Source: Inhella sp. (GTDB lineage: Bacteria > Pseudomonadota > Gammaproteobacteria > Burkholderiales > Burkholderiaceae_C). Taken from it: a stretch of 64,000 nucleotides of DNA. The notes under the pieces were generated by a model. The model was not told where the DNA came from. It did not search any database and worked only from the letters and a program-made list of their open reading frames with translations. The translations under genes were made by a program, and so were the position numbers. Shown here piece after piece: positions 1 through 64,000 of this stretch (its first letter is position 1; the number at the start of each line of letters is the position of its first letter). Location of the stretch: the NCBI RefSeq assembly GCF_027532025.1, contig NZ_JAPZSY010000017.1:1-64000 (forward strand). The letters run 5' to 3'.

Positions 1-4
1 CCTG

Positions 5-28
5 GGGCTGGCGCTGCCAGCCCTTTTT
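5..28 (+). terminator. Rho-independent terminator upstream of rplY
   Basis: GGGCTGGC-GCT-GCCAGCCC followed by TTTTT. Confidence 0.75.
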
Positions 29-75
29 CTCACCGGAGGCTTGGTCGCGAGCCCCCGACTCACTTGGAGTGAACC

Positions 76-699
76 ATGAACTTCGTCGCTTTTGAGCGCA
101 AATTGCAAGGCACTGGTGCGAGCCGCCGCCTGCGCATCTCGGGCAAGGTCCCCGGCATCGTCTTCGGTGCGGGCGAGCCCACCATGATCGAACTCGATCA
201 CAACGCCCTGTTCTTCGCCTTGAAGAAGGAAGCCTTCCACAGCTCCATCCTCGACATGGAGCTGAACGGCCAAGCCGTCAAGGTGCTGCTGCGCGACGTG
301 CAATACCACCCCTGGAAGCCTCAAGTCCTGCACGTGGACTTCCAGCGCGTGGACAACACCACCAAGATCACCAAGAAGGTGCCGCTGCACTACATCGGCG
401 AAGCCGAATCGCCGGCCGTCAAGACCGACAAGTGCACCGTAACCCACGTCGTCACCGAGTTGGAAATCAGCTGCCTGGCCGTGGAACTGCCCGAGTTCAT
501 CGAAGTGAACCTGGCCAACCTGACCAAGGGCCACAGCGTGCACGTGAACGACATCGTCCTGCCCAAGGGCGTGAAGGTCGTGACCCACGGCAAGCCGAAC
601 CCGGTGATCGCCACCCCGGTGGAACCCAAGGTCGAAGAGATCGTGGTGGCCGCCGCCCCGGCCCCGGCCAAAGGCAAGGACGCCAAGAAGAAGAAGTGA
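76..699 (+). CDS. rplY: 50S ribosomal protein L25/general stress protein Ctc
   Basis: L25/TL5-like protein ([31 protein letters not shown]...), Lys-rich C-terminus. Confidence 0.95.
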
Positions 700-732
700 T
701 GCCTTGGACCCATTGCGGTCCGCGCAACACCC

Positions 733-757
733 AAAGCCTCGCCTCGGCGGGGCTTTG
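733..757. terminator. Hairpin between convergent rplY and mshP
   Basis: AAAGCCTCGCC TCGG CGGGGCTTT stem between converging genes. Confidence 0.55.
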
Positions 758-769
758 TCGTTTCGGGGA

Positions 770-1222
770 TCAGTCGGTGACGGTGACCGAGCGCGCCCGC
801 TCGACGTACTGCGCGCCGGCTGCCGCCGCGTTGTCGGGGCAGGTGCCGCTGCTGCCGTTGCAGGCCACGGCTTGCAGGCGGTAAAGGCGCACGGTGCGCG
901 TCACCCCAGGGCTGATCTCGCCCTCCTCGTAGCTTTGGCCGCTGCAACTGACCGTGACGCGCATGCCCGTGTCGGCGCGCAGGTCCAGGGTTTGGGTTTG
1001 CGTGGCGGTGCAGCCCGCCCAGCCCCCTTTGAGCACCTGAAAGAGGCCCCAATCGATGCCGGCCCGGGCGGCGGATTGCGCACGCGCGGCCTGCACGTCC
1101 TGCGACAAGCTGGCCTGGCTGCCGCTGCTGAAGCGCACCACGGTGGCCGCCAACACGGCCAGCAGGACGAGCACGACGACGGCGCCGATCGCGCCGAAGC
1201 CCCGTTGCGGCGTTGGCTTCAT
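770..1222 (-). CDS. mshP: MSHA biogenesis protein MshP-like
   Basis: RGFGAIGAVVVLVLLAVLAATVVRFS N-terminal TM segment; position at the end of the msh cluster. Confidence 0.75.
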   Translation of the reverse strand: MKPTPQRGFGAIGAVVVLVLLAVLAATVVRFSSGSQASLSQDVQAARAQSAARAGIDWGLFQVLKGGWAGCTATQTQTLDLRADTGMRVTVSCSGQSYEEGEISPGVTRTVRLYRLQAVACNGSSGTCPDNAAAAGAQYVERARSVTVTD

Positions 1223-2070
1223 GGCACGTTGCTCGTCATGGCGCTGTATTGCAGGCTGGCGCGCTCGCCGTTGCGCATCAGCTCGAGGCGCAGGCTCATG
1301 ACGCCGAATTCGCTGAGCGATCGCTGGTCGAACACGAAGCTGCAGGCCGCCACCCGCGTGGCGATGACGGCACCCACGGAGGTGGGACAGGCTGTGGGGT
1401 AGGCGGCGTTGAAGCCATAACCGGTGATGCGCGTGAGCGTGCCAGTGCCCTCGCCGTTGCTGACCCCCGCGCCACTGCAGCGGTAGAACACCGCCGGCTC
1501 GGATGCCGGCACGACAAAAAAGCGACCGCCGCCATAACCGACCGGGAACTGGATGGCGTTCACACTGAAGCGCTGCTGGCCGTAAACGGCCGAGGGCGGC
1601 GCGGCAATGGCCGTGATGGCGCTGCGGTTGCTGCCCTGGTAGGCCTCGTTGCTGCTTTGGTTGCCGACCACGACCCAGTCGCCCACGGCGGCAGCGCCGT
1701 TCAGGTCGCCCAGCACGTCGAAGGCCGAGGTGACGGTGCTGGTGTCGAGCACGGCCGACAAGTCCGGGCTTTGGCTCGGCGCCCCGGCCATGCGGTAGCG
1801 GCCGCCACCGCGCGTGGGGATGAGTTCAAAGCATTGGTCGCCGGGCGTGCGAATGGAATTGGGCAGGGCCAGGCGCACGTCGCAGGCCATGGCCTGCAAG
1901 GCGGCGTGCGCCGCCGCCTGCATCTCGCTGCGGCCACGCTGCGCGCTGTAACTGTCGATGGCCGGACGCACGAACACGGTGAGCACGCCAGCCAGCACGC
2001 CGGTGATGACGATCACCAACACCAGCTCCACCAAGCTGAAGCCACGTTGGGCGGGGCGCCAGGTCATCAT
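1219..2070 (-). CDS. mshO: MSHA minor pseudopilin MshO-like
   Basis: Prepilin motif QRGFSLVELVLVIVITGVLAG; 4-nt overlap with mshP. Confidence 0.8.
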   Translation of the reverse strand: MMTWRPAQRGFSLVELVLVIVITGVLAGVLTVFVRPAIDSYSAQRGRSEMQAAAHAALQAMACDVRLALPNSIRTPGDQCFELIPTRGGGRYRMAGAPSQSPDLSAVLDTSTVTSAFDVLGDLNGAAAVGDWVVVGNQSSNEAYQGSNRSAITAIAAPPSAVYGQQRFSVNAIQFPVGYGGGRFFVVPASEPAVFYRCSGAGVSNGEGTGTLTRITGYGFNAAYPTACPTSVGAVIATRVAACSFVFDQRSLSEFGVMSLRLELMRNGERASLQYSAMTSNVP

Positions 2071-2519
2071 GGGATGGCGTAGCCGGTGCGCCAGCCCACG
2101 AGGCTGAGGGAGTCGGAGCGGCTGCTGGCCGTGACGACGATGCGCCGCGCTTGGGCCACACCGCCCAAGGTGGTCGCTTGAACGCTGACGCTGACCGAAT
2201 AGCCGGCCAAGGCGGCCACCTCGGCGCCGTCCACGGTGCAGATGCGGCCACTGGTGGCATAGCCGTTGTAGTCGTCCAAGTCGTTGAAGGCGCTGCGCTC
2301 GCAGCCCGCGCCGCCGCCGCCAGGCACGGCCGCGAAGGGGCGACTCTGAACCTCTTCCATCAGGCCTTCGGCCAGGGCCAGCAATTGGCGTTGGACCAAG
2401 GCATCGCCCGAGGCGCGTGTCGTGGTGGAGAAGGCCACCAGCACGCCGGCCAAGCCGATGCCGATGACGACGATGGCGATGACCAATTCCACCAACGTGA
2501 AGCCGCGCTCATTCGACAT
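2067..2519 (-). CDS. mshD: MSHA minor pseudopilin MshD-like
   Basis: MSNERGFTLVELVIAIVVIGIGLAGVLVAFS prepilin motif; start set at the internal Met. Confidence 0.8.
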   Translation of the reverse strand: MSNERGFTLVELVIAIVVIGIGLAGVLVAFSTTTRASGDALVQRQLLALAEGLMEEVQSRPFAAVPGGGGAGCERSAFNDLDDYNGYATSGRICTVDGAEVAALAGYSVSVSVQATTLGGVAQARRIVVTASSRSDSLSLVGWRTGYAIP

Positions 2520-2997
2520 GGCCGCTGGCTCCGTAGACGGTGATGGCGGCCACATCGGTGGCCGAAATGGTGAAGGTGGCGGTGCTGGCACCGGCCCCAT
2601 CGCTGGTGACTCGGCCATCGGGCTGGAAGAACAAGGGGCCAGCGGGGCTCACGGTCACCGTGGTGCCGGCGGCGGGCGCCGTGTCGTCCCACGTCGTTTG
2701 CCCGTCCGGGCCGCGCAAGGCCGCGTCGCAGGTCGTGGCCGGGTTGGCGCTGGCGACCTGAAGCGTCAGCCGGTTACCACCCAAGCTGGCACAAACTAGG
2801 CGACGGTGGCCAGTGGCGGTGGACTGCGCCAGCCGCAAACCCGCCACCACCTGCTCGCGCCAGCCTTGGCTGCGAAACGCATCGATGACCCCCAAGCGCG
2901 GCAGGGCCACCACCGCGAGGATGCTGATGAGGATGAGCACGGCCACCAGCTCCACGATGGTGAAGCCTCGCGGCCGCTCAGTACAGCTGGCGTTCAT
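2509..2997 (-). CDS. mshC: MSHA minor pseudopilin MshC-like (type II GspH family)
   Basis: MNASCTERPRGFTIVELVAVLILISILAVVALPRL prepilin motif. Confidence 0.75.
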   Translation of the reverse strand: MNASCTERPRGFTIVELVAVLILISILAVVALPRLGVIDAFRSQGWREQVVAGLRLAQSTATGHRRLVCASLGGNRLTLQVASANPATTCDAALRGPDGQTTWDDTAPAAGTTVTVSPAGPLFFQPDGRVTSDGAGASTATFTISATDVAAITVYGASGHVE

Positions 2998-5900
2998 GCA
3001 CACGGCGTTGGCTTTCCACGGTGGCTGCGCCAAAGCTGGCGCGAGCGCTGGGGTCGCTGCTCCAGGCCCCGCTGCAGGCCAGGCCCACACCCGCGCTGCC
3101 CCAACGGCTGCGCAGCCATGCGCGGCTTGCGCCGGTGGTGGCGGGGCGAGGGCTGCTCAGGCAGGCTTGGTCGGCGGTGCTGTCGCCCAAGTTCAGGGCC
3201 ACCCCCACGGTGCCGGCCCCCGCAGCGGGCGTGGGGGCGCTGAGCCTCACCCAGCCGATGCCGGTGGCATTGCTCAGGCTGACGCCCGCCACCGTGGTCG
3301 TCCAAGTCGGCGTGCCCGGGCTGAGGGCCGCGTAGGGACCCAAGGCCACTTGACTGGCGGCCAGGCTGGTGCAGGTGTCGGCGGTCTCGAGCACCCAGGC
3401 CTTGCCGCTCCAGGTCTCCAAACGCACGGGCAGGTCCAGGGTGCGCGCCGATGAGCCCACGGCCGATTGCAGCGCGAGGCGTCCGCTCTTGACGAGCAGC
3501 ACCGGCTCGGCCTCGGGCGCGGCCGAGCTGACCCCCAACGCGTCGGTGGCTCGCAGCCGCAAACTGGGCACTGGGCCGGCTTCTTTGGCGGAGAGCACGG
3601 GCGCCACATCCGTGACGGTGGCCACGCCAGCCGCAAAGCGCGAGGCGGCGACAGTGCCAGGGGTCAGGCTCAATCCCGTGAAGGCATTGGCGTCGCTGAG
3701 CGTCACGTCGCGCGCCCAGGTACCGGCGTGGTTGACCGTCGTGGCGTTCAAGGCGTTGCGGGCGGTGACGGTCACGCTGCCGAAGGGCTGGCCGGCATAG
3801 GTGAAGGCCGACCCGCAACCGGCACTGGCGTCCACCCGGTAATGGCGCGCCCGGAAGGGGCCGACGCCCACCAAGGTGCCGGTGACGTTCAAGCCCGATC
3901 CCAGGTAATTGGTGGCGGTGACGGCCAGATTGCCCTGGCCCACCTCGCTCCAGACGAGGTTGCTGGCGTCGGCCACACCCGAGGTGGCATTGGCGCTGCC
4001 GGTGAACGTGCCATCCACGGTGCCGGCACCCAAGGGAGCGGTACGCGTCCAGCTCCAAGCCAGGGTCGAACGCTCGCTCCCGCCTTCGTTGCCAAACGCC
4101 GCGGTCGTGGCGCCCGCGCTGTTGCGCGCGGTGGCACGCGCCGCGAAGGCCTGCCCCGCAACCAAGGCCACGGCATCGGTCCGCTGCACGGAAAAGTCTT
4201 GAGGCACAGCGACGAACTGGGTGCTGCCGTTCAGCAGCAGCCCTGTGTTGTTGTCGGCGCTCGATCCAGCGTACGAGGCGGTGAGCGTGATGCGGCCTGC
4301 ATCGGCGTACTGGAGGTTGGGGGTGGCACGGCCTTGGCCGTCGAAACTCAAGGCCAAGGCGCGGCTGCCACAGCTGGCATTGGCCACGTTGCTGGCGTTC
4401 AGGGCTTGACCGGCCACACGCACGGAGACCGTTCCCGTGCTGGGGTTGGCGTAAGCGCAACCCAAGGTGACGGTGCGGGTGACGTTGGCAAACGCCGGCG
4501 TGCAGGCCAAGCTGTTGTCGCTTTGGCGCACGGCGCTCAGGGTCAATGTGCTGGTGGTTTCGCTCCGATGCGCCGGCACGCTCACCAAGAAACCGGCACT
4601 GGCCGCCGTGAGCGTGCAAGCTGGGGCGCCGAAGTCGCAGGTGGACGCGTTCACCGCCGGCGGTGAGTTGGCCGTGGCCCCGATCACCGCCGAGCCGACC
4701 TGCGTGACTTGCACGGGCACCGCGATGCTGCTGCTGCCCGGCGGGATGCTCACCACATTGCCCGACGGCCACACGACGCTGGGCGTGCCCGTGGCCGACA
4801 AGGTGAAGGTCACCCCACCGTCGAACGGAACGAGGCAAGCCGCGTCGCTGCAGGCCCGCACCGTGAGCGTGGTGGGCGTGCACGTCAAAGCGCTGCCATT
4901 GGGGTGCTGGATTTGCAGGCGGTTGACCGGTGACACGCACAGGCGGGTGTCGGTGCGGTCCAGGGCGACCTCGGCCGGTCCGATGTCGTAGTTGTAGACC
5001 CGGAGTTCGTCAAAGAAACCATTGGCGGAGTTGAGCGTACCGCCCGTGGATGCCGTGCTGGTGCGAGCGTCGCCCACCAACAGGGTGGACAAGCTGCCCA
5101 CCAGGGCGCCTGTCGTGGTACCGACTGTGGTGGCCGCCAAGGAACCATTCACAGAAATGCGAATGACCGATTGGTTGGTGCCTGCAGCCACCCGCCAGCT
5201 GATGGCCACGTGGGTCCAGGTGTTGGCCGCGATGTTTTGTACCGGCGTGGTCGCGGTGAGGGCGGTGCCCGCGCTGTCGGTGATGCGAAAGCGCAGCGCC
5301 CCGTTGGCATCGCGCTGCAAATAAAACGGGGCAGCGGGATTGGCACTGCCGTCGATCAACATGCCCGCGGGCCCCACGGTCCAGGCCGCCGTGCTGCGGT
5401 GGTGGAAAGTGACGCCCCCCGAATTGCCAATGCTGGCGTTCACGTTGAGCAAGGTGTCTGCACCCGCCTGCGTGGCGGTCGTGTTGGCGGGAACCTCCAG
5501 CGCCCGGCACACCACCGCGGTGCTGCTGCTGATGGGCGAACCCACCGTGAGCCCGTGGTTGGCGTTGCCGGAACTGTCCAACACCTCACCCACCCGGCCG
5601 GTGTACTGGTACTCGTCGAAACGGTAGCTGGCCACCCGCTGGGGCGTGCTGGTGGGCCGGTACCAGCGGATGGCCGTGCCATTGGCGTTGTAGCCGCTGT
5701 TGAAGGAGTACAGCGTGAAGTCGCTGTTGCTCACCTGCACCCCGATGGTGGCCTGGGAGCCGGTGGCGTTGGAATTGCCGTACTGGTACTTGAATTCACC
5801 GTTCTCGTAAAGGATGACTTGCAGCGCGTAGGGCGTGCTCGTGCCGTACTGGAACACGCTGTTCCAGGAGACCACCACATAGCGGTTGGGCGCCGTGCCC

Positions 5901-6382
5901 TTCTGCTGCCAAGTGACGTTGCCGCTGCCCGATTGAGACGGATTCAAATCCGTCCAATAGGCCATCAACGCGTTGGTTGTGGGCCCGGCCACGCAGCCCG
6001 ATTGAACGGTGGCAGCCCCCGCCGGCAAATTGGTGTTGGCAAAGTTGCGAAAGAAGCCCGTGTCCGCACCGAACTGCAAGACCCCGTTGGACAACACCCG
6101 CACACTGCCGTAGTTCGTGCCCGCAAAAGGGAAGACGAAACCACCCGTGAAGGTCAGGGTGGCTTGGTCGTCGTCGCCGCGGTAGGCCGTGCACGACCGA
6201 TCCCAGCTCACCACCGTGCTGGCGGTTTCCCACAAATAACTGTCACTGCGATAGGTGTAGGTCTGGGCCAAGGCAGCGCTGCCCCAAAATCCCAGGCTCA
6301 CCAGGACCCACAGCCAGCGCCAGCACCGGGCGAGCGTGCTGTGGCACGACGGGCCTGGCAAAGGCGGCCAGGGGCGGTTCAT
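2978..6382 (-). CDS. mshQ: Large MshQ-like protein (LamG/concanavalin-like region, DUF6701-type C-terminus)
   Basis: ~1134 aa from MNRPWPPLPGPS with signal peptide ending ALAQ; LamG-like segment (FFDELRVYNYDIGPAEV) and repetitive Ser/Thr-rich C-terminal half. Confidence 0.75.
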   Translation of the reverse strand: MNRPWPPLPGPSCHSTLARCWRWLWVLVSLGFWGSAALAQTYTYRSDSYLWETASTVVSWDRSCTAYRGDDDQATLTFTGGFVFPFAGTNYGSVRVLSNGVLQFGADTGFFRNFANTNLPAGAATVQSGCVAGPTTNALMAYWTDLNPSQSGSGNVTWQQKGTAPNRYVVVSWNSVFQYGTSTPYALQVILYENGEFKYQYGNSNATGSQATIGVQVSNSDFTLYSFNSGYNANGTAIRWYRPTSTPQRVASYRFDEYQYTGRVGEVLDSSGNANHGLTVGSPISSSTAVVCRALEVPANTTATQAGADTLLNVNASIGNSGGVTFHHRSTAAWTVGPAGMLIDGSANPAAPFYLQRDANGALRFRITDSAGTALTATTPVQNIAANTWTHVAISWRVAAGTNQSVIRISVNGSLAATTVGTTTGALVGSLSTLLVGDARTSTASTGGTLNSANGFFDELRVYNYDIGPAEVALDRTDTRLCVSPVNRLQIQHPNGSALTCTPTTLTVRACSDAACLVPFDGGVTFTLSATGTPSVVWPSGNVVSIPPGSSSIAVPVQVTQVGSAVIGATANSPPAVNASTCDFGAPACTLTAASAGFLVSVPAHRSETTSTLTLSAVRQSDNSLACTPAFANVTRTVTLGCAYANPSTGTVSVRVAGQALNASNVANASCGSRALALSFDGQGRATPNLQYADAGRITLTASYAGSSADNNTGLLLNGSTQFVAVPQDFSVQRTDAVALVAGQAFAARATARNSAGATTAAFGNEGGSERSTLAWSWTRTAPLGAGTVDGTFTGSANATSGVADASNLVWSEVGQGNLAVTATNYLGSGLNVTGTLVGVGPFRARHYRVDASAGCGSAFTYAGQPFGSVTVTARNALNATTVNHAGTWARDVTLSDANAFTGLSLTPGTVAASRFAAGVATVTDVAPVLSAKEAGPVPSLRLRATDALGVSSAAPEAEPVLLVKSGRLALQSAVGSSARTLDLPVRLETWSGKAWVLETADTCTSLAASQVALGPYAALSPGTPTWTTTVAGVSLSNATGIGWVRLSAPTPAAGAGTVGVALNLGDSTADQACLSSPRPATTGASRAWLRSRWGSAGVGLACSGAWSSDPSARASFGAATVESQRRVHERQLY

Positions 6383-6387
6383 GGCCC

Positions 6388-6795
6388 TCAGATCGCGGCG
6401 CCGATGGCGATGAAGGTGGCGTTGATGCCGGTCTCGTTGGTGAGGCGAACCGTGCAGGTCTGGTTGGCCCCGTTGCTCGCGATGGCCGCAGCGACCACGC
6501 TGTAGCCTTCGGGCAAGCCCCCCTGCAGGAGACTCTCCGTGTCGTCGCAGTCGTTCACCTGCACGCATTTGTTGGGGGTGGCGACGTTGTTGGTGATCAC
6601 GCAACCGCTGAAATTCAAGGTGTGGGCCGACGCCGCGGCGCCCGCCACGGCCTTGACGGCGGCCCTCTTGGCGTCGCCGCTGAGGTCCACGAACTTGGGC
6701 AGCGCCGTGGCGGCCAGGATGCCCAAGATGACGATGACCACGATGAGTTCGATGAGGGTGAAGCCGGTTTGAGCGGCGGGGGCGATGCGCTTCAT
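6388..6795 (-). CDS. mshA: MSHA major pilin-like type IV prepilin
   Basis: [34 protein letters not shown], class IV MSHA pilin signature; Cys pair in C-terminal half. Confidence 0.85.
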
Positions 6796-6828
6796 GGTGC
6801 TCTCCTAACCCAGGGGGGCGAACTGGAA

Positions 6829-7320
6829 CTATCGACAAACAGTTTGCACATCCTGCACGCGGACCGGTTGCTCCGGTCCGGGCCAGTGCAGGGAAAAACG
6901 GCATTGCGGCACGTCTTGCAGCGTCACTTGCAAGGTGCGGTCCCCGTCGGCTTCCCACCGCCAGGCACGGCCAGGCTCCGCGGATGCCGACAACCCCGCG
7001 GCGCGCGCAATGCTTTGCAGCAGGGCCAAAACGGTGACGGCCTCGGGCGGGGGCACCGCACGCGGGTCGTCGGCTGGGCGCCAGCGGGCGAGTTGCGATG
7101 GATCCTGGGCCGCTTGCCAACACGCCGGATCCAACGCACCGCCGCAACGCAAGAACAGCAACTGGGCATGGATGCGGGTGCTTTCCGCTGCCATTTGCAG
7201 TTGCACGCGACGGGCCTGCTGACTGACCTCCGCCAATCGGTGAAGCAGCACGGTGGCCAGCACCGCGATCAGGCTCAGCACGACGAGGACTTCCAGCAGC
7301 GAGACACCTTGGCGTCGCAT
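6829..7320 (-). CDS. Type IV/II pseudopilin-like protein (MshB/MshF position)
   Basis: MRRQGVSLLEVLVVLSLIAVLATVLLHRL prepilin-like N-terminus. Confidence 0.65.
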   Translation of the reverse strand: MRRQGVSLLEVLVVLSLIAVLATVLLHRLAEVSQQARRVQLQMAAESTRIHAQLLFLRCGGALDPACWQAAQDPSQLARWRPADDPRAVPPPEAVTVLALLQSIARAAGLSASAEPGRAWRWEADGDRTLQVTLQDVPQCRFSLHWPGPEQPVRVQDVQTVCR

Positions 7321-7321
7321 C

Positions 7322-8566
7322 TCATCGGCCACGCAGCGAGGCGCGACCCAGGTCCCAGATGGGCAGGAACACGCCCAGCGCCAGGATGAGGACGAGCACG
7401 CCCAGGAAGACGATCAAGATGGGCTCGATCTGTTGCCCCAAGGTCTTCAGCTCGTACTCGACGTCGTTGCTGTACAGGTCGGCCACCTCCTGCATCAGGT
7501 CGTCGACGGCGCCGGTTTCTTCGCCCACGGCGATCATTTGCAAGACCACCGGCGTGAAGACCTGGGCCTGGATCGCTGCGCGCAGCAACGATTCACCGCG
7601 CTCGATGGCGCCACGCATGCCTTCCACCTTGCGAGCGATGTGCAGGTTGTCGCAGGTCTGTGCCACGACGACGAGCGCTTGCTCGATGGACACACCGCTG
7701 CGCAGTGCCAAGGCCAAGCTGCGGGACAGACGCGCCAGCTGGGCCTTGAGCACGATGGGCCCCGCGATGGGCAAGCGCAACTTGAACCGGTCGAAAGCCA
7801 ACCGTCCCGCTTCGGTGGCCACCCACTGGCGGAACACCAGGAAGGCCGCGACCGCGGCCGCCACGATGGCCCAACCGTACTGCAGCGTGAAGTTGGACGT
7901 GGCCAGCAAGATGCGGGTCGCCAGGGGCAACTCGGCGCCGAGGTTCTTGAACACCCCGGCAAACGCCGGGATGACCAGCACATTGATGACGCCAATGGCC
8001 ACCACCATGGCGATGACCACGAACATCGGGTAGCGCAGCGCCGACTTGACCTGCTGGCGCATGAACTGCTCGAAGCTCATGTGGTGATAGAGCCGCAGGA
8101 AGATCTCGTCCAAACGGCCGGTCATCTCACCCACGCGCACCATGGCCACGAAAAAGCTGTCGAACACGCTCGGATGCTGGGCGAAGCTGCGGCTGAGCTC
8201 AACGCCCGATTCCAGGCTGAGCCGCACGGCCTGCAGGGTTTCGCGCAAGCGCTGGCTGGTGGCCGACTCGGTCAGTCCAGCCAGAGCCCGCAGGATGGGG
8301 ACGCCCGCCTTGAGCAGGGTGTGCAACTGCCGCGCGAACAGCAGCAGGTCCACCGGGTCGATGCCCCGCCGCAACCACCGCTGGAGGCCCTCCATCCATG
8401 CCGATCCGACCTCGGTCGAAGCGCCAGCAGCCGCGACCGGCTCGATCCGCGTGGGCACGATGCCCTGCGCCTGCAAGGCGTCGGCCGCGGCGCTGGCATT
8501 GGGGGCCTCCAACTCCCCCTGCTGCGCGCCTTGCGCGCCGTAGCCGGTGTAAGCAAAACGAGGCAC
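7322..8566 (-). CDS. mshG: Inner-membrane platform protein MshG (GspF/PilC family)
   Basis: T2SF family: repeated ALRYP...GV.INVLVIPAF and MIAVGEETGAVDDLM motifs. Confidence 0.9.
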   Translation of the reverse strand: MPRFAYTGYGAQGAQQGELEAPNASAAADALQAQGIVPTRIEPVAAAGASTEVGSAWMEGLQRWLRRGIDPVDLLLFARQLHTLLKAGVPILRALAGLTESATSQRLRETLQAVRLSLESGVELSRSFAQHPSVFDSFFVAMVRVGEMTGRLDEIFLRLYHHMSFEQFMRQQVKSALRYPMFVVIAMVVAIGVINVLVIPAFAGVFKNLGAELPLATRILLATSNFTLQYGWAIVAAAVAAFLVFRQWVATEAGRLAFDRFKLRLPIAGPIVLKAQLARLSRSLALALRSGVSIEQALVVVAQTCDNLHIARKVEGMRGAIERGESLLRAAIQAQVFTPVVLQMIAVGEETGAVDDLMQEVADLYSNDVEYELKTLGQQIEPILIVFLGVLVLILALGVFLPIWDLGRASLRGR

Positions 8567-10282
8567 TCAGTCGTCCTCGTCGAGGTACACGGAGACACGC
8601 AGCGCCTCGTCCAGGGTGGTCAATCCTTGGATGACACGCCGGGTGGCGTCATGGCGCAGCGTGTTGCCGCGCATGCGCTGTCGTCCCAATTGGGTGAACC
8701 CTTCGCTGTCGCCCCGGTTCATCAGGGTGATGAGCTCGCCGTCCATCTCCAAGAACTCGTAAACACCCATGCGCCCGGCGTAGCCCGTGTCGTTGCAATG
8801 CACACAGCCGCGCCCGCGCATGAAGCGTGCACCATCCAGGCTGAGCCCCAAGCCCTCGACCAAGGCCATCTCGCGGGCATCGGGTTCGTGGGGCTCGGCG
8901 CAGTGGGTGCACACGGTTCGCACCAGGCGTTGGGCCAGCACGAGGTGCAGGGACAGCGCCACCATGTAGCGCGGCACGCCCATGTCGAGCAGCCGGGTGG
9001 CGGTGGACAAGGCGTCGTTCGTGTGCAGGGTGCTCAGCACCAAGTGGCCCGTCATGGCCGCGCGCATGCCCACCTCGGCGGTGGTTTGGTCGCGCATCTC
9101 GCCCACCAGCACGACGTCCGGGTCCTGACGCAGCGCCGCCCGCAGCACCCGCTCGAAGCCGAGGTCGATCTTTTCATGCACCTGCACCTGGTTCAGCCCG
9201 GCCAGGCGGTACTCCACCGGGTCTTCGACGGTGATGATCTTGCGCTCGGTGTTGTTCAGCGCATTGAGGGTGGCGTACAGCGTGGTGGTCTTGCCGCTGC
9301 CGGTGGGCCCCGTCACCAAGAACATGCCGCTGGGGCGGTCAATCGCGCGCTGGATGGCGCCCTGCACATGCTCGGGCAGTTGAAGGCCTGGCAAGCTGAG
9401 CAAGCCGGTGCTCTGGTTGAGCAGTCGCATCACCACGGATTCGCCGAACTGCGTGGGCATGGTGGAAATGCGAACGTCCACGCCCCCACCCTTGAGCTTG
9501 ACGTGGAAGCGACCATCTTGGGGCAGGCGTCGCTCCGAAATGTCGAGACCACTCATCAGCTTGATGCGCAAGGCCACGGCGGCGCTGATCTTGGCGTCGG
9601 TCTCGGTCTGCACGTGCAGCACACCGTCGATGCGGAAGCGGATCCTCAAGCTGGCCTGTTGGGGCTCGATGTGGATGTCGCTGGCGCGGCGACGCAAAGC
9701 CTCCTCGAACACCGTTTGCAGCAGACGCACCACCGGGGCGTCTTCGGCGCCCACCGCGCTCAGGCCCAGCAGGTCGCCCAGCGCATCGTCAACACTGGCG
9801 AGGTCGCTCGTGAGCTGCTCGGCCAGGCTGGCCATCTCGCTGGCGCCGGTGTAGCTGCGGTCGATGAGCGCCATCAGCTGGGTCTCGGCCACGGCCACGA
9901 GCTGGAAATCGCGCTTGAGGATCCGGCCGATTTCGTCGAAGCCCGCCATGTCGGTCGGGTCGGCCATCGCCACCCGCAAGGCGCTGCCGGCCGCCGCCTC
10001 GATGACCATCGCCCGCAGGCGACGCGCCTGGCCTTCGGGCAGCAGGCCCGCGATGTCGCCACGCACCGACAGATTGCTCACGTCCTGGAACGGGACGCGA
10101 AGCTGGCGGGCCACGGTCTTGGCGATCTGCACCTCGGTGACCCAGCCGCGCTCCACGAAGATGCGCCCGAGCTTGCGGCCGGTGGCTTTTTGCTCGGTCA
10201 GTGCCTCTTGCAGTTGAGCCGGCTGCAGCAAGCCCTCCTGCGTCAGCAGGTCGCCCAGGCGGATGCGGGCGGGCTGGTTCAT
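8567..10282 (-). CDS. mshE: Pilus assembly ATPase MshE (GspE/PilB family)
   Basis: Walker A GPTGSGKTTTLYATL, Walker B/Asp box EDPVEYRLAGLNQVQV, CxxC zinc motifs (CTHC...CVHC). Confidence 0.93.
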   Translation of the reverse strand: MNQPARIRLGDLLTQEGLLQPAQLQEALTEQKATGRKLGRIFVERGWVTEVQIAKTVARQLRVPFQDVSNLSVRGDIAGLLPEGQARRLRAMVIEAAAGSALRVAMADPTDMAGFDEIGRILKRDFQLVAVAETQLMALIDRSYTGASEMASLAEQLTSDLASVDDALGDLLGLSAVGAEDAPVVRLLQTVFEEALRRRASDIHIEPQQASLRIRFRIDGVLHVQTETDAKISAAVALRIKLMSGLDISERRLPQDGRFHVKLKGGGVDVRISTMPTQFGESVVMRLLNQSTGLLSLPGLQLPEHVQGAIQRAIDRPSGMFLVTGPTGSGKTTTLYATLNALNNTERKIITVEDPVEYRLAGLNQVQVHEKIDLGFERVLRAALRQDPDVVLVGEMRDQTTAEVGMRAAMTGHLVLSTLHTNDALSTATRLLDMGVPRYMVALSLHLVLAQRLVRTVCTHCAEPHEPDAREMALVEGLGLSLDGARFMRGRGCVHCNDTGYAGRMGVYEFLEMDGELITLMNRGDSEGFTQLGRQRMRGNTLRHDATRRVIQGLTTLDEALRVSVYLDEDD

Positions 10283-11904
10283 CGCGGCTGGCGCTCCGGC
10301 ACCGCGGGGGCGCTGGCGGCAGGGCTTTCGGGCCAACTGCCAGCGTCCTTGATGACGGTGGGCTTGATGAGGATGACCAACTCGCGCTTGCGGTTGACCT
10401 TGCTCTTCTGGCCGAACAAGCTGCCAAACACCGGCAAGCTGGACAGCCCCGGCAGGCCGGTGCGGTCGCCGCGCAGCTCTTGCGTCATGAGCCCCCCGAT
10501 GGCGACGATGTGGCCGTCGCGCACGCGCACGATGGCGTCGGTTTCGCTGATGGCCGTGCTGGCCAGCGGCAGGCGGAAGTTGCCCAAAGTGCCCAGGTTG
10601 AGCACCTTCTCGCGCTCGCTCACCAGGCTGATGGAGGGGTGGATGTGCAGCATGACCTGACCTTCGGCGTCGATCTGCGGGGTGACGTCAAGCACGATGC
10701 CGCTGAAGAAGGGCGTCACCGTCAACGAGGGCGAGCTGGTGGTGCCGCCGCCCGTGGCGTTGGTGGTTTGGTTGGTGGTCACCCCGGTGACGTACAGATC
10801 GTCAGAACCCACCTTGAGCAGGGCCTTCTGGTTGTTCAGGGTGGCGATGCGTGGGCTGGAGAGCACATGCACGTCGCCCTGCGTCTCCAGGAAGTTCAGC
10901 ATGGCGGCGAAATTGGTCGCTTGGAAGGCCAAGCCGTAAAAGCCGCGACCGACCCCGCTGGCATCGATGCTGACGCCCGGCACGCTGATGTTGGTGCCGT
11001 CGGTGATGGGGCCGGTTCGCCCCACCACAGCGCCGGGCTGGCCGACGCCGATGCTGAGCTGGCCCCCGCGAGCGCCACCCAAGAGCTGCCCGAAGGCGCC
11101 CCAGTTCACCCCGGTCTTGGCGTCGTCGGTCAGGCTCACCTCGAGGATCTTGGCTTCGAGCATCACCTGCCGTTCGATGCTGATCTGGATGGCCTGCAGG
11201 TACTCCTCCACCTGACGCAGCTCCGGCCCCGTGGCGCGCACGACGATGACCCCCGCCGCAGGGTTCAGCACCACGGAGCGCCCCCGCTCAGACCCCACCA
11301 ACAGTTGGAGCGAGGCACGAACCTCGGCCCAAAAGTCGGCGTCGGAGGTGGTGCGCACCTTGGCGCTGTCGGTCACGCGCAGGGTCTGTCCGCTGCCGCC
11401 GCTGCCCGTGGCACTGCCCCCGGTGCTGCCAGCGCCGCCGTTTTGACCTCCGCTCTCCCCTGAAAACGCCCCGCTGCTCACGCGCAGGTCGCTCTCGCCC
11501 TGCCGGCGCCCGGGCAGGTAGTTGATGCGGAAGATCCGCGTCTGCACCGCATTGGAGTAAACGAAGACCTTGTCGCCCTGGACACGGTAGTCGTAGCCGT
11601 ACAGCTCCTTGACGGCATCCAAGGCTTCCAGCACCGTGGTGTTGCGCAGGTTCAGGCTGATGCGCCCCTCCACCTCGGGCGACACCAGCACCTGCAAGGG
11701 GCTGCCCTGGACGATCTGCAAAAAGACTTGGCTGGCCGGCGCATCGACCAGGGCGATGTCGAAGCGGTCGCTGCGCGCCGCCGCGGCTTGGGGCGGCGGC
11801 GGCGTGGGGGCTGCCCGCGGCACGCGAGGGCTTTGCGCCTCGGCCAAGGGAGCCAGGGCGATGACCCAGGCCAGAGCAAGGAGAGTGGTTCGCAGCATCG
11901 TCAT
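10279..11904 (-). CDS. mshL: Pilus secretin MshL
   Basis: Signal peptide; STN/secretin domains with VLSSPRIATLNNQKALLKVG and IAIGGLMTQ. Confidence 0.9.
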   Translation of the reverse strand: MTMLRTTLLALAWVIALAPLAEAQSPRVPRAAPTPPPPQAAAARSDRFDIALVDAPASQVFLQIVQGSPLQVLVSPEVEGRISLNLRNTTVLEALDAVKELYGYDYRVQGDKVFVYSNAVQTRIFRINYLPGRRQGESDLRVSSGAFSGESGGQNGGAGSTGGSATGSGGSGQTLRVTDSAKVRTTSDADFWAEVRASLQLLVGSERGRSVVLNPAAGVIVVRATGPELRQVEEYLQAIQISIERQVMLEAKILEVSLTDDAKTGVNWGAFGQLLGGARGGQLSIGVGQPGAVVGRTGPITDGTNISVPGVSIDASGVGRGFYGLAFQATNFAAMLNFLETQGDVHVLSSPRIATLNNQKALLKVGSDDLYVTGVTTNQTTNATGGGTTSSPSLTVTPFFSGIVLDVTPQIDAEGQVMLHIHPSISLVSEREKVLNLGTLGNFRLPLASTAISETDAIVRVRDGHIVAIGGLMTQELRGDRTGLPGLSSLPVFGSLFGQKSKVNRKRELVILIKPTVIKDAGSWPESPAASAPAVPERQPR

Positions 11905-12287
11905 GGGCGGTTCCCGCGCGGCGCCGGGGCGGCCGCTGAAGGGGAGGAAGGAAGCAGCAGGAGTCGCAACAAGCGGCCCTCGGGGTCGCGCAGCACCGCG
12001 GCGTCGGTTTCCAAACGCAGCAAGGTGTGGCCCTGCCATCGCTGGCCCGGGCTGAGCACCTGGCCGTTGATCAGCGCGCTGGGCATGGGCCCCAGCCGCA
12101 AGCCTTGCAGACGCAGGCGCTCCGGCACCGCTGCCGCCGGCGCGGCGGACGCCGTGGCCGCCGCCGGTAGCGCGCGCAGCACAGCCGGGGGTTGGGTGGG
12201 ATCGAGCGCGGCCGCCGGTGTCCCCCAGACCAAGAGCACGGCAGCCGCCAGCAACCGCCGCAGGAAAGGGGTCACAGCGCCAGCCAT
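11901..12287 (-). CDS. mshK: MshK-like periplasmic protein
   Basis: LDPTQPP and ...SALINGQVLSPGQRWQGHTLLRLE (PilP/MshK-like); position between mshL and mshJ. Confidence 0.7.
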   Translation of the reverse strand: MAGAVTPFLRRLLAAAVLLVWGTPAAALDPTQPPAVLRALPAAATASAAPAAAVPERLRLQGLRLGPMPSALINGQVLSPGQRWQGHTLLRLETDAAVLRDPEGRLLRLLLLPSSPSAAAPAPRGNRP

Positions 12288-12967
12288 GTGGGATCCGTGC
12301 TCAGGGTTTCGAGGTCGACGGTCAGCTCCAACGTGGGGTGCTCCACCACGTCCAAAGACAGGCCGCGCAGGCGCAGGGGCAGCTCACCCGCCCGGGCCAA
12401 GGCTTGCACATAGGCCTGCAAGGCCTCGTAGCGGCCCGTGAGCACGAGTTGCACCCCATGCCGGTAAACCCGTGGGGCGCTCGGCGCACTGGCTGCCGGG
12501 CTGGGAGGCGCCACGTCGGGCACTGCGCGCAGGGCCACCAACTGCAAGGCCCCCGCCGGGGCCGCCTGGGCCTGGCGCTGAACCAGCGATTCAAGCAGGG
12601 CCAAGGTGCGCGCCGCATCGGCTTGCGCCACCTGGGGCTGTTGCTGCTGCAGCGCCGACCATTGGTCGCGCAAGCGTTTGAGCTCCAACTGGCGTTGGGC
12701 TGCTTCGGTGGCGCGCTGCTGGATGGTGGACTGCAGCTCCTGCTGCACCTGCTGCTGCCCCTGCAGCAGCGTGGCTTCTCGAGCCAACGCGGCTTTGCGC
12801 TGAGCCAGCGCGGGTGTGAGCCAAAGGGCGTCAATCACCCAAAACACCAACAGGGCCAACACGGCCACGAGCATGAGCTGCTCGCGCACCGAACGGGCGG
12901 TGAAGCGGGCCCACGCCCCCCGCCAGCGGGCCTGTTGCTGCTGCCAAGCGGTGCGTACGGCGCTCAT
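12272..12967 (-). CDS. mshJ: MshJ-like (GspM/PilO-type) protein
   Basis: N-terminal TM plus coiled coil; position in cluster. Confidence 0.7.
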
Positions 12968-13578
12968 CGGCCCCCCGTCGGCGCAGGCCCAGGGCTGCGC
13001 AACACGAACTGGAACACGGCAACCGGGGCTGCCGGAGCCCCCGTGGCCACCGGCACTGGCGTGGCCTCCACCTGGGCGAAGCGCTGACCGTGGAGCGGGC
13101 CCTGGGCCTCCAGGCGGCGCAAATAGGCCGGCAGCCGGCCTGGATCCAGCATGCGACCCTCCAACGCCACGCTGCCGCCTGGGCCCGCCTGCCAGCGCAC
13201 CTTGTCGAGCCACACATCGCCGGGCGCCGCCTGAGCCAGCGCCTGCAAGAAGGCCGCGGCGGCGTCGCGACCATCCACCGCACCCGCTTGTGCATTGGCC
13301 AGCGTTTGCGCGCCCAGCAAGCGCTGGCGCAGCTGCTCGATTTCAGCCCGCTGGGCCGCGCCGTCCGCCACGGCCGGCACCTGGGCGGCCAGTTGGCGCA
13401 ATTGGGTTTCGATGGCGTCCGACCGCTGCTCGGCGGCCCGAGCCTGCTGCTGCACCTGCCAACCCGCAGCCCCGGTGAGTGCGGCCACGGTCAGCAACAG
13501 CACCACCACGCGGCCGGGCGTGACCCACACCCGCGGCGGGCGCAGGCGGTCGTCGAACAGATTGAGGTGTTGAGCCAT
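12964..13578 (-). CDS. PilN-domain protein of the MSHA cluster
   Basis: [21 protein letters not shown]..., single TM, PilN-like; overlaps mshJ by 4 nt. Confidence 0.7.
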
Positions 13579-13584
13579 GGGCGA

Positions 13585-14517
13585 TCAGTCCATCCGCAGC
13601 GCAGCGCCCAAAGCCAGGAGCCAAGGCGCCGCGCGAGCACCGCTCAGCTCTGGCGTGGCGCTCAGGTCCAGGGCTTCGGCCAGGTCGAAGGGCAGCACGG
13701 GGACGTAGGTGAGGGTTCGCAGGTGTTCGGTGAGGGCGGCCATGCCTGGGCCGGGAACGACGAGCAGTCGCGCCAAACTGAGATGGCTGTGCAAGCGGTC
13801 GAAGCTGTCCAGCGTGCGCTGGACTTCCAGGCCGATGCGATCCAGCGCTGCCTCGCGACGGGCGTCGTCCTCGGTATTCAGCGAATCGGCGGTCACGTCG
13901 ATCTGGCGGTACATCACCAAGTCCTCGCCGGCCGTGACGACCAGACTCCCCGTGCCGGCACTGAAACTGAGCAAAGCCTGGGCCCTGCCCTCGGGGGCCA
14001 CGCGGTGACTGAGGTTGCGCAAGGCGGTTTCCGGGATGTCGATGGCCGTCAGCGGGGCCTTGGCCGCCACCGCGGCGTGCACCACCGGGCGCAACGCTGC
14101 GTGGGGCGCCAGCACCGCCAACAGCTGCTTTCGGCGCTGCAAATGGCGATCGCCCGGCAGGGTGAGCAGGTCGATGGACGCGTCGGCCACGTCGAAGTCC
14201 ACCTGGCCCTTGAGCTGCCATCGCAGCACGTCACGCCACGCTTCAGGCGGCACATCGGCCGGTGCCTCACCCGCCACGATGCGGTAGTGCTCGGGCGGCA
14301 GCACCCAAACCCGCCGAGTGTGGCCATGCGCGCGGGTCAAAGCCGCCAGTGCGGCGCGCTGACCGGGCGCATCGCTCGGCCACAGGCCTTCCCACGCCCA
14401 GGCCACGCGCGGCCGCGCCTGACCCGCTTGCGGCAACACGGCCACGGCGCGCAATCGCTCGCCGCTGGCCACCATGGCCATCCAAGCTGCCGAAGAATGG
14501 GCTCGAAACCAGGGCAC
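13585..14517 (-). CDS. mshI: MshI-like (PilM/actin-like) protein; start uncertain (GTG 14517 or ATG 14481)
   Basis: [23 protein letters not shown]..., [12 protein letters not shown]..., typical MshI segments. Confidence 0.7.
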
Positions 14518-14595
14518 CGACCGACCTTCCCAAGAGGCAACAGGCCCGGAGTATTCCAGCCGCGCATCCACCCCTCGCCCCGGGATAATCCCGCG

Positions 14596-15228
14596 ATGCT
14601 CAAACTGCTGGTGGGCCTGGGCAATCCTGGCGCTGAATACGACGACACGCGACACAACGCCGGCTTCGCCTGGGTGGACGCGGTGGCCCGCGAACTCAAG
14701 GTCACCTTGCAGCCCGAGCGCAGCTACTTTGGCTTGGCAGCCAGGGCGAATGGCCCCCAAGGGCCGGTGTGGCTGCTGGAGCCACAAACCTACATGAACC
14801 TGAGCGGCAAATCGGTGGCGGCGCTGGCTCGGTTTTTCAAGGTGCAGCCCGACGAGATCCTGGTCGCCCACGACGAGCTCGACCTGCCACCGGGCGAGAT
14901 GAAGCTCAAGAAGGGCGGGGGCACGGGCGGCCACAACGGTCTGAAGGACATGCAGGCGCAGTTGGGCAGTGGCGACTTCTGGCGCCTGCGCCTGGGCATC
15001 GGTCACCCGGGGCAGAAAGACGCCGTGGCCGGCTACGTGCTCCGCCGTGCACCGGCCACCGAGCGCGAGCTCTTGCAAGCGTGCATCGACAAAACCCTGC
15101 CCGTGCTGCCCCTGCTGCTGGCCGGCCAAATGGACGCGGCGCTGCAAAAGCTGCATGCCAAGCCGCCGCGCCCGAAGCCCCCCAAACCCAATGCGCCCAG
15201 CCCGACCACCGCAGGCTCGCCATCATGA
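14596..15228 (+). CDS. pth: Peptidyl-tRNA hydrolase
   Basis: [24 protein letters not shown]...[12 protein letters not shown]...[27 protein letters not shown]. Confidence 0.97.
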
Positions 15229-15656
15229 ATCGTCGGCTCTGGTGCCTGTGGGCGGGTGGCATGGCCTTGGGAGGCGGCGCGCTGGCGCAAACCCGCCGCG
15301 AGCAACGCCCCATCTACCGCTGCGGCAACACGGTGAGCGATCGTCCCTGTGGCCCCGAGGCCGAGGCCTCGGCCGTGGGCTTCGATCAACCCAGTGAGGC
15401 CGACCGCCGCGCCGCCGCGCAACGCGCCCGGACCGAGCAGGCGCGGGCCGCGCAGCAGCAAAAGGAACGCGAGGCGGCCGAACGGGCGGCCCTGCGGGCC
15501 AACACGCCCCGCCCACCGCCCCCGCCACCCCCGGCCGCGCCAGAGGCGCGCCCCCCCAAGCCGGAGCCCCGCGTGCGGCATGCACGTGGCCCCAAGCCCG
15601 CCCAACGCCCGCAGCGGCCCAAGCCCACCCCGGCGGACCCAGCCTCCAAGCCCTGA
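15225..15656 (+). CDS. Secreted DUF4124-like protein with Pro/Arg-rich tail
   Basis: Signal peptide then [13 protein letters not shown]; overlaps pth stop by 4 nt. Confidence 0.6.
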
Positions 15657-15680
15657 TCGCCAAGCGGCACAATGCTGGCC

Positions 15681-15892
15681 GTTGGTGCTCGCGACGCCCG
15701 CCCGGGGGTCGCAGTTGAACGGGAATCGGGGGGGTGGATGGCCAGCGGCCGGCAACCCAACCCGAGCTGTCCCCGCAACGGTAAGCGGCCAGGATCGGGA
15801 TTCGCACCCCGCCCCTCGGCCCGACCACAGCCACTGGTGCGTCAGCGCTGGGAAGGCGGTCGGGTTGGCGCCGTCAGCCCGGAGACCGGCCA
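15681..15892 (+). promoter_or_regulatory. Cobalamin (AdoCbl) riboswitch
   Basis: GAACGGGAATCGGG, GCTGTCCCCGCAACGGTAAGCGG, AGCCACTG, GGGAAGGC, GTCAGCCCGGAGACCGGCC motifs in order upstream of btuB. Confidence 0.93.
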
Positions 15893-15979
15893 ACAACGGG
15901 GGCTCGGGACCTGAGTGCCGAGCCCGTGTCGCCGCAGCGAACGGGGATGTTCGCGCGCGGCCTCGTTCGCTGTTTCACC

Positions 15980-17830
15980 ATGTCCATCCTTGTTTGGCGC
16001 ACTTCGCGCCTGTTCCGCCTGTCCCTGTTGACTGGGGCGGCGGTGGCGGCCTGCCCGTCCCACGCCCAAACCCTCGCCGCCCTCGACCCCGTCGTCGTCA
16101 CCGCGGCGCGAACCCCCCAACGCCTGAGCCAAGCCGTGGCCGATGTGCGAGTGATCGACCGCGCCGCCATCGAACGCTTGGGCATCGGCGGCTTGGCCGA
16201 CCTGCTGCGCCGCGAGGCCGGCTTGGAGATGAGCCGCAACGGCGGCCCGGGTGCCAGCACCTCCGTTTACCTGCGCGGCGCCGATTCCCGGCACACCGTG
16301 GTGCTGCTCGATGGCGTTCGCATCGACTCTCAAGCCACCGGCGGCGCCAGTTGGTCGGGCATCGCCCTGACCGACATCGAGCGGGTGGAAATCGTGTCCG
16401 GCCCGGCCAGCGCCTTGTACGGCAGCGACGCCATCGGCGGCGTCGTGCAACTGTTCACCCGCCAGGGCAGCGCGGGGGTGCAGGGCGAGGCCCTGCTCGC
16501 CGCCGGCAACTTGGGTCAGCGCCGGGTCGAGGCGTCCGTCGGCGGGCGCGATGGCGGGCTGCACGGCCGCTTGGGCCTGCTGCACGAGCGCGCCACTGGC
16601 TTCAACGCCAGCACCGACCCCAGCGGCTTCGCCTGGAGCCCGGACCGCGACGGTTGGCAGCGCCGCAGCGCCACGCTGCGGGCCGGCGCGACCGTGGCCG
16701 AGGGACACACACTGGACGCCACCGTCAGTGCCGCTCGCACACGCACGCAGTTCGATGGCTGGGACGCCAACGCCGACGACCGCGACGTCCAACGCCAAAC
16801 GGCGGTGCAACTCGGCTGGCAAAGCGCTTGGTCGAGCGCGCTGCGCACTGAGGTGCAGGCCGGCGAGAGCCGCGACCGCTACGCCATCCCGAACTTCAGC
16901 TACCAGGCCGACACCCGGGTGCGCCAGAGCGGCATCGTGGCCTTCTGGACGCCACAACGCGGCCAGCAGTGGCAAGCCGTGCTGGAACGACGGGACGACC
17001 GGCTGCGCGACGCTGGCCTGAGCGGCGCCGGGGCCGAGCGTCAACTCGACAGCCTGGGCCTGGGCTGGAGCCTCACCGACCCCACGCACACGGTGCAACT
17101 CAACGCTCGGCGCGACCGCGACAGCCAGCACGGCACGGTTCACACCGGGCTCCTGGGTGCCTCGGTCACGCTGGCGCCCGGTTGGCGCCTGGCCGGCAGC
17201 GCGGGCACTGGCTTCCGCTCGCCCACGGTGTACCAACTGGCCAGTCCTTACGGCGTTCGCAGCCTGCGCCCCGAGCGCAGCCGCAACGCCGAGCTGGCCT
17301 TGCGCTGGCAAGACGGCGACATCCGCGCCTCGCTCACGGCCTACCGCCAGACGGTGCGAGACCTGATCGGCTTCGGCGCCGCCGGCCCTTGTGCCAGCGC
17401 CTTCGGCTGCTACGAGAACGTGGCCCGCGCCACACTGCAAGGCCTGAGCCTGCGCGCCGATGGCCGCTGGGGCAGCAGCCTGGGCTGGCGCGCCAGCGCC
17501 GATTGGAGCGACCCGACCAACGCCGTCACCGGCAAGCGTCTGGCCCGCCGGGCCGAGCGACATGGTCGGCTGAGTCTGGACTGGCAGCCGGCACCCGGCT
17601 GGAGCGTCGGCGCCCACGCCCTGCTGAGCAGCGCCCGCTTCGACGACGCCGCCAACACGCGGCGCTTGGGCGGCTACGTTCAGCTCGACCTGGACGCGCG
17701 CTGGCAGTTCCACCGCGACTGGGCGCTGGAAGCCCAGCTCGGCAACGCCACCCAGCAGGCCCAGGCACTGGCCCGCGGCTACGCCGTCACCCCGCGCAGC
17801 CTCTTGGTGGGCCTGCGCAGCCGCTGGTGA
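15980..17830 (+). CDS. btuB: TonB-dependent vitamin B12 receptor BtuB
   Basis: Signal peptide, DPVVVTAARTPQRLSQAVADVRVID TonB box/plug, VYLRGADSRHTVVLLDGVR; riboswitch upstream. Confidence 0.9.
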   Translation: MSILVWRTSRLFRLSLLTGAAVAACPSHAQTLAALDPVVVTAARTPQRLSQAVADVRVIDRAAIERLGIGGLADLLRREAGLEMSRNGGPGASTSVYLRGADSRHTVVLLDGVRIDSQATGGASWSGIALTDIERVEIVSGPASALYGSDAIGGVVQLFTRQGSAGVQGEALLAAGNLGQRRVEASVGGRDGGLHGRLGLLHERATGFNASTDPSGFAWSPDRDGWQRRSATLRAGATVAEGHTLDATVSAARTRTQFDGWDANADDRDVQRQTAVQLGWQSAWSSALRTEVQAGESRDRYAIPNFSYQADTRVRQSGIVAFWTPQRGQQWQAVLERRDDRLRDAGLSGAGAERQLDSLGLGWSLTDPTHTVQLNARRDRDSQHGTVHTGLLGASVTLAPGWRLAGSAGTGFRSPTVYQLASPYGVRSLRPERSRNAELALRWQDGDIRASLTAYRQTVRDLIGFGAAGPCASAFGCYENVARATLQGLSLRADGRWGSSLGWRASADWSDPTNAVTGKRLARRAERHGRLSLDWQPAPGWSVGAHALLSSARFDDAANTRRLGGYVQLDLDARWQFHRDWALEAQLGNATQQAQALARGYAVTPRSLLVGLRSRW

Positions 17831-18720
17831 TGGCCGGGCGGCACGCGGCAGGCGTCTGGCGCGCGGCCTGGGCCGCGCTCGGCCTGAGCCTGCACACCCT
17901 GCTGAGCGCCGCCCCGCTGACCCACACCGACGACCTGGGGCGGCGGGTGACCCTGCCCGCGCCGCCCCAGCGCATCGTGGCCATCGGCCCGTCCATCGTC
18001 GAGAGCCTGTGCGCGGTGGGCGGCTGCGACCGTCTGGTGGGGGTGGACCGTTTTTCCAACCACCCCGCCTCGGTGCAAAGCCTGCCCAAGCTCGGTGGGC
18101 TGGGCGAGGCGTCGCTCGAGCAAATCGTCGGCCTCAAGCCCGACCTCGTGCTGCTGCTGCCCGCATCGCGCCTGCACGACCGGCTCTCGCAACTGGGCGT
18201 ACCGGTGCTGGCCTTGGACGCACAAAGCCTGCCCGAGATGCATCGCCTGCTGCGCCACCTGGCCGCGCTGATGGGCGAGCCCGCGCGGGCCGAGCAGGTG
18301 TGGGCGCAGATGCTGCGCGAGGTGGACGCCGCCGCCGCGCCATTGCCGGCGGCCTGGCGGGGTCGCTCCGTGTACTTCGAGGTCGACCCCACGCCTTTCG
18401 CGGCCGGCGAGGCCTCGTACATCGGCGCCTTGCTGGCGCGCCTGGGCCTGCGCAACATCGTGCCGGCAGCGCTCGGCACCTTCCCGCAGCTCAACCCGGA
18501 ATTCGTGTTGCGCGCGCAGCCCGAGCTCATCGTCGTGGGGCAGCGCGAAGCGCCTAACCTGGCGGCGCGGCCGGGCTGGGCGCGATTGCCGGCCGTGCGG
18601 CAAGGCCGCGTGTGCGCGCTGCCCCGAGACGACGGCGAAGTCGTGGGCCGCCCAGGCCCCCGCATGGGCGAAGCCGCCAGGGCGTTGGTGCGCTGCATCG
18701 CCGCCCTTCCCGCACCTTGA
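17830..18720 (+). CDS. btuF: Cobalamin ABC transporter substrate-binding protein
   Basis: PQRIVAIGPSIVESLCAVGGCDRLVGVDRFSNHP...KPDLVLLLP; next to btuC/btuD. Confidence 0.85.
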   Translation: MAGRHAAGVWRAAWAALGLSLHTLLSAAPLTHTDDLGRRVTLPAPPQRIVAIGPSIVESLCAVGGCDRLVGVDRFSNHPASVQSLPKLGGLGEASLEQIVGLKPDLVLLLPASRLHDRLSQLGVPVLALDAQSLPEMHRLLRHLAALMGEPARAEQVWAQMLREVDAAAAPLPAAWRGRSVYFEVDPTPFAAGEASYIGALLARLGLRNIVPAALGTFPQLNPEFVLRAQPELIVVGQREAPNLAARPGWARLPAVRQGRVCALPRDDGEVVGRPGPRMGEAARALVRCIAALPAP

Positions 18721-18760
18721 CCGGCGGCGAGATCATCCGGGCCCCACGAGCTTGCGCCCC

Positions 18761-19738
18761 ATGAGCCTGCGTCCCCTCCCCCTGGCCCTCGCCCTGTCGC
18801 TCACCTGCGCCGCCTTGTTGGTGTTGGGCGCCAGCGTGGGAGCCCACGGCCTGGACGCGGCGCTGTGGGCCGCGCCGAGCCTGGTCACCGAGCTGCGGCT
18901 GCCCCGCAGCTTGGCCGCCTGGGGCTGCGGCGCGCTGCTCGGGCTGGCGGGCGCCATCGCCCAAGGCCTGTTCCGCAACCCCCTGGCCGACCCCTACCTG
19001 TTGGGCGCCAGCGCGGGTGCCAGCTTGGGCGTGGCCCTGGCGTTGGTGCTGGCCGGCAACAGCGCGGGCGCCCTGCTGGCCGGCAGCGGCTGGGGCCTGA
19101 ACTTGGCGGCCTTCGCCGGCGCCTGGGGGGCCTTGGGCCTGACGGTGCTGCTCAGCCGCGGGGTGTCGCACACCCCCCGGCTGCTGCTGGCGGGCGTGAT
19201 CGTCGGGGTCGTGCTGGCAGCCGCCACACAGGGGCTGACCTTGTTGGATCCGAGCACCCTGCGGCCCATGCAGCAGTTCATGCTGGGCAGCACCAGCCTG
19301 TTGGGCTGGCCCCAGGTGGCGCTAAGCCTGCCGCTCTTGGCGCTGGCCCTGACCGCCGCCCTGGTGGGCAGCCGCACCCTGGATGCGCTGGGCCTGGGCG
19401 AGGCCACCGCGCGCAGCCTCGGTCTGCCGCTGGACGGCACGCGCGCCCTGCTGCTGGCCTTGCTCGCCCTGTGCAGCGGCGCCGCGGTGGCGCAGTGCGG
19501 GCTGGTCGCCTTCGTCGGCCTGGTTGCGCCCCACACGGTGCGGGCCCTGGGCGTGAGCCGCTACCGTTGGCTGCTGCCGCTGTCGGCCTTGAGCGGCGGC
19601 GCCTTGCTGCTGGCGGCCGACATCGTGGCCCGGTGGGTGATGGCCCCCATCGAGCTGCCCGTGGGCCTGCCCACAGCCTTGTTGGGCGGGGCTTACTTGC
19701 TGAGCCGCTTGGCGCACAGCACGGGGGCCGCCCGATGA
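18761..19738 (+). CDS. btuC: FecCD-family permease, B12 transport
   Basis: LRLPRSLAAWGCGALLGLAGAIAQGLFRNPLADPYLLGASAGA. Confidence 0.9.
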   Translation: MSLRPLPLALALSLTCAALLVLGASVGAHGLDAALWAAPSLVTELRLPRSLAAWGCGALLGLAGAIAQGLFRNPLADPYLLGASAGASLGVALALVLAGNSAGALLAGSGWGLNLAAFAGAWGALGLTVLLSRGVSHTPRLLLAGVIVGVVLAAATQGLTLLDPSTLRPMQQFMLGSTSLLGWPQVALSLPLLALALTAALVGSRTLDALGLGEATARSLGLPLDGTRALLLALLALCSGAAVAQCGLVAFVGLVAPHTVRALGVSRYRWLLPLSALSGGALLLAADIVARWVMAPIELPVGLPTALLGGAYLLSRLAHSTGAAR

Positions 19739-20502
19739 CCCCCACCCTGCACTTGAGCCTGGACCGCCTGTGCCTCGGCGAGCGGGAGGTGCTGCACGCC
19801 ATGCAGCTCACGCTGCGACCCGGCGAGTGGGTGGCCCTGGTGGGCCCCAACGGCGCGGGCAAAAGCACCCTGCTGCGCGTCCTGGCCGGGCTGCTGCCCA
19901 TCCAAGGGTCGCTGCGTCTCGGCGATACCCCCTGGCCCCTGCTGTCACGCCGGCAACGCGCCCAGCGTCTGGCGTGGCTGGGCCCAGCCGAGTTGGACGG
20001 CACGGGCACCGAGTTGCGCGCCGAAGAAGCCGTGATGTTGGGCCGCCTGCCCCACCAAGGCTGGATGGGTCTGGCCAGCGAGGCCGACCGGCAGGCGGTG
20101 GACGCCGCGCTCAGCGCCGTCGACGCCCTGCCCTGGCGCCAGCGCCCCCTGCACAGCCTGTCGGCAGGCGAACGCCAGCGCGTGCTGTTGGCGCGGGCAC
20201 TGGCCGTCGAGGCGCCCGTGTTGCTGCTGGACGAGCCGCTGACCCACCTCGACAGCCCCCATCAGGCCGACTGGTTGCGCCTGATGCGCGCGCTGGCAAA
20301 GCAGGGTCGCGCCGTTTGCAGCGTGCTGCACGAGCTGCACCTGGCCCTGCGCGCTGACCGCTTGTGGGTGGTGCACGAAGGCCGCGTCCTCCACGATGGG
20401 CCCGCTGGCGACCCCGCCGCCCGCGAGGCGCTGCAACAGGCATTTGGCCATCGCTTGCGCTTCGTGGCCGACGCCGACGGCTGGCTGGCCCTGCCGGCCT
20501 GA
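19735..20502 (+). CDS. btuD: B12 ABC transporter ATPase
   Basis: Walker A GPNGAGKST, signature LSAGERQRV, Walker B VLLLDEPLTHLD. Confidence 0.88.
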   Translation: MTPTLHLSLDRLCLGEREVLHAMQLTLRPGEWVALVGPNGAGKSTLLRVLAGLLPIQGSLRLGDTPWPLLSRRQRAQRLAWLGPAELDGTGTELRAEEAVMLGRLPHQGWMGLASEADRQAVDAALSAVDALPWRQRPLHSLSAGERQRVLLARALAVEAPVLLLDEPLTHLDSPHQADWLRLMRALAKQGRAVCSVLHELHLALRADRLWVVHEGRVLHDGPAGDPAAREALQQAFGHRLRFVADADGWLALPA

Positions 20503-20598
20503 GCGCGTCACGCCCCCCCTCAGTCGAAGGCTGAATCGGGTCTGCTGGCGAAATCCCCTCTGGCATCATGGTTGCGCTCGCGCTGACGCCTCACGCCC

Positions 20599-22905
<2,307 letters not shown>

Positions 22906-22954
22906 GGCGGGTCTGGGTTTCAGCGGACGGCGCGACGGCGCCCCCTCTCGGCCT

Positions 22955-23482
22955 TCAATTGTCCCGGGCAAACAGGTGGGCGTGCACGGCACCTGCTTTG
23001 AGGTGGCGGTGCAGTCGGTAGCCCGCGGGGGGCTCAAAGGCCGCGGGAGCTTCCAGGTAAATCCAGCCCGCACCGGCCGCCGCGCTCAAGGCCTTGGCAA
23101 ACCCGTTGGCCTCGAACGGCGGGTCGATCAACACCAAGTCCCAGCGGCCAGCCAAGGCGGCAAAGCCATCGCCGACGATGAGGGTCACCCGGTCGCCGGC
23201 GCCCTGCAGCCTGGCGATCACCTGCTTCAAGCTGGCGGCGGCCTTGGGCTCGCGCTCCACCAAGTGCACCGTCGCGCCTCGCGAAGCGGCCTCCAGGCCC
23301 AGCGCACCGCTGCCGGCAAAGGCGTCCAACACGCGCCAGCCGCTCAGGTCGTGCGGCAACCAGTTGAAGAGCGTTTCGCGCAGGCGGTCGCCACTGGGGC
23401 GCAAGCCGGGGAGGTTGAGCACCGGCAGCTTGGAGCGGCGCCACACACCGCCAATGATGCGAACTTCGCCGGACTTGGTCAT
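22955..23482 (-). CDS. rsmD: 16S rRNA (guanine966-N2)-methyltransferase
   Basis: RIIGGVWRRSKLPV...RPSGDRLRETLFNWL...LDAFAGSGALGLEA...DPPF. Confidence 0.95.
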   Translation of the reverse strand: MTKSGEVRIIGGVWRRSKLPVLNLPGLRPSGDRLRETLFNWLPHDLSGWRVLDAFAGSGALGLEAASRGATVHLVEREPKAAASLKQVIARLQGAGDRVTLIVGDGFAALAGRWDLVLIDPPFEANGFAKALSAAAGAGWIYLEAPAAFEPPAGYRLHRHLKAGAVHAHLFARDN

Positions 23483-23516
23483 GACGCAAGCAAGCGCAGC
23501 CGCGCAGCGTGGGGGC

Positions 23517-24278
<762 letters not shown>

Positions 24279-24327
24279 GGACGAAGGCCAGCCCAGCGTC
24301 AGCGCCGGCCAGCCAGAGGAGGATCGA

Positions 24328-24576
24328 TCAGCGAATGGATTTGAGCTTCTTGCCCACACCGGACTTCTTCTTGACGGCCTTCTTCTGTGTCTTCTTGTGC
24401 GTCTTCTTGACCGTCGCCTTCTTCTTCACCGCATGGGCCTGCTTGGCCGCGGGCTTGGCGTGGATGGCGTGGGCGCCGCCTGTGCGCGATTGGGCTTGCG
24501 CGGAAACGGGGCTCAAGGCCGAGACCGACAAGGCCACGGCAAAGGACAGGAGGGTGGAGGACAGCAAACGGCTCAT
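24328..24576 (-). CDS. Small secreted lysine-rich protein of unknown function
   Basis: 82 aa: signal peptide ([10 protein letters not shown]) followed by [32 protein letters not shown]. Confidence 0.65.
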
Positions 24577-24603
24577 GGTGGCTCTCAGTGGGTCGAACAG
24601 GTT

Positions 24604-25344
24604 TCAGGAGCGCAGCGCGTCGGCCCGGGCCTGGGCATCGGCCAAGTCGAGCGCGCCGGTGTAGATCGCCTTGCCGCAAATGACGCCGCTGATGCCTTCG
24701 TCTTCCACCTTGCACAGGGCTTCGATATCGGCCCAGCCCTTGAGGCCGCCGCTGGCCACCACGGGAATGGTCAGGGCCTGAGCCAGCTTGACCGTGGCCT
24801 CGATGTTGATGCCGCTGAGCATCCCGTCGCGACCGATGTCGGTGTAGATCACGCCTTCGATGCCGTAGTCCTCGAACTTCTTGGCCAGGTCCACGACCTC
24901 GTGGCCAGAGAGCTTGCTCCAGCCGTCGGTGGCCACCTTGCCGTCTTTCGCGTCCAGGCCCACCCAGATGTGGCCGCCAAAGGCCGTGCAAGCGTCGCGG
25001 ATGAAGCCGGGGTTCTTCACCGCTGCCGTGCCCACGATGACGGCGCTGATGCCGTCGTCGAGGTAGCGCTCGATGGTGTCGAGGTCGCGGATGCCGCCGC
25101 CCAACTGCACCGGGATCTCATCGCCCACTTCCTTGAGGATGGCCTTTACCGCCGCCTCGTTGACCGGCTTGCCCGCGAAGGCGCCGTTCAGGTCGACGAG
25201 GTGCAAGCGACGCGCGCCCGCGTCCAGCCAGCGGCGGGCCATGGCCGCAGGGTCTTCGCCGAAGGTGGTGGAGGCGTTCATGTCGCCCTGTTGAAGGCGC
25301 ACGCAATGGCCGTCTTTGAGGTCGATGGCGGGGATCAGCAGCAT
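24604..25344 (-). CDS. hisA: Phosphoribosylformimino-5-aminoimidazole carboxamide ribotide isomerase
   Basis: [28 protein letters not shown]... Confidence 0.97.
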
Positions 25345-25397
25345 GGTGAAGAAGCGTTGCGAAGAAGCGGGCGCAGGGCCACCCCAGGCCCGCGTGC

Positions 25398-25418
25398 GCC
25401 CCCTTGGGGGGTGGCGAC
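25398..25418. repeat. GC-rich intergenic palindrome (GCGCCCCCTTGGGGGGTGGCG)
   Basis: Near-palindrome between hisH and hisA, similar to 37909-37951. Confidence 0.5.
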
Positions 25419-25438
25419 CGGCAGGGAGACTGGGGGCC

Positions 25439-26089
25439 TCATGGATTCCAGGTTAAGAAGTTTCGGTAAAGACGGAGCCCGTCAGCGGCGCTCTTTTCCG
25501 GGTGGAATTGCGTGGCAAAAATGGTATCGCGTGCGATGGCACAGGCAAACGCGTCGCCGTAGGTGGTGGTGGCGGCCACATGATGGCTCTGGGCCGGCAC
25601 CGCATGGAAGCTGTGCACGAAGTAGAAGTGGCTGCCGCTGGCCACGCCGGCCCACACGGGGTGGGGTCGGGCGATGTCGACGCGGTTCCAGCCCATTTGC
25701 GGCACCTTGAAGCGGCTGCCGTCGGGCTGCAGGCGGCCCTCCAGCCGGAAGCGCTTCACCTCGCCCGGGAACAGGCCCAGGCCCGGGGTGTCTTGCTCTT
25801 CGCTGCGCTGCAGCAGCATCTGCATGCCCACGCACACGCCCATCAGCGGCTTGCCGTTCGCCACCTCGTCCAACACCGCCTGCTGGGCGCCGCTGTCGGC
25901 GAAGTGGGCCATGCAATCGCGCATGGCGCCTTGGCCGGGCAGCACGATGCGGTCGGCATCGCGCACCTGCTGCGGGTCGTGACCGACGACCACCCTGACG
26001 CCGGTGTCGGCCGAGGCCGCCTGCACGGCTTGGGCCACGCTGCGGAGATTGCCCATGCCGTAATCGAGCACGAGCACGGTCTTGGTCAC
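25439..26089 (-). CDS. hisH: Imidazole glycerol phosphate synthase subunit HisH (GTG start)
   Basis: [16 protein letters not shown]...GVCVGMQML...TQFHPEKS. Confidence 0.96.
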
Positions 26090-26676
26090 AAGCTGCCTTT
26101 CGTGCTGGGGATGGTGCCGGCCGCGCGCGGGTCGGGCGTGACGGCCATGCGCAGCGCGCGGGCGAAGGCCTTGAAGATCGTCTCGCACTGGTGGTGCGCG
26201 TTGTGGCCCTTCAGGTTGTCGATGTGCAGGCTCACGCCAGCGTGGTTCACGAAGCCCTGGAAGAACTCGAACACCAGCTGCGTGTCCAGTTGGCCGATGC
26301 TGCCGGCCGTGAAGGTCACGTCCATGTGCAGACCCGGGCGGCCGGAGCAATCCAGCACCACGCGGCTCAGGGCTTCGTCGAGCGGCACGTAGGCGTGGCC
26401 GTAGCGGGTGATGCCGCGCTTGTCGCCCAAGGCCTGCGCGAAAGCCTGGCCCAGCGTGATGCCCACGTCTTCCACCGTGTGGTGGCCGTCGATGTGCAGG
26501 TCGCCCTTGGCATCGATCGACAGGTCGATCAGGCCGTGGCGGGCGATCTGGTCGAGCATGTGGTCGAAGAAACCGATGCCGGTGACGAAATGCGCCTGGC
26601 CGGTGCCATCGAGGTTCAGTTCGACGCGAATCTGCGTCTCGGCGGTGTTGCGCTGGACGGTGGCGGTGCGGGTCAT
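26086..26676 (-). CDS. hisB: Imidazoleglycerol-phosphate dehydratase
   Basis: [16 protein letters not shown]...[11 protein letters not shown]...NAHHQCE. Confidence 0.97.
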
Positions 26677-27746
26677 GTCAAAGCCTGGATGAGCTGGGAA
26701 GTTTCGTCGGGCGTGCCCACGGTCAGGCGCAGGCAGTTTGTCAGCATCGGGTGCATCGCGCTCACGTTCTTCACCAAGATGCCCTTGGCCTTCAGAAGGG
26801 CAAAGGTGGCGGCGGCATCGGGGAAGCGGGCCAGCACCATGTTGGCTTGGCTGGGAAAGGGCGTGACCCCCGGCAGGGCTTGCAGCGCCGTGAACAAGCG
26901 CTCGCGCTGGGCGCGGATCTGGGCGGCTTGGCGGGCGTACTCGGCCTCGTGCTCCAGCGCGAACAGCGCGGCCTCGGTGTTGAGCACGCTGACGTTGAAG
27001 GGCGGGCGCAGTTTTTCCACCTCGGCGACCAAGGCGGCGTCGCCCATCAGGTAGCCGATGCGCACCCCGGCCAGGCCGAACTTGCTCATGGTGCGCATCA
27101 CCAGCACGTGGGGCTGGCGCAGGCGGTGCAGCGAGTCGTTCGCGGCGAAGGGCTGGTAGGCCTCGTCCATCACCACCAAGCCCGGGTTGGTGCCGTCCAG
27201 GGCCATGGCCTCCACCAGCGCGTCGATGGTGGCCGCGTCCCACAGCGTGCCCGTGGGGTTGTTGGGGTAGGCCAGCCACAGCAGCGCCGGCTTTTCGGCC
27301 GCGATGGCGGCGAGCATGGCCTCGCGGTCGAGCTGGAAGTCGTCGGCCCGGCAGGGCACGCCCACGAAGCGCACGCCCAGCAACTGCGCGCTCATCGCGT
27401 ACATGACGAAGCTGGGCAGCGGGCTCATCACGCAAGCGCCCGGCTTGGCGATGGCCTGGGTGAGCAGGCTGATCAGTTCGTCGGAGCCGTTGCCCAGCAT
27501 CAGCGCGCCCCCAGCCGGCAGTCGGGCATGGCGGGCCAGCGCGCTGCGCAGGACTTCGGTGCGCTCGGCCGGGTAGCGGTTCAGGGCCACGGCACCCAGG
27601 CGCTGGCCGAGTTCGGCCTGCAGCGCCGCGGGCAGCGGGAAGGGGTTCTCCATCACGTCCAGCTTCACCAAGCCGGCGGCGGGCTGGACGGCGTAGGCGT
27701 GGAGGGCGCGTACGTCGTCGCGGAAGACATCAAGCGGCGAATTCAT
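26673..27746 (-). CDS. hisC: Histidinol-phosphate aminotransferase
   Basis: [11 protein letters not shown]...LGNGSDELI...PNNPTGTLW...[13 protein letters not shown]. Confidence 0.96.
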
Positions 27747-28188
27747 CGAGCAGTTCCGGGCCTTGCAGGAAGGGGTTGACGATCCGCAGGCTGTCGATGG
27801 TTTGGCCGTGCTGGAGGTCTTCGGTCAGCAGGTGGGTGCAGGCCTGCTGCTGGGCGGCGGCCACCACCAGGGCGTCCCAGTAGCTCAGGCCCCAGCGGCT
27901 TTCCACGGCCCAGGCCGATTCGACCGTGGCGTGGTCCGTCTGCCAGGGCTGCCAGAGCTGGTAGCGGCGCACCTCGGCACGCGCATCGCCGGCCGACAGT
28001 GCGCTGGAAAACTTCTTGCGAGCGTTCCAGTAGAACTCGTGCAGCACCTGGTTGCTGACGCGGCCGCAGCGCTGGGCCCAGCAGGCGCGCAGCCAGGCGC
28101 GGGCGGCGTCGCGCTTGACCGGCTCGCGGTCGTCAAAGGCGTAGAGCAGGACGTTGGTGTCGACGAACACCAGAACCGGCGTGCTCAT
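27730..28188 (-). CDS. PIN-domain toxin (VapC-like)
   Basis: VFVDTNVLLYAFDDREPVKRDAA...LSYWDALVVAAA...LLTEDLQHG. Confidence 0.9.
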   Translation of the reverse strand: MSTPVLVFVDTNVLLYAFDDREPVKRDAARAWLRACWAQRCGRVSNQVLHEFYWNARKKFSSALSAGDARAEVRRYQLWQPWQTDHATVESAWAVESRWGLSYWDALVVAAAQQQACTHLLTEDLQHGQTIDSLRIVNPFLQGPELLDEFAA

Positions 28189-28418
28189 CGGGCGTTACGG
28201 TCGTAGATCTCGTCGCGGCTGAGGTAACGACCGCTGGACTCGCCGAAGCTCTTGAACTCCAAGGCCTCACGCATGGCGCGCTCGTAAGCGTCGTCATGGC
28301 GCATCTTGTCGGCCAGCATGTCGCCCACCAGGCGCGACACGCTGGTGTTGCGGCGGGCCGCTTCCATCCGCGCCCAGTCGGCGACGGCGTCTTCCATGGT
28401 GACAGTGACGTTGCGCAT
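28185..28418 (-). CDS. RHH/CopG-like antitoxin
   Basis: MRNVTVTMEDAVADWARMEAARRNTSVSRLVGDMLADKM; overlaps toxin by 4 nt. Confidence 0.85.
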   Translation of the reverse strand: MRNVTVTMEDAVADWARMEAARRNTSVSRLVGDMLADKMRHDDAYERAMREALEFKSFGESSGRYLSRDEIYDRNAR

Positions 28419-28430
28419 GGCCTGAGTATG

Positions 28431-28475
28431 CACGAAGTTCGTGGAACACGAAGTTCGTGCTGCACGATCTTCGTG
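28431..28475. promoter_or_regulatory. Triple palindromic operator array upstream of the TA module
   Basis: CACGAAGTTCGTG (28431-28443), CACGAAGTTCGTG (28447-28459), CACGATCTTCGTG (28463-28475); exact 16-bp period. Confidence 0.8.
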
Positions 28476-28525
28476 CCACACGGGGCACGGGGCCGGCGGA
28501 GCCTGCCTCGCTATGCTGGGCCGCC

Positions 28526-29740
28526 ATGAGCCATGCCCTGCACATCTGGGAGCGACCGCTGCCCACCTCTCTGGCCGACGCCCAAGCCGCCAAGTCCCGG
28601 TTGAGCGCTGAAAGCGGGCCCGACCCCGAGGGCTTTGCGCATTTGCGCAAGGCACTGACCAGCGCGCTGGCCGACGAGCCCGCGTTGGCCGGCATGCGCT
28701 TTGAAGGGCTGGACGATGGGTTGCTCACCGGCCCGGTGCGCAGGGTGGGCGTGCCGCAGCCATTCAGCGCCGAGCTGGTGCCGCTGTTGGTGGCCGGGGC
28801 CTTGGCCCTGGGCTTGGCGGTGTACGACGAGCAGGCCGGCGTTTGCTACCACCCACTGCGTCACAAGCTGACGCTGGATGGCCAGCAGCCGATCCGGCCG
28901 AGCGACTTGCTGCCGCGGCCCTTGAAAGCTGCTGGCGTTTGGCTGGAGGCCCAGCCAAAGCCCCAAGAGCTGGGCCCTGACGAGCAGGCCCGCGCCTGGA
29001 TCGCACAGCGGCGGCGCCTGCCGGCTTTCCAGGACGCCCTACTGGCCAAGGGCCCTCAAGGGCTCGAGCCCATGGACAGCGACAACCTGTGGATGCAGGC
29101 CCGCGTGCTGCGCCATCTGGGCCCCTGGTTCACGGCCCAAGGCTTTGTTGAACGCTCGCGCAGTGCCGAAGCCACCGAGTTCGCCCGGCTCACCGCAGGC
29201 GGCCTCCAGTCCTGGAGCCTGAGTCATTTTTTGCAGGGCAGCACGCCCAGCGGCACAGGGCCCGGCTTCAGCGTGCGCTGTGCGATCCGACCTTGGCTGC
29301 CCGAGATGCTGGACGGACCGGGCAACGCGTTCCCGCTGGTGCCGCCACCGCATGAGCCGCAGAGTTGGGGCCACGGCCGCCCCACAAGCGAGACGCGGGT
29401 GCTGGTGCGCACCCGCGCCGAACTCGAGCGCGTGTTGGCCGCCTTCAGGCCCAGCCTGGACACGGGGCTGCTGCCCCTGCTCGAGGCCTGTCGAACGCCG
29501 GAAGGGATCTTGGCGCTTGCGCGCCAGACGGGCACGCCCCACCCCTTGGTGCCCACCGCAGCACTGAAAAAACTGGCCCACTGGGAAGGCGCGCCCGATC
29601 ACCAGGCCTTGTTGCAGCAACTCCACCAGCGTGACCGCGCGCTGGGGGGCCACCCGGCCAACCTCATTTGGCCCGCTTGCAGGCTACGGGCGCTGCCCCA
29701 GGCTTTCGGCACGATGCGGCCGCGGGCGCCTGGGCCTTAG
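28526..29740 (+). CDS. Hypothetical protein, unknown function
   Basis: 404-aa ORF (MSHALHIWERPLPTSLADAQ...), coding-like composition; family not recognised. Confidence 0.7.
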   Translation: MSHALHIWERPLPTSLADAQAAKSRLSAESGPDPEGFAHLRKALTSALADEPALAGMRFEGLDDGLLTGPVRRVGVPQPFSAELVPLLVAGALALGLAVYDEQAGVCYHPLRHKLTLDGQQPIRPSDLLPRPLKAAGVWLEAQPKPQELGPDEQARAWIAQRRRLPAFQDALLAKGPQGLEPMDSDNLWMQARVLRHLGPWFTAQGFVERSRSAEATEFARLTAGGLQSWSLSHFLQGSTPSGTGPGFSVRCAIRPWLPEMLDGPGNAFPLVPPPHEPQSWGHGRPTSETRVLVRTRAELERVLAAFRPSLDTGLLPLLEACRTPEGILALARQTGTPHPLVPTAALKKLAHWEGAPDHQALLQQLHQRDRALGGHPANLIWPACRLRALPQAFGTMRPRAPGP

Positions 29741-31185
29741 GCGCCGGCCAGCAGTTCATCGACTTGGCGCAGGCGCCGCGTACCCAAGCGCCAGTAAGCG
29801 CTGAAGGAGCTGGCCACTGGCGCGTCGGGGCGGTCCAGCTCGGGGAACAGTGAATCGGCCGGCCGATCAAGCAAAGCGCGCAAGGGCTCGGGAAGGCCTG
29901 GATGGTCGAAACCCGACGTGTGAGCGCCCGCCAACCGCTCAACCAAGCTCTCAGCCGGGCCCACCCACTGCCAGGGCGTGAGGGCCTTCAGGCGCTGCGC
30001 AACGGCCGCCCAGCGCTCGGCGCGCCAAGCGATGTGTGCCCACGCCTCCAGCGGCCACAGCGCAACAACGGCATCGAAGCCGGGCGGCGGGTCGCCAAGG
30101 GCCCAGGGGTGGGCCAACCACACGCGTCGGCCGTGCTGGTCCGGGCCCCAATTGGCTTGGACGGTCGAGGCGGGGGGCGTGTGGCTCACCATGGGTTCGG
30201 CCACCGCCTCGCCGCCGCGCCCGGCTGGCAGCGGGGGCTTGCCGCCCCGGGCGCGGGCTTCGTGCACGTCGTAGCCGGTGTCCAGCACCGAGCCGGGCAC
30301 CTGCCAATCGGCGGGGGCGAACCGGGCCACGTTGTCGGCGTTGAACAGGTAAGGCTTGTGGCTGCCCGTGCCGGCCACCCACTGCCAGGAGCCGTGGTTG
30401 GGGCCCACGTCGCCGTCCATCAGCCAGCTCAACATCCAATCGGCCCCGGCGCGCCAGTGCACGCGGCGGCCATGCACCAGGTAGCTGGCCAGCCACAGGC
30501 GGGCGTGGTTGTGCAGCCAGCCGGTGGTGGCCAGGGTGCGCACGGCCTGGTCGATGACGGCCAGGCCGGTGCGGGCCTCGCGCACGTCGGCAGGCACATC
30601 CAGGAGTCTGCGCGGCAGAAGGTCAGGCTGTCGCCGAGATCCCGGGGGCGACAGGCTAGGCGCTGGCGACGCCGCGTGGCGGGCCACGTCAGGAGCCAGC
30701 AACGACGCTTGTCGCCCCCGGGGCTCGGCCCGAAGGGTGGCCCCTGGATCCGGCGCAAGCGTTGTCGCTCCTTCTTTTGGACACGCGTCCACGGCGGCGT
30801 CGCTCCGAGCCTGCGCCGGCCCAGGGGCCACGCCAGCCTGACCTTCTGCCGCGCAGACTCCTGCGGCGTACTCGCCCTCGGGCAGCGGGCCTTCGTGCCG
30901 GCTGTGCCACACGGTGTCGGGCTCGCGCATCAAGCGGTGCTGGAAGAAGCCGCGCCAGGCCAGTTCCTGCACCCAGCGGTGGTCCAGCGGCAGCGGCGTG
31001 CGGGCGTGCACCGCGGCCAAGGCCTCGCGCAGGCTCAAGGCGCCATGCACGATCCAGGGCGACAGGCCCGACACCGCGCCTTGCAGGTGGTTGCGGGTGG
31101 CGGCGTAAGCGGCAGCGTCCACGCGGGCCAGGCGTTCGCGGGCGGTGGCGGGGCTCAGGTCCAGATCCACGCTGAGCGTCATCAC
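29737..31185 (-). CDS. FAD-binding photolyase-domain protein lacking the N-terminal alpha/beta domain, with an in-frame ~88-aa insertion
   Basis: DHRWVQELAWRGFFQHRLM, WLHNHARLWLASYLVH, DGDVGPNHGSWQWVAGTGSHKPYLFNADNVARFAP. Confidence 0.88.
   Translation of the reverse strand: MMTLSVDLDLSPATARERLARVDAAAYAATRNHLQGAVSGLSPWIVHGALSLREALAAVHARTPLPLDHRWVQELAWRGFFQHRLMREPDTVWHSRHEGPLPEGEYAAGVCAAEGQAGVAPGPAQARSDAAVDACPKEGATTLAPDPGATLRAEPRGRQASLLAPDVARHAASPAPSLSPPGSRRQPDLLPRRLLDVPADVREARTGLAVIDQAVRTLATTGWLHNHARLWLASYLVHGRRVHWRAGADWMLSWLMDGDVGPNHGSWQWVAGTGSHKPYLFNADNVARFAPADWQVPGSVLDTGYDVHEARARGGKPPLPAGRGGEAVAEPMVSHTPPASTVQANWGPDQHGRRVWLAHPWALGDPPPGFDAVVALWPLEAWAHIAWRAERWAAVAQRLKALTPWQWVGPAESLVERLAGAHTSGFDHPGLPEPLRALLDRPADSLFPELDRPDAPVASSFSAYWRLGTRRLRQVDELLAGA
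30601..30863. mobile_element. Putative MITE-like element with perfect 30-bp terminal inverted repeats
   Basis: CAGGAGTCTGCGCGGCAGAAGGTCAGGCTG (30601-30630) is the exact reverse complement of 30834-30863; inner inverted repeats CCGAGATCCCGGGGGCGA/TCGCCCCCGGGGCTCGG and CAACG(A)CGCTTG/CAAGCGTTG; no internal transposase. Confidence 0.75.
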
Positions 31186-32756
31186 AGGCCACTCCCTCCG
31201 GCCTTCCAGGCTTCGGCCTGCAGGCGAATGACCTTGCGCTCCGCCTCATCCATGCGGGCCAGGTTTTTCACTTGCAGCGCCAATCGTGGGTGCTTGGCAA
31301 AGCGGGCCTCGTGGCGCAGCAGGAAGTCCCAGTACAGCGTCGTGTACGGGCAGGCGTCGGGCCCCGTGCGCTTGGCGGGCTTGAAGCGGCAGCCTTGGCA
31401 GGCCGCGCCGCCGCTCATGCGCTGGATGTACTGGCCGCTGGCGATGTAGGGCTTGCTGGCCATGGCGCCGAAGGGCGCGGGCCGGCCGTCGGGCAGCGTG
31501 CCGTCGGCGAACTGGCTCATGCCCAGGGTGTTGGGCAGTTCCACCCACTCCACGGCGTCCACGTACACCGCCAGGTACCACTCGTGCACGCGTTGCGGTC
31601 GCACGCCCAGCAGCAGCGCGTACAGGCCGGTCACCATCAGGCGCTGGATGTGGTGGGCGTAACCGTGGCGCAGCGTCTGGCCGATGGCGTCGCGCAGGCA
31701 GGCCATGCCCACCTCGCCCGTCCAGTACCAAGCCGGCAGCTCGGCCTGCGCGTCGAGCGCGTTGCGCTCGGCGTAGTCGGGCATCTGCGTCCAGTAGATG
31801 CCGCGCACGTACTCGCGCCAGCCCAAGATCTGCCGGATGAAGCCCTCGGCCGCGGCCAGGGGCACGTGGCCGGCGCGGTGCGCGGCTTCGGCCTTGGCCA
31901 CCACCTCGCGCGGGGTGATGAGCTTGAGGTTCAGGCTGCTGGCCAGCAGGCTGTGCCAGAGAAAGGGCTCGCCCGGCCACATCGCGTCTTGCCACAGGCC
32001 GAACTGCGGCAGGCGGTGCTCGATGAAGTCGTCCAGCGCCTGCAGGGCCTGCGCGCGGGTGACGGGCCAGGCGAAGTCGTCGAGCTGCCCCGGGTGGGCG
32101 GCGAAGCGATCGCGCACCAGGGCCAGCACGCCGGCCGTGCGCGCGTCGGGCGCGAAGCGCGGCGCAGGGGGCACCAAGCCCGGGCCTTGCGGCCCGAAGG
32201 CCTCGCGGTTCTCGGCATCAAAGTTCCACTGCCCACCCAGGGGTTCGCCAGCCTCGTCCAACAGCACACGGTGCCTGGCGCGCTGCTCCCGGTAGAAGTA
32301 CTCCATGCGAAGCTGCTTGCGGCCCTTCGTGTGGGCGGCGAATTCGCGCACGGTGGCAAAGAAGTGGCGGTCGTCGCGCAGGTCCAGCGGCAAGCCCAAG
32401 TCCTTCGCCACGCCGCGCAAGGCCTGCAGCACGCGCCAGTCGCCGGGGGCGGTCATCACCAAGGTTTGGGGCTGCAGCGCGCGAATGTCGCGCGCCAGGG
32501 CCTCGGCCAGGCTGGGCGCGGCCTGCGCGTCGTCCAGGTGCTGGTAGTGCAGCGGCCAGCCGCGCTCGCGCAAGGACTGCGCAAAGGCGCGCATGGCCGC
32601 CAGGAACAGCGCCGTGCGCGGCTGGCTGCTCCAGACATGCGTGCTCTCTTCGGCCACCTCGGCCATCCACACGGCGTCTTGCGCGGTGTCGAAGTCGTCG
32701 AAGGCGCTGGCGGCTTCGTCGAGCTGGTCGCCAAGAACAAGAACAAGATGCCTCAT
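31182..32756 (-). CDS. Cryptochrome/photolyase of the iron-sulfur (FeS-BCP/PhrB) class
   Basis: MRHLVLVLGDQLD..., CQGCRFKPAKRTGPDACPYTTLYWDFL cluster-ligand motif. Confidence 0.92.
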   Translation of the reverse strand: MRHLVLVLGDQLDEAASAFDDFDTAQDAVWMAEVAEESTHVWSSQPRTALFLAAMRAFAQSLRERGWPLHYQHLDDAQAAPSLAEALARDIRALQPQTLVMTAPGDWRVLQALRGVAKDLGLPLDLRDDRHFFATVREFAAHTKGRKQLRMEYFYREQRARHRVLLDEAGEPLGGQWNFDAENREAFGPQGPGLVPPAPRFAPDARTAGVLALVRDRFAAHPGQLDDFAWPVTRAQALQALDDFIEHRLPQFGLWQDAMWPGEPFLWHSLLASSLNLKLITPREVVAKAEAAHRAGHVPLAAAEGFIRQILGWREYVRGIYWTQMPDYAERNALDAQAELPAWYWTGEVGMACLRDAIGQTLRHGYAHHIQRLMVTGLYALLLGVRPQRVHEWYLAVYVDAVEWVELPNTLGMSQFADGTLPDGRPAPFGAMASKPYIASGQYIQRMSGGAACQGCRFKPAKRTGPDACPYTTLYWDFLLRHEARFAKHPRLALQVKNLARMDEAERKVIRLQAEAWKAGGSGL

Positions 32757-32953
32757 CGTGCGGCCTTGGCTTCGCGGCGGCAGCGCTCGCTGCAGAACTT
32801 CACCTCGCTCCAGGTCTTGGCCCAGGCCTTGCGCCAAGTCATCTCACGCCCGCAGTGCGCGCAGGGCTTGCTTGGCAGCGCCTGCTTGTTGCCCCGGAAC
32901 CCAGAAACGGCAGTTGACCGCTTCCCTCCGCCTGCCAGTTTTCGCTCCATCAT
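32753..32953 (-). CDS. DUF2256 zinc-ribbon-like protein
   Basis: FRGNKQALPSKPCAHCGREMTWRKAWAKTWSEVKFCSERCRREAK. Confidence 0.88.
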   Translation of the reverse strand: MMERKLAGGGKRSTAVSGFRGNKQALPSKPCAHCGREMTWRKAWAKTWSEVKFCSERCRREAKAAR

Positions 32954-33135
32954 CGGATTGAGCCCACGGCGCTGTTCACCGCTTGGGCGACACCGCTACA
33001 CAGCCGATTGCACCGCGCTGCAGCACGCTGGCGGCGTTGCTCGTCCTTGCGGGCAAGAGCCCGCGGCGTCCTCGCGCCTTGCCAGCGCACCGCATCACGG
33101 CGCACTCGGCCGTGTCCAACTGCCGCTTCTGGGTT
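32898..33135. repeat. 19-bp near-perfect inverted repeat pair flanking the photolyase-DUF2256 spacer
   Basis: AACCCAGAAACGGCAGTTG (32898-32916) vs CAACTGCCGCTTCTGGGTT (33117-33135), 18/19 complementary. Confidence 0.6.
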
Positions 33136-33140
33136 GAAGC

Positions 33141-34721
33141 TCAAAACAACTCTCCCTGGGGCGAAGGGGGTGACGGCGTCGCCGGTGCCGGCGCTGGTTT
33201 GGCGCGCCGTGATTTCGTCGTGCTCGGCAGCCCGCTCTTGCGCGAGCCGTGCTTCTCTTGCACGCCATCGGCCTGCGCGCGGGCCTCGGGCCGGCGGCGC
33301 TCGGTCCACATCGCGTCCTTGGCCGCGCGGATGGCGCTGCGCTCGTCCACCAGCGGTGCCGGGTAGTGCGTGCCGATGACGCAGCCGCTGGCCCGCTGCG
33401 TGGCCGCATCCATGCGCCAGGGCGTGGCCAAGTGAGGCAACGGCACGCCGGCCAGCTCGGGCACCCAGCGGCGGATGAACACCCCGTCGGGGTCTTGGTC
33501 CAGCGCCTGCTTGGTGGGCGAGTAAATGCGCAGGGTGTTGATGCCCGTGGTGCCCGATTGCATCTGCATCTGGCTCCAGTGGATGCCGGCTTCGAAGTCC
33601 AGGAACTGCCGCGCCAGGTGCAGGCCCGTGGGCCGCCAGTGCAGCCACAGCGGGTAGCTCGCCACGCTGACCAGCATGGCGCGCATGCGGAAGTTCAGCC
33701 AGCCGGTGGCCTTGAGGCTGCGCATGCAGGCGTCCACCATCGGCCAGCCGGTGTGGCCCGTGGCCCAGGCGTGGAAGCGGGCCTGGTCGGACTCGGTGAA
33801 GGGCGCGGTGTCGCCCGGGCGCAGGCCGTCGAAGGCCGGCACGAAGGCGCGGCGCTCGATGGCCGGCTCGTCCTCCAGCTTCTGCATGAAGTGGCAGTGC
33901 CAGCGCAGGCGCCCGGCAAAGCCGCGCAGCGCGTAAGCCCAACTGCGCTCGCCCAAAGCCTGCGCCTCGGCGATGCGCGCCTCGGTGGCCTGGTGTGCGC
34001 GGCGCAGGCTCAGGGTGCCCCAGGCCAGGTGGGGCGAGAGGCGGCTGCAGCCGGCTTCGGCGCTCAGCGGGCTGCTCATCGCGCGACGGTAGTCGTGGCC
34101 GCGGCGGGTCAGGAAGTCGTCCAGCGTGGCCAGCGCGGCGCGCTCGCCCCCCACCTGGCCGGCTCGCGCGTCCGGCGCCACGCCCAGGGCCTCGGGCGTG
34201 GGCAGCGGCTCGGTGGGGAAGTCGCCTGCGGGCGACCAACCATCGGGCACCGGCGCCTCGTCGGCGTCCATGCGCGCCTGCCATTGTCCGGCCCAGCCGT
34301 TGCGGCTGCGCAGGCGCCGCACCACGCCGTGCTGCGGCAGCTCGGTCCACGCGACCCCGGCCTGTCGGCACCACGCCGCCACGGCCAGGTCGCGCGCGTA
34401 GGTCCAACCCGGCCCGGTTTCTTCGTGGCTCAGCAAGTGCGTCACCCCCAGCTCGCGCTGCAGCGCGGCCAGGCCCTCCACCGCCGGCGCCACGCGCACG
34501 TGCAGCGGCAGGCCGCGCCGATGCAGCCGCAAGCGCAGGCCCTGCAAGCTTTGCAGCACGAAACGCAGGTGCTGGGGGTCGAACTCCGGCGAGGCCAACC
34601 ATGCGGGCTCGATGAAGAACACCGCCGCCGTGCGCTCGAAGGCGGCCGCCCGCGCCAGCGGGGCGTGGTCGTGCAAGCGCAGGTCGCGCTTCAGCCAAAC
34701 GAGTGCGGTGGACGCGGCCAT
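33141..34721 (-). CDS. Deoxyribodipyrimidine photolyase/cryptochrome-family protein with basic C-terminal tail
   Basis: LVWLKRDLRLHDHAPL...HEETGPGWTYARD...SRLSPHLAWGTLSLR...WPMVDACMRSLKATGWLNFRMRAML. Confidence 0.9.
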   Translation of the reverse strand: MAASTALVWLKRDLRLHDHAPLARAAAFERTAAVFFIEPAWLASPEFDPQHLRFVLQSLQGLRLRLHRRGLPLHVRVAPAVEGLAALQRELGVTHLLSHEETGPGWTYARDLAVAAWCRQAGVAWTELPQHGVVRRLRSRNGWAGQWQARMDADEAPVPDGWSPAGDFPTEPLPTPEALGVAPDARAGQVGGERAALATLDDFLTRRGHDYRRAMSSPLSAEAGCSRLSPHLAWGTLSLRRAHQATEARIAEAQALGERSWAYALRGFAGRLRWHCHFMQKLEDEPAIERRAFVPAFDGLRPGDTAPFTESDQARFHAWATGHTGWPMVDACMRSLKATGWLNFRMRAMLVSVASYPLWLHWRPTGLHLARQFLDFEAGIHWSQMQMQSGTTGINTLRIYSPTKQALDQDPDGVFIRRWVPELAGVPLPHLATPWRMDAATQRASGCVIGTHYPAPLVDERSAIRAAKDAMWTERRRPEARAQADGVQEKHGSRKSGLPSTTKSRRAKPAPAPATPSPPSPQGELF

Positions 34722-35008
34722 GCCGCGATTGTGGAAAGCGTGGGCTCGGCTCGGCGGGGAGGCGCCGCGATGCCCTGGCGGGTTGATCCGCTGATCGGCG
34801 GCAAAGCCGCGTCAAGGGGCGGAGGCCACCCGATGCCAGCAACGCCCCTCAGCAAGCCCTCAGACAGGCGACTGTTTGCCTGCAACGGGCCAACTGCAAT
34901 CGATCAATCGTCGGCCAAGGAGGCTGCTGTCGACCTACAGCTGCCGTAGCAGTTGCATACCTGGGCAGCCGCTGGGAAGCGGTAGCCGGCGTTCGCGATG
35001 GCGAGGTA

Positions 35009-35527
35009 TCAGCGCCTCAGCAGTGGAACGAAGCGCCACCCAACAACAGAAACGCAAACCAAGGTTGGCACTAGATACCAAGCCAAGAAGGGCACGATAC
35101 CGATGAGCATCGTGCCTTCCATCACTTCAAGCCGCCACACTCGAGAGAGGTTGGCCCAGAAATGCTCACCAGCGGGCACCAACTGGCTTCCTCGCAAATA
35201 CAGAGATGGCCCCTGAAGCAGCAGTACGACCACCATGCCGACCGCCTGTGCAAGCAGCAAACGGTGCCAGGGTCGTCGGTCGCCGGAGAAACCGGGCCAT
35301 AGCCTCACGGCAGCGAACAAGCCTACACAGCAAAGCAGGCCGTACAAGAGGGCCTGCAGCATTCCGGAAAGGTAGCCAAAGCCGAGAAGAACAAGCATGC
35401 CTCCACCCTGCCAATAGCTCCACCCCTTGATTGCACTGAGCCAAAGTCCTGTCAAGGTGACAGCAACGAGTGGGCCGAGAAGTGCAAACACGAGGCAAGT
35501 GGAAAGGGTGAACTTGATACGGGTCAT
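35009..35527 (-). CDS. Orphan multi-pass membrane protein
   Basis: Several hydrophobic segments; lower-GC region than neighbours; no recognised family. Confidence 0.5.
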   Translation of the reverse strand: MTRIKFTLSTCLVFALLGPLVAVTLTGLWLSAIKGWSYWQGGGMLVLLGFGYLSGMLQALLYGLLCCVGLFAAVRLWPGFSGDRRPWHRLLLAQAVGMVVVLLLQGPSLYLRGSQLVPAGEHFWANLSRVWRLEVMEGTMLIGIVPFLAWYLVPTLVCVSVVGWRFVPLLRR

Positions 35528-35828
35528 CGAAAGGGGTGCAAGTTCAGGTGCTGACCTGAACGAGAGAGGACTGATGCTTGAAGGCCGCCACGATACCTGT
35601 GGCTCTTTGCTGTCGACCGACGGTCTGAAGAGGCAACCCCACTACCGACAAAGCGCTTTCCAGCTGCGTTGTGAATGTCTGCTCTTGGCCTTGTCTTGCT
35701 CTGCAGTGTGGGGGTCCGAACACCGGCTCCTGGCCGACAGGCGACTCTTTGACTTGAGTGCGGCGGACGGCTTCAGCCCTTGCGACCAGCACCCCAGCAA
35801 AGCGAGTCGCCTTGCGCTCAGCGGCGAC

Positions 35829-37145
35829 TCATCCGCCGCTGGCGTCCACCCGCATCGCCGCCGACCGGGCATGCGCCTGCAGGCCCTCGCCCTGCGCCAG
35901 CGTGTCGGCCACCGGCCCCAGCACCTGGGCGCCGCGGTGGCTGATGTCGATCAGGCTGCTGCGCTTGACAAAGTCGTACACGCCCAGGGGCGAGCTGAAG
36001 CGGGCGGTGCCACTGGTGGGCAGCACGTGGTTGGGGCCGGCGCAGTAGTCGCCCAAGGACTCCGAGGCGTAGGTGCCCAGGAAGATGGCGCCGGCGTGCT
36101 TCAGGTGCGGCAGCCACTGGCGCGGGGCCGTGCTGCTCACCTCCAAGTGCTCGGGCGCGATGCGGTTGCTGACCGCGCAGGCCTCTTCCATGCTGCGCGT
36201 GTGGATCAGGCCGCCGCGGCCCTCCAGGCTGGCGCGGATGACGGCGGCGCGCGGCATGTCGGGCAGCAGGCGGTTCATCGAGGCCTCGACGGCGTCGAGG
36301 TAGGCGGCGTCGGGGCACAGCAGGATGCTTTGCGCCAGCTCGTCGTGCTCGGCCTGGCTGAACAGGTCCATGGCCACCCAGTCGGGCGGCGCGCTGCCGT
36401 CGGCCAGCACCAGGATCTCGCTCGGGCCGGCGATCATGTCGATGCCCACCTGCCCGAACACGCGGCGCTTGGCCGCGGCCACGTAGGCGTTGCCGGGGCC
36501 GGTGATCTTGTCCACGCGCGGGATGGTGGCCGTGCCGTAGGCCAGGGCGGCCACGGCCTGCGCGCCGCCAATCGTGAAGACCTGGGCCACGCCGGCCAGG
36601 TGCGCGGCGGCCAGCACCAGGGCGTTCTTTTCTCCGCGGGGCGTGGGCACGACCATGACGATCTGGCCCACGCCGGCCACCTGCGCGGGGATGGCGTTCA
36701 TCAGCACCGAGCTGGGGTAGGCCGCTTTGCCACCGGGCACGTACAGGCCCACGCGGTCCAACGGGGTGACCTGCTGGCCCAGGCGGTTGCCGTCTTCGTC
36801 CTCGAACTCGAAGCCTTGGCAGGTGACCTCGAACTGGCGCTGGTGGTAGCGGCGCACGCGCTCGGCGGCCACCTGCAGGGCCTGGCGCTGCACCTCGGGC
36901 AGGCCGTCGAAGGCGGCCTTCAGCTCGGCCGGGGGGATGGCCAAGTCGGCCACCGAGGCGGCTTGCACGCCGTCGAACTTGTGCGTCAGCGCCAACACCG
37001 TGGCGTCGCCGTCGCGGCGCACGTCGGCAATGATTTTCGCGACCGTGGTCTCGATGCCGGCGTCGGTCTCCTCGCTCCAATGCAGCAGCTGCTCGAGCTC
37101 GGCGTCGAACGTGGCGGCGGTGGTGGCGAGGCGGCGGATCTTCAT
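35829..37145 (-). CDS. hisD: Histidinol dehydrogenase
   Basis: [20 protein letters not shown]...[14 protein letters not shown]...[10 protein letters not shown]...[12 protein letters not shown]. Confidence 0.97.
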
Positions 37146-37149
37146 GACT

Positions 37150-37836
37150 TCAGGCGTTGGCAGTGGAGGCAGCGAGGGCGCGGCGGAAGGCGTCCATCAG
37201 CGGTTGCAGGCGCGCGCGCTTGAGCTTGGCGGCGCCGGGGTTGACGACGAGGTGGGCCGACACGGGGAGGATGTCTTCGACCTCGACGAGGTGGTTGGCC
37301 TTGAGCGTGCTGCCGGTGCTGACCAGGTCGACGATGGCGTCGGCCAGGCCGGTCAGCGGGGCGAGCTCCATCGAGCCGTAGAGCTTGATGAGGTCGACGT
37401 GCACGCCTTTGTCGGCGAAGTGCTGGCGGGCCAACTGGGTGTACTTGGTGGCCACGCGGATGCGCGCGCCTTGGCGCACGGCGGCGGCGTAGTCGAAGTC
37501 GGCGCGGGTGGCCACGCTCAGGCGGCAGCGGGCCAGCCGCAAGTCGATGGGGCGCAGCAGCGAAGCGCCGCCCTCCCCGCCGCCGTAGGGCCCCAGCTCG
37601 TGCTCCAGCACCACGTCCAAGCCGGCCACGCCGACGTCGGCGCCGCCGAACTGCACGTAGGTCGGCACGTCGCTGGCGCGCACCAGCACCACGCGCACGT
37701 CGGGCTGGTTGGTGGGCAGGATGAGCTTGCGCGTCTTCTCGGGGTCTTCCAAGACCTCGATGCCCGCCGCACGCAGCAGCGGCAGCGTGTCGTCAAAGAT
37801 GCGGCCCTTGCTCAGGGCCAATGTCAATTGAGTCAT
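37150..37836 (-). CDS. hisG: ATP phosphoribosyltransferase (short form)
   Basis: [21 protein letters not shown]...[15 protein letters not shown]...[17 protein letters not shown]. Confidence 0.96.
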
Positions 37837-37908
37837 GGGGTGAACCAGCAATCCAGGCAGTCAGCCCCCAAGCGGCCACCGCGGAACCGGCTTGGCCGGG
37901 CCGCCAGC

Positions 37909-37951
37909 GGCGCCCCCTTGAGGGGGAGGCGCGAAGCGCTTCGGGGGTGGG
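37909..37951. repeat. GC-rich intergenic palindromic repeat
   Basis: GGCGCCCCCTTGAGGGGGAGGCGCGAAGCGCTTCGGGGGTGGG between murA and hisG. Confidence 0.6.
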
Positions 37952-39226
37952 TCATTTCACGCGTTCGATGTCGGCACCCAGGGCGCGCAGCTTGGCTTCC
38001 ATCTGCTCGTAGCCGCGGTCCAGGTGGTAGATGCGGTCCACCACGGTCTGCCCTTCGGCCACCAGGCCGGCGATGACCAGGCTGGCGCTGGCGCGCAGGT
38101 CGGTGGCCATCACGGTGGCGCCGCTCAGGCGCTCCACGCCGGTGACGACCGCCGTCTTGCCGTCGACCTCGATGCGGGCGCCCAGGCGCACCAACTCGTT
38201 GACGTGCATGAAGCGGTTTTCGAAGATGGTCTCGCTGATCTTGGCCGAGCCCTGGGCCACGCAGTTCACGGCCATGAGCTGGGCCTGCATGTCGGTCGGG
38301 AAGGCGGGGTACTCGCTGGTGCGAAAGCCCACCGCGATGGGCCGCGTGCCCATGGTGACGCGCAGCTGGCCGTTGATGGCGTTGATGCTGGCGCCAGCCT
38401 CACGAAGCTTGTCGATGACAGCGTCCAGGTGGTCGGCGCGCGAGCCCACCAAGGCCACGTCGCCACCCGTGGCGGCCACGGCGCACAGGAAGGTTCCGGC
38501 TTCGATGCGGTCGGGCACGATGGCGTGCGGCTCGCGCGGGGCGTGCAGCTTGTCGACGCCGCGGATCACGATGCGGCTGGTTCCGTGGCCTTCGATCTTC
38601 GCGCCCATCTTGATGAGCAGCTCGGCCAGGTCCACCACCTCGGGCTCTTGCGCGGCGTTTTCCAGCACGGTCTCGCCCTCGGCCAGCGCGGCGGCCATCA
38701 GGAAGTTTTCGGTGCCGGTCACCGTGATCATGTCGGTGGTGATGCGCGCGCCCTTCAGGCGGCCGCCCGCCGGGCACTTGGCCAGGATGTAGCCGTGCTC
38801 AACGACGATCTCAGCGCCCATCAACTGCAGGCCCTTGATGTGCTGGTCCACGGGGCGCGAACCGATGGCGCAGCCGCCGGGCAGGCTGACCGTGGCCTCG
38901 CCGAAGCGGGCCAGCAGCGGGCCCAGCGCCAAGATGCTGGCGCGCATGGTCTTCACCAGCTCGTAGGGCGCCTCGGGGTTGCTGACTGGGCCGGCGTTCA
39001 GCGTCAGGCGGTGGCCGGTGTCGCTGTCCCATTCCACGCTGGCGCCCATGTTGCGCAGCAGCTTGATCATGGTGTGGACGTCTTGCAGGCGCGGCACGTT
39101 GTCCAGCACCACCGGCTCGGCCGTCAGCAGCGCGGCGCACAGCTCGGGCAGGGCGGCGTTCTTGGCGCCCGAGATGGTGACGGTGCCGTGCAGCGGCTTG
39201 CCGCCGCGTATGAGGAGTTTGTCCAT
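37952..39226 (-). CDS. murA: UDP-N-acetylglucosamine 1-carboxyvinyltransferase
   Basis: [34 protein letters not shown]... Confidence 0.98.
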
Positions 39227-39229
39227 GGC

Positions 39230-39484
39230 TCAGGCGTTCCCGGGGTTGTCGGCGTGTTCGGCGGGGGTCAGGGTCTTCATCGAGAGGGCGTGGATCTGCT
39301 CCTTCATGCGCTCGCCCAGCGCGGCGTACACGCGCTGGTGGCGGCGCACGCGGCTCAGGCCCTCGAATTCCGCGCTCACGATGGTGGCGAAGAAGTGGCG
39401 GCCGTCGCCGTTCACCTCGAGGTGTGCGCAGGGCAGGCCGGCGGCGATGTAGGAACGCACCTCGTCGGGCGTGGGATCGGCCAT
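39230..39484 (-). CDS. BolA/IbaG family protein
   Basis: HLEVNGDGRHFFATIVSAEFEGLSRVRRHQRVYAALG. Confidence 0.9.
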   Translation of the reverse strand: MADPTPDEVRSYIAAGLPCAHLEVNGDGRHFFATIVSAEFEGLSRVRRHQRVYAALGERMKEQIHALSMKTLTPAEHADNPGNA

Positions 39485-39485
39485 G

Positions 39486-40250
39486 TCAATGTCTCACTTT
39501 GTAGCCGCGCTGCAGCAGCTGCAGCGCCAGGGTGGCAACAACGGCAAAGGCCAGCGCCACGATGCCCAGGCTGATCCAGGGGTTCGTGTCGCTGACGCCG
39601 AAGAAGCCGTGGCGGAAGCCGTCCACCATGTAGAAGAAAGGGTTCAGGTGAGAGGCCGCGCGCCAGAAGGGCGGCAGCGAATCCACCGAATAGAACACGC
39701 CCGCCAAGAAGGTCATGGGCATGACGATGAAGTTTTGGAACGCAGCCAGTTGGTCGAACTTGTCTGCCCACAGGCCGGCGATCAGGCCCAGCGAGCCCAT
39801 CAGCCCCGCGCCCAGCAGGCCGAAGGCCAGGGCCCAAGGCAGGTGCTGCAGCGCCCAGCCCTGCCAGGGCACGAACCACAGCGTGGCCAGCGCCACGCCC
39901 AGGCCCACGGCCAGGCCGCGCACCATGGCCGCGCCCACGTAGGCCAAGAACCAAGCCCGCGGGCTCAGGGGCGTGAGCAGCAAGAACACGAGGTTGCCCG
40001 TGACCTTGCTTTGGATGAGGCTGGAGCTGCTGTTGGCGAAGCTGTTTTGCAGCACGCTCATCATCACCAGGCCCGGCAAGAGGAAGGCGCCGTAGGGCAC
40101 GCCGTGCACCTGCACGTGGTCCTCCAGCACGTGGCCGAAGATCATCAGGTAGAGCACCGAAGTGAGCACCGGCGCGGCGATGGTCTGGAAGCTGACCTTC
40201 CAGAAGCGCAGCAGCTCTTTTTTGAACAGGGTCGACGCACCGGGCTTCAT
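39486..40250 (-). CDS. ABC-2 type transporter permease
   Basis: ABC-2 family: LKKEL...FPGL..., MPMTFLAGVFYSVDSLPPFWRAASHLNPFFYMVDGFRHGF. Confidence 0.9.
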   Translation of the reverse strand: MKPGASTLFKKELLRFWKVSFQTIAAPVLTSVLYLMIFGHVLEDHVQVHGVPYGAFLLPGLVMMSVLQNSFANSSSSLIQSKVTGNLVFLLLTPLSPRAWFLAYVGAAMVRGLAVGLGVALATLWFVPWQGWALQHLPWALAFGLLGAGLMGSLGLIAGLWADKFDQLAAFQNFIVMPMTFLAGVFYSVDSLPPFWRAASHLNPFFYMVDGFRHGFFGVSDTNPWISLGIVALAFAVVATLALQLLQRGYKVRH

Positions 40251-41155
40251 CGCGCGTCCCCTTGCATGATTTCCAGGAACACGTCCTCCAGGTCGGCGCG
40301 GCCGATCTCCAGGTCCTCCACCGGCACCTGGGCTTGGCGCAGGCGGCCCAAGATCTGCTCGACCTCGGCGGCGTCGTGCGCCTTGATCTGCGCGATGCGC
40401 CCGGTCACACGCGCATCGAGCCCTTCGGGCAAGGCGGCGTCGGTTTTGAAGCGCAGCACCTGGTGGCTGCGGTGGCTCAGCAGCGCGCTGGTGCGGTCCA
40501 AGGCCACGAGCTGGCCAGCCTTGAGCATGCCGATGCGGCCGCACAGGGCCTCGGCCTCTTCCAGGTAGTGCGTGGTCAGCAGCACGGTGGTGCCTTGCGC
40601 TTTGTTCAGGCGAGCGATGAACTGCCACAGGGTTTGGCGCAGCTCCACGTCCACGCCGGCGGTGGGTTCGTCCAGCACGATGACCGGCGGCTTGTGCACC
40701 AGCGCTTGCGCCACCAACACGCGGCGCTTCATGCCACCGCTGAGTTGGCGCATGTTGGCGTCGGCCTTGGCGGCCAGGCCCAGCTCGCCCAGAAGCTCGT
40801 CGATCCAGGCGTCGGTGGCCGTCACGCCAAAGTAGCCGGCCTGGAAGCGCAGGGTTTCGCGCACGCTGAAGAAGGGGTCGAACACCAACTCTTGGGGCAC
40901 CACGCCCAGGGCGCGGCGCGCTTGCGCGTAGTCCGTGACCACGTCGTGCCCCATGACAGCCACACGCCCCTGCGTGGCCTGCGAGAGGCCGGCCAGGATG
41001 CTGATCAGGCTGGTTTTGCCGGCGCCATTGGGCCCCAGAAGCCCGAAGAACTCGCCGGGGGCGATGTCGAAGGACACATCGGTCAAGGCCGGGGAGTTGG
41101 CGCCGCGGTAGGTCTTGTGCACCCGCTCGAAGCGGATGGCGGGCGTCGCGGTCAT
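40247..41155 (-). CDS. ABC transporter ATP-binding protein
   Basis: Walker A GPNGAGKTS, LSGGMKRRVLVAQALVHKPPVIVLDEPTAGVD. Confidence 0.93.
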   Translation of the reverse strand: MTATPAIRFERVHKTYRGANSPALTDVSFDIAPGEFFGLLGPNGAGKTSLISILAGLSQATQGRVAVMGHDVVTDYAQARRALGVVPQELVFDPFFSVRETLRFQAGYFGVTATDAWIDELLGELGLAAKADANMRQLSGGMKRRVLVAQALVHKPPVIVLDEPTAGVDVELRQTLWQFIARLNKAQGTTVLLTTHYLEEAEALCGRIGMLKAGQLVALDRTSALLSHRSHQVLRFKTDAALPEGLDARVTGRIAQIKAHDAAEVEQILGRLRQAQVPVEDLEIGRADLEDVFLEIMQGDAR

Positions 41156-41246
41156 GGCGGTAATTGTAGGAACGACGCGCCAAATCCCTAGGCTGGGCGC
41201 TGCGCGAGCGGGTATCGTTGGCCCGCCCCGCCACGAACCCTCGAAC

Positions 41247-41903
41247 ATGGCCACGCCCAAAAAGCCCCGTCGCACCGCCGAGCGCATCCTCGAAGTGACG
41301 CTCGACCTGTTCAACCGCTTTGGCGAACCCAACGTCAGCACCACGCTGATCAGCGCCGAGCTGAACATCAGCCCCGGCAACCTGTATTACCACTACCCGG
41401 CCAAAGACGAGCTGATCAATGCGCTGTTCCAGCGCTTCGACACCGAACTGGCCGACCTGCTGCTCGCCGCCGACAACGTGCGCAACGTGGAGGACGCCTG
41501 GTTCTTCTTCCACACCCTGTACGAGCTGATCTGGAAGCACCGCTTCCTGTACCGGGACCTGAACGACCTGCTCAGCAAGAACCGCAAGCTCGAAACCCAC
41601 TTCCAAACCGTGCTGGCCCGCAAGCAAGAGGCCATGCGCGGCGTGCTGGCGGGCCTCAAGATCGGCGGCGCGCTCAAGATGGACCCCCGCGAAGCAGCGC
41701 CCGTGGCCGCCTCCATGGTGGTGCTGCAGAGCTACTGGCTCAGCTTCGAGTACGTGAAAGACCCGCGCCACGCGCTGGAACCCGAACGCGCCGGAGCCGC
41801 CTTGCTGCGCGGTGCCTTCCACGTGTTGAGCCTGCTGATGCCCTATCTCGAACCCCAATCCCGCGAGCACCTGTTCAGGCTGGCGGGCAACTACCAGTCC
41901 TGA
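41247..41903 (+). CDS. TetR/AcrR family regulator
   Basis: RTAERILEVTLDLFNRFGEPNVSTTLISAELNISPGNLYYHYPAKDELI. Confidence 0.92.
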   Translation: MATPKKPRRTAERILEVTLDLFNRFGEPNVSTTLISAELNISPGNLYYHYPAKDELINALFQRFDTELADLLLAADNVRNVEDAWFFFHTLYELIWKHRFLYRDLNDLLSKNRKLETHFQTVLARKQEAMRGVLAGLKIGGALKMDPREAAPVAASMVVLQSYWLSFEYVKDPRHALEPERAGAALLRGAFHVLSLLMPYLEPQSREHLFRLAGNYQS

Positions 41904-41914
41904 GGAGACGCGCC

Positions 41915-42970
41915 ATGGCCCCAGCCACCCCGAAGACGCCCGCCAAGAAGACCAGCCCCGCGCCGGCGGTCAAGAAGGTCGCTGCCAAGGCTGCGGCCAA
42001 GGCGCCTGCCAAAGCGCCTGCCAAAGCGCCTGCCAAGGTTCCTGCCAAGGCCCCTGCCAAAGCACCTGCCAAAGCACCTGCCAAAGCTCCTGCCAAAGCT
42101 CCTGCCAAAGCACCTGCCAAAGCACCGGCCAAGGCTCCAGCCAAAGCACCGGCCAAGGCTCCAGCCAAGGCTCCTGCCAAGGCTCCTGCCAAAGCTCCTG
42201 CCAAGGCCCCCGCAGCGCCCAAAGCCCAGGCTGGTTTCGCCTACGACGACGCCACGCTGAAAGCCCTGTGGCCGGAGTTGCACCGAGGCGATGCGGAGCC
42301 CTGGCCCAAGTCGGCGGCCGTGGTGGAGGCCTGGCGTTTGTTCCATGCCGGCGACTTCAAGGCCGCCATGGCGGCCGGTCTCAAGGCAGGTGGCGATGGC
42401 CTGACCGTGGCCAACAAGGCGCAGGCCATCCAGGCCAACTACCTGGAGAAGAACGAGAAGGCCAAGCTCGACGCCTTCTTGGCCGTGGCGGCCCGGGCCG
42501 AGGCGCAGCAGGCCAGCCAGCCCAACAACCCCAATGCCCACTACCTGGAGGCCTATGCCCTGGGCCGCTACAGCCAGGGCATCAGCATCGCCGAGGCCTT
42601 GGTGCAAGGCTTGGGGGTCAAGATCAAGTCGGCCCTCGAACGCGCCATCGCGCTGCAACCCAAGCACGCCGACGCCCACGTGGCCTTGGGCGCCTTTCAT
42701 GCCGAGGTGATCGACAAGGTGGGGCGGCTGCTGGCCCGCGGCCAGGGCGCCGACTTGCGCACGGGGCTGCAGATGTTGGACACCGCGCTCAAGCTCAACC
42801 CCAAGAGCGCCATCACCCTGATGGAGTGCGCCAACGGCTACGTGATGCTCGAGGGCGACAAACGCATGCCCGAAGCCGAGAAGCTCTACGCCAGCGCGGC
42901 CGCCCTCACCCCCCGGGACGCGATGGAGCGCCTGGACGTCGAAATGGCCAAGGCCGAGTTGGAAGACTGA
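41915..42970 (+). CDS. Protein with histone H1-like (KAPA)n tail and TPR-like C-terminal domain
   Basis: ~18 KAPA tetrapeptides, then a globular domain with ERAIALQPKHADAHVALGAFH and LDTALKLNPKSAITLMECANGY. Confidence 0.8.
   Translation: MAPATPKTPAKKTSPAPAVKKVAAKAAAKAPAKAPAKAPAKVPAKAPAKAPAKAPAKAPAKAPAKAPAKAPAKAPAKAPAKAPAKAPAKAPAKAPAKAPAAPKAQAGFAYDDATLKALWPELHRGDAEPWPKSAAVVEAWRLFHAGDFKAAMAAGLKAGGDGLTVANKAQAIQANYLEKNEKAKLDAFLAVAARAEAQQASQPNNPNAHYLEAYALGRYSQGISIAEALVQGLGVKIKSALERAIALQPKHADAHVALGAFHAEVIDKVGRLLARGQGADLRTGLQMLDTALKLNPKSAITLMECANGYVMLEGDKRMPEAEKLYASAAALTPRDAMERLDVEMAKAELED
41998..42213 (+). repeat. 12-bp tandem repeat GCC-AA(A/G)-GCN-CCN encoding (AKAP)n
   Basis: About 18 consecutive 12-nt units with mostly third-position variation. 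Confidence 0.9.
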
Positions 42971-42989
42971 GGGCTGCATCCTGAGGCGC

Positions 42990-43015
42990 GACGGCGGCGG
43001 AGCCGCCGTCTTTTT
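42990..43015 (+). terminator. Rho-independent terminator
   Basis: GACGGCGGC-GGA-GCCGCCGTC-TTTTT. Confidence 0.88.
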
Positions 43016-43034
43016 GCACCCACCTGGGCTCGCG

Positions 43035-43079
43035 CCATGACCGATTCCGTCATGGGGCTGTCACCGCAGGTCTAGATGA
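43035..43079. promoter_or_regulatory. Candidate phnC upstream regulatory region
   Basis: CCATGAC-N7-GTCATGG inverted repeat (43035-43055) and GTCTAGATGA (43070-43079), matching the core of the phnF-phnG palindrome. Confidence 0.5.
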
Positions 43080-43109
43080 TTCGCGGCGTCGCCAACGTGG
43101 AGATGCCCG

Positions 43110-43994
43110 ATGAACACGACGCCATCCGTCGCCTCAGCCCCCGCCATCGAAGTCCGCTCGCTGTCCAAGCGCTTCGGCACTGCGCAGCCCGCCTTGCGCG
43201 AGGTTTCGCTGTCGGTCCAACCGGGCGAGATGGTGGCCCTGCTGGGCGCCTCGGGCTCGGGCAAGTCCACCTTGCTGCGTCATTTGAACGGCCTGCACCG
43301 GGCCGATGCGGGTTCGGTGTCGGAGGTGAAGCTGCTGGGCCGCCGGCTGCAAAGCGGCGGTCGACTCAGCGCGGAGACCCGCGCGCTGCGCCGCGAAGTG
43401 GCCTCGATCTTCCAGCAGTTCAACCTGGTCGATCGCCTGCCGGTGATGAGCAATGTGTTGGTGGGCGCTCTGCACCGCCTGCCACTGTGGCGCAGCCTGC
43501 TGCGGGCCTTCCCGGCGCATGAGCTGCAAGGGGCTTACGAGGCCTTGCAACACGTGGGCATCGACGCCTGCGCGTGGCAGCGGGCGTCCACGCTCTCGGG
43601 GGGTCAGCAACAGCGGGCCGCCATCTCTCGCGCCTTGGTTCAGGGCGCCAAGATCATCCTGGCCGACGAACCCATCGCGTCGCTCGACCCCGCATCCAGC
43701 CGCCGGGTGATGGAGCTGCTGGCGCAGGTGAACCGCGAACGCGGCGTGACGGTGATGGTGTCGCTGCACCAAATCGACTACGCCTTCGCTTACTGCCCCC
43801 GCACCGTCGCCTTGCGCCATGGGCAAGTGGTGTACGACGGGCCCACGGCGGCGCTCAGCGAAGAGCGTTTGCACCAGCTGTACGGAACGCAGGCGGGCGA
43901 ACTGCTGACGCCTGCGCGCGACCCCGCACCCGCAGTCGCCAGTGCCAGCCGCGGGCCGGTTCCCCCACTGGTGGCCGTTCCACAAGCCGCCTGA
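43110..43994 (+). CDS. phnC: Phosphonate ABC transporter ATP-binding protein
   Basis: LLGASGSGKSTLLRHLNGL, STLSGGQQQRAAISRALVQGAKIILADEPIASLDP. Confidence 0.93.
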   Translation: MNTTPSVASAPAIEVRSLSKRFGTAQPALREVSLSVQPGEMVALLGASGSGKSTLLRHLNGLHRADAGSVSEVKLLGRRLQSGGRLSAETRALRREVASIFQQFNLVDRLPVMSNVLVGALHRLPLWRSLLRAFPAHELQGAYEALQHVGIDACAWQRASTLSGGQQQRAAISRALVQGAKIILADEPIASLDPASSRRVMELLAQVNRERGVTVMVSLHQIDYAFAYCPRTVALRHGQVVYDGPTAALSEERLHQLYGTQAGELLTPARDPAPAVASASRGPVPPLVAVPQAA

Positions 43995-44069
43995 GCGGGC
44001 GCCGCTGGCCGGCACCCCACCCTCCAGCAAGTCTGTCCCCTCGCATCCTTTTCATCAGGAGAGTCACTC

Positions 44070-45050
44070 ATGTTCCCAGTTCAGCGTCGCGCCTTGACCA
44101 TCCTGGCGCTTGCGGCTGCTACCGCTCTGCCCCAGGCCCACGCGCAGGCCCCGAAAGAGATCAGCTTCGGCATCATCTCCACCGAATCGTCGGCCAACCT
44201 GAAGTCGGCTTGGCAGCCGCTGCTGGAGGACCTGCAACAGGCCACGGGCCTGAAGATCAATGCCTTCTTCGCACCCGACTACGCCGGGGTCATCGAGGGC
44301 ATGCGCTTCAACAAAGTGCAGGTGGCCTGGATGGGCAACAAGTCGGCGATGGAGGCCGTGGACCGCGCGCAGGGCGAGGTCTTTGCCCGCATGGTGCAGC
44401 CCGATGGTGGCATCGGCTACTGGGGCTTCATCATCGCCCGCAAGGACAGCCCGCTGCAGAACCTGCAGGACGTGCGCAAGCAGCGCCAAGAGTTGACCCT
44501 GGGTTACGGCGACCCCAATTCCACCAGCGCCGCATTTGTGCCGGGCTTTTACGCCTTCGGCCAAAACAAGGTCGACCCGACCCGTGACTTCAAGCGCATG
44601 GTGCGCGCCAACCACGAGACCAACATCCTGGCCGTGCACGGCCGGCAGGTGGACATCGCCACCGTGGCCAGCGACGCCATGGAGCGCATGAAGCTCAAGC
44701 AACCCGAGAAGCACGACGAGCTGAAGGTGATTTGGCGCTCGCCGCTGATCGCCAGCGACCCCATGGTGTGGCGTGCGGACCTCGACGCTGGGACGAAGAA
44801 GAAGGTGTCCGACTTCTTCCTGACCTATGGCAAGCAGCCCCGCGAAAAGGAAATCCTGGCCAAGCTCACCATCGGCGGCTTCATGAAGTCCGACAACAAC
44901 CAGCTCACGCCGATTCGCCAACTCAGCCTGGTGGCCGAGCGCAACAAGATCGAGGCCGATGTCAACCTGAGCGCCGACGACAAGAACCGTCGCCTGCAGG
45001 CCGTCGACGTCAAGCTCGCCGAGCTGAGCCGGCAGACCAACACCAACTGA
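44070..45050 (+). CDS. phnD: Phosphonate ABC transporter substrate-binding protein
   Basis: [65 protein letters not shown]. Confidence 0.95.
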
Positions 45051-45061
45051 CCGGCAGCGCC

Positions 45062-45859
45062 ATGAGCCTCGCGACGATCGACAAGCCCATGGTGCCGCAG
45101 GCGCCCAAGCCCAGCCTGTGGAGCCTGCTGGGCTGGGGCCTGCTCATCGCCTTGCTGCTCGGTTCCTGGCAGGGCGCCGACATGCGTCCCCTGGACCTGC
45201 TGCGCGACAGCGGCAACATGGCGGAATACGCGGGCGGCTTCTTCCCGCCCGACTTTCGCGAGTGGCGCCAGTACCTGCAGGAACTGATCGTCACGTTGCA
45301 AATCGCGCTGTGGGGCTCGGCCATGGCCGTGCTGTGCTCGGTACCGCTGGCGCTTCTGGCCGCCAGCAACATCACACCGTGGTGGATTCACCAGCCCGTT
45401 CGCCGCGTGCTGGACGCCTTTCGCTCGATCAACGAGATGGTGTTCGCCCTGCTCTTCGTGGTGGCCGTGGGCCTGGGGCCGTTTGCCGGTGTGCTGGCGC
45501 TGTGGGTGCACACCACGGGCACGCTGGCCAAGCTGTTCAGCGAGGCGGTGGAGGCCATCGATCCGCAGCCCGTCGAGGGCATCCGGGCCACTGGAGCGCA
45601 CAGCCTGGAGGAGATCGCTTACGGCGTGCTGCCGCAGGTGATGCCGCTGTGGATCTCCTACGCCCTGTATCGCTTCGAGGCCAATGTCCGATCGGCCTCG
45701 GTGGTGGGCATGGTGGGCGCCGGTGGCATCGGCATGCTGCTGTGGGAGGTGATTCGCGGGTTCGAGTACGGCAAGACCGCGGCCATCCTGCTGATGCTCA
45801 TTGGCACCGTGAGCCTCATCGACATGTTGTCGGCCCAACTGCGCAAGAAGCTGGTATGA
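45062..45859 (+). CDS. phnE: Phosphonate ABC transporter permease
   Basis: [29 protein letters not shown]...[13 protein letters not shown]...[17 protein letters not shown]. Confidence 0.95.
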
Positions 45860-46491
45860 ACGCCGCCCTGCCTCCCCTCATGGATCGCATCGGCCACATG
45901 TTGGCCCGCCAAGCCGACCGCGCCTACGAGGGGCAACGCACCGAGTCGGTGAGCGCCCTGGCGCACGCGCTGCAATGCGCGCAACTGGCCGAGTGGGCTG
46001 GTGCGTCCAACAGCTTGGTGGCGGCTGCGTTGCTGCACGACATCGGTCACTTCGCCGACGACGAGGTGATGAGCCTGGGCGACGCCGTGGACGACGAGCA
46101 CGAGTTGCGCGCCCTGCCCTTGCTGGCCGAGGGCTTTGGCCCGGCCGTGTTGGAGCCGATCCGCTTGCACGTGGCCGCCAAACGCTACCTGGTGGCCGCC
46201 GAGCCCGCCTACCTGTCCACCTTGTCGCCGGCGTCGGTGCATTCGCTGATGCTGCAGGGCGGCCCCATGCGCCCCGACGAGTGCGAGGCCTTCGCGGCAC
46301 GACCGCACGCGGCCGATGCCATCGCCTTGCGGCGCTGGGACGATCTGGCCAAGGAGCCGGGCCGGCCCACACCCTCGCTGGACTACTACCTGGCGCTGCT
46401 GGCGGAAGTGGTCCAGCCTCCAGCGGGCCTGGGCGGGCGCTCAGGCCAGCGGGTAGCGTCGCTCGATCACGAAGGCGTCGTCGGGCGCTGA
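45856..46491 (+). CDS. HD-domain protein of phosphonate operons (PhnZ-like oxygenase family)
   Basis: [14 protein letters not shown]...; overlaps phnE by 4 nt. Confidence 0.8.
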
Positions 46492-47127
46492 TTGCTTGAA
46501 GAGGCAGAGGTCGGCGCAGCGAAGGGGCAGCGTGGCCAAAACGGGCGCGAAGTGCGCCCGAGCCTGCTGCAAGCACGCCTCGCGCTGCGTGCCTGGCGGC
46601 AGGCTGTTGCTCAGCGTCATGTGAAAGCGCCACCCCTCCAGCACGTGCGGGTAGCCCCAACGCTGCAAGCGCTCGAGGGCTGCGGCGTCGGTCGCCGAGG
46701 CCGCGCGGCGCGCCTGTTCGGCCGACGAGGCGGGGGCGCGGAAGGGGTCGAGTTCGACCACGCAAGCATCGGCCAGTTGCCACAGCGGGTGGTCGCGCGG
46801 CAAGGCTTCGGCGGGCCGCAGGGCGACGAAATCGGCCAGGGTACTCACCTCCAAGGACGGGATGAGGAAGGCGGGATGGCGACGCGACAGCGCCGACAGG
46901 GCCCGGTCCAACTCGGCTGCGTCCTGGCCTGATGACAAGCGGAAGGGGGCCTTCAAGGTGGCATGAAAGCCATAGCGCCAGGGCTCGTCGCGCTGCGCAG
47001 GTGCGGGGCCCCGATCGGACGCGACCGCCGCATCCCGACCCAACCAGGCGCAACCGGCCCGCCACAGGGGGTGGTCGAGTTGAGGCGCGAAGTAAACAGC
47101 CCAGCGCGGTGCGGGTGGTGCGGTCAT
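46441..47127 (-). CDS. DUF1045 phosphonate-operon protein
   Basis: RWAVYFAPQLDHPLWRAGCAWLGRD...RYGFHATLKAPFRL...GWRFHMTLSNSL (2H-like HxT motifs). Confidence 0.88.
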   Translation of the reverse strand: MTAPPAPRWAVYFAPQLDHPLWRAGCAWLGRDAAVASDRGPAPAQRDEPWRYGFHATLKAPFRLSSGQDAAELDRALSALSRRHPAFLIPSLEVSTLADFVALRPAEALPRDHPLWQLADACVVELDPFRAPASSAEQARRAASATDAAALERLQRWGYPHVLEGWRFHMTLSNSLPPGTQREACLQQARAHFAPVLATLPLRCADLCLFKQSAPDDAFVIERRYPLA

Positions 47128-47945
47128 GCCAGCCCCTCGCCCGCCTCGACCTGCAACTGGACGGCATCGGCGGCGAACAGGGTGGTCGCCGCCTCCACCG
47201 GCACGCCCTCGGGGTCGACGTTGGTGTACTGCACCACCAGCAAGGGCTGGGTCAAGGCGCGGGCGAGCGCATCGGCCTCGCTCGCGGTCGGCAAGCGGGC
47301 GGAAATGCTGGAGCGCAAGCGCGTGTAGTCGCTCACCCCAAAGCGCTGCAGCGTGGCGGTGACCGAGCGCTCTTGCGCGAACACCTCGGCGATGCCCGAA
47401 AAGCGCGCGCTGGGGTAGGCCGCCGTGCTCAGGCTGATGGGCCGGCCGCGCACGCGGGAGCGTGTGTGGAGCAACTCCACGCGGCCGTGAGGCGGCAGCT
47501 TCAGGGCCTGGGCCCAGACGCCCGCAGGCTGCGCGGACTCGTGACCCAGGAGTTCGCGCTCGGCCCGCTCGCCGGCTTCGGCCAGGTTTTGGCTCAAGCG
47601 GGTGCGACGCTGCAACGCGTAGTCCAGCACCAGCTCTCGAACCCACGTGCCGCTGCCTTGGCGCACGCTGACGAAGCCTTCGCGCACCAGCGCTTGCACC
47701 GCCTGGCGCAGCGTGTGCCGGTTCACGGCAAAGCGCTCGGCCAGCTGGGCCTCGTTCGGCAAACGCGAGCCGGGCGGGAAATGCCCGCTGGCGATGTCGG
47801 CACGCAGGCTGCTGGCGATCTGCTCCCAGCGGCGCGTGCCCGCCGGCAGGGACTCGTTCGAAACGGGCGTATTCATCGCATCGGGTGTCGTTCGATTCAA
47901 GAAACTGTCACGGTGTCTGTCGATACTGGCGTCAGTATCAGTCAT
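47124..47945 (-). CDS. phnF: GntR-family regulator PhnF (alternative start 47876)
   Basis: RRWEQIASSLRADIASGHFPPGSRLPNEAQLAERFAVNRHTLRQAVQALVREGFVSVRQGSGTWV. Confidence 0.92.
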   Translation of the reverse strand: MTDTDASIDRHRDSFLNRTTPDAMNTPVSNESLPAGTRRWEQIASSLRADIASGHFPPGSRLPNEAQLAERFAVNRHTLRQAVQALVREGFVSVRQGSGTWVRELVLDYALQRRTRLSQNLAEAGERAERELLGHESAQPAGVWAQALKLPPHGRVELLHTRSRVRGRPISLSTAAYPSARFSGIAEVFAQERSVTATLQRFGVSDYTRLRSSISARLPTASEADALARALTQPLLVVQYTNVDPEGVPVEAATTLFAADAVQLQVEAGEGLA

Positions 47946-47954
47946 CTAGATGAC
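47922..47954. promoter_or_regulatory. Two adjacent palindromes between phnF and phnG
   Basis: GATACTG-GCGT-CAGTATC (47922-47939) and perfect 14-bp GTCATCTAGATGAC (47941-47954). Confidence 0.7.
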
Positions 47955-47960
47955 ATGCCC

Positions 47961-48467
47961 ATGAACTCGACCCCCATCGAACTGGCAAGCTGCGCACCGG
48001 AACCCGACGCCGTGAGGCAGCGACAGCACTGGCTGTCGGTGCTGGCGCAGGCACCACGCCACGCGCTGGCCGCACACGGCCAGCGCGTGCTGGCCGACTA
48101 CCGTTTCGAGACGCTGCGAGCGCCCGAAGCGGGCCTGGTGATGCTGCGCGCCCGCGCCAGCAACCGCGGTGCGCGCTTCAACCTGGCCGAGGCCACGGTG
48201 ACCCGCTGCGCCCTGCGCTGGCGACCCGCTGGGGCCTCGCCCAGCGTGGGTGTGGGCTATGTGATGGGGCGCGACGAGGAGCGCGCCCAGTGGGTGGCGG
48301 CGCTGGACGCCCTGCTGCAACAGCCCGCCGAGCGGCCGCTGTTGCTGGCCGAGGTGATCGCGCCGCTGGACGCCCTGCGGGCGCAGCAACAGGCTGCGCA
48401 ACGCGCGCATGTGGCGGCCAGCCGCGTGCAGTTCTTCACCTTGCAAAACGAAGGAGCTGCCGCATGA
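47961..48467 (+). CDS. phnG: C-P lyase subunit PhnG (alternative start 47955)
   Basis: QRQHWLSVLAQA...GLVMLRARASNRGARFNLAEATVTRCALR...GVGYVMGRD. Confidence 0.93.
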   Translation: MNSTPIELASCAPEPDAVRQRQHWLSVLAQAPRHALAAHGQRVLADYRFETLRAPEAGLVMLRARASNRGARFNLAEATVTRCALRWRPAGASPSVGVGYVMGRDEERAQWVAALDALLQQPAERPLLLAEVIAPLDALRAQQQAAQRAHVAASRVQFFTLQNEGAAA

Positions 48468-49108
48468 GCGCGCCTGGGAGTCTGCGCGACAGCGCCCACT
48501 TGGCGGAATTGGCGCCCGCCTTCGGCGACCCCGTGCACGATGCTCAGGCGGTGTTCCGCGTGCTGCTGGAGGCCATGAGCCGCCCGGGGCGCGTGCAGTC
48601 GCTGCCCGTGCCGTGCCGCGACCGCTTGGGCCGGCCCGACGGATTGGCCCCGGCCCTGGCCGCCAGCCTGCTGACCCTGCTCGATGCCGACACCACGCTG
48701 TGGATCGGGCCGACGCATGACACGGCCATCGTGCGCGCCTGGCTGCGCTTCCACACCGGCGTCACCCTCGCTGAGCACGCGGAGCAGGCCGACTTCGTGC
48801 TGCTGGCTGCGCATGAAGCGAGCCCGGCTCTGCTGGATCGGTTGTACGCCGGCAGCGACGTGGCGCCGCAGGACAGCGCGACCGTGCTCACGGTGGTGGA
48901 CGCCATCGCGCCAAGCAACGCGGCCCAGCGCTGGCGGGGCCCGGGCATCGAGCATGAACACGGCGTGGCCGTGCTCGGCCCAAGGCCTGAGTTTTGGGCC
49001 TGGCGCCGTGCCCAGCAGGGTCACTACCCCTGCGGGCTGGACTGGGTCTTCTTCGCCGAGGAGCGCCTCGTGGCGCTGCCGCGCAGCACCGTCGTGGAGG
49101 TGAACTGA
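48464..49108 (+). CDS. phnH: C-P lyase subunit PhnH
   Basis: PAFGDPVHDAQAVFRVLLEAMSRPGRV...HEHGVAVLGPRPEFWAWRRAQQGHYPCGLDWVFFA. Confidence 0.93.
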   Translation: MSAPGSLRDSAHLAELAPAFGDPVHDAQAVFRVLLEAMSRPGRVQSLPVPCRDRLGRPDGLAPALAASLLTLLDADTTLWIGPTHDTAIVRAWLRFHTGVTLAEHAEQADFVLLAAHEASPALLDRLYAGSDVAPQDSATVLTVVDAIAPSNAAQRWRGPGIEHEHGVAVLGPRPEFWAWRRAQQGHYPCGLDWVFFAEERLVALPRSTVVEVN

Positions 49109-50202
49109 TGTATGTGGCCGTCAAAGGCGGCGAAGCCGCCATCGCCGCGTCGCTGCGGCTGTTGGATGAACAGCGCCGGGGGCCTGCCGAAATCCGGGAG
49201 CTGGAGGTGGCCCAACTTCAGGCGCAGATGGGCTTGGCGGTGTCGAGGGTGATGGGCGAGGGCTCGCTCTTCGACCCCGAGCTGGCCGCGCTGGCGCTCA
49301 AGCAGGCCCAAGGCGATGCGCTCGAGGCCGTCTTCTTGCTGCGCGCTTACCGCAGCACGCTACCGCGCCTGGGCTACACGGAGCCCCTGGACACGGCCGC
49401 GATGCGTTGCGAGCGCCGCATCAGCTCCGTCTTCAAAGACCTCCCCGGTGGCCAGCTGCTGGGCGCCAGCTTCGACTACAGCCAACGCCTGCTGGAGTTC
49501 GGCCTGCTGCAGACCGGCGCGCCCGCCGAAATCCTGCCGGCCCCAGCCGAACCAACGCAACCCGAGCCCATGCCCCATGCCCTGCTGGCCCTGGGCGAAG
49601 CTGGGCTGATCGAGCAAGAACAACCGCCCGAAGGCGACCCCGAGCCGTTCGACATCACGCGCGACCCACCCCTGTACCCACTGAGCCGAGCAGCCCGCCT
49701 GCAAATGTTGGCGCGCGGCGACGAGGGCTGGGTGCTGGGCTTGGCTTACAGCACGCAGCGCGGGTACGCGAACACCCACCCCTTTGCCGGTGAGATCCGC
49801 CACGGGCACGCCACCGTCTCGCTGGTGCCGGACGAGCTGGGCTTCCCCATCGAGATCGGCGAGGTGGCGCTGACCGAGTGCCAGATGGTCAACCAGTTCG
49901 TGGGCAGCGATGGGCAGCCGCCGCAGTTCACCCGCGGCTACGGCCTCGTGCTGGGCCATGCCGAGCGCAAGGCCATGGCGATGAGCCTGGTGGACCGCGC
50001 CTTGCGGGCCGACGAATTCAGCGAACCCCTCACCAGCCCCGCCCAGCAGCAGGAGTTTGCGCTGGCGCACAGCGACAACGTCGAAGCCTCGGGCTTCGTA
50101 CAGCACCTGAAGCTGCCGCACTACGTGACCTTCGAGTCCGAGCTGCAGATGCTGCGCGCCATCCGCGCCGACCGGGCCACGCCGCCGGAGACCCAGCCAT
50201 GA
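49108..50202 (+). CDS. phnI: C-P lyase core subunit PhnI
   Basis: MYVAVKGGEAAIAASLRLLDEQRRG...SFDYSQRLLEFGLL...LAYSTQRGYANTHPFAGEIR. Confidence 0.96.
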   Translation: MYVAVKGGEAAIAASLRLLDEQRRGPAEIRELEVAQLQAQMGLAVSRVMGEGSLFDPELAALALKQAQGDALEAVFLLRAYRSTLPRLGYTEPLDTAAMRCERRISSVFKDLPGGQLLGASFDYSQRLLEFGLLQTGAPAEILPAPAEPTQPEPMPHALLALGEAGLIEQEQPPEGDPEPFDITRDPPLYPLSRAARLQMLARGDEGWVLGLAYSTQRGYANTHPFAGEIRHGHATVSLVPDELGFPIEIGEVALTECQMVNQFVGSDGQPPQFTRGYGLVLGHAERKAMAMSLVDRALRADEFSEPLTSPAQQQEFALAHSDNVEASGFVQHLKLPHYVTFESELQMLRAIRADRATPPETQP

Positions 50203-51056
50203 ACGCCTCCTTGCCCACCGCGCGCGGCTACAACTTCGCCTACCTGGACGAGCGCGCCAAGCGCATGATTCGGCGCAGCCTGCTCAAGGCGGTGGCCGTG
50301 CCCGGCCACCAAGTGCCTTTCGGCTCGCGCGAGATGCCACTGGCCTATGGCTGGGGCACTGGCGGCATCCAGGTGACGGCCGCGGTGATCGGCCGCACCG
50401 ACACGCTCAAGGTCATCGACCAGGGCTCGGACGACACCACCAATGCGGTGAACATCCGACGCTTCTTTGAGCGCACCACCGGCGTGGCCACCACCGAGCG
50501 CACCCGCGAGGCCACCTTGATCCAAACGCGGCATCGCATCCCCGAAGCGCCGCTGACCGAGTCGCAGATCCTGGTCTACCAGGTGCCCCAACCCGAGCCG
50601 CTCTACAAGCTGGAGCCGCGTCGTCGGGAAGCGGCACAGCTGCACGCCTTCCAGGAGTACGGCCTCGTCCACGTCAAGCTCTACGAGGACTTGGCACGCT
50701 GGGGCCGCATCGACACCAGCTACGACCACCCGGTGTTGGTCCATGGTCGCTACGTGATGGCGCCCTCGCCCATCCCCAGCTTTGACAACCCCAAGATGGA
50801 CCGCATGCCGGCGCTGCAATTGTTCGGCGCTGGCCGCGAGAAGCGGCTGTACGCCGTGCCGCCTTACACCGACGTGAAGAGCCTGGACTTTGCCGACCGC
50901 CCCTTCCGGGTTGAACCCCAGGGTCACGCCTGTGCGCTGTGCGGCAGCACCACCAGCTTCCTCGACGAGGTGCCCATGGCCGGCGGCGAAACCTTGTGGG
51001 CCTGCTCCGACACCGACCACTGCCGCGAACAGCAGGAGATGCAACGCCATGCTTGA
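50199..51056 (+). CDS. phnJ: C-P lyase radical SAM subunit PhnJ
   Basis: YNFAYLDERAKRMIRRSLLKAVAVPGHQVPFGSREMPLAYGWGTGGIQ; four-Cys C-terminus CALCGSTTSF...ACSDTDHC. Confidence 0.97.
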   Translation: MNASLPTARGYNFAYLDERAKRMIRRSLLKAVAVPGHQVPFGSREMPLAYGWGTGGIQVTAAVIGRTDTLKVIDQGSDDTTNAVNIRRFFERTTGVATTERTREATLIQTRHRIPEAPLTESQILVYQVPQPEPLYKLEPRRREAAQLHAFQEYGLVHVKLYEDLARWGRIDTSYDHPVLVHGRYVMAPSPIPSFDNPKMDRMPALQLFGAGREKRLYAVPPYTDVKSLDFADRPFRVEPQGHACALCGSTTSFLDEVPMAGGETLWACSDTDHCREQQEMQRHA

Positions 51057-51552
51057 AACACGACGGCCCACGATCGCGGCGGCACAGCTGCGCCGCGCCA
51101 CCGCTGACGATCTGCCCGCTGTGCTGGATCTCTTCGTCGCCAGCGGGCTCGACGAACCCGAGGACGTGCCGCTGGCCGGCGCCCAGGAAAGCTGGCAAGC
51201 CATGCAGGCGATGGGAGCCGACCTTTGGCTGGTGGAATGCCGGCTGGACGACGTGGGCCCCATCGAGGTGCTGGGCTGCTTGACGCTGTACGTGCTGCCC
51301 CTGCTGGCGCATCGGCAAGCGCCCGAGGCCTTGGTCGAGGACGTGGCCGTGCACCCCAAGGCCCAGGGCCTGGGCCTGGGGCGCCTGCTGATGGAACAGG
51401 CCATGGCCGTGGCGCAAGGCCGCGGTTGCTACAAGCTGGCCTTGTCCAGCAACGCACGGCGGGTGGACGCCCACGCCTTCTACGCGCACTTGGGCTTCCG
51501 CCAGCACGGCTTCAGCTTTCATGTGCCGCTGACTGGGAGGCTCACCCGATGA
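51049..51552 (+). CDS. GNAT N-acetyltransferase embedded in the phn operon
   Basis: LRRATADDLPAVLDLF...LVEDVAVHPKAQGLGLGRLLMEQAMAVAQGRGCYKLALSSN...FYAHLGF. Confidence 0.9.
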   Translation: MLETRRPTIAAAQLRRATADDLPAVLDLFVASGLDEPEDVPLAGAQESWQAMQAMGADLWLVECRLDDVGPIEVLGCLTLYVLPLLAHRQAPEALVEDVAVHPKAQGLGLGRLLMEQAMAVAQGRGCYKLALSSNARRVDAHAFYAHLGFRQHGFSFHVPLTGRLTR

Positions 51553-52352
51553 GCGCCCCCCAAGCGACCCAACCCCTGCTGAAGGTGACCGGCCTGAGCC
51601 ACCGCTTTGCAGCGGCGCGTCCGGGCACCTGGGCGGTGCATGACGCCAGCCTGCAGCTGTACCCGGGCGAGGTTTTGGCCATCGTCGGCGAGTCGGGCTC
51701 GGGCAAGAGCACCCTGCTGAACTGCATCGCCGGTCGCATCGCTGGTGCACCGGGCCAGGTGCATTACCGCCGCGGCCACGACAACGCTTGGGTGGACGTG
51801 CATGCCTTGCCCGAGCGCGAACGTCGCCAACTGGCCCGAACCGAGTGGGGCTTCGTCGAACAGCATGCGGCCGAGGGCCTGCGCATGGCCGTCAGCGCCG
51901 GCGCCAACGTGGGCGAGCGGCTGATGGCCGCGGGGGAACGCCGCTACGACACGCTGCGCGAGCAAGGGCGGCGCTGGATGGAGGCCGTGGAGCTGGACCC
52001 CGCGCGCATCGACGACAGCCCGCGCGCCTTTTCCGGCGGCATGCGCCAGCGCCTGCAAATCGCCCGCAACCTGGTCACCCACCCGCGACTGGTGCTGATG
52101 GACGAGCCCACCTCGGGGCTGGACGTGTCGGTGCAGGCGCGATTGCTGGACCTGATCCGGCAATTGGTCAGTCGCCTGCAGCTCTCGGCCCTGGTCGTCA
52201 CGCACGACTTGGGCGTGGCCCGCCTGTTGGCCCAGCGCACCTTGGTCATGCGACAAGGCCGCATCGTGGAGCAAGGCCTGACCGACCGCGTGCTCGACGA
52301 CCCGCAGCACCCCTACACCCAGCTCTTGGTCTCTTCGGTGGTGGCGCCATGA
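51549..52352 (+). CDS. phnK: C-P lyase ATP-binding protein PhnK
   Basis: IVGESGSGKSTLLNCIAGR, FSGGMRQRLQIARNLVTHPRLVLMDEPTSGLDVSVQARLLDLIR. Confidence 0.95.
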   Translation: MSAPQATQPLLKVTGLSHRFAAARPGTWAVHDASLQLYPGEVLAIVGESGSGKSTLLNCIAGRIAGAPGQVHYRRGHDNAWVDVHALPERERRQLARTEWGFVEQHAAEGLRMAVSAGANVGERLMAAGERRYDTLREQGRRWMEAVELDPARIDDSPRAFSGGMRQRLQIARNLVTHPRLVLMDEPTSGLDVSVQARLLDLIRQLVSRLQLSALVVTHDLGVARLLAQRTLVMRQGRIVEQGLTDRVLDDPQHPYTQLLVSSVVAP

Positions 52353-53083
52353 CGACTTCGCCTGTGCTCGACGTGCGCGGCCTGCGCAAGACCTTCACGC
52401 TGCACCTGCGCGAGGGCCTGCAACTGCCGGTGCTGCAAGGCGTCTCGCTGTCGGTGGGGCGGGGCGAATGCTTGGCCTTGGTCGGCCCTTCTGGGCAGGG
52501 CAAAAGCACCCTGATGAAGTGCCTTTACGGCAGCTACGGCGCGCAGGGCGGTCAGATCCTCGTGCGCACCGCCGATGGCGCGGTGCTGGACTTGGTCACC
52601 GCCACGCCGCAGCAGGTGCTGGCGCTGCGCCGCCAGGCGCTGGCTTACGTCAGCCAGTTCTTGCGCGTGTTGCCGCGGGTGTCCGCACTGGACGTGGTGG
52701 CCGACCGCGCCATCGCCGCCGGAGAGGCTGATGAACAGCGCGCCCGCGACCGTGCTGCCGAATTGCTGGCGCGGCTGAACCTGCCGCGCGGCCTGTGGGG
52801 CTTGCCACCGGCCACCTTCTCGGGCGGTGAACAGCAGCGCGTGAACATCGCGCGCGGCTTCATCGCCCCCGCCGAGTTGCTGCTGCTGGACGAACCGACG
52901 GCCTCGCTGGACGCGTTGAACCGGCGCGTCGTCGTCCAACTGATCCAAGAAGCCCAAGCGCGCGGCACGGCCATCGTTGGCATTTTCCACGACGAGGAGG
53001 TGCGCGACGCCGTGGCCAGCTGCGCTTACACCATGGGCCCGAGCCCCGCCAACGAGCCCGTCGAACACCAGGAAGCCGCATGA
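52349..53083 (+). CDS. phnL: C-P lyase ATP-binding protein PhnL
   Basis: GPSGQGKSTLMKCLYGSY, FSGGEQQRVNIARGFIAPAELLLLDEPTASLD. Confidence 0.95.
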   Translation: MTTSPVLDVRGLRKTFTLHLREGLQLPVLQGVSLSVGRGECLALVGPSGQGKSTLMKCLYGSYGAQGGQILVRTADGAVLDLVTATPQQVLALRRQALAYVSQFLRVLPRVSALDVVADRAIAAGEADEQRARDRAAELLARLNLPRGLWGLPPATFSGGEQQRVNIARGFIAPAELLLLDEPTASLDALNRRVVVQLIQEAQARGTAIVGIFHDEEVRDAVASCAYTMGPSPANEPVEHQEAA

Positions 53084-54228
53084 GCACCCCGCTGACCCGC
53101 CACATCCACAACGCCCGCATCGTGCTCGCGGGTGAGACCTTCCACGGCCAGCTCCGGGTCGAGAACGGCCGCATCGCCGCCATCGACCCCGGCCGCAGCA
53201 GCCTGAGCACGGCCGAGGACTGGAACGGCGACTGGCTGCTGCCCGGCTTGGTGGAGATCCACACCGACAACCTGGAGCGCCACGTCACGCCCCGGCCCAA
53301 GATCAACTTCCCGATGCTGGGAGCCGTGCAAGCCCACGACGCCGAGGTGGCGGCCGCGGGCATCAGCACGGTGTTCGACGCCATCGGCGTGGGCGACCCG
53401 TATGGCGAGGGCTTCCGGGCGCGCAGCCAAGCGGGCGTTCTGGACGTGCTGGACCGGCTGGACGCCGCCGGCGCGCTGCGCGCCGACCACTTGATCCACA
53501 TCCGCTGCGAACTGCCGGCGCCCAATGCGCGCGAGCTGTTCGAACCGTTTGCCAACCACCCGCGCCTGAAGCTGCTGTCGCTCATGGACCACACGCCCGG
53601 ACAGCGGCAGTGGCGCGACGTCGAGCATGCACGCATCTACTACACGGGCAAAAAGGGTTGGAGCGACGCGCAGTTCGAGGAGGAGGTGCGCATCGCCCCC
53701 GAACGCCAGCGCCTGCACGCCCAGCCGCATCGCGCGTGGTTCTCGCAGTTCGCCCGCCAAACGGGCTTGGCCTTGGCCACTCACGACGACACCACGGTCG
53801 AGCACGTGGACGAAGCCCTGGCCCTGGGCGCTTGCATGAGCGAGTTCCCCACCACGCTGGCAGCGGCCCAACGCGCCCACCAATTGGGGCTGGCCACCGT
53901 GGCCGGCGCGCCCAACGTGATTCGGGGCGGATCGCACTCGGGCAATGTGGCGGCGCTAGAGTTGGCGCGCGCCGGCGTGCTGGACATGCTGTCGTCCGAC
54001 TACGTGCCCAGCAGCCTGCTGCAGGCCGCCTGGACCCTGCAGCGCGAGGCGGGCTTCAGTCCGTCGGAAGCCCTGCAGGTGGTGAGCCTGAACCCCGCCA
54101 AGGCCTGCGGCCTGAACGATCGGGGCCAGATCGCCGTGGGCCTGCGCGCCGACCTGCTGCGGGTGACCGAGGTGGATGGCTTTCCCATCGTGCGCGAGCT
54201 GAGCGTGCTGGGTCGGCGGGTGGCCTGA
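53080..54228 (+). CDS. phnM: RPnTP hydrolase PhnM
   Basis: WLLPGLVEIHTDNLERHVTPRPKINFPMLGAVQAHDAEVAAAGISTVFDA. Confidence 0.96.
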   Translation: MSTPLTRHIHNARIVLAGETFHGQLRVENGRIAAIDPGRSSLSTAEDWNGDWLLPGLVEIHTDNLERHVTPRPKINFPMLGAVQAHDAEVAAAGISTVFDAIGVGDPYGEGFRARSQAGVLDVLDRLDAAGALRADHLIHIRCELPAPNARELFEPFANHPRLKLLSLMDHTPGQRQWRDVEHARIYYTGKKGWSDAQFEEEVRIAPERQRLHAQPHRAWFSQFARQTGLALATHDDTTVEHVDEALALGACMSEFPTTLAAAQRAHQLGLATVAGAPNVIRGGSHSGNVAALELARAGVLDMLSSDYVPSSLLQAAWTLQREAGFSPSEALQVVSLNPAKACGLNDRGQIAVGLRADLLRVTEVDGFPIVRELSVLGRRVA

Positions 54229-54232
54229 GGCC

Positions 54233-54823
54233 GTGAACGGGCGCTTGATCTACGTGATGGGCCCCTCGGGCAGCGGCAAGGACAGCCTGTTGCGCCAAGC
54301 CCGTGACACCCTGGCCCAGCAACCCGGCGGCTTGGCGCGGGTTTGTTTTGCCCACCGCTACATCACGCGGCCGGTGGGCATGGACGCGGAAAACCACATC
54401 GCGCTGAGCGCGGCCGAGTTCCAGGCCCGCTGCAGAGCCGGCCTGTTCGCCTTGCACTGGCACAGCCATGGGCAGGATTACGGCATCGGCCTGGAGATTG
54501 AGCAGTGGCTGGCGCGCGGCTTCACCGTGGTCGTGAACGGTTCGCGGGCCCACCTGGACGTGGCCCGCCGGCGCTACGCCGCACTGACGGCCGTGCTCGT
54601 GTCGGTGAGCCCCGAAACCCAGCGCCGCCGGCTCCTGGCCCGCGGCCGCGAAAGCGTCGCCGCCATCGAGGCAAGGCTGGCGCGCACCATGTCCTTGGAC
54701 GGGGGGACCGAGGCCGGCGCCTGGCTCATCGACAACGAAGGGCCGCTGATCGAAGCCACCCAACAGCTGTTGCGTCTGGTTGCGCCGGCCGAGCACCCGA
54801 TGTCGGCCTTGCCCACCGCATGA
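54233..54823 (+). CDS. phnN: Ribose 1,5-bisphosphokinase PhnN (GTG start)
   Basis: LIYVMGPSGSGKDSLLRQAR...FAHRYITRPV. Confidence 0.95.
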   Translation: MNGRLIYVMGPSGSGKDSLLRQARDTLAQQPGGLARVCFAHRYITRPVGMDAENHIALSAAEFQARCRAGLFALHWHSHGQDYGIGLEIEQWLARGFTVVVNGSRAHLDVARRRYAALTAVLVSVSPETQRRRLLARGRESVAAIEARLARTMSLDGGTEAGAWLIDNEGPLIEATQQLLRLVAPAEHPMSALPTA

Positions 54824-55701
54824 GCAGCGCTGCGCTCGCCCTGAGCGCTTCGGTGGCCATGCACGTGAGCTGGAACCTGCTGGCCCGCCGCGCGCCCGCG
54901 GACGCCTGGCCGCTGTGGTGGGCCTTGCTGGGCCACCTCTTGCTGTTTGCGCCCTGGGGTTGGTGGGCGCTGTGGCAGGAGGCGCACGCCAGTTGGGCCC
55001 TGACAGGCTTGACGCTCCTGTCGTCGGTGGCCAACGCGCTGTACTTCATCGGCCTGGCCCGCGCCTACGAACGGGCGCCCGTGTCGTTGGTCTATCCCAT
55101 GGTGCGCAGCTCGCCGCTGCTCATCGCCCTTTGGGGCCAATGGTTCTTCGGCCAAGTGCTGGCCGCGGGCACGTGGTGGGGGCTGGGCATCAGCGCGCTG
55201 GGCTTGCTGACGATGGCCTGCAGTGCCTGGGGCAGCAGCCGACCCACGGCCGCGGGCCAGCCCGGCAGCCGCGTGAGCAGCGCCCTGCCCTGGGCCTTGC
55301 TCGCCATGCTGTGCACCAGCGTCTACTCCCTGAGCGACCAAGCGGCCACCGCCCACTTGCCCAGCACGGCAGCACTCCTGGGCTACGTTTCGGTGGGCTA
55401 CCTCGCGGCCTTCGCGGTGCTGAGCCTGAGCTTGAAGCGACGCACCGGCCGATGGCGCCCCCAGCGTCGCTTGCCCTGGCCACTCTTTCTGGTCGGCAGC
55501 TTGTGCATCGGTTGGGCCTACGTGCTGGTCATGCGCGCCATGCGCGACATGCCCGCCGCCGAAGTGGTGGGCTACACCAACGCCGGCATCGTCATCGCCA
55601 CACTGGTGGGCTTGCTGGTCTTTCGCGAAACCCACCGTTGGCCGCTGCGCGTGATCGGCGCGCTGCTCATCAGCGCCGGTCTGGCCACCATGACCCTGTG
55701 A
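54820..55701 (+). CDS. EamA/DMT-type permease associated with the phosphonate operon
   Basis: 10-TM DMT pattern: LYFIGLARAYERAPVSLVYPMVRSSPLLIALWG; overlaps phnN by 4 nt. Confidence 0.85.
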   Translation: MSSAALALSASVAMHVSWNLLARRAPADAWPLWWALLGHLLLFAPWGWWALWQEAHASWALTGLTLLSSVANALYFIGLARAYERAPVSLVYPMVRSSPLLIALWGQWFFGQVLAAGTWWGLGISALGLLTMACSAWGSSRPTAAGQPGSRVSSALPWALLAMLCTSVYSLSDQAATAHLPSTAALLGYVSVGYLAAFAVLSLSLKRRTGRWRPQRRLPWPLFLVGSLCIGWAYVLVMRAMRDMPAAEVVGYTNAGIVIATLVGLLVFRETHRWPLRVIGALLISAGLATMTL

Positions 55702-55719
55702 TGGCTCAGTGCCAGGAGG

Positions 55720-56184
55720 TCAGCCGACCCCGGGCGCCGTCGCACGACGGCGGAACGAGGCCATGGCGCGCACGTAGTCGTCGGCCATGTCTGGCGTCAT
55801 CAACTCCAGCATCACGGCGTTTTCGATCCAGAACTCGATGACGTGGTTGGGCCCGCGGGACAGCTCGATGGCGCGCCAGCCCTCGCGCTGCGCCAGGGCC
55901 AGGATTTCCTGGCGGCTGCGCGGCACCGACACCGCGGCGTGCGTCGCGCCGTAGCGCGAAGCCACCGTTGCGGCGCGGAACCGCGCTTGCCCAGCGCCGG
56001 GGTCGGGCAGCATTTCGGTGCCCAGAGGGTAGACCTCGATGGCGGTGCCGACCTCGTCGCCCGCCCAGGCGATGTAGGCATCGTGCCAGGGACCGAAACC
56101 GGTCAGCGTGCCGCCGAACAGCTCGACCAAGACCTCGGCCACATGGCGCGGGTCGCGGGCGGGGATGGAGACGTGGTGAATCAT
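55720..56184 (-). CDS. VOC/glyoxalase-like protein
   Basis: MIHHVSIPARDPRHVAEVLVELFGG...GPNHVIEFWIENAVMLELM. Confidence 0.7.
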   Translation of the reverse strand: MIHHVSIPARDPRHVAEVLVELFGGTLTGFGPWHDAYIAWAGDEVGTAIEVYPLGTEMLPDPGAGQARFRAATVASRYGATHAAVSVPRSRQEILALAQREGWRAIELSRGPNHVIEFWIENAVMLELMTPDMADDYVRAMASFRRRATAPGVG

Positions 56185-56229
56185 GGAAGGGCTCCTTCTG
56201 TTCGGGATCGGGGTCAGGGCGGCGGGCCT

Positions 56230-56751
56230 TCAGGGCGTGGGTTGGAAGCCGCCAAACGGGTTGTCGATGCGGTAGTGCCAGTGCCCAACCGGGCTGCGGG
56301 CCACCACGTCGGTGGCGGTGCCCCTCATGTCCACCGGGCGGCCGTCGGCGCCGACGCCGCGGATGGCCCAGTCCACCACCAACAAGGCGGTGTCGCCCGC
56401 CTCGTAAACGTGACGCACGGCCATCTCGATGGGCAGGCCGATGGCCAGAAAACCCTCCAGCGCCTGGCGCACCGCCACGGGCGACACCAAGGCTTGGCCG
56501 GGCGCCGGCACGAAGACGCTGCCGGCGGGGTACAGGACCATCAGGGCGTCCAGGTCGCGGGCATTGAAGGCGCGGGCAAAGGCCTGGGCCACGGCGGCCG
56601 GACCCGAGGGACTGGCGGCGCCGGCGGCGCCCAGGGCGGTGGCAGGCAGCAGCGCGGCGGCGGCCACGGCCGCAGCGGCCTGCACCAGCGCACGGCGCTC
56701 GGCCTGCGGGGCGGGGTGGGAGGTGGTTTCAGGGCGGAAGGAGCGGTTCAT
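56230..56751 (-). CDS. Exported SnoaL-like/DUF4440 nuclear transport factor 2-fold protein
   Basis: Signal-like N-terminus; FARAFNARDLDALMVLYPAGSVFVPAPGQ. Confidence 0.75.
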   Translation of the reverse strand: MNRSFRPETTSHPAPQAERRALVQAAAAVAAAALLPATALGAAGAASPSGPAAVAQAFARAFNARDLDALMVLYPAGSVFVPAPGQALVSPVAVRQALEGFLAIGLPIEMAVRHVYEAGDTALLVVDWAIRGVGADGRPVDMRGTATDVVARSPVGHWHYRIDNPFGGFQPTP

Positions 56752-56788
56752 GGCGAACTCCACGAGGCGTTGACGAGGACCGCATTGT

Positions 56789-56805
56789 TTTGTTTGACAA
56801 ACAAA
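56789..56805. promoter_or_regulatory. Candidate LysR operator
   Basis: TTTGTTTG-A-CAAACAAA 17-bp palindrome in the divergent promoter, plus related half-site TGTCAAACAAA near 56833. Confidence 0.6.
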
Positions 56806-56856
56806 CGATAAAGAGCCGTAATTCGCCAAGTCTGTCAAACAAAAGTGAACAACGTC

Positions 56857-57894
56857 ATGGACAAGCTGAGCGCCATGCAGACCTTCGTGCAGATCGTGGA
56901 GGCGGGCAGCTTCACCCGAGCGGCCGAGCGGATGCAACTGCCCAAGGCCCGGGTCTCGCAGCGCCTGCAGGCGCTGGAAGCCGAGCTGGGGGTGCGCCTG
57001 CTGGAGCGCACGACGCGCGCGCTGCGCCTGACGAACGACGGTCGCGCGTACCACGAGCGCTGCGTGCAACTGCTGGCCGACTTGGAAGAGGCGGAGCAAG
57101 CGCTGCGCGGCGATCACGCCCGCCCGAGCGGCGTGTTGCGCGTGGACGTGGTGGCCGCCATCGCGCGGCACGTGCTGGCGCCGGCCCTGGGCGACTTCAG
57201 CCGGCATTACCCGGAGCTGGCCGTGCACCTGCACAGCCGAGACCGCATCAGCCACTTGCTGGAGGACGGCATCGACTGCGCCATCCGGGGGGGGCCGCTG
57301 CCTGACGCCAGCCATGTGGCCATCAGCGCCTGCACGGTGCACCTGGGGCTGTACGCGGCGCCCGAATGCTTGGCGCGGCACGGCACACCTCAGGCGCCCG
57401 AGGTGCTGGCGCGCCTGCCGCGCCTGGGCTGGGTGGATCAACGCAGCGGCGGGGTGCTGCCTTGGCGTTTGGCCCGCGACGACGGCGCTGGGTTCGACGT
57501 GCCCGGCCTGCCGACCCTGGCCTTCGATGACGGCGATGCCGCCATCGCGGCCGCTTTGGGTGGGGCGGGGGTGGTGGTGGCGGCGCCCTTTGCCGTGCGA
57601 GCGGCCGTTCAGTCGGGCACGCTGTGCCCGGTGCTGCCGGCGTGGGAGGCGGGTCAACGCACGGTCAGCGTGCTGTGGCCCTCACGCCGCCAGCGCTCGG
57701 CCCGCCTGCGCTGTTTCGTGGACTGGGCCGTCGAGCGGCTGCGCCACGACCCCGCGCTGGCGCTTCGCCCGCGCGATCTCGTGCCGGCCGACACCGGTCG
57801 CCCCAAGCCGCGCCGCCCCCGTCAGGAGGCCAAGGGCCAGCGCCACCACGCGGCCGACGACAGCGGCTCGGGCACAGGCCCCGTCAAGGGCTGA
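56857..57894 (+). CDS. LysR-family regulator
   Basis: MDKLSAMQTFVQIVEAGSFTRAAERMQLPKARVSQRLQALEAELGVRLLERTTRALRLT. Confidence 0.93.
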   Translation: MDKLSAMQTFVQIVEAGSFTRAAERMQLPKARVSQRLQALEAELGVRLLERTTRALRLTNDGRAYHERCVQLLADLEEAEQALRGDHARPSGVLRVDVVAAIARHVLAPALGDFSRHYPELAVHLHSRDRISHLLEDGIDCAIRGGPLPDASHVAISACTVHLGLYAAPECLARHGTPQAPEVLARLPRLGWVDQRSGGVLPWRLARDDGAGFDVPGLPTLAFDDGDAAIAAALGGAGVVVAAPFAVRAAVQSGTLCPVLPAWEAGQRTVSVLWPSRRQRSARLRCFVDWAVERLRHDPALALRPRDLVPADTGRPKPRRPRQEAKGQRHHAADDSGSGTGPVKG

Positions 57895-58718
57895 GCCACG
57901 GCGGCGGTCCGGGGGGGCAGGTCGCCGTGCAGGCTCAAGCCGCGGGTGGTGCGGGCCCGCAGCCGGAGCGCGGCCATGTCGAGGATTTCGATTTCCCGGT
58001 TGTCCACGCGCAGGCAGCGGCTTTGCGAGAGCAAGGTGAAGGAGCGGCTGACCGTTTCGTGGGCCAGGCCGAGCAGGCTGGCGATGTCGCGGCGTGACAA
58101 GCGCAGCCGGATGCGGTGGCCCGATTGCCCCATGTCGGTCATGCGGGCCGACAGCCACAGCACGAAGCGGGCCAGCCGGACGTCCGAGGCCACGGCCGAC
58201 ATCATTTCGGCGATTTGCGCCGAGCGCGTCAGTTGCCGGCTCAAACCATGGCGCACGGCCTCGTCCAGGGCCGGGCAACGCTGCTGCAGATCCCGCAACT
58301 CGCCCAAGGGCAGCGCGTACACGGTGGCATCCTCCAGCGCGAGCGCCGTGGCCTGACGCGGGCTGGCGTGCAGGGCCTCAAAGCCCAGCAGGTCGCCCAC
58401 CTGGGCCAGGGTCAGCACCTTTTCGTAGCCATCTTCCATGGTGCGCACGCACTTGAAGCTGCCCGAGCGCACCACGTAAAGCGATTGCCCTGGGGTGCCC
58501 TCGTGCAACAAGGCGCTCTCGGCTCGCACCCTCAGGATGGGGATGTGAACGGTCCAGCTCGGGTCGACCCGGCTCGCGGACGAGGCGGTCAGCAACCTCA
58601 CCAGTTCTTGCAAAGAGCCGCCGCCGGACCCGGCGAAGGTGGCGACGGGCAGCCCGTCGGGCCTGGCGTTGGAAAGCGCCCTTTGGGCGGACGAGTCGGT
58701 CAACATCGATGCGTTCAT
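57822..58718 (-). CDS. Crp/Fnr family regulator
   Basis: cNMP-binding-like fold (HEGTPGQSLYVVRSGSFKCV) and HTH (LSRRDIASLLGLAHETVSRSFTLL). Confidence 0.9.
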   Translation of the reverse strand: MNASMLTDSSAQRALSNARPDGLPVATFAGSGGGSLQELVRLLTASSASRVDPSWTVHIPILRVRAESALLHEGTPGQSLYVVRSGSFKCVRTMEDGYEKVLTLAQVGDLLGFEALHASPRQATALALEDATVYALPLGELRDLQQRCPALDEAVRHGLSRQLTRSAQIAEMMSAVASDVRLARFVLWLSARMTDMGQSGHRIRLRLSRRDIASLLGLAHETVSRSFTLLSQSRCLRVDNREIEILDMAALRLRARTTRGLSLHGDLPPRTAAVAQPLTGPVPEPLSSAAWWRWPLAS

Positions 58719-58931
58719 GCAGCCCCCGGTCGGTCAAGGAATGGTTCAGGAATCCGACGTGATGCCGATCCCATGAACGAGAGCATCGAGAACACCGCAG
58801 CGGCCGGCAATCGGCCAAAGATGCATTGCAGGGTCGGTCAAAACCCCTTTCGTCGCGCGGTCTTTCTGCCGCCGGCGTCGGAACAGCCGCCGGCCACGGG
58901 CGGCGACGTCCGAATGGCGTTCGGACGATTC

Positions 58932-59711
58932 CTAAGGCTCGGCCGAATCCACGACCACCAGAAACCGGCCGGGCCAGGGCACCGGCTCGCGCTGGGCTTG
59001 CAAGATCCATTGCGGCCGACCGGCCGCCTGGGCCTCGAGGTAGGCGCGGTCGAGCACCCCATGGTGGTCGATGAAGGTATTGAGCGACGCCGGGATGCGG
59101 ATGCAGCCCTTGGAGGCGGGGCGGCCCAGCAGCGGCTCCAGGCGCGCCGGGTCGGTGGCGTGCATCTGCAGGCGCATGAGGCTGCGCCCCCCAGCGCCCC
59201 AGCCGCGTTCGGCGAGCACCCAACCGAAGTCGTAAACGCGCATGCCGCGTCGGCCGTAGCCGCGGATGTGCTGGCTGTTGAAGCTGCCCTCGGCCCGAAA
59301 GTCGGGGTGGTCGGGGCTGTGCAGGAAGGCGCCCACCGGGGTGAGAAAGTGGTCGAAAGAACCCACGCGTCCCGTGGACACGGGGGCGGCGCCCAACCAG
59401 AACCAGCCGCAGCTCACCGACTTCAACAGCAGGAAGACGGTCTGCACCCGGGGGTTGCGGTCCACGACGAGCACCAGCTCGGTCGGGTCCAGCGGCCCCG
59501 TCACCTCGGCCAGCGCCTCGTCCACCTGCTGGGCGTAGCGAGCGCGCTGGGGCCCCGGTGGAGGCAGGGGCAGACGGCGACTCACTTCGGTCCCGAAACG
59601 GGCTTGCCAGGCCGTGGCCTCCCGTTGCAGGCCGGCGCAAGGCTCTGGGTCTGGTACCCCGGGCCCGAGCAGGCCCAGCAGCACGGGCAGCACGGGCAGA
59701 CCGAGGGCCAT
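58932..59711 (-). CDS. L,D-transpeptidase family (YkuD) protein
   Basis: RPASKGCIRIPASLNTFIDHHGVLD catalytic motif. Confidence 0.82.
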   Translation of the reverse strand: MALGLPVLPVLLGLLGPGVPDPEPCAGLQREATAWQARFGTEVSRRLPLPPPGPQRARYAQQVDEALAEVTGPLDPTELVLVVDRNPRVQTVFLLLKSVSCGWFWLGAAPVSTGRVGSFDHFLTPVGAFLHSPDHPDFRAEGSFNSQHIRGYGRRGMRVYDFGWVLAERGWGAGGRSLMRLQMHATDPARLEPLLGRPASKGCIRIPASLNTFIDHHGVLDRAYLEAQAAGRPQWILQAQREPVPWPGRFLVVVDSAEP

Positions 59712-59712
59712 G

Positions 59713-62280
59713 TCAGGCGGCACCGTCTCCGGGGGCGGGCGCCTCCGGCGCTTCGATCCCATCCGACGCGCCGACGGCCGGGTCCGACGCTGGCACCCAA
59801 GCGGTGATGGCGGTGCCCTGACCCGGCGCGCTGTCGATCTGCAACCGACCGCCCAAGGCTCGCAGGCGCTCGCGCATGCCCAGCAGGCCGAAGGAGCCCG
59901 CCTTGCCGGGGTCGGTGGCTTCCATGCCCCGACCGTCGTCGTGGATGTTCAGCTGCCAGCTCCCGTCTTCGAGGCGATCGACCCCGAGGAACACCTGCCG
60001 AGCCTGGGCGTGCTTGATCACGTTGTTCAAGCCTTCTTGCGCCACGCGGTAGAGGCACAAGGCGACGTTTTCGTCGGGCTCTGAGCCACGGGCGGCTGCC
60101 GTCGCGTGGACCTCGCAGACGATGCTGTTGCGGTGCGACACCGCTTGGGCCAGGCGCTGGATCGCCGGCAGGAAGCCGGCTTCGAGCGCGGGCGGTCGCA
60201 GGTCGTTGATCAAGCGGCGGGTGGACGCGATGGTCGCAGCGGCCAATTCGTCGATGCGCTCGCCGATGGCCATGGCTTCGCTGCAGGACAAGGTCACGTC
60301 GCTGTCGCGCAGCATGCTGGCGTCCATGCGGATGCTGGCCAAGGTTTGCTGCATGTCGTCGTGCAACTCCCGCGAAATGCGCCGCCGCTCATCATCTTGG
60401 GCGCGATCCAACTCGGCCAGCAGCCGCGTGAGGTCGGCGTGCGAGGCTTGCAGCGCCGCCTGCGCCTGCCGCAGCGGCGTGGTGTCGCGCAGCACCACGA
60501 TGATGGATCGGTCACCGTTGTCCTCCACCAAGGTGCCCAAGGTGTCGACCCGCCGGCGCTCGCCGTCCAGGCGGGCGATGGTCACCTCCGCGAGGGCAGA
60601 CACCGGGGTCGCGCGCGTGAGCCCGGCGATGCGCCGCCGCACCAGGGCCTGCGAGCTTTCGTCGATCAGCTCCAGGGGCGAGCGTCCGAGCAACTCGACC
60701 TCCGTGCCGCCAAACAGCTCCTGCGCTGCTTGGTTGACGTAGCTGATGCGACCGTTGCGGTTGACGAACACGGCCTCGGGCAGGTTCATCATCAAGCGAC
60801 GCAAATTGGCTTCGCTGGCGCGCAACTCGGCCTCGGCTTGGCGAGCCGGGCTGAGGTCACGCAGGATGACGGTGTAGTACTCCACGCCGTCGATGGCCAT
60901 GTGCGTGATGGTGGCCTCCACCGGCAACTCACGGCCGTCGGCGCGCAGCGCATGGACCTCGCTGCGCCGGCCCATGGTGCGGGTAGCCGATTGCCGATGG
61001 CCAAAGGCGCGCACGGCGTTGGCATGGCCGGGCCGGTTGCGGTAGGGGATGAAGCGCTCGATGGGCGAGCCCAGCAGCTCGTCCATCGGACACGCCAGCA
61101 GGCGCGCGGCAGCGGGGTTGGCGTGCACGATGAGCTGCGTGGTGTCGGTGGTGATGATGGCGTCCAGGGCCGCATCGAAGATGCCCTGCAAGCGCGTGGT
61201 GGCGATTTGCCGCTCATCGAGCATGCGGTTGAAGGCCGTGGCGAGTTGGCGGATCTCGGGCGGGCCGTCGAGGGTGGCGCGGGTCTCCAGATCGCCGCTG
61301 GCGATTCGAACCGCACGCTCCCGAAGCTGGGCAATTGGCCGAGCGATGGTGCCGCTCAAGGCCACCGCCAAGCTCAAGGCGAACACCGAGACCCAGGCGC
61401 CGATGGCCAGCGCCTGCAGCTTGGTCTCGCGGTGAACGGCCAGTGCCTCCAAGCGCGGTGCGCCGGCCATGACGCGCCAGCCCAGGGTCTCGAGGCGAGC
61501 GCTGGCGTACAGGTGGGGAAGACCGTCCAGCGCACGGGCATCGGCGTCCACGTCGTCGATGCTTGGCAGCCCATGGGCAGGCATCTGATCGCCAGGGCCC
61601 AGCGGACCCAGCAGGGCCTCGGCCTGGGTCGAGCGCATGACGAGGCGCTGCTGCGCGTCGGTCACGACGACCACCGCGCCGCTGGGCTGCACGCTCAGCA
61701 CCTCCTGCTGAAGAGCCTCCAAGTCGACCGCCAGGCACAGCACGCCCATGGCCTGGCCGGTGGCATCGAGCAGGGTGTGGCTGAGCACCAGGGTGGCGCG
61801 TTGGCCGGCCTGCCGCCGGAACGGGGCGCTGATGCTGAGGTCCGTGCCGGGGTGGGCCGCGGCCATGGGGCGGGTCTCTTCAGCGCTCAAGGGCGTCGCC
61901 GACTGACTGTGGTGGCACAGCAAACGGCCGTCCAAGTCCCACAGGGTCAGCCCGTCGAACTCGGGGTTGATCTGGGCCAGATCGGCCAAGGCTTTGTCGC
62001 ACTGAGGAGGCCGCAGGTGCAACAAGGAGGGCCATCTTGAGACCTGGAGCAAGGCCGACTCGGACTGCTGCAGCCTCGCGAGAACCTGGGCCGCGGTGCT
62101 GCCCGCCAGGACGCGAACTTGGGACAACGCGGCGTTGCGGGCTTGTCGCAACTCGGAGGTGAGCTGCCACGCCAAAGCGCCGCCAGCCGGCACGATCACC
62201 ACCAGCATCAGCAGCAGGATGCGGGTGCGGATGGACAGCCGGGCGATCAGGCCCTGGGCCAGCCGACGCACCGCCCTCAC
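59713..62280 (-). CDS. NarX/UhpB-type sensor histidine kinase with two PAS domains (GTG start)
   Basis: HAMP-like region, two PAS segments, RRRISRELHDDMQQTLASIRMD and GLLGMRERLRALGG. Confidence 0.9.
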   Translation of the reverse strand: MRAVRRLAQGLIARLSIRTRILLLMLVVIVPAGGALAWQLTSELRQARNAALSQVRVLAGSTAAQVLARLQQSESALLQVSRWPSLLHLRPPQCDKALADLAQINPEFDGLTLWDLDGRLLCHHSQSATPLSAEETRPMAAAHPGTDLSISAPFRRQAGQRATLVLSHTLLDATGQAMGVLCLAVDLEALQQEVLSVQPSGAVVVVTDAQQRLVMRSTQAEALLGPLGPGDQMPAHGLPSIDDVDADARALDGLPHLYASARLETLGWRVMAGAPRLEALAVHRETKLQALAIGAWVSVFALSLAVALSGTIARPIAQLRERAVRIASGDLETRATLDGPPEIRQLATAFNRMLDERQIATTRLQGIFDAALDAIITTDTTQLIVHANPAAARLLACPMDELLGSPIERFIPYRNRPGHANAVRAFGHRQSATRTMGRRSEVHALRADGRELPVEATITHMAIDGVEYYTVILRDLSPARQAEAELRASEANLRRLMMNLPEAVFVNRNGRISYVNQAAQELFGGTEVELLGRSPLELIDESSQALVRRRIAGLTRATPVSALAEVTIARLDGERRRVDTLGTLVEDNGDRSIIVVLRDTTPLRQAQAALQASHADLTRLLAELDRAQDDERRRISRELHDDMQQTLASIRMDASMLRDSDVTLSCSEAMAIGERIDELAAATIASTRRLINDLRPPALEAGFLPAIQRLAQAVSHRNSIVCEVHATAAARGSEPDENVALCLYRVAQEGLNNVIKHAQARQVFLGVDRLEDGSWQLNIHDDGRGMEATDPGKAGSFGLLGMRERLRALGGRLQIDSAPGQGTAITAWVPASDPAVGASDGIEAPEAPAPGDGAA

Positions 62281-63362
62281 GGTGGCGGCTCCGTTGAGTT
62301 GCACAGCACGGCGGCGCCAGTGAAGGCGCCATGGCGCAGGTCGTCCAGGGCTTGCTGGGCTTGCGTCAGCGGGTAGCGATGCACCTGGGTGCGCAGCGGC
62401 AACTCGGCCGCCACGCGCAAGAAGGCCTCGGCATCGGCACGGGTGAGGTTGGCCACCGACACCAAGCGCCGCTCGCCCCACAGCCAGCGGTAGGGGAAGC
62501 TGGGGATGTCGCTCATGTGGATGCCGGCACACACCACGGTGCCGCCCGGACGCACCGCCTGCAGCGCCCAGGGCACGAGCTCACCCGCCGGGGCGAACAG
62601 CAAGACCGCGTCCAAGGGCGCGGTCGCGGCTTCGTCGGAGCCGCCGGCCCAGGTGGCGCCCAGTTGGCGCGCGAGGGCCTGGGCCGCCGTGTCGCCAGGC
62701 CGCGTGAAGGCGTGCACTTCGCAACCCTGCTGCACCGCCACCTGGGCGATGAGATGCGCCGCCGCCCCGAAGCCAACCAGCCCGAGGCGCTTCAACCCGG
62801 GTCCTGCGGCTTGGTAGGCGCGCCAGCCGATGAGCCCCGCGCACAGCAGGGGCGCGGCTTCGGCGTCGTCGTAACGCTCGGGCAGGCGAAACACGTAACG
62901 GGCGTCGGCCCAGGCGAGGTCGGCGTAGCCGCCCTCGATGTGCCAGCCCGTGAAGCGGGCCTGGGGGCACAGGTTCTCGCGGCCGCTGAGGCAAGGCTCG
63001 CAGCGCCCGCAGGTCCAGCCCAGCCACGGCACGCCCACCCGATCGCCCACTGCCCAGCCCGTCACACCGGGGCCCACAGCGTCCACGGTGCCAACGATTT
63101 CGTGACCCGGCACGACGGGGTGACCGGGAAAGGGCAACTCGCCATCCAGCAGGTGCAGGTCGGTGCGACACACGCCGCAGGCGCTCACCCGAAGGCGCAT
63201 GTGACCCGGTGCCGGCGCGGGCCGGTCCAGGCGCCACGTCAGTTGCAGCGGCTGCCCCGGGGCCGAGAGCCGCATCGATCGCCAGGGAGCGGCCTGCACC
63301 ATGGGGGGAGGCCGTGGCACGAGCGGCTCAATCGCCGTCGGCGGCGGCTGCGCGGTCGCCAC
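62277..63362 (-). CDS. Zinc-dependent alcohol dehydrogenase
   Basis: CGVCRTDLHLLDGELPFPGHPVVPGHEIVGTV, CGRCEPCLSGRENLC. Confidence 0.93.
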   Translation of the reverse strand: MATAQPPPTAIEPLVPRPPPMVQAAPWRSMRLSAPGQPLQLTWRLDRPAPAPGHMRLRVSACGVCRTDLHLLDGELPFPGHPVVPGHEIVGTVDAVGPGVTGWAVGDRVGVPWLGWTCGRCEPCLSGRENLCPQARFTGWHIEGGYADLAWADARYVFRLPERYDDAEAAPLLCAGLIGWRAYQAAGPGLKRLGLVGFGAAAHLIAQVAVQQGCEVHAFTRPGDTAAQALARQLGATWAGGSDEAATAPLDAVLLFAPAGELVPWALQAVRPGGTVVCAGIHMSDIPSFPYRWLWGERRLVSVANLTRADAEAFLRVAAELPLRTQVHRYPLTQAQQALDDLRHGAFTGAAVLCNSTEPPP

Positions 63363-64000
63363 CCAGGCCGTGTTCCATGCCGTACCGGATGAGCGCGGCC
63401 AAGTTGGGCAGTTGCAGGCGTTCTTGGATCCGACTCTTGTGGGTGCTGACGGTTTTCACCGACAGGTGCAGGGCTTGGGCGATGTCGGTGGGGCGTTGCC
63501 CCGCGACCAGGCGCTGCAGCACGTCGAGTTCGCGGTCGGAAAGTTGGCTGTGAAGTTGCTGCGAGGGGCTGCCGCTGAGTTGCAGCACGGCGCGTTCGGC
63601 CAACTGGGCACTGACATAGGTGCCCCCCGCTGCCACTTTGCGAACGGCCGCCAACAGCTCCTGCCCGGCGCAGTCTTTGGTCAGGTAGCCGCGGGCACCC
63701 GCCCGCAGCGCCCGCATGGCGAACTGGTCTTCGTCGTGCATGCTCAGCACGAGGATGTGAAGCCGTGGCGCCTCGCTGCGGGCGCGACGCACGAAGTCCA
63801 ACCCGTTCATGCCGGGCATGGAGACATCGACGATGGCCACGTCGAACGGGTGCTGTCGCAAGGCGCTCAGAGCCGCCAACCCGGAGTCGGCCTCGGTGAC
63901 GCGCCAGCCGGCACCGCTGCGCTCGAGCAGGCGCTTGAGTCCCTCACGCACGATGACGTGATCGTCGACGACGAGGATGTGGAGCGGGGTGTCACTGGAC
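63328..64000 (-). CDS. NarL/FixJ response regulator, 5' end beyond window
   Basis: REC domain (ILVVDDHVIVREGLKRL..., VDVSMPGMNGLDFV) and LuxR HTH (LSDRELDVLQRLVAGQRPTDIAQALHLSVKTVSTHKSRIQERL); open at the window edge. Confidence 0.92.
   Translation of the reverse strand, partial: SSDTPLHILVVDDHVIVREGLKRLLERSGAGWRVTEADSGLAALSALRQHPFDVAIVDVSMPGMNGLDFVRRARSEAPRLHILVLSMHDEDQFAMRALRAGARGYLTKDCAGQELLAAVRKVAAGGTYVSAQLAERAVLQLSGSPSQQLHSQLSDRELDVLQRLVAGQRPTDIAQALHLSVKTVSTHKSRIQERLQLPNLAALIRYGMEHGLGGDRAAAADGD

Follow-up and report, generated by a model that had tools for sequence, protein, structure and literature searches.

A VapBC-like toxin-antitoxin pair overlaps hisC at the head of a histidine half-operon in Inhella sp. 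and recurs at this site in many relatives

The window, which is the whole stretch of DNA analyzed (64,000 nucleotides from Inhella sp.), carries on its minus strand a two-gene toxin-antitoxin (TA) module followed by the genes of a hisCBHAF half-operon. In the direction of reading, these genes are as follows.

28185 to 28418, minus strand: putative antitoxin, 77 aa, ATG at 28418, assigned from the ORF and its place before the PIN toxin
27730 to 28188, minus strand: PIN-domain (VapC-like) toxin, 152 aa, assigned by PF01850, AlphaFold2, and Foldseek
26673 to 27746, minus strand: hisC, histidinol-phosphate transaminase, assigned by TIGR01141
26086 to 26676, minus strand: hisB, imidazoleglycerol-phosphate dehydratase type, assigned from the ORF and an order conserved in relatives
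25439 to 26089, minus strand: putative hisH, an ORF with a GTG start
24604 to 25344, minus strand: putative hisA, an ORF
23517 to 24278, minus strand: hisF, assigned by PF00977 (E 2.9e-88)

The names hisH and hisA are those that, from sequence knowledge, we take to fit these two ORFs. Overlaps were found at all four junctions from the antitoxin through hisH. The antitoxin and toxin genes share 4 nt (ATGA), the toxin stop codon ends at 27730 inside hisC, whose ATG starts from 27746 (a 17-nt overlap), and the hisC/hisB and hisB/hisH junctions share 4 nt each (a common ATGA and a common GTGA, respectively). The coordinates and the last three overlaps had been given correctly in the earlier note. 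Its description of a single run from antitoxin to hisF holds for overlapping genes as far as hisH; beyond that point, a 94-nt gap separates hisH from hisA, and an 82-aa ORF precedes hisF. This ORF (24328-24576, same strand, in the hisA/hisF interval) encodes a lysine-rich product with a signal-like N terminus. The hisC product scored 295.2 bits against TIGR01141 (cut-off 276.55), and the TA-adjacent gene is the only close copy of hisC in the genome. Two PRA-CH (hisI) genes were located, both on other contigs (C110:14111-14347 and C140:97207-97434), and this his operon therefore does not end in hisI.

Upstream of the TA genes, the neighborhood contains the following.

28529 to 29740, plus strand: divergent gene, 403 aa, between a photolyase cluster and the TA genes
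35829 to 37145, minus strand: hisD, PF00815, the single hisD of the genome, ~7.4 kb upstream of the TA genes
37150 to 37851, minus strand: hisG, PF01634, before hisD

The start codons of the antitoxin and the divergent gene are separated by 110 bp. The 403-aa product had no Pfam or NCBIfam match and no clear homologue among 30 relatives, and the gene is absent from this site in an I. crocodyli-like genome (G001). The photolyase cluster (29737-34721; DNA photolyase, DUF2256, DPRP, and FAD_binding_7) is inserted between hisD and the TA genes. Given that hisG and hisD lie 7.4 kb off, behind this cluster and the divergent gene, the promoter for hisCBHAF is expected either before or inside the TA genes; read-through from hisGD is unlikely here because the divergent gene would be crossed antisense. 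The TA promoter is the more likely source of hisCBHAF expression, ahead of any promoter concealed within the TA genes themselves.

The distribution of the arrangement was assessed in 401 genomes of the same family, a close toxin homologue being defined as a match at E ≤ 2.3e-28. Such a homologue was present in 119 genomes, comprising the window genome and at least 118 relatives, and in every one of the 119 it immediately precedes hisC, as established from fetched sequence for 103 and from coordinates for 16, a recurrence beyond chance. The linked loci cover about 55 genus groups, with toxin identities of 41-97%, the nearest named relative found being Inhella crocodyli (97%). Neither the weaker toxin matches fetched within the family (L279-L282 and L306) nor the close homologues from the order's other families (L267-L278) adjoin hisC. 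Most of 40 TA-free hisC loci showed the order murA-hisG-hisD-hisC with hisD and hisC adjacent, and the TA pair is thus seated between hisD and hisC of the ancestral order. In TA-free genomes with a gap between hisD and hisC, visual inspection of the listed ORFs showed no evident TA module of another kind.

Phylogenetic analysis placed the linked toxins in one clade relative to 14 unlinked relatives (SH-aLRT 95), a result that is supportive and not independent proof because the unlinked set consists of more distant matches. A recent mobile insertion is ruled out by the depth of the single clade to which the linked toxins belong and by the one site that they share. The distance correlation between toxin and hisB is modest (0.29; 0.40 for hisC and hisB), and the locus may therefore have undergone some lateral exchange. 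The single clade under purifying selection is most simply explained by one old insertion passed down at a fixed site; the distribution of the pair on the hisB tree is best fitted by one insertion and many subsequent losses, or else by exchange on a local scale. The TA genes had been expected in the earlier note to be hard to lose once joined to histidine synthesis; this is contradicted by the ~70% of family genomes without a close homologue and by the ~25 gains or losses needed to explain TA presence on the hisB tree. At L066, L087, L099, L105, L183, and L243, the hisC gene that follows the TA pair is 32-36% identical to the usual one and the TA genes and hisB are orthologous; an in situ replacement of hisC seems to have occurred at these loci.

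The same patchy presence is consistent with a reading in which an ordinary selfish TA module occupies a tolerated site, hisC owes most of its expression to read-through or to an internal promoter, and TA autoregulation is irrelevant to histidine. Against this reading stands the retention of one fixed site across so many genus groups despite the wide divergence of the toxins. The promoter evidence discussed below bears on it further.

Turning to the proteins, the toxin matched PF01850 with an E value of 3.6e-13 (50.6 bits, over a cut-off of 23.6), and its AlphaFold2 model had a mean pLDDT of 95. A Foldseek search with this model returned PcrIIC1 (PDB 8wmm) as the best match (TM 0.74), followed by VapC toxins, and a profile search against solved structures returned PcrIIC1 alone (E 1.8e-11). 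Through PcrIIC1, a Cas9 partner, this PIN subfamily is linked to a non-toxin role elsewhere. The PIN active-site acids are present in the window toxin as D10, E51, and D105, together with E123/D124. The N terminus of the antitoxin is ribbon-helix-helix (RHH)-like (MRNVTVTMEDAVADWARMEAARRNTSVSRLVG), and its profile matches are weak: DUF6364 matched 28 of 29 members but fell below the cut-off for the window protein, RHH_1 matched weakly in 2, and FitA-like matches were weak too. PADLOC gave no match. Both genes have dN/dS values of 0.05-0.36, similar to those of hisC and hisB and indicative of purifying selection; together with conservation across relatives, this rules out a chance overlap or a miscalled ORF.

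Eleven of the 103 linked toxins lack at least one of the three acids (L140 lacks two) with frame and position kept, and the nearest solved structure by both sequence and fold is a Cas9 partner, not a VapC. Such features speak for a domesticated regulator, i.e. a PIN protein whose function as a toxin is gone or fading and which is retained as a co-repressor and as the upstream cistron required for hisC translation. However, the acids at positions 10, 51 (E/D), and 105 are all retained in 92 of the 103, the window toxin included, and the toxin gene is under purifying selection. Domestication is considered very unlikely.

Ahead of the antitoxin lies a palindromic tandem operator, which, like the divergent plus-strand gene, had been missed in the earlier note.

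28463 to 28475, minus strand: 13-bp palindrome, first box
28447 to 28459, minus strand: 13-bp palindrome, second box
28431 to 28443, minus strand: 13-bp palindrome, last box
28425 to 28430, minus strand: -10-like hexamer CATACT (consensus match), abutting the last box, with 6 nt between it and the antitoxin ATG

The three boxes are spaced at 16 bp and read on the plus strand CACGAAGTTCGTG, CACGAAGTTCGTG, and CACGATCTTCGTG, starting at 28431, 28447, and 28463, respectively. Across the 103 linked loci, at least two CACGAANTTCGTG palindromes were found within 130 bp of the antitoxin start in 102 promoters, and the spacing of neighboring boxes was 16 bp in 122 of 123 cases. In most of 70 two-box promoters, the last box is succeeded by a TAAACT-like hexamer whose end mostly lies 6-9 nt ahead of the start codon. 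The antitoxin mRNA is accordingly predicted to be leaderless, and the window promoter, with its CATACT, is laid out in the same way. Promoter calls throughout are matches to consensus; for the window, the -35 is poor and a standard promoter scan gave no site. The boxes of this putative operator are presumably recognized by the antitoxin, either by itself or in combination with the toxin, and their 16-bp tandem arrangement would permit conditional cooperativity.

No box was found within 130 bp before hisC in any of 40 TA-free or 80 TA-bearing genomes. The comparison of hisC upstream regions that the earlier note had proposed as a check thereby came out in its favor, with TA genes directly upstream in all 119 genomes and boxes of hisC's own in none of the 80. 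Three perfect boxes occur in the 3.5-Mb genome, two at this operator and the third inside a cheD-like coding sequence; a his-specific regulon of boxes is thus ruled out. The unlinked homologues (L267-L276 and L242-L259) come from other Burkholderiales families and from Acidobacteriota, Gemmatimonadota, and Actinomycetota bins, and several of them carry the same boxes. Since boxes also precede several unlinked relatives in other taxa, the motif was brought in by the TA family, not by his, a point that favors the selfish-module reading.

The promoter-like score of the region upstream of the antitoxin exceeded that of every toxin-internal tile in 71 of the 103 linked loci, tied in 20, and was lower in 12. 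The lower scores of internal tiles in most genomes speak against the selfish-module reading; given the ties and the 12 cases in which an internal tile won, an internal promoter is possible and some hisC genes could use one. From toxin stop to hisC start, the median distance was -4 nt, with overlap in 44 of 80 genomes and a distance within 60 nt in 76, start codons being chosen by a heuristic. Judged from anatomy and comparison, the coupling of the TA genes to hisC is old and conserved, and the ATGA coupling likewise weighs against mere hitchhiking.

In 53 of 80 TA genomes, hisD is not adjacent to the TA genes, and in 26 of these 53 a gene on the opposite strand lies next to the antitoxin (by a GC3 heuristic). 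With hisD away and an opposite-strand neighbor, as is also the case in the window, the hisC half-operon of split genomes has to rely on a promoter that lies within the TA genes or ahead of them, and the divergent or unrelated upstream gene in many genomes leaves few other promoters on which a selfish module could depend. By contrast, hisD directly precedes the TA genes in the other 27 of 80, where read-through from hisG could dominate, as the selfish-module reading would have it. On this balance, we regard that reading as possible but rather unlikely. Separation of hisD from hisC was more frequent with the TA genes (53/80) than without them (8/40), with a raw Fisher value of 2e-6 that is not phylogenetically independent. 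The proposal that TA presence permits operon splitting was rejected, the independent pairs giving no significant support despite this raw value.

TA modules are autoregulated. The overlaps, the lack of any gap, and a conserved operator and promoter only before the antitoxin suggest one TA-led transcription unit as the simplest and best-supported reading. Here, a type II VapBC-like pair (RHH-like antitoxin and PIN toxin) would have entered the hisD-hisC interval once in the ancestry of the family and been inherited at that site, with losses. The antitoxin, alone or with the toxin, would bind two or three palindromic promoter boxes; hisC would be the third gene of the TA transcript, translationally coupled to the toxin through overlapping start and stop codons, and in this genome hisCBHAF would be expressed from the TA promoter. 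Binding, repression, co-transcription, and an effect on histidine supply are what we infer from sequence, and TA autoregulation may accordingly limit hisC mRNA. Taken as a whole, the account of a single ancestral insertion with hisCBHAF as the tail of the TA operon, set at least in part by TA autorepression, is considered somewhat probable. A more elaborate scheme, a dedicated histidine-supply switch, is improbable: antitoxin turnover driven by amino acid starvation would free the PIN RNase and derepress hisCBHAF, and the target of the RNase (e.g. a tRNA) would close the loop. If true, growth arrest and histidine synthesis would be set by one repressor.

Chromosomal TA modules are usually gained and lost over time, and what they do is a matter of dispute. 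In about 55 genus groups, the module described here has retained its site, its operator, and the translational link to a biosynthetic gene, which suggests a tie of very long standing between essential amino acid synthesis and a self-regulating toxin system. The locus thus lets one ask in a natural setting, with TA-free relatives for comparison, if control of an essential pathway can pass to a TA repressor. No published description of TA genes leading a his operon was found in the open literature searched, subscription papers lying outside this scope.

The pair resembles type II VapBC modules in having the antitoxin first, a 4-nt overlap with the toxin gene, a PIN fold with its acids, and a palindromic operator before the antitoxin. 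Unlike VapBC, it is followed by hisC and the rest of the his half-operon as further cistrons, and its antitoxin stays below the cut-off of every named Pfam and NCBIfam profile. The closest solved structure, PcrIIC1, differs in having been solved in complex with a Cas9. In proteobacterial his operons (murA-hisG-hisD-hisC-hisB...), the gene order around the insertion is the same, and those of the sampled TA-free genomes have no TA genes between hisD and hisC. A tested TA module of a related betaproteobacterium, VapBC of Acidovorax citrulli (Aave_0579/0580), shares the PIN toxin, the antitoxin-toxin order, and overlapping genes (PMC4701950). The parts of that report consulted describe an AbrB-type antitoxin, a closest relationship to Xanthomonas, and occurrence in group II strains only (PMC4701950). 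Its AbrB antitoxin rules out identity with the present pair, and, unlike the pair described here, linkage to his is not mentioned in those parts (PMC4701950).
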